NCBI GenBank assembly: GCA_027026295.1 | Contig: JALVOR010000013.1 | Span: 1 to 21,344 of the forward strand | Length of the DNA stretch: 21,344 nt | Source: Anaerolineales bacterium | GTDB taxonomy: Bacteria; Chloroflexota; Anaerolineae; Anaerolineales; DRMV01 | Reading direction: 5' to 3' | Program-made: the position numbers and the translations under genes | Part shown: positions 1 through 21,344 of the stretch, one piece after another | How positions within the stretch are numbered: the stretch's first letter is position 1 | Layout: each line of letters starts with the position of its first letter | The notes under the pieces: model-generated | What the model was told of the DNA's origin: nothing | The model's input: the letters and a program-made list of their open reading frames with translations, nothing else | Database searches by the model: none

Positions 1-1
1 C

Positions 2-409
2 CCGAGAACTGCCGCGTCACCCACAGCGGTGGCCTCACCCACGCTGCTGTCTCCGCCCACGCCGCCTTCCCAAAGCCACCTCGCCGCCGCCCTGCAAGAG
101 AACCCCGTTTTGGCCGTGCAAAACGGCACCGACACCCCCCGCCTCGCCTGCCGCACCGCCCGCCTGCTGCAACAGTGGGGTTTCACCCAGGTCACACCCG
201 GCAACGCCGACGAAAACGCCTCCCAAACCCTGCTGCTGGAATACACCGCCAGGCCCCACACCCTCGCGCTCCTCAAAGACGTTTTCGGCGTCACCGACGA
301 CCGCGTGCGCTACTTCTCTGCAGCCAGCCCGCCTGCCGACATCGTCATCATCCTGGGCGAGGATTGGGCGGACAGCGGCCAGGTAAGCGCCATCGGCTGC
401 GAAAATTAG
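2..409 (+). CDS. LytR_C-domain protein, C-terminal part (5' end outside window)
   Basis: The frame is open from the first bases of the window, so the gene very likely begins upstream. A GTG at 29 is possible but has no ribosome binding site. The visible protein opens with a Pro/Ser/Thr/Ala-rich linker. A compact domain of about 95 residues follows, with the landmarks of the LytR/CpsA/Psr C-terminal domain (LytR_C): VQNGT near the domain start, an ACRTARLLQQWGF helix, a GNAD turn, and DIVIILGEDW near the end. In that family the domain sits outside the membrane, often behind a transmembrane or LytR-type catalytic domain, and is linked to cell-envelope polymers. The catalytic part cannot be seen here. 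Only 9 bases separate its TAG stop from recD2, so the two are probably cotranscribed. The domain call is fairly sure; the whole-protein function is unknown. Confidence 0.7.
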   Translation, partial: PRTAASPTAVASPTLLSPPTPPSQSHLAAALQENPVLAVQNGTDTPRLACRTARLLQQWGFTQVTPGNADENASQTLLLEYTARPHTLALLKDVFGVTDDRVRYFSAASPPADIVIILGEDWADSGQVSAIGCEN

Positions 410-418
410 ACCAATCTC

Positions 419-2617
419 ATGGACGTGCTCACCGGTACCGTCGAGCGCATCACCTACTACAACGCCGAAAACGGCTATACCGTGCTGCGCCTGCGCCCCA
501 GCCGCCCAATTGCGGGCATGGGGCGCGACGGCCTGATTACCGTGGTGGGCAACCTGCCCGAAGTTTCACCGGGGGAACACCTTGAACTGACCGGACGCTG
601 GAAAACCCACAGCCAATATGGGCGGCAATTCGCCGCCGAAACCTGCCGCCAGACCTTGCCCGCCAGCGCCGAGGGCATCCGCCGTTACCTGGGCTCGGGG
701 CTGGTGCGGGGCATCGGGCCGGGCATGGCAAAGCGCATCGTGGATGTTTTCGGCGCGCAAACGCTGGAAATCCTCGACCGCGCCCCCCACCGCCTGCTGG
801 AAGTCCCCGGCATCGGCCCCAAGCGCGCCGCCCGCCTGCGGGAAGCCTGGGAAGCCCAAAAACACATCCGCCACATCATGCTCTTTTTGCACGAGCACGG
901 CATCACCACCGGGCTGGCCGTCAAAATCTACAAAACCTACGGCGACGACGCGCTGGAAGTCGTCCGCAACGACCCCTACCGCCTGGCCGCCGACATCCAC
1001 GGCGTGGGCTTCAAAACCGCCGACAAGGTGGCCCGCGCCCTCGGCCTGCCCGAAGACCACCCCTCGCGCCTGCAGGCCGGGCTGGTGTATGCCCTCAACA
1101 AAGCCGCCGAAGACGGCCACACCTTCCTGCCCCGCGAGGCGCTGCTGGCGCAGGCGGCGGAACTCCTCGGCCAGCCCGCCGAAGCGTTAGCAGCCCCCCT
1201 CGCGGCGCTGGAAGCCGACGGGCGGGTGGTGGTGGAAAACGTGCCACTGCCGCAGGTGCGGCTGGCGGGCAAAGGCGGCGTGGCCGAAGCGCAAGCGCCT
1301 TACCTCACCACGGGCGTCTTCCTGCCCGCCTTCCACACCGCCGAAACCGGCATCGCCGAGCGCCTGAAAGCCCTGCTGGAAGCCCCCAGCCGCCTGCCCC
1401 GCGGCGCGCTGCCTTCCCTGCCCCCCGAACTGACTGCCACCCAGGCGCGCGCCGTGCAAACTGCCCTCACCCGCGCCGTGACCGTGCTCACCGGCGGGCC
1501 GGGCACGGGCAAAACCACCACCGTGCGCGCGCTGATTGCCGTGCTGGAAGCCCGCCGCGTGCGCTATGCCCTGGCCGCCCCCACCGGGCGCGCCGCCCAG
1601 CGCCTTGCCGAAGCCACCGACCGCGAAGCCGCCACCGTCCACCGCCTGCTGGCCTACAAGCCCGGCCAGGGCTTTGGCTACCACCTCGCCAACCCCCTGC
1701 CGGTGGAATTCCTGGTGGTGGACGAGGCTTCCATGCTGGACACCACCCTCACCTATCACCTGCTGGGGGCGTTGGCGCCGGGCACCCACCTGCTGCTGGT
1801 GGGCGATGTAGACCAACTGCCCTCGGTGGGCGCGGGTGATGTGCTGCGGGAAATCATTGCCTTCCCCGCGGTGGCTACCGTGCGGCTGGAAACCATCTTC
1901 CGGCAGGCGGCGGATTCCCTCATCATCACCAACGCCCACCGCATCAACCGCGGCGAAATGCCCGTCTTCCCCAAAAACGCCCGCGACTTCTTCCTTTTCC
2001 CCGCCCGCGACCCGCAGGAAGCCGCCGACTGGGTGGTAGAAGTCGTCACGAAGCGCATCCCGCGGCGGTTTGGCCTGCACGCCCCGCGGGAAATCCAGGT
2101 CATCGCCCCCATGTACCGCGGCCCGGCGGGGGTGCACGCGCTGAACGCCCGCCTGCAGGCCGCCCTCAACCCGCCCGCGGCGGGCAAAGCCGAGCGGGCG
2201 CTGTTCGGGCAGGTCTTCCGGGTGGGCGATTGGGTGATGCAAACCCAAAACAACTACGATTACGACGTCTTCAACGGCGACCTGGGCGAAATTGTGGCAT
2301 TAGATGGCGTGCAGCAGCGCTTAGTGGTGGATTTCGGCGGGCATCGGGTGGCTTACGACTGGAGCGAAGCCGACCAACTGGTGCTGGCTTATGCCATTTC
2401 GGTGCACAAGGCGCAGGGGGCAGAATTCCCTGCGGTGGTGGTGCCGATGGTCACGCAGCATTACATGATGCTGCAGCGTAACCTGCTCTATACCGCCGTG
2501 ACGCGGGCACAGCGCTTGTGCGTGCTGGTGGGGCAAAAGCGCGCCATCGCCCTGGCGGTAAAAAACACCAACGCCCGCCAGCGTTTTACCGCTTTGCGGC
2601 ATTTTCTGGCGCAGTAG
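419..2617 (+). CDS. recD2: RecD2-type SF1B DNA helicase
   Basis: This is a 5'-3' ATP-dependent DNA helicase of the RecD2 group, which works without RecBC. The 732 residues match the family length. An N-terminal OB-like segment (MDVLTGTVERITYYNAENGY) is followed by tandem helix-hairpin-helix elements around residues 95-145 (GSGLVRGIGPGMAKRI and EVPGIGPKRAARL). The helicase core has Walker A GGPGTGKTT at 359-367, Walker B VVDEAS around D435-E436, VGDVDQLPSVG at 461-471, and the C-terminal motifs YAISVHKAQG at 658-667 and LYTAVTRAQ. All key ATPase residues are present. The ATG at 419 has no recognisable Shine-Dalgarno sequence, and the upstream gene ends 9 bases before it, so translational coupling is likely. 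Established for the family: roles in replication-fork and DNA repair. Its use in this organism is inferred. Confidence 0.95.
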   Translation: MDVLTGTVERITYYNAENGYTVLRLRPSRPIAGMGRDGLITVVGNLPEVSPGEHLELTGRWKTHSQYGRQFAAETCRQTLPASAEGIRRYLGSGLVRGIGPGMAKRIVDVFGAQTLEILDRAPHRLLEVPGIGPKRAARLREAWEAQKHIRHIMLFLHEHGITTGLAVKIYKTYGDDALEVVRNDPYRLAADIHGVGFKTADKVARALGLPEDHPSRLQAGLVYALNKAAEDGHTFLPREALLAQAAELLGQPAEALAAPLAALEADGRVVVENVPLPQVRLAGKGGVAEAQAPYLTTGVFLPAFHTAETGIAERLKALLEAPSRLPRGALPSLPPELTATQARAVQTALTRAVTVLTGGPGTGKTTTVRALIAVLEARRVRYALAAPTGRAAQRLAEATDREAATVHRLLAYKPGQGFGYHLANPLPVEFLVVDEASMLDTTLTYHLLGALAPGTHLLLVGDVDQLPSVGAGDVLREIIAFPAVATVRLETIFRQAADSLIITNAHRINRGEMPVFPKNARDFFLFPARDPQEAADWVVEVVTKRIPRRFGLHAPREIQVIAPMYRGPAGVHALNARLQAALNPPAAGKAERALFGQVFRVGDWVMQTQNNYDYDVFNGDLGEIVALDGVQQRLVVDFGGHRVAYDWSEADQLVLAYAISVHKAQGAEFPAVVVPMVTQHYMMLQRNLLYTAVTRAQRLCVLVGQKRAIALAVKNTNARQRFTALRHFLAQ

Positions 2618-2778
2618 CCGTGCGAATCTGAAAAACCTGGCCGCGGATGAAAGCGGATAATCACAAATGCTCGCGGGTTTGTAGAACGCCAAGCCCGCCA
2701 AGACGGTGCCAAGGTCGCCAAGAAATGGAAGTGAACGGTGGGCTTTTTCGTAACTGCTCAGGCCCAACGAAGGAAAAC

Positions 2779-2813
2779 CACAGAGGGCACAGAAGTACCA
2801 CAGAAAACACAGA
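2779..2813 (+). repeat. Four CACAGA units at 9/11/9-base spacing
   Basis: CACAGA begins at 2779, 2788, 2799 and 2808, so the units recur about once per helical turn. The same pattern in inverse orientation (TCTGTG beginning at 4100, 4109 and 4120) lies on the other side of upp. Confidence 0.6.
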
Positions 2814-2871
2814 GGAGGCTGTACCGAATTGACAAATTCCTTTGTGATTGCTTAGCCTGAACCTGAGCAGT

Positions 2872-2962
2872 TGTCATTGCGAGCCGCCGAAGGCGGCGTG
2901 GCAATCCCCCACAAACCCACGGAGGAGATTGCTTCGCTCGCTGATGCTCGCTCGCAATGACA
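2872..2962. repeat. Short palindromic repeat with 13-bp perfect terminal inverted repeats
   Basis: TGTCATTGCGAGC at 2872-2884 pairs exactly with GCTCGCAATGACA at 2950-2962, enclosing about 65 bases that can fold further (GCCGCCGAAGGCGGC just inside the left end). The end sequence resembles the inner arms of the 178-bp elements (GTGTCATTGCGAGCC), so the two repeat types may be related. It would form a strong hairpin in either strand. Confidence 0.7.
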
Positions 2963-3015
2963 TCCCAGAGCGTCACCCTTTCTAAGCAGATGTACTGAGC
3001 AGTTACTTTTTTTCG

Positions 3016-3077
3016 TCCAATCTGTGCCCATCTGTGAAATCGGTGGATATTTTTCTGCGTAATCTGTGGTTTCTTTC
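3016..3077. repeat. Degenerate TCTGTG-rich intergenic repeat
   Basis: Several ATCTGTG units occur in a row (in CCAATCTGTG, CCATCTGTGAAATC and GTAATCTGTGG) just ahead of the upp ribosome binding site. It reads as a remnant of an interspersed repeat. It contains TAATCT, which could serve as a weak -10 for upp, but no matching -35 was seen. Confidence 0.4.
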
Positions 3078-3094
3078 CCCCCAGGAGGTTTGCG

Positions 3095-3721
3095 ATGGAC
3101 AATGTTTTCCCTTCCCGCCACCCTTTGGTAGCCCACAAACTGACCATCCTGCGCGACAAACACACTGCGCCCAAGGATTTTCGCGACCTGGTACGTGAAA
3201 TCGCCACGCTGCTGACCTACGAAGCCACCGCCGACCTGCCCACCCGCCCCGCCACAGTGGAAACCCCGCTTGCGCCTGCCCGCGGCATTGAGGTAGACGA
3301 CAAAATCGGGCTGGTGCCGATTTTGCGCGCCGGGCTGGGCATGGTGGAAGGCGTGTGGGCGCTGCTGCCCGCAGCGCAGGTGTGGCACATCGGCCTGTAC
3401 CGCGACGAGGAAACCCTGCGCCCGGTGGAATACTACAACAAACTCCCTGTGGAGCCGACCGTTTCCCTCTGCCTGGTGCTCGACCCCATGTTAGCCACCG
3501 GCGGCTCTGCCGTCGCCACGGTGGATATCCTCAAACGCTGGGGCGTGCGGCGCATCAAGTTCGTGGGCATCATCGGCGCGCCGGAGGGCATCGCACTGTT
3601 GCAGGAACATCACCCCGATGTGCCCATCCACCTTGCCGCCATCGACGAGCGGCTGAACGAAAACGGCTACATCCTGCCCGGCCTGGGCGATGCCGGCGAC
3701 CGGCAGTTTGGGACGGCATAA
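3095..3721 (+). CDS. upp: Uracil phosphoribosyltransferase
   Basis: It converts uracil and PRPP to UMP in pyrimidine salvage and is cytosolic. The 208-residue length is typical. Landmarks are [12 protein letters not shown] in the first half, [18 protein letters not shown] in the flexible hood, the PRPP-binding loop DPMLATGGS at residues 130-138, and the family C-terminus [13 protein letters not shown]. Every expected motif is intact. The ATG at 3095 follows CCAGGAGG at a good distance. The gene stands alone between repeat clusters, so its transcription presumably starts inside the repeat tract upstream. Confidence 0.96.
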
Positions 3722-3817
3722 AGTCGTTGTGGGGTCGGGCAGCCGGATAGTCGGGCGGTCGCCTTCCCAAACGTAACTACTCGGCCTGCTTGCGATGGGA
3801 GCACGAAGGGGCACTTA
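3722..3817. other. Short gap between upp and first 178-bp element
   Basis: There is no gene and no clear terminator. The segment ends with TTA (3815-3817), the left copy of the 3-bp direct repeat flanking the element. Confidence 0.5.
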
Positions 3818-3995
3818 GACTCTATCCAAAAAATATCGTGATGGTGTCATTGCGAGCCCCCCCTCGCTGCGCTCGGCGCAGGCTCCGGGGCGAAGCAATC
3901 CCCTTTTTATCGGTCAGGAGACTGCTTCGGCGGGCTTCGTCATTGCTCAGCCCGCCTCGCAGTGACACATCTGCAAAGAATTTTCGGATAGGCTC
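3818..3995 (+). mobile_element. 178-bp MITE-like element, copy 1
   Basis: This is one of three near-identical 178-bp copies (others 9250-9427 and, inverted, 14346-14523). It is flanked by TTA at 3815-3817 and 3996-3998. The ends are imperfect inverted repeats: left GACTCTATCCAAAAAA, right (reverse complement) GAGCCTATCCGAAAA. Inside the ends, GTGTCATTGCGAG and CTCGCAGTGACAC also pair, so the whole unit can fold into a long hairpin with inner stems such as GGCGGGCT/AGCCCGCC. It has no coding capacity and must be moved by an enzyme encoded elsewhere. The end style and 3-bp TWA target recall IS5-family (IS1031-like) elements; that assignment is inference. Confidence 0.8.
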
Positions 3996-3998
3996 TTA

Positions 3999-4189
3999 AC
4001 GCAAAGTCGCAAAGAAGGCAAGGAGCGATGTCAATTTAGCATGGTGTTGCCTCGGTTTTCTACAAATTAACGAAGTAACGCTTCACGAATTGCCCCGTTT
4101 CTGTGTTCTCTGTGGCGCTTCTGTGCTTTCCTTGTTTTTTCAACCTGCGATTCCCCCTCATCAAGGCTAAACCGCTGCCCTCAAATGCA
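3999..4189. other. Repeat remnants between element copy 1 and the aconitase terminator
   Basis: There is no gene. CGCAAAG/GGCAAGG-type repeats lie near 4000-4027, an AACGAAGTAACG-type stretch near 4070-4095, and an inverted CACAGA array (TCTGTG at 4100, 4109, 4120). They mirror the repeat types upstream of upp. Confidence 0.5.
4100..4125 (-). repeat. Inverted CACAGA array
   Basis: TCTGTG begins at 4100, 4109 and 4120, giving the 9- and 11-base spacing of the array at 2779-2813 but in the opposite orientation. Confidence 0.5.
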
Positions 4190-4229
4190 AAATCCCCCTC
4201 TCTTCCCGTTTGGGAAAAGAGGGGGATTT
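4190..4229 (-). terminator. Strong bidirectional hairpin terminator after aconitase
   Basis: AAATCCCCCTCT-C-TTCCC (4190-4207) pairs with GGGAA-A-AGAGGGGGATTT (4212-4229). This is an 18-bp stem with one mismatch and a 4-base loop. It starts 23 bases past the aconitase stop and ends in T-rich sequence when read on the minus strand. It may also stop plus-strand transcription coming from the upp side. Confidence 0.85.
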
Positions 4230-4252
4230 GTCGTCACGGCAAGGCGTTCAGC

Positions 4253-6967
<2,715 letters not shown>

Positions 6968-7011
6968 CGGTCACTCCTTAGATAAAAATTTCCCACAGTG
7001 CGGGTTTTCAG

Positions 7012-7041
7012 TTGCCAAAGGGATACCTTTCAAATTATACT
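7012..7041 (+). promoter_or_regulatory. Sigma-70-type promoter for the racemase/CoA-transferase gene
   Basis: TTGCCA (7012-7017), an 18-base spacer and TATACT (7036-7041) lie 38 bases before the ATG at 7080. The -10 overlaps an opposing TATAAT on the minus strand. Confidence 0.6.
7034..7039 (-). promoter_or_regulatory. Minus-strand -10 element for acnA
   Basis: The minus strand reads a perfect TATAAT here, 66 bases before the acnA start codon. No good -35 is seen at 16-18 bases upstream. It overlaps the plus-strand TATACT by four bases, giving a face-to-face, symmetric -10 arrangement. Confidence 0.45.
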
Positions 7042-7079
7042 ACGACCACGCCTGTTACTTTCTCGGAAAGGGAGTTCCC

Positions 7080-8240
7080 ATGCCAACCCATGACAAACCG
7101 CTGGAAGGCATCCGCGTCGTCGACCTGAGCCGCCTGCTGCCCGGCCCGTACCTCACCCAACTGCTGGCCGACCTGGGCGCGGAGGTCATCAAGGTGGAAA
7201 CCCCGCGCGTCGGCGACTACGCCCGCATCGCGCCGCCGGAAATCGGCCTCGCGGGGCTGTTCCCCGCGGTGAACGCGGGCAAGAAAAGCCTTGCGGTCAA
7301 CCACCGCAAGCCCGAAGGCCGGGAAATCCTCTACCGGCTGGTGGCCGCGGCCGATGTGTTCGTGGAGGGCTTCCGCCCGGGCGCGGTGAAGCGCTGGGGG
7401 CTGGATTACGCAACCCTGCGGGAAATCAACCCGCGCTTGGTGTATCTCTCCCTTTCCGGCTACGGGCAGAGCGGCCCTTACCGCGACCGCGCCGGCCACG
7501 ACCTGAACTACCAGGCCATCGGCGGTTCGCTGGGGCTGAACGGCCTCGCGGGCGGGCCGCCGGTGCCGCCTTCCATTCCGTTGGCCGATTTGGGCGGGGC
7601 GACGTTTTCCGCCATCGCGGTGCTGGCCGCGCTCCTCGGCCGCGAGCGTACCGGCCAAGGCATGTATTTGGACATGGCCCTGGCCGACGCGGTGGTGGCG
7701 TGGATGGCGCCCCTCGCTGGCGGCCCGTACTTTGCCGAAGGCATCCGCCCCGAACGGGGCAAAATGCCCCTCGCGGGCGGGCTGCCGTGCTTCAACGTTT
7801 ACGAAACCGCGGACGGACGCTACGTGTCCCTCGCGCCCGTGGAGCCGCACCTGTGGGGCAACTTCTGCCGCGCGGTGGGGCACGAGGAATGGCAGCCCCG
7901 CCAGTGGGATGCCGACCTCATCCCCGAACTGCAGGCGCTTTTCCGCACCCGCACCTTGGCCGAATGGGTTGCCCTGGCCGACGCGGTGGATACCTGCCTG
8001 GAACCGGTGCTGGATTACGAAGAGACGCTGCAGCACCCGCAAATCCGCCACCGGGGCTTGGTGCTGGAAGACGAGGAAGGCCGCGCGGTGGGTATTGCTT
8101 CGCCCTTCCCGTTCGTGCCCCGCGGCGAGCGCCCGCCCGCGCCCGCCTTGGGCGAGCACAGCGCCGAGATTTTGCGCGGCTTGGGCTATGCAGATGAAGA
8201 AATCGCCGGGCTGGAAGCCCGCGACGTGATCAAAACCTGA
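7080..8240 (+). CDS. Family III CoA-transferase fold protein, probably an alpha-methylacyl-CoA racemase
   Basis: The 386-residue protein is a CaiB/BaiF (family III) fold member. It starts GIRVVDLSRLLPGPYLTQLLADLGAEVIKVE, the family's N-terminal signature. H140 (in AGHDLNY), D170 (in LADLGG) and E255 (in APVEPHLW) have the same spacing (30 and 85 residues) as the catalytic H126, D156 and E241 of Mycobacterium MCR. This favours an alpha-methylacyl-CoA racemase, which inverts the C2 methyl centre for branched-chain fatty acyl-CoA breakdown, over a CoA-transferase. The ATG at 7080 was chosen over in-frame codons up to 6906 because it follows AAGGGAG and the promoter, and the homologous region begins right after it; the longer frame would run into the acnA start. 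Substrate is unknown. Confidence 0.85.
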   Translation: MPTHDKPLEGIRVVDLSRLLPGPYLTQLLADLGAEVIKVETPRVGDYARIAPPEIGLAGLFPAVNAGKKSLAVNHRKPEGREILYRLVAAADVFVEGFRPGAVKRWGLDYATLREINPRLVYLSLSGYGQSGPYRDRAGHDLNYQAIGGSLGLNGLAGGPPVPPSIPLADLGGATFSAIAVLAALLGRERTGQGMYLDMALADAVVAWMAPLAGGPYFAEGIRPERGKMPLAGGLPCFNVYETADGRYVSLAPVEPHLWGNFCRAVGHEEWQPRQWDADLIPELQALFRTRTLAEWVALADAVDTCLEPVLDYEETLQHPQIRHRGLVLEDEEGRAVGIASPFPFVPRGERPPAPALGEHSAEILRGLGYADEEIAGLEARDVIKT

Positions 8241-8261
8241 TCGCCGCCCCATTGCGCGCTG

Positions 8262-8270
8262 TGCTACAAT
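8262..8270 (+). promoter_or_regulatory. Extended -10 promoter candidate for amrB
   Basis: TG-C-TACAAT (8262-8270) is an extended -10. There is no convincing -35. It would give a leader of about 130 bases before amrB. Confidence 0.4.
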
Positions 8271-8341
8271 TTAACTGCACGGCCTTGGGAAAACAGCCCG
8301 AGGATGGAGATAGATTTTTCGGGCACCGGGGCCGCGGGGAA

Positions 8342-8386
8342 GGCAACGCAGAGGCACAGCAAAATCTGCAACATTCTGTGGTTGCC
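8342..8386 (+). promoter_or_regulatory. Foldable 5' leader of amrB
   Basis: GGCAAC (8342-8347) pairs with GTTGCC (8381-8386), and CACAG (8355-8359) with CTGTG (8376-8380). GCAGA/TCTGC gives an alternative inner stem. CCTTG just after the stem can pair with the CAAGG that contains part of the ribosome binding site (AAGGAGG, 8393-8399). It could be a translational control structure or a degenerate repeat, because the GCAACGCAGAGGCACAG part resembles the interspersed repeats near upp. Confidence 0.3.
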
Positions 8387-8406
8387 TTGGGCAAGGAGGC
8401 GGGACG

Positions 8407-9249
8407 ATGAAAACAGCATTGGATGTTCGCCCCTCACCGATTGCCGGAAGGTGGTATCCGGGCGACCCGCAGCAGTTGACAGCAGAAGTCGACCGCTACA
8501 TCGCTGCCGCTCGCCCCAATTTACCGCCGCTGGAGGGCGAAGTCATCGGGCTGGTTGCCCCTCATGCCGGGCTACCCTATTCGGGGCCGGTGGCGGGCTA
8601 CGCTTTCGCTGCAGTGGAAGGAAAAACGCCCGACGTGGTCGCCGTGCTTTCCCCCATGCATCACCCTTACCCTTATCCCCTGCTTACCACCGCCCACGCC
8701 GCCTACGCCACCCCTTTGGGCGAAGTGCCCGTGGCCCGCGAGGCGCTGGATGCCTTCCAGCAGGCGTTGGGCGAGGAAATTGCTGCCGTTGCCAACGACC
8801 CCGAGCACTCGCTGGAAATTGAACTGCCCTTCCTGCAACGGGCATTGGGCAAGCCGTTCCGCCTGCTGCCGCTGATGATGCGCGATTACCGCCCCCAAGT
8901 ATGTCGCGCCGCGGGCGAGGCGCTGGCCAAGACGCTGGCAGGGCAAAACGCCCTCATCGTCGCCAGCAGCGACCTTTCCCACTATTACCCCGAAACCGTG
9001 GCGCGCCCGCTGGATGAAAACATGCTCGCCCGCATTGCTGCGATGGACCCGGAAGCCGTGCTCATTGCCGAAGCCGAAGGCGCCGGCTTTGCCTGCGGGG
9101 CAGGCCCTATTGCCGCCATGTTGTGGGCAGCCCAACGAATGGGCGCAAACAAGGCCGTGGTGCTGCGGCGAGCTTCCTCTGGCGACGTGTTGGGTGATTA
9201 CAGTTCGGTGGTGGGCTACGGCGCCGTTGCCGTGCTGCGGGCAGGCTAA
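8407..9249 (+). CDS. amrB: MEMO-family protein, AmmeMemoRadiSam system protein B
   Basis: The 280-residue MEMO homologue shows the family hallmarks: RWYPGDP near the start, APHAGLPYSG with H53, LSPMHHPY with H85/H86, EHSLEIELPFLQ, SSDLSHY with D189 and H192, CGAGPI with C230, and a C-terminal GDYSSVVGYGA. These include the His/Cys positions expected of the metal-binding pocket of MEMO proteins. In many prokaryotes it is linked to an AMMECR1 protein and a radical SAM enzyme; neither is in this window. The biochemical role of the bacterial protein is not settled. The ATG at 8407 follows AAGGAGG by 7 bases. The TAA stop (9247-9249) is also the left target repeat of a 178-bp element. Confidence 0.9.
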   Translation: MKTALDVRPSPIAGRWYPGDPQQLTAEVDRYIAAARPNLPPLEGEVIGLVAPHAGLPYSGPVAGYAFAAVEGKTPDVVAVLSPMHHPYPYPLLTTAHAAYATPLGEVPVAREALDAFQQALGEEIAAVANDPEHSLEIELPFLQRALGKPFRLLPLMMRDYRPQVCRAAGEALAKTLAGQNALIVASSDLSHYYPETVARPLDENMLARIAAMDPEAVLIAEAEGAGFACGAGPIAAMLWAAQRMGANKAVVLRRASSGDVLGDYSSVVGYGAVAVLRAG

Positions 9250-9427
9250 GCCTCTATCCGAAAAATACAGTGGTAGTGTCATTGCGAGCCCCCCTCGCTG
9301 CGCTCGGCGCAGGCTCCGGGGCGAAGCAATCCCCCTTTTTATCGGTCAGGAGACTGCTTCGGCGGGCTTCGTCATCGCTCAGCCCGCCTCGCAGTGACAC
9401 ATCTGCAAAGAATCTTCGGATAGGCTC
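9250..9427 (+). mobile_element. 178-bp MITE-like element, copy 2
   Basis: It has the same length and near-identical sequence as copies 1 and 3. It is flanked by TAA at 9247-9249 and 9428-9430; because the left end reads GCC here, the direct repeat could also be read as TAAGCC. The left TAA is the stop codon of amrB. The left end GCCTCTATCCGAAAAA and right end CTTCGGATAGGCTC pair imperfectly. With its long hairpin potential it would form the 3' end of the amrB transcript. Confidence 0.82.
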
Positions 9428-9467
9428 TAAGCCTTGGTAAAGAAAAACCGCTTGACGAAGCAACGAA

Positions 9468-9493
9468 TTGACGAGTTACGAAGCATGTATAAT
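9468..9493 (+). promoter_or_regulatory. Candidate promoter for the phosphoribosyltransferase gene
   Basis: A perfect TATAAT lies at 9488-9493, 42 bases before the ATG. TTGACG at 9468-9473 is only 14 bases upstream, shorter than ideal. The -10 is convincing; the -35 is doubtful. Confidence 0.45.
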
Positions 9494-9535
9494 TAGACGG
9501 GCACAGCCCACACCCTTTTTCAGGAGGAAATCACG

Positions 9536-10090
9536 ATGGGCGCAGCACGCGAGGTTTACCCGGTCGAAATTGCAGGCGTCCGGCGCGAATTGCCGCTGTT
9601 CGAGGTCGCCCCGGGGGTGCGCATCGCCGTGCTCAACATCCTGGGCGATGTGGAACTCACCGAAGCCGCCGCCGAGGCGCTGGCAGAACGACTAAAGGGC
9701 ACTGCTTACGATACGCTGGTTACTGCCGAGGCCAAGAGCATCCCCCTCATTTACGCGCTGGCAGTGCGCACGCGCAAGCCATACGTGGTGCTCCGCAAAG
9801 CCTACAAGCCTTACATGGGCGAAACCATTCGTGCGGAAACCCTTTCCATCACCACTGGCAAGCCGCAGACTTTGTATCTGGACGACAAAGACCGCAGCCT
9901 GCTGGCAGGCAAACGGGTGGTGCTGGTAGACGATGTCATCAGCACCGGCTCGACGCTGCAGGGCATGCGCCTGGTAGTGGAAAAGGCCGGCGGCGAAGTG
10001 GTTGCCGAGGCCGCCATCTTCACCGAGGGCGACCGCGCCAAATGGCGCGATGTGATTGCCCTGGGGCACCTGCCGGTGTTCACCGACTGA
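9536..10090 (+). CDS. Apt-like phosphoribosyltransferase
   Basis: This 184-residue type I phosphoribosyltransferase has the PRPP-binding loop VVLVDDVISTGST at residues 128-140 and a VTAEAKSIPLIYALA segment typical of adenine phosphoribosyltransferase-like proteins. It most likely salvages a purine base with PRPP. The exact base is uncertain, because xanthine- and orotate-type relatives share the fold. The ATG at 9536 follows CAGGAGG at good spacing. It is a single-gene unit between the 178-bp element and a textbook terminator. Together with upp it is the second base-salvage enzyme in the window, but the two are not in one operon. Confidence 0.85.
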   Translation: MGAAREVYPVEIAGVRRELPLFEVAPGVRIAVLNILGDVELTEAAAEALAERLKGTAYDTLVTAEAKSIPLIYALAVRTRKPYVVLRKAYKPYMGETIRAETLSITTGKPQTLYLDDKDRSLLAGKRVVLVDDVISTGSTLQGMRLVVEKAGGEVVAEAAIFTEGDRAKWRDVIALGHLPVFTD

Positions 10091-10114
10091 AAAGTCCCCG
10101 CAACGCACAAACTT

Positions 10115-10146
10115 ACGCCCCCGAGGTTTCTCGGGGGCGTGTTTTT
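10115..10146 (+). terminator. Rho-independent terminator
   Basis: ACGCCCCCGAG (10115-10125), loop GTTT, CTCGGGGGCGT (10130-10140), then GTTTTT. This is an 11-bp perfect GC-rich stem with a T tail, 24 bases past the phosphoribosyltransferase stop. It also lies 35 bases past the convergent release-factor-like gene, so it may serve both. Confidence 0.93.
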
Positions 10147-10181
10147 CATTAGGCGGGCAGTCTGCCGCGGGCACGGTGGGG

Positions 10182-11288
10182 TTAGTAACGCAGCAGCGCC
10201 CCGATGTGGCCGATTTCTTCCAGCGGGCGCGGCACCATTTCGACTTCGGCGCCTTCATCCAGCGCCCGGTGGACAATCATCTCCACCGCGTCGGGCACTT
10301 CCTCGAACCTGCCGCCGCAGAAGGGGCAGGTTTCCAGTGCCTGCGTCGTGGGAAAGCCACACGAGGTGCAGCGGTAGCCCGCTTCCTGATAGCCTTCTTC
10401 GGCGACCACGATGTGCGCCCGCCCTTCATGGACAGCGCCCAAGGTCTCATCCAGCCCCACCACGGCAAGGCCGCCCTTGGCGGCTTCCACGCGGATGCGC
10501 TCGACGAGGCGGGCTTCCTGCCGACGTTCGGCTTCGGCGCCGATTTCCATGGCTTTTTGCCATACCTCGGCCCGTCCGGCTTTCATCTCCATGGGGAAAG
10601 TACCCACCACCAGGCTCTGCCACCGCTTTGGCAACATCTTGCGGAAGAGGGCAATGTTCTCTTCGCTGCCGCCGATGAGCACGCGCCGCACCTTGTGCGT
10701 GTTGAAGAAGCGCACCGCGGCTTGCGCCGCATGGCGCATGTTACGCTCAATGACTTCCTCGATGTAATTATCCAGCCCAGGCGCGCCAACCCGCCGCCCC
10801 GGGGCAGATGAACCGCCGCCCGCTTTCACCTTGCGCACCTCTTCGCCCTCAACGCCTTCCTCTTCTTCCAACACGCCGAGGTGGAACACGAAGAAGCGGG
10901 CGCGGGTCTTGTCGATGAGCACCACGCCATAGTGCCCGTAAGCATCAAAGAGGGAAACCAGCGGGCGGATATAGGGGTGGCCGCCTTCCCAAAACAGGTC
11001 GCGCAACCTTACCTGCATCACATACACACGGAAAAAACCGGCATCCTCCGAGGCAAACACAGCCACGCCCCGCCCGCTCCAGTCGTGGTTTTCGTTGAAG
11101 TAGCGCATCACGGCGTCGGCGTTCGCCTGATTGCGGGCTTTCTTAAGCATCGCCCGCAAACGGGCGCGGTGGTCATTGGGGTTGCCGAGCGTGGGATCGG
11201 TGTTGAGGTACACCGAAAGTACTGACGGCTCGAAGGTGAGTCCAGCAAGTTCACGTAAATCCTGAACGGTTACGACGTGTTCTGCCAT
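10182..11288 (-). CDS. Archaeo-eukaryotic release factor-like protein (BaeRF), GGQ-less
   Basis: This 368-residue protein resembles the bacterial homologues of archaeal/eukaryotic RF1 (BaeRF). An N-terminal part (VLSVYLNTDPT, ARLRAMLKKAR) leads to a middle domain where the GGQ loop would lie before the NYIEEVIERNMRHAAQAA helix. The loop reads GGGSSAPGRR (G157-G159, S160, S161), so the catalytic glutamine is absent. The C-terminal eRF1-like domain (RRVLIGGSEENIALF) carries a zinc ribbon, C307-X2-C310-X10-C321-X2-C324. The ATG at 11288 follows GGAGG; an in-frame extension to 11321 has no such support. It lies 54 bases behind htrA on the same strand. Lack of GGQ argues against peptide release. 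A ribosome-binding stress role like that of Balon is inferred. Confidence 0.8.
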   Translation of the reverse strand: MAEHVVTVQDLRELAGLTFEPSVLSVYLNTDPTLGNPNDHRARLRAMLKKARNQANADAVMRYFNENHDWSGRGVAVFASEDAGFFRVYVMQVRLRDLFWEGGHPYIRPLVSLFDAYGHYGVVLIDKTRARFFVFHLGVLEEEEGVEGEEVRKVKAGGGSSAPGRRVGAPGLDNYIEEVIERNMRHAAQAAVRFFNTHKVRRVLIGGSEENIALFRKMLPKRWQSLVVGTFPMEMKAGRAEVWQKAMEIGAEAERRQEARLVERIRVEAAKGGLAVVGLDETLGAVHEGRAHIVVAEEGYQEAGYRCTSCGFPTTQALETCPFCGGRFEEVPDAVEMIVHRALDEGAEVEMVPRPLEEIGHIGALLRY

Positions 11289-11342
11289 GACGACACCTCC
11301 TTGGCGTTGGGAACGAAACAACAGGCAGACAGAAACCGGAAC

Positions 11343-12560
<1,218 letters not shown>

Positions 12561-12581
12561 GGGAATATCTCCTTGAGCATA

Positions 12582-12616
12582 GAAGTTAAAACTTCTGCGC
12601 GCCTCGCGGCGCGCAG
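12582..12616 (-). promoter_or_regulatory. Tandem hairpins in the dnaJ-htrA gap
   Basis: Read on the minus strand, CTGCGCGCC-GCGA-GGCGCGCAG (12616-12595) forms a 9-bp stem capped by a GNRA tetraloop. The palindrome GAAGT-TTTA-ACTTC (12595-12582) follows at once. There is no long T tail, so it looks more like a partial terminator, attenuator or RNA-processing site than a full stop. It lies 22 bases upstream of the htrA ATG. Confidence 0.5.
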
Positions 12617-12628
12617 GGAGGGAAATCA

Positions 12629-13594
12629 TCACCGCAGGTGCGCCAACTCGGTGAACAGTTGACGTTCACGCGGCGAAAGTTTGGTCGGAATGTTGACTTT
12701 CACATGAACGTACAGGTCACCGTGCCTGTCAGGGTTCTTCAGATGCGGCATACCGCGCCCGCGCAGGCGGTAAATCTGCCCCGGCTGGGTGCCGGGCTTG
12801 ATGGAAAGCAGTACATCGCCGCCTGGCGTGGGCACTTTCACTTCGCCGCCCAGCACAGCAGTGTAGAGGTCCACAGGCACTTCGGTGTGCAGGTCATACC
12901 CTTGCACGTCAAAGCGCGGGTCGGGCATCACTTCCACCACCAGGTAGAGGTCGGCCTTGCGCCCGTCGGGCAGGGGCACGGCCTCGGGCAGGCGAATTCT
13001 GGTGCCGGTGCGCGCGCCAGCGGGGATTTTGACCTCCAGGCGGCGTCCGTTCACCGCGATGTGGCGGGTCGAACCGTGGTAGGCTTCCTGCAGGGTGATT
13101 GCAATGGGCTGCTCATACGCCGGCTTGCGCGGCTGACGCCGCTGGCGCGTGGCGCGTCCACTGCCCACGCCGCCCATCCCGGCAGCGCCCATATCGCCAA
13201 AATCTGCCCCGCCGAAACCGCCAAACAGGTTGCGGAAGAAGTCAGAGAACCCGCCAATGCCACCCAGCAGGTCGTCCAGGTCGCGGAATTCCACCCGCAC
13301 GCCGCCCTGAGGCACACCACCGCCCCACGCGCCCCAATCGAAAGGCGCCTGCCCGCCGGTGGCCTGCCAACGCTGGTAAGTGGTGGAAAACTGGTCATAC
13401 TTGGTGCGCTTTTCCGGGTCGGAAAGCACCTGATAGGCCTCGTTGATTTCCTTGAATTTTTCCTCGGCGGCTTTGTCGCCGGGGTTGCGATCAGGGTGAT
13501 ATTGCAAAGCCAGTTTGCGGTAGGCTTTCTTGATTTCATCCGCACTGGCGTTACGACTCACACCCAATATCTTGTAATAATCCTTGTATTCCAT
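12629..13594 (-). CDS. DnaJ-like co-chaperone, CbpA type (no zinc finger)
   Basis: This Hsp40 partner for DnaK has 321 residues. A J-domain (about residues 3-70: [11 protein letters not shown], with HPD at 33-35) is followed by a Gly/Phe-rich linker ([26 protein letters not shown]) and two C-terminal substrate-binding beta domains ([44 protein letters not shown]). The CXXCXGXG zinc-finger repeats of true DnaJ are absent, which makes it CbpA-like (DnaJ type II). I prefer the ATG at 13594 ([10 protein letters not shown]), with GAGGTG just upstream; a GTG at 13600 in the same frame is an alternative. It is the first gene of the presumed stress operon with htrA and the BaeRF gene. Confidence 0.93.
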
Positions 13595-13641
13595 GGGCAC
13601 CTCGCTACGATGTGTTCCTTAAAGGGTTCGCCCCTGTTTAG

Positions 13642-13671
13642 ATTGTACGAGAGGCGCGCCTCAAAAGTCAA
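13642..13671 (-). promoter_or_regulatory. Sigma-70-type promoter of the dnaJ-htrA-baeRF unit
   Basis: On the minus strand TTGACT (13671-13666), an 18-base spacer and TACAAT (13647-13642) precede dnaJ by about 48 bases. The spacer holds a perfect 12-bp palindrome, GAGGCGCGCCTC (13651-13662), a possible operator. No CIRCE element was seen. Confidence 0.7.
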
Positions 13672-13720
13672 GCAAGGCACATCTTTCTAACAAAACTCTA
13701 ATTGCCCAAAGGCGGTTTCC

Positions 13721-13751
13721 TTGCACCCATTGCCCCAATTTGTGCTAATAT
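13721..13751 (+). promoter_or_regulatory. Candidate promoter for hpf
   Basis: TTGCAC (13721-13726) is followed by an extended -10, TG-C-TAATAT (13743-13751), with a 19-base spacer. It lies 45 bases before the hpf ATG. Confidence 0.5.
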
Positions 13752-13796
13752 AAAAACAACAATGCCCGCGTGCCATCGGCAAAACAAGGAGGTTCT

Positions 13797-14345
13797 ATGA
13801 GCGCCGAGATAGAAATCCACACCAAGAACCTGGAACTCACCGACCGATTGCAGGATTACATTGACAAGAAAGTACCCAAACTCACCCGCTACATTCAGGG
13901 CATTCTCTCCACTCGTGTTGACCTGAAGCACGAACCCTCTGCTCGCAACGCCCAGCACCGCTATGTGGCACAGATTACGGTGCGGGGCAAACGGTTCATC
14001 CTGCGGGCCGAAGAACGTTCCGACGACATCTTCACTGCGCTAAACGCTGCACTGGACAACGTCCAGCGGCGCATCCGTCGCTACAAGGAACGTTACTACC
14101 GCGACCGCGGCGAGGAAACCCGCGCTGCCGAATACGCGCCGCCCGAAGAGGAAACCGAGCAGCACGCCATCGTGCGCCGCAAGCACTTCGCCATGTCGCC
14201 AATGGACGAAAACGAAGCCATCGAACAGATGGAAATGTTAGGGCACAATTTCTTCATCTTCTTCAACGCCGAAACCAACAACATCAACGTGATTTACAAA
14301 CGGCGCGATGGCTCCTATGGCCTGATCGAGCCCGAACTGGACTAA
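13797..14345 (+). CDS. hpf: Ribosome hibernation promoting factor, long form
   Basis: The 182-residue protein has an N-terminal HPF/RaiA domain (about residues 1-105: EIEIHTKNLELTDRLQDYI, with a basic C-terminal helix RRIRRYKERYYR). A short acidic linker leads to the C-terminal dimerisation domain (about 125-182: IVRRKHFAMSPMDENEAIEQMEMLGHNFF, INVIYKRRDGSYGLIEPEL). Long HPFs block the mRNA/tRNA channel of the 30S subunit and join two 70S ribosomes into 100S dimers in stationary phase. The ATG at 13797 follows AAGGAGG closely; an in-frame GTG at 13770 lies upstream of that site and is unlikely. It diverges from dnaJ. Its TAA stop (14343-14345) is also the target repeat of a 178-bp element. Confidence 0.95.
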   Translation: MSAEIEIHTKNLELTDRLQDYIDKKVPKLTRYIQGILSTRVDLKHEPSARNAQHRYVAQITVRGKRFILRAEERSDDIFTALNAALDNVQRRIRRYKERYYRDRGEETRAAEYAPPEEETEQHAIVRRKHFAMSPMDENEAIEQMEMLGHNFFIFFNAETNNINVIYKRRDGSYGLIEPELD

Positions 14346-14523
14346 GAGCCTATCCGAAAATTCTTTGCAGATGTGTCACTGCGAGGCGGGCTGAGCAATG
14401 ACGAAGCCCGCCGAAGCAGTCTCCTGACCGATAAAAAGGGGAATTGCTTCGCCCCGGAGCCTGCGCCGAGCGCAGCGAGGGGGGCTCGCAACGACACCAC
14501 CACGATATTTTTCGGATAGCGTC
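14346..14523 (-). mobile_element. 178-bp MITE-like element, copy 3 (inverted)
   Basis: It has the same 178-bp length as copies 1 and 2 but lies in the opposite orientation, flanked by TAA at 14343-14345 and 14524-14526. The left TAA is the stop codon of hpf. Ends: GAGCCTATCCGAAAATTC on the left and, reverse-complemented, GACGCTATCCGAAAAAT on the right. It differs from copies 1 and 2 only by scattered substitutions and homopolymer-length changes. Confidence 0.82.
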
Positions 14524-14526
14524 TAA

Positions 14527-14704
14527 CCCGCTCTGCTTTCTCCACCAAACCGTCGATCACAAAACCAATTTTGCCCCTTGAAAGCACTTTGCAGGCCGGT
14601 GAGGCGGATTTCCCCCGCCCCATCGGCCTGCCGAAACCGCAAACAACGCCGCCCAGACCCTCGTCAAGATGCCCTCCAAAGCCACCGTGCGCAAAACGAA
14701 AACC
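14527..14704. other. Gap between element copy 3 and the tRNA promoter
   Basis: I see no gene, repeat or terminator in this stretch. A short open frame crossing into the tRNA has no ribosome binding site and no protein-like composition. Confidence 0.5.
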
Positions 14705-14733
14705 TTGCCACGCTTTCCAGCCTATGCTATAAT
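14705..14733 (+). promoter_or_regulatory. Strong sigma-70-type promoter for tRNA-Val
   Basis: TTGCCA (14705-14710), exactly 17 bases, then TATAAT (14728-14733) preceded by TGC (extended -10). The tRNA starts 13 bases after the -10, so the 5' leader would be only a few bases. Confidence 0.85.
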
Positions 14734-14745
14734 CTGCGCCAGCAC

Positions 14746-14819
14746 GGGCGCGTAGCTCAGTTGGTTAGAGCGCATCACTCACATTGATGAGGTCAGGGGT
14801 TCAAGTCCCTTCGCGCCCA
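14746..14819 (+). tRNA. trnV: tRNA-Val (anticodon CAC)
   Basis: The cloverleaf is complete. Acceptor stem GGGCGCG (14746-14752) pairs with CGCGCCC (14812-14818). The D arm is GCTC...GAGC. The anticodon stem CATCA/TGATG encloses the 7-base loop CTCACAT with anticodon CAC, reading the valine codon GUG. The T arm is AGGGG-TTCAAGT-CCCTT. A14819 is the discriminator base. The 3' CCA is not encoded. Confidence 0.95.
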
Positions 14820-14822
14820 CAC

Positions 14823-14847
14823 AAGCCCCAAGCCATGCTTGGGGCTT
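14823..14847 (+). terminator. Terminator hairpin after tRNA-Val
   Basis: AAGCCCCAAGC (14823-14833), loop CAT, GCTTGGGGCTT (14837-14847). This is a perfect 11-bp stem starting 4 bases after the tRNA, followed by ATT rather than a long T run. Confidence 0.8.
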
Positions 14848-14910
14848 ATTCGTCACCGCCTGCTGCCAACCGGTTCCCCTGCCTGTCTTTCGCAAAAAGC
14901 CCCTAACACC

Positions 14911-14939
14911 TTCTGACACAGCAAAAAATAGAGTATTAT
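14911..14939 (+). promoter_or_regulatory. Promoter candidate placing the kinase start at the transcript 5' end
   Basis: TTCTGA (14911-14916), a 17-base spacer and TATTAT (14934-14939). The ATG of the kinase begins 7 bases after the -10, where transcription itself would start. There is no Shine-Dalgarno sequence, so the mRNA may be leaderless. Confidence 0.5.
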
Positions 14940-14945
14940 TGAAGC

Positions 14946-16337
14946 ATGTCCATTTGGTTTCTCAACCTCCAACAGCATCCTGCCACCGCCAGCGCAGTGC
15001 TCCTGATCGTCGGGGTGATTTTAGGTTACCTCGCGCGAGGACTGTTAAGCCACTACCGCCAACAAACGCACTATCGTGCCAAGACCGAAAAAGCCAAGCG
15101 CGCCATTGTCAAACGAGAACGCGCCCTTTGCCAGGAACGCATCAACCTGTTGGACAACCTTTCCCAAACACTGGTCACCACCCTCAACTACCAGCGCGTG
15201 CTCGACCTGACCCTGGACGCTGCCCTGAAATCCCTCACCACCCAAGACAACACCGGCGCCATCCCCATGCTTGCTGCCGTCATGCTGTTCGACAACAAAG
15301 GTAAACTGCGCGTGGCTTCGGCGCGCCGTTTCACCCCCGGCGATATGCGGGTTTCCCTGCCTGCCAGGAGCGGAGCCCTTGCCCGCGTCATCAAACACCG
15401 CCACCCTACGATTGTAAACAACCCCTCCACCGATGCCGAACTGCGCGCTATCATCGCCCTGAACGCAGCAAAAACCGCCTACATTTACCCCCTGGTAAGC
15501 GGCGTCGACATCTACGGCGTGCTGCTTTTCGCCCACCCCAACCCCAAATATTTCAACGACGAGCGCGTCGACCTGCTGGAATTCCTTGGCAAGCAAGCCA
15601 CCATTGCCATTCAGAACGCACGCCTCTACGACGAACTGGAACGCGAAAAAGAACGCCTTACCGAAGTGGAAGCCGAAGCCCGCAAGAAACTCGCCCGCGA
15701 TCTCCACGACGGCCCCACCCAAACCATCGCCGCCATCGCCATGCGGGTGGATTTCATCCGCCGCCTGATACAAAAAGACCCCGACGCCGCCATCGCCGAA
15801 CTGGAAAAAATCGAAAAACTGGCGCGCCACACCACCAAAGAAATCCGCCACCTCCTCTTCACCTTGCGCCCCCTGGTGTTGGAAACCGAAGGGCTGGACG
15901 CAGCCCTACAGGCCATGGCTGACAAATTCCGGCAGGTTTACAACCAGAACGTGCTCGTCGAAATCGACCCGCGCGTGGTGGAACGGCTGGATTCCACCCA
16001 GCAGACCACCACCTTCACCATCGCCGAGGAAGCCGTCAACAACGCCCGCAAGCACGCCCAGGCCAAGCACATCTGGGTGCGGCTGAAGTTGATTCGTAGC
16101 GACATCGCCCTGCTGGAAGTTCAAGACGACGGCGTAGGCTTCAATGTGGGCTCCGTAACCAGCAACTATGGACATCGCGGCAGCCTGGGCATGGTCAACA
16201 TACGCGAGCGCGCCGAACTCGTCAACGGCTATGTAGAACTTCACTCCCACAAAGGCGAAGGCACCCTCATCCGCCTGTGGATTCCCCTTTCCAGCGACGC
16301 CGCTGAGCGCCTGCGCCAGGGTCACATCAACGGCTGA
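14946..16337 (+). CDS. Membrane-anchored GAF-domain sensor histidine kinase (NarL/DesK-type core)
   Basis: The 463-residue protein has one N-terminal membrane helix (about residues 13-34) and a basic, helical linker. A GAF-like sensor domain (about 70-225; AVMLFDNKGKLRVASARRF, AYIYPLVSGVDIYGVLLFAHPNP, FLGKQATIAIQNARLYDELE) follows. The HisKA_3 dimerisation helix has the phospho-acceptor H254 in ARDLHDGPTQ. The HATPase domain has N-box EEAVNNARKHA (N365/N366), G-box DDGVGF (D394-F399) and GSLGMVNIRERAELV. This core normally phosphorylates a NarL/FixJ-type response regulator, but none is in the window, so it is an orphan locally. The signal sensed cannot be read from the sequence. A hydrolase gene follows after 19 bases and is probably cotranscribed. 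Confidence 0.93.
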   Translation: MSIWFLNLQQHPATASAVLLIVGVILGYLARGLLSHYRQQTHYRAKTEKAKRAIVKRERALCQERINLLDNLSQTLVTTLNYQRVLDLTLDAALKSLTTQDNTGAIPMLAAVMLFDNKGKLRVASARRFTPGDMRVSLPARSGALARVIKHRHPTIVNNPSTDAELRAIIALNAAKTAYIYPLVSGVDIYGVLLFAHPNPKYFNDERVDLLEFLGKQATIAIQNARLYDELEREKERLTEVEAEARKKLARDLHDGPTQTIAAIAMRVDFIRRLIQKDPDAAIAELEKIEKLARHTTKEIRHLLFTLRPLVLETEGLDAALQAMADKFRQVYNQNVLVEIDPRVVERLDSTQQTTTFTIAEEAVNNARKHAQAKHIWVRLKLIRSDIALLEVQDDGVGFNVGSVTSNYGHRGSLGMVNIRERAELVNGYVELHSHKGEGTLIRLWIPLSSDAAERLRQGHING

Positions 16338-16356
16338 TTTCCCCCGGGAGCCTGCC

Positions 16357-17130
16357 ATGCCCCAAGCCAACGGCATCTATTACCACGAAGCCGACTTGCG
16401 CACCGAAAACCAGCCCATCCCTGTGGTGCTCGTTCACGGTGCAGGGGGAACCCATCTTCACTGGCCCCCACAGGTGCGCCGCCTTCCCCAATTATGGACG
16501 CTGGCCGTGGACCTGCCCGGCCACGGGCGCACCGACGGCCTCAGCGAGCAGACCATCAGCGGCTTTGCTCACCGCCTGGCCACATGGGCGCAAGCCGTGG
16601 GCTTCCCCAAAGCCATTTGGGTGGGGCACAGCATGGGCGGCGCGATCGCCCAAACCCTTGCGCTGGAACACCCTGAACTTGTCCACGCCATTGGGCTGGT
16701 GGCTACCGGCGCCCGTTTGCCTGTCAACCCCAAACTGCTGGAAAGCACAGCCCACCCCGAAACCTTCCCCCTCGCAGTGGAAACCATCATGAAATGGGCA
16801 TTCAGCCCCCAGACACCCGACCAACTGCGGGAACTGGCAACCCGGCGGATGCTCGAAGCGCGCCACACCGTGGTGCACAACGACTTTGCCGCCTGTAACG
16901 TGTTCGATGCAAGCGACCGGCTGGGCGAAATCGACGTGCCGGCGCTCATTGTGCACGGCACTGCCGACAAAATGACGCCTTTCCACTACGCCGAATTTCT
17001 CGCCAGCGGCCTGCCCCACGCCGAACTGGTTGAGATTCCCAATGCCGGGCATATGGTGATGTTAGAGCAGCCCGAAGCCGTCGCCGAGGCGCTGCACAGT
17101 TTTGCCCGGCGGGCGTTAGCCGCGCAATAG
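16357..17130 (+). CDS. Alpha/beta-hydrolase fold protein
   Basis: The 257 residues carry the full catalytic set: oxyanion region VLVHGAGGTHLHW, nucleophile S92 in VGHSMGGA, acid D204 in HGTADKMTPF and H232 in NAGHMVMLEQPE. Many relatives are esterases, haloperoxidase-like proteins or C-C bond hydrolases. The substrate cannot be told from the sequence. There is no signal peptide, so it is likely cytosolic. The ATG at 16357 follows CGGGAG. It probably shares a transcript with the histidine kinase upstream. Its last 15 bases overlap, on the other strand, the end of rdgB. Confidence 0.88.
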   Translation: MPQANGIYYHEADLRTENQPIPVVLVHGAGGTHLHWPPQVRRLPQLWTLAVDLPGHGRTDGLSEQTISGFAHRLATWAQAVGFPKAIWVGHSMGGAIAQTLALEHPELVHAIGLVATGARLPVNPKLLESTAHPETFPLAVETIMKWAFSPQTPDQLRELATRRMLEARHTVVHNDFAACNVFDASDRLGEIDVPALIVHGTADKMTPFHYAEFLASGLPHAELVEIPNAGHMVMLEQPEAVAEALHSFARRALAAQ

Positions 17131-17733
17131 CGCTTCCAAAACCGGCAATATCGCCGCTGCAGCCCGCGCCCGATGGCTGCGGCGGTTTTTCTCTTCCGGG
17201 GGAAGTTCCGCCATCGTCAACCCCAATTCGGGCAGCCAGAAAATCGGGTCGTAGCCAAAGCCGTGCTCGCCGCGCTCCTCGGGGACGATTTCCCCCTCGC
17301 AATGCCCTTCGGCAAAATGCAGCATGCCCGCGGGCGTCGCCACGGCAATCGCACACACAAAGCGCGCCTTCCACGGGCGCGGCTTGCCTTCCAGGTTGGC
17401 GAGCAAATAGCGACGGCGGTCGGCATCAGTGGCGTTGGGAAAGGGTGCATAGCGCGCCGAATACAGGCCGGGCGCGCCGCCGAGGGCTTCCACTTCCAGC
17501 CCCGAATCATCGGCCAGCACCAGCACACCGGCAGCCTCGGCCCACGCCTTCGCCTTCAACGCGGCGTTCTGGGCATAGGTCGCGCCGCTTTCCTCCACCT
17601 CCGGGCTCATGCCCATCTCCTGCGGAAACCTCAACGCCAGCGCCAATGGTACCAGCAATTCGCGGTATTCCTGCTGTTTGCCCCGGTTTCCCGTGGCAAC
17701 CAGCACAAACGGGGCGTCTAAGTTATGTCTCAT
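17116..17733 (-). CDS. rdgB: XTP/dITP diphosphatase (RdgB/HAM1 family)
   Basis: This house-cleaning pyrophosphatase hydrolyses non-canonical purine nucleotides (dITP, XTP) to their monophosphates. The 205 residues match the family. TGNRGK at 14-19 binds the triphosphate, LADDSGLEVEALGGAPG around 73-89 carries the metal-binding acidic residues (D75, D76), and FGYDPIFWLPE, with the later KNRRSHRARA, is the C-terminal signature. All are intact. The start at 17733 has only a weak ribosome binding site (GGAAG). It diverges from yceD and overlaps the convergent hydrolase gene by 15 bp at its 3' end. Confidence 0.95.
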   Translation of the reverse strand: MRHNLDAPFVLVATGNRGKQQEYRELLVPLALALRFPQEMGMSPEVEESGATYAQNAALKAKAWAEAAGVLVLADDSGLEVEALGGAPGLYSARYAPFPNATDADRRRYLLANLEGKPRPWKARFVCAIAVATPAGMLHFAEGHCEGEIVPEERGEHGFGYDPIFWLPELGLTMAELPPEEKNRRSHRARAAAAILPVLEALLRG

Positions 17734-17738
17734 TTCTG

Positions 17739-17767
17739 TTGACTTCCATTTTTCGGTATGTTATACT
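17739..17767 (+). promoter_or_regulatory. Sigma-70-type promoter for yceD-rpoD
   Basis: TTGACT (17739-17744), exactly 17 bases, then TATACT (17762-17767), 40 bases before the yceD GTG. It lies in the divergent gap with rdgB. Confidence 0.8.
17760..17765 (-). promoter_or_regulatory. Minus-strand -10 candidate for rdgB
   Basis: The minus strand reads TATAAC here, overlapping the plus-strand TATACT. A -35 is not convincing (GTTTTG at 17 bases). It would give rdgB a short leader of roughly 20 bases. Confidence 0.35.
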
Positions 17768-17807
17768 GTAAATCGCTTTGCACAAAACTCTGCAGGGAGC
17801 GAGCACC

Positions 17808-18314
17808 GTGGCGCACTCCAATCCTTTCCGGCTCAACGTCGGCTTTATTGCTCACGAGCAAGTCGGCTACAGCCGGGATTTTATTTTTGACCACCCATCG
17901 CTGCACCTTGAAGACCTGGAACTGCACAATCTTCATGGCAGCGTGGTCGTTACCCGCACCATGCAGGGGTTGTTAGTGCAAGCCTCGCTGGAAGCCGACA
18001 CGCCCGCCGAATGCGTGCGCTGTCTGGAGCCTTTCGAGCAACACCTGAAAACCGAGTTTACCGAATTATACGCTTTCTCGCGAAAAAATGTGGGGGAATC
18101 TGGTCTGCTCTACCCGGAAAGCGGCTATATCGACCTCGCCCCCCTCATCCGAGAGTATCTGTTACTGGCTATTCCCATCAACCCCGTGTGCGATGCATCG
18201 TGCAAGGGGTTGTGCCCTGTTTGCGGCGCCAATCGCAACACCACCGACTGCGGCCACACCACCGAGAGCGTCGATCCCCGCCTGGAAATCCTGAAAACCC
18301 TTCTCGAGCGCTAA
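17808..18314 (+). CDS. yceD: YceD/DUF177-family protein
   Basis: The 168-residue protein of the YceD (DUF177) family has the usual cysteine pairs: C69 and C72 in ECVRCLEPF, then C128, C132, C136, C139 and C148 in the segment VCDASCKGLCPVCG...DCGH, which likely binds zinc. In most bacteria the gene sits directly before rpmF and is linked to 23S rRNA and ribosome assembly. Here rpmF is absent and a sigma factor follows 22 bases later. I chose GTG at 17808, which has GGGAG 9 bases upstream; an in-frame TTG at 17778 lies almost at the predicted transcription start and is less likely. Confidence 0.88.
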   Translation: MAHSNPFRLNVGFIAHEQVGYSRDFIFDHPSLHLEDLELHNLHGSVVVTRTMQGLLVQASLEADTPAECVRCLEPFEQHLKTEFTELYAFSRKNVGESGLLYPESGYIDLAPLIREYLLLAIPINPVCDASCKGLCPVCGANRNTTDCGHTTESVDPRLEILKTLLER

Positions 18315-18336
18315 ACCTTCAAGGAGGCCCTTACGC

Positions 18337-19452
18337 ATGTCGGCCATGCCCGAAACGCACGCTGCCCTCAATTCGCTCCTGGAGCAGGCAGAAGTTCGCG
18401 GCTACCTCACCACCGACGACCTGATAGCCTGCTGCCCTGAAGGCAACGCCCAATCGCTCAACCGGGTACTCTCTTACTTGCACAAACAAGGTATCGAAAT
18501 CCTTGACGAAGACAAGATACATCTCCCCCCCACGGAAGACGTGGACCCTGTCAGGCAATACCTGAAAGAAATGTCGCGCGTGCCTCTGCTGAGTGCCGAC
18601 GAGGAAATCGCCCTGGCCAAACGCATCGTCAAAGGGCGCACCGCCGAGCGCAAGTTGCAGCGCCAGCGGAAAAAACTTTCGCCCCAAAAGCGCACTGAAC
18701 TGGAAGCCATCATCGCCGACGCCCAGACCGCCCGAGAACATCTCATTCGCGCCAACACCCGCCTGGTCGTCAGCATCGCCAAACGCTACGTCGGGCGCGG
18801 TGTGCCTTTCGCCGACCTGATTCAGGAAGGCAATTTGGGTTTGATGAAAGCCGTGGACAAGTTCGACCATACCCGCGGCTTTCGTTTCTCCACCTACGCC
18901 ACATGGTGGATTCGGCAAACCATCAGCCGCGCGATCGCCGACCAGGGGCGCACCATCCGCGTGCCGGTGCACATGCTGGAACGCATCCGGCTGATGTACA
19001 AACAGCGCCAGCAACTGGAACAGCGCCTCGGCCGCCCGCCCACCATCGAAGAACTGGCACAAGCCCTCAAACTGCCGGTTAGCAAAGTACAGTGGATTTT
19101 GCAAGTCTCGTGGTATCCGCTTTCGCTGGAAAGCCCGGTGACCGACCACGAGGATGACGAAGCCGAACTCGGCTCATTCGTGGAAGACAAACGCTCCCCC
19201 GAACCGGCGCAGGTAACCTACCAGCGCATTCTGAACGAGCGCATCCGCTCGGTGCTGAACACCCTGCCGCCCCGGGAAGCCCAGGTCATCCGCCTGCGCT
19301 ATGGGTTGGACGGTAACCCGCCGCTGACACTGGAAGAAATCGCCGGTAAATTCGGTCTCACCCGCGAACGCATCCGTCAAATCGAAAACAAGGCCCTGCG
19401 CCACTTGCGGCACCCCAGCCGTACGCGACAGTTAAGGGATTATCTGGAATAG
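18337..19452 (+). CDS. rpoD: Primary-type RNA polymerase sigma factor (SigA/RpoD group)
   Basis: The 371 residues contain a region 1.1-like N-terminus (about 8-60), region 1.2 DPVRQYLKEMSRVPLL (70-85), and region 2 from LIRANTRLVVSIAKRYVGRG (136-155) through DLIQEGNLGLMKAVDKFD to FRFSTYATWWIRQTISRAI (183-200). Region 3 starts at GRTIRVPVHM, and region 4 is LPPREAQVIRLRYGL with the helix-turn-helix LTLEEIAGKFGLTRERIRQIE (330-350). These are primary or group 2 sigma features, with -10 and -35 contact residues intact. The ATG at 18337 follows AAGGAGG. It is downstream of yceD in one probable operon. Whether it is the only primary sigma of the cell cannot be told here. Confidence 0.93.
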   Translation: MSAMPETHAALNSLLEQAEVRGYLTTDDLIACCPEGNAQSLNRVLSYLHKQGIEILDEDKIHLPPTEDVDPVRQYLKEMSRVPLLSADEEIALAKRIVKGRTAERKLQRQRKKLSPQKRTELEAIIADAQTAREHLIRANTRLVVSIAKRYVGRGVPFADLIQEGNLGLMKAVDKFDHTRGFRFSTYATWWIRQTISRAIADQGRTIRVPVHMLERIRLMYKQRQQLEQRLGRPPTIEELAQALKLPVSKVQWILQVSWYPLSLESPVTDHEDDEAELGSFVEDKRSPEPAQVTYQRILNERIRSVLNTLPPREAQVIRLRYGLDGNPPLTLEEIAGKFGLTRERIRQIENKALRHLRHPSRTRQLRDYLE

Positions 19453-19902
19453 GTGAACGCCGACCGGGCATCCTTTGCATCTCCACGGCGCGGACGCCTC
19501 TCTCACATCTCTCAGCACCCCCCCCAACAACCCTACATAAAAAGCAACGATTCGCAACGTTTGGTGTTATGTCAGGATAGACTTGCGCCACGTTTGCAAG
19601 TCGCAAGAAGCGGCGCATTGCCCTGCTTCCACTTCTTTCATCAGGAACAACCCGTGACTGCCATCTATCACTCGCTGCCACGCACCCAACCACGACCTCG
19701 CCGACCCGCCGCGAAAAGGCATTCCCGCCCTGCCCGGGGGAAGAAACAGCACAAGACACACCGGCGGCGCTCAAACGCTCATAACCTTGCCATCTTTTGC
19801 AAATCGCGCCTCTACAACCCCAGGGGGCCGTAAGCCGCGCCCACTGCCCCCACATCTTGGCTCGACCCACACTACTTCCCAAATCATCTCAAGGAGGAAA
19901 AC
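19453..19902. other. 450-bp gap before the nitric oxide reductase
   Basis: No convincing gene is present: open frames on both strands have proline/arginine-rich, low-complexity composition and no ribosome binding sites. The gap holds one short inverted repeat (19580-19602) and ends with the reductase's AAGGAGG site (19891-19897). No clear FNR-type (TTGAT-N4-ATCAA) or other known NO-responsive operator, and no good promoter pair, was recognised. Confidence 0.5.
19580..19602. repeat. Short inverted repeat upstream of the NO reductase
   Basis: GACTTGC (19580-19586) and GCAAGTC (19596-19602) are perfect reverse complements with 9 bases between them. It could be an operator or a hairpin, but the position, 300 bases ahead of the gene, makes a role uncertain. 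Confidence 0.3.
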
Positions 19903-21344
19903 ATGCTTGACAAATTCATGAGCCGCAAAGGCCTTTACACGGCCTTTTGGATTGTCGCCATCATCATGGTGAGCGCACTGATTTACTACACCGCCAACCT
20001 GCAGCGGGAAGTTCCCCCCATCCCGCAACAGGTGGTTTCCGCTTCAGGTGATGTGCTTTACACCAAAGACGACGTCATCAAAGGCAAAGGCTACTTCCAG
20101 GAATTCGACCTGATGGACTGGGGCACCATGCTGGGCATGGGCGCTTACATGGGCCCTGACTTCACCACCGAGTTCCTGCACCACCGGGCAGAGTTCCTTT
20201 ACGATTACTATGCCAAGCAGATGTACAACAAGTCCGCGTCGGCGCTTACCGACATTGAGCGGGGCGCGGTCAAAGAACAGGTCAAGGAAGACTTCCGCCA
20301 GGAAACCGCGCTTTCGGAAGGCACCACCACCTACACCGACGCCTCGGCAGAAGCCTATCGGGAAAACGTCAAGCGCCTGACCGACATGCTGGTCAACGGC
20401 GACAAGGAACGGGCCTTCCCCGGCGGCGTGATCACCCCGCAGGAAGCCAAGGAAATCGCCGCTTTCGTGGACTGGTCGCAGTTGGTGGCTTCCACCTTGC
20501 GCCCCGGCGCCGACCGCACCTGGTCGAACAACTGGCCTCATGAGCCGCTCATCGACCAGAATATCGGCTGGTACAGCCACTTCGTCTCCCTGTGGGAGTT
20601 CCTGCTGCTGTGGACGCTGACCATCGTGGTTATTTACCTCGCCTACGAATACATTTTTGCCAAAAAGGACGAGGAAAAACTGGAACCCACCCTCAAGGTG
20701 ACTTCACTGTTCCCTTCGCAGAAGAAACTGCTGAAATACATCCCCATCGTTTCCGGTTTCTTCCTGCTGCAACTCATCATCGGCGGCTACCTGGCCCACC
20801 TCTACGCCGACCCCACCGCGAACTTCGTGGTGTCGCAGAAGTTGTTGCCTTTCAACGTCATCCGCTCGCTGCACACCCAGATCGCCATCCTGTGGGTTGC
20901 CATCGGCTGGCTGGTGGGCGGCTTGCTCATCGCGCCGTGGGTGGCTCAAAAGGACCACAAATATCCCTGGCTGGTGGACGTGCTCTGGGGCGCGCTGGTG
21001 GTCGTCGGCCTCGGCGCAGTGGCTGGCCTCTACTTGGGCGCCACCGGCCACCTGCGCGAGACCTGGTTCTGGTTCGGCAACGAAGGCCGCGAACTCATCA
21101 ACTTAGGCCGCTTCTGGGATATCGGCCTGGTGGTCGGCTTGGTGTTCTGGTTCCTGCTGATCGTTTCGCTCATCCGCAAGAGCGCCACCAACAACCCCCT
21201 GGTGGGCACCATCATCTGGTCGGCTTTCGCCATCGCCACCCTCTACATCGCCGGCATGATGCCGCTGACCAAGGTGATGCCCAACTTCACGGTGGACGAT
21301 TACTACCGCTGGTGGGTGATTCACCTCTGGGTGGAACTCACCTT
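19903..21344 (+). CDS. norZ: Quinol-dependent nitric oxide reductase, N-terminal 480 residues (3' end outside window)
   Basis: It reduces 2 NO to N2O with quinol electrons in the membrane and belongs to the heme-copper oxidase superfamily. An N-terminal membrane helix (about 10-32) precedes a large periplasmic domain (about 35-220) with qNOR landmarks GMGAYMGPDFTTEFLHHRAEFL and NNWPHEPLI. No CXXCH heme c motif is visible, as expected for a quinol-type single-subunit enzyme. Membrane helices follow from about 228, with H324 in RSLHTQIAILW, GRFWDIGLVVGLVFW, and at the very edge RWWVIHLWVE, giving H474 and E478 at the positions of a non-heme iron (FeB) ligand and a conserved glutamate. The reading frame is open to the window end. 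The ATG at 19903 has AAGGAGG 5 bases upstream. Likely role: NO detoxification or partial denitrification. Confidence 0.93.
   Translation, partial: MLDKFMSRKGLYTAFWIVAIIMVSALIYYTANLQREVPPIPQQVVSASGDVLYTKDDVIKGKGYFQEFDLMDWGTMLGMGAYMGPDFTTEFLHHRAEFLYDYYAKQMYNKSASALTDIERGAVKEQVKEDFRQETALSEGTTTYTDASAEAYRENVKRLTDMLVNGDKERAFPGGVITPQEAKEIAAFVDWSQLVASTLRPGADRTWSNNWPHEPLIDQNIGWYSHFVSLWEFLLLWTLTIVVIYLAYEYIFAKKDEEKLEPTLKVTSLFPSQKKLLKYIPIVSGFFLLQLIIGGYLAHLYADPTANFVVSQKLLPFNVIRSLHTQIAILWVAIGWLVGGLLIAPWVAQKDHKYPWLVDVLWGALVVVGLGAVAGLYLGATGHLRETWFWFGNEGRELINLGRFWDIGLVVGLVFWFLLIVSLIRKSATNNPLVGTIIWSAFAIATLYIAGMMPLTKVMPNFTVDDYYRWWVIHLWVELT

Follow-up and report, generated by a model that had tools for sequence, protein, structure and literature searches.

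A protein of baeRF family 10, encoded by an Anaerolineales bacterium and related to the factor that terminates translation in archaea and eukaryotes, lacks the putative catalytic glutamine that many members of its family carry. As the product of a proteostasis operon, it probably works at the A site in the manner of Balon, without hydrolysis. The DNA analyzed (21,344 nucleotides, contig JALVOR010000013.1 of assembly GCA_027026295.1; hereafter, the window) and comparison with relatives established the family membership, the three-domain sequence similarity, the absence of the glutamine, the constraint on the affected loop within the genus and the conservation of the gene cluster. The more interesting fact is that orthologues about half identical to the window protein, with the same gene neighbors, still carry the putative catalytic glutamine. 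The features concerned are collected in Table 1.

Table 1. Features of the window around the family-10 gene.
Feature	Positions	Strand	Basis and remarks
Zinc ribbon (C307, C310, C321, C324)	10308..10379	-	Within C-terminal domain; alignment
Q-less baeRF family 10 CDS	10182..11288	-	368 aa; ORF call, Pfam match, conservation
Middle domain, RNase H-fold, eRF1_2-like	10542..10976	-	PF18854 match
Loop at catalytic-loop site, residues 155-175, KAGGGSSAPGRRVGAPGLDNY	10764..10826	-	Alignment
HtrA/DegP-type trypsin-like protease with PDZ domain	11343..12632	-	Upstream, 54-nt gap to family-10 gene; domain matches
DnaJ/CbpA-type co-chaperone (J domain, DnaJ_C)	12629..13591	-	First gene of presumed operon; domain matches
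Sigma70-like promoter match 5′ of DnaJ	13642..13671	-	Consensus match only, 10 of 12
Long-form ribosome hibernation promoting factor (HPF)	13797..14345	+	Divergent from operon; domain match

The ORF was confirmed to be real and conserved. On the minus strand it extends from an ATG at 11288 to a stop codon at 10182-10184 (368 aa), with a Shine-Dalgarno sequence (AAGGAGGTG) close 5′ of the ATG. Family-10 matches were found in 99 of 251 order-level genomes, including the window's own; two of them (G011, 29% identity, and G025, 26%) are weak and distant and about ten are partial, the remaining relatives being full-length and 36-77% identical to the window protein. An alignment over the loop was possible for 96 order-level sequences, that of the window among them. 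One family-10 gene and no second was found in the window genome (assembly 82.5% complete). The gene was present in 9/9 genomes of g1, g2, and g3 and in 0/9 genomes of the genera g4 and g5 of the window's family; no relative was found in the viral contigs searched. In three genomes of g82 (L154, L156, L157), the family-10 frame stops after ∼260 residues and the C domain is missing, with an in-frame TAA within the match in two of them; in the fourth (L152), it is full-length.

Against Pfam, the window protein scored 132.9 bits for baeRF_family10 (PF18854; gathering cut-off 27.1), the kind of profile search by which the earlier note had proposed that its assignment be checked; baeRF families 2 and 3 matched more weakly. 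Msmeg1130 of Mycolicibacterium smegmatis (NF052288; PDB 8v9j, 8v9l), a Balon homologue whose structure was solved on the ribosome, belongs to the same Pfam family (124.7 bits) and, like the window protein, has three domains and no GGxSQ. Balon of Psychrobacter (AOC03_06830, NF052287) and Rv2629 (NF052289; 8v9k) are members of the same superfamily but more distant. For the corresponding NCBIfam equivalogs, the window protein reached 84.8 bits versus a cut-off of 480 (MSMEG_1130), 64.7 versus 320 (Rv2629), and 36.5 versus 330 (AOC03_06830). Because the PF18854 match is clear and the three equivalog cut-offs are missed by far, it is supported that the protein works like Balon, but not that it is Balon. 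The earlier note's designation of a candidate Balon-type hibernation factor was upheld as far as the family of Msmeg1130, the missing glutamine and the stress operon are concerned, but not at the level of equivalogs. The aRF1/eRF1 model TIGR03676 gave 52.3 bits versus a cut-off of 234.7, and PF18859 (acVLRF1) gave no match to the window protein at E up to 1.

Searched with the single sequence, solved structures yielded Msmeg1130 (E 0.0064) and archaeal aRF1 (E 0.022) and no others. The profile built from 38 relatives (alignment A1) matched Msmeg1130 (8v9j) with E 1.4e-20 over positions 8 to 369 of 369 and Rv2629 with E 7.6e-9, and it aligned with aRF1 (4af1) and eRF1 across the middle and C-terminal domains. 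The eRF1-like domain order that had been read from the sequence was thereby corroborated, and the four zinc-ribbon cysteines were found at the residues named earlier (Table 1). All four occur in 86 of the 88 full-length order-level proteins, window included; some are missing from the alignment in L131 and L152. Archaeal aRF1 also has zinc-ribbon–like cysteines; aRF1 and eRF1 differ from the window protein in having GGQ and NIKS. Neither motif is found in the window protein, which corresponds to Balon-type factors, and N[ILV]KS is missing from the first 110 residues in 96/96 order-level proteins (some partial). Balon and Rv2629, too, have three domains and neither GGQ nor NIKS (PMC10901736). 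Structure prediction from two sequences gave a mean pLDDT of 44.4, too low for comparing the lasso loop, the bL27 trap, and the EF-Tu-contacting insertion of Balon-type factors. By the sequence comparisons, the architecture is that of a three-domain, aeRF1-like protein.

At the site of the catalytic loop, the window protein reads GGGSSAPGRR, and GGQ occurs nowhere in it. Its S161 occupies a column that, across the 96 order-level proteins, is Q in 53, S in 23, A in 10, T in 5, G in 2, and K, L, or R in one each. The loops of the Q-bearing proteins are mostly GGGSQ. According to Burroughs and Aravind (2019; PMC6514570), GGxSQ is the motif of aVLRF1 and acVLRF1, the glutamine is the catalytic residue across the superfamily, and family 10 is a notable baeRF family for its well-conserved, potentially catalytic glutamine. 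The window protein does not have this trait, which is not required for Pfam membership. The earlier note had GGGSSAPGRR in place of the GGQ of RF1; the glutamine is indeed missing, but the motif lacking in comparison with many relatives is GGxSQ, not GGQ. A GGQ-bearing loop in close homologues, which the note had said would refute its own reading, is partly borne out, since 53/96 order-level proteins carry Q in a GGxSQ-type loop and the same paper describes a conserved glutamine for the family: Q-bearing proteins are 43-53% identical to the window protein, but its seven nearest relatives with the loop seen (66-77% identity) are all Q-less. In the sister genus g3 (L066, L067), the loop is GQSSS, with a Q outside the family column, and was scored Q-less. 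The 63 best-scoring matches outside the order, two of which gave no profile-matching ORF, added 61 proteins from elsewhere in the phylum, classified by pattern as 32 Q-bearing (22 of them GGWSQ) and 29 Q-less, the call being doubtful for about five (L045, L055, L168, L193, L194); their loops are more varied than the order-level ones. Chloroflexota family-10 proteins with GGGSQ (in the order) or GGWSQ (elsewhere) carry the glutamine that the window protein lacks. In open-licence PMC literature, no paper on loss of the glutamine within family 10 was found.

In the window's genus, the loop without Q is maintained rather than decaying and is strongly constrained. Among six species of the genus (one partial), 14 amino-acid–changing and 124 synonymous-only differences were counted in 315 comparisons of loop codons, versus 912 and 1095, respectively, in 3660 comparisons over the remaining residues 5-269. 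The stretch 155-173 ranked 2nd of 349 for identity within the genus and 15th once sister genus g3 was included. Strong constraint is established for the window's genus only, because the loops of all 43 Q-less order-level proteins are together not conserved above the level of the protein as a whole (0.458 versus 0.485); in Q-bearing order-level proteins, the values are 0.676 for the loop versus 0.562. The loop spans 24-26 residues in 42 of the 43 Q-less proteins and 24-29 in the 53 Q-bearing ones.

That another residue, or a rearranged loop, substitutes for the glutamine and the protein is still an active peptidyl-tRNA hydrolase is improbable. Catalysis in the superfamily is ascribed to the glutamine (PMC6514570), and the 43 proteins without it have S, A, T, G, K, L, or R in its column, which is unlike a single chemical substitute. 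Nevertheless, the window loop retains GG-x-S, the constraint within the genus and the length found in Q-bearing orthologues, with which the protein also has its gene neighbors in common. In addition, no backup by acVLRF1 is apparent: 0/251 order-level genomes, the window's own included, contain one above the cut-off, and one lies below it. acVLRF1 (PF18859, NF041024), matched by 5/38 aligned members, shares GGxSQ with Q-bearing family 10, whereas the window loop is GGGSS; according to PMC6514570, acVLRF1 has no N domain.

To follow the glutamine through the family, trees were built without the loop columns (a quick tree of 113 rows and a careful one of 57 rows), and on both, Q-bearing and Q-less proteins are clustered yet intermixed. 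The quick tree requires 11 changes between Q and non-Q, at least four of them forced by starred branches; the careful tree requires seven, at least five of them so forced. A single clade was rejected by the AU test on the quick tree for the Q-less order-level proteins (43 rows, p 1.5e-72) and likewise for the Q-bearing ones (53 rows, p 4.8e-45). On the 57-row tree, the nesting of a Q-less row among Q-bearing ones is best supported for L119 (sister to L109) and for L150, and less securely for L079. The window falls within a Q-less clade of 33 rows on the quick tree (SH-aLRT 87); the backbone of the careful tree is unresolved, with the Q-less L167 and L176 basal. Within the window's own clade, the glutamine may either have been lost or have been absent from the start. 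As the best reading of these alignments and trees, family 10 appears to have changed its catalytic glutamine repeatedly.

The family-10 gene is the last of three genes on the same strand, in the order DnaJ, HtrA, family-10 gene. The DnaJ frame overlaps that of HtrA by 4 nt if the start of HtrA is its GTG, and co-transcription of the three genes is inferred. Of the 42 other Q-less order-level loci, 41 have DnaJ and/or HtrA upstream in the same orientation, as do 38 of the 53 Q-bearing ones; when the 3 of 95 loci with too little flank are set aside, the figures are 41/41 and 38/51. Among the 63 best-scoring matches outside the order, such a neighbor was found in 11/29 Q-less and 1/32 Q-bearing loci, but seven of these 11 belong to one family, f36, and the HtrA match of L161 is weak. 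In f36, a Q-less family-10 gene is followed by DnaJ in 7/8 loci examined, and HtrA is added in both long-flank loci; its members (L052, L054, L058, L059, L061, L162, L166) have an unrelated, longer loop and the trio in a different gene order. Fisher's test for loss of the glutamine versus DnaJ/HtrA gave p 0.0004 (order) and 0.0008 (rest of phylum), relatedness being ignored, whereas a tree-based pairs test with three supported pairs gave no signal. The correlation is therefore suggestive only, and no association was detected with relatedness taken into account. The cluster by itself does not imply a non-catalytic role, because orthologues in the same cluster keep GGxSQ. The Q-bearing loci L070, L075, L078, and L084, which have no DnaJ/HtrA, lie near genes that look by eye bacterioferritin-like, Hsp20-like, and response-regulator–like. 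An exact CIRCE heat-shock element was found in 0/200 loci. The stress-gene context of Balon-type factors is provided in the window by DnaJ and HtrA; PMC10901736 places Balon genes elsewhere next to stress genes including DnaJ.

The constancy of the cluster also bears on the very improbable alternative that the protein has only the fold of aeRF1 and works off the ribosome, as an RNA-binding or adaptor protein of a DnaJ/HtrA proteostasis module. In Q-less order-level loci, the DnaJ/HtrA neighbors are indeed more constant than the catalytic residue. However, K155 (95 of 96 order-level proteins), G157 (95), R182 (90), and N183 (96) as well as the zinc cysteines are near-invariant in Q-bearing and Q-less proteins alike, as expected if the same contacts to rRNA and GTPase are kept. 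Furthermore, HtrA has an apparent signal/lipobox start (by eye) and would act outside the cytoplasm.

The earlier note's statement that the neighbors agree with hibernation holds for the DnaJ/HtrA stress operon but not for HPF. The divergent HPF gene in the window resembles the RaiA neighborhood of Balon genes, but in fetched flanks (tblastn E 1e-6; no more than 6 kb on either side and far less near the ends of contigs), HPF lies beside the family-10 gene in 0/97 order-level loci, and relaxing the search to E up to 10 produced chance-level matches only. As the adjacency is not conserved, HPF was rejected as a supporting neighbor and is not usable as evidence. Six of seven relatives asked (five members of the genus and one genome of a sister genus) have HPF elsewhere, with no DnaJ, HtrA, or window-type histidine kinase within ∼1.5 kb of it; near the HPF gene of one of them (L206), a sigma-70–type gene is 48% identical to the window's. 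The junction between HPF and DnaJ (13592-13796) was seen in this genome only and stems either from a rearrangement at this site or from an assembly that joined two unrelated neighborhoods. At 19903-21342, the window contains the apparent start (by eye) of a quinol-dependent nitric oxide reductase that is truncated where the contig ends.

Besides SmpB, the window genome (G000) contains two genes with an RF-1 domain that have the size of release factors, so ordinary termination does not depend on the family-10 protein. All 12 genomes checked have at least two RF-1-domain genes, and three of them (G013, G065, G241) have a further short RF-1-domain protein. SmpB, an ordinary rescue factor found in 12/12 of these genomes, speaks against a Pelota/Dom34-like role, in which the protein would enter the stalled A site with a GTPase and split or clear ribosomes rather than preserve them. 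So do the findings in PMC10901736 that Msmeg1130, the solved family-10 member, inhibits translation and that ribosomes and Balon homologues sediment together in the absence of EF-Tu. Such a role is rather unlikely, despite the fact that Pelota is likewise a Q-less relative of aeRF1, weakly matched over part of its length by the 38-relative profile (3oby, E 2.9e-5), that a DnaJ and HtrA cluster suits protein quality control as well as it does hibernation, and that relief of stalled ribosomes has been proposed for baeRF proteins by Burroughs and Aravind (PMC6514570).

The analogy to Balon is held, with moderate confidence, to be the most likely account of the function. Balon-type factors were described in 2024; the structure listed as PDB 8rd8, although under a different molecule name, is presumably Balon. 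By this analogy, the window protein, a member of baeRF family 10, would be a ribosome factor that is shaped like a tRNA and linked to stress. It would place its N domain near the decoding center without reading stop codons and extend its middle domain toward the peptidyl-transferase center, with a translational GTPase such as EF-Tu opposite the C domain. For want of a glutamine in the loop to position water, the A site would be occupied and the nascent chain not released, as with Balon and Msmeg1130, and ribosomes would be protected or silenced while DnaJ and HtrA of the cluster handle damaged protein. We infer binding to the ribosome, the position in the A site, the contact with EF-Tu, and hibernation over another non-catalytic role. 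The contacts to the ribosome may differ from those of Msmeg1130, since the window protein keeps GG (as GGG-S) and an aRF1-type zinc ribbon, the four cysteines of which Msmeg1130 does not have in the alignment. The comparison with Msmeg1130 concerns the protein only, whereas the window gene is seen together with DnaJ and HtrA. The loop of Msmeg1130 holds AGQ, its alignment to the window loop being ambiguous; hence, absence of Q is not a clean rule for hibernation factors.

A protein without the glutamine in a family in which many have it matters because Msmeg1130, an A-site–binding translation inhibitor described as a ribosome hibernation factor in PMC10901736, also belongs to family 10. Tentatively, the orthologues, which are mostly single-copy and mostly part of one DnaJ-HtrA-baeRF10 cluster, may switch repeatedly between a GGxSQ peptidyl-tRNA hydrolase serving rescue and a Q-less plug of the A site serving hibernation; in the window's genus, the loop without Q would then be under new, strong constraint. 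If such switching is true, Balon-type hibernation factors would be pseudo-release-factors with several origins from rescue hydrolases. The presence in one and the same cluster of orthologues that have the putative catalytic residue and others that lack it offers a ready comparison for whether hibernation factors are inactivated rescue enzymes, and such pairs address the relation of Balon-type factors to catalytic release factors. An aeRF1-like factor tied to DnaJ and HtrA would, in addition, link the protection of ribosomes with protein quality control.
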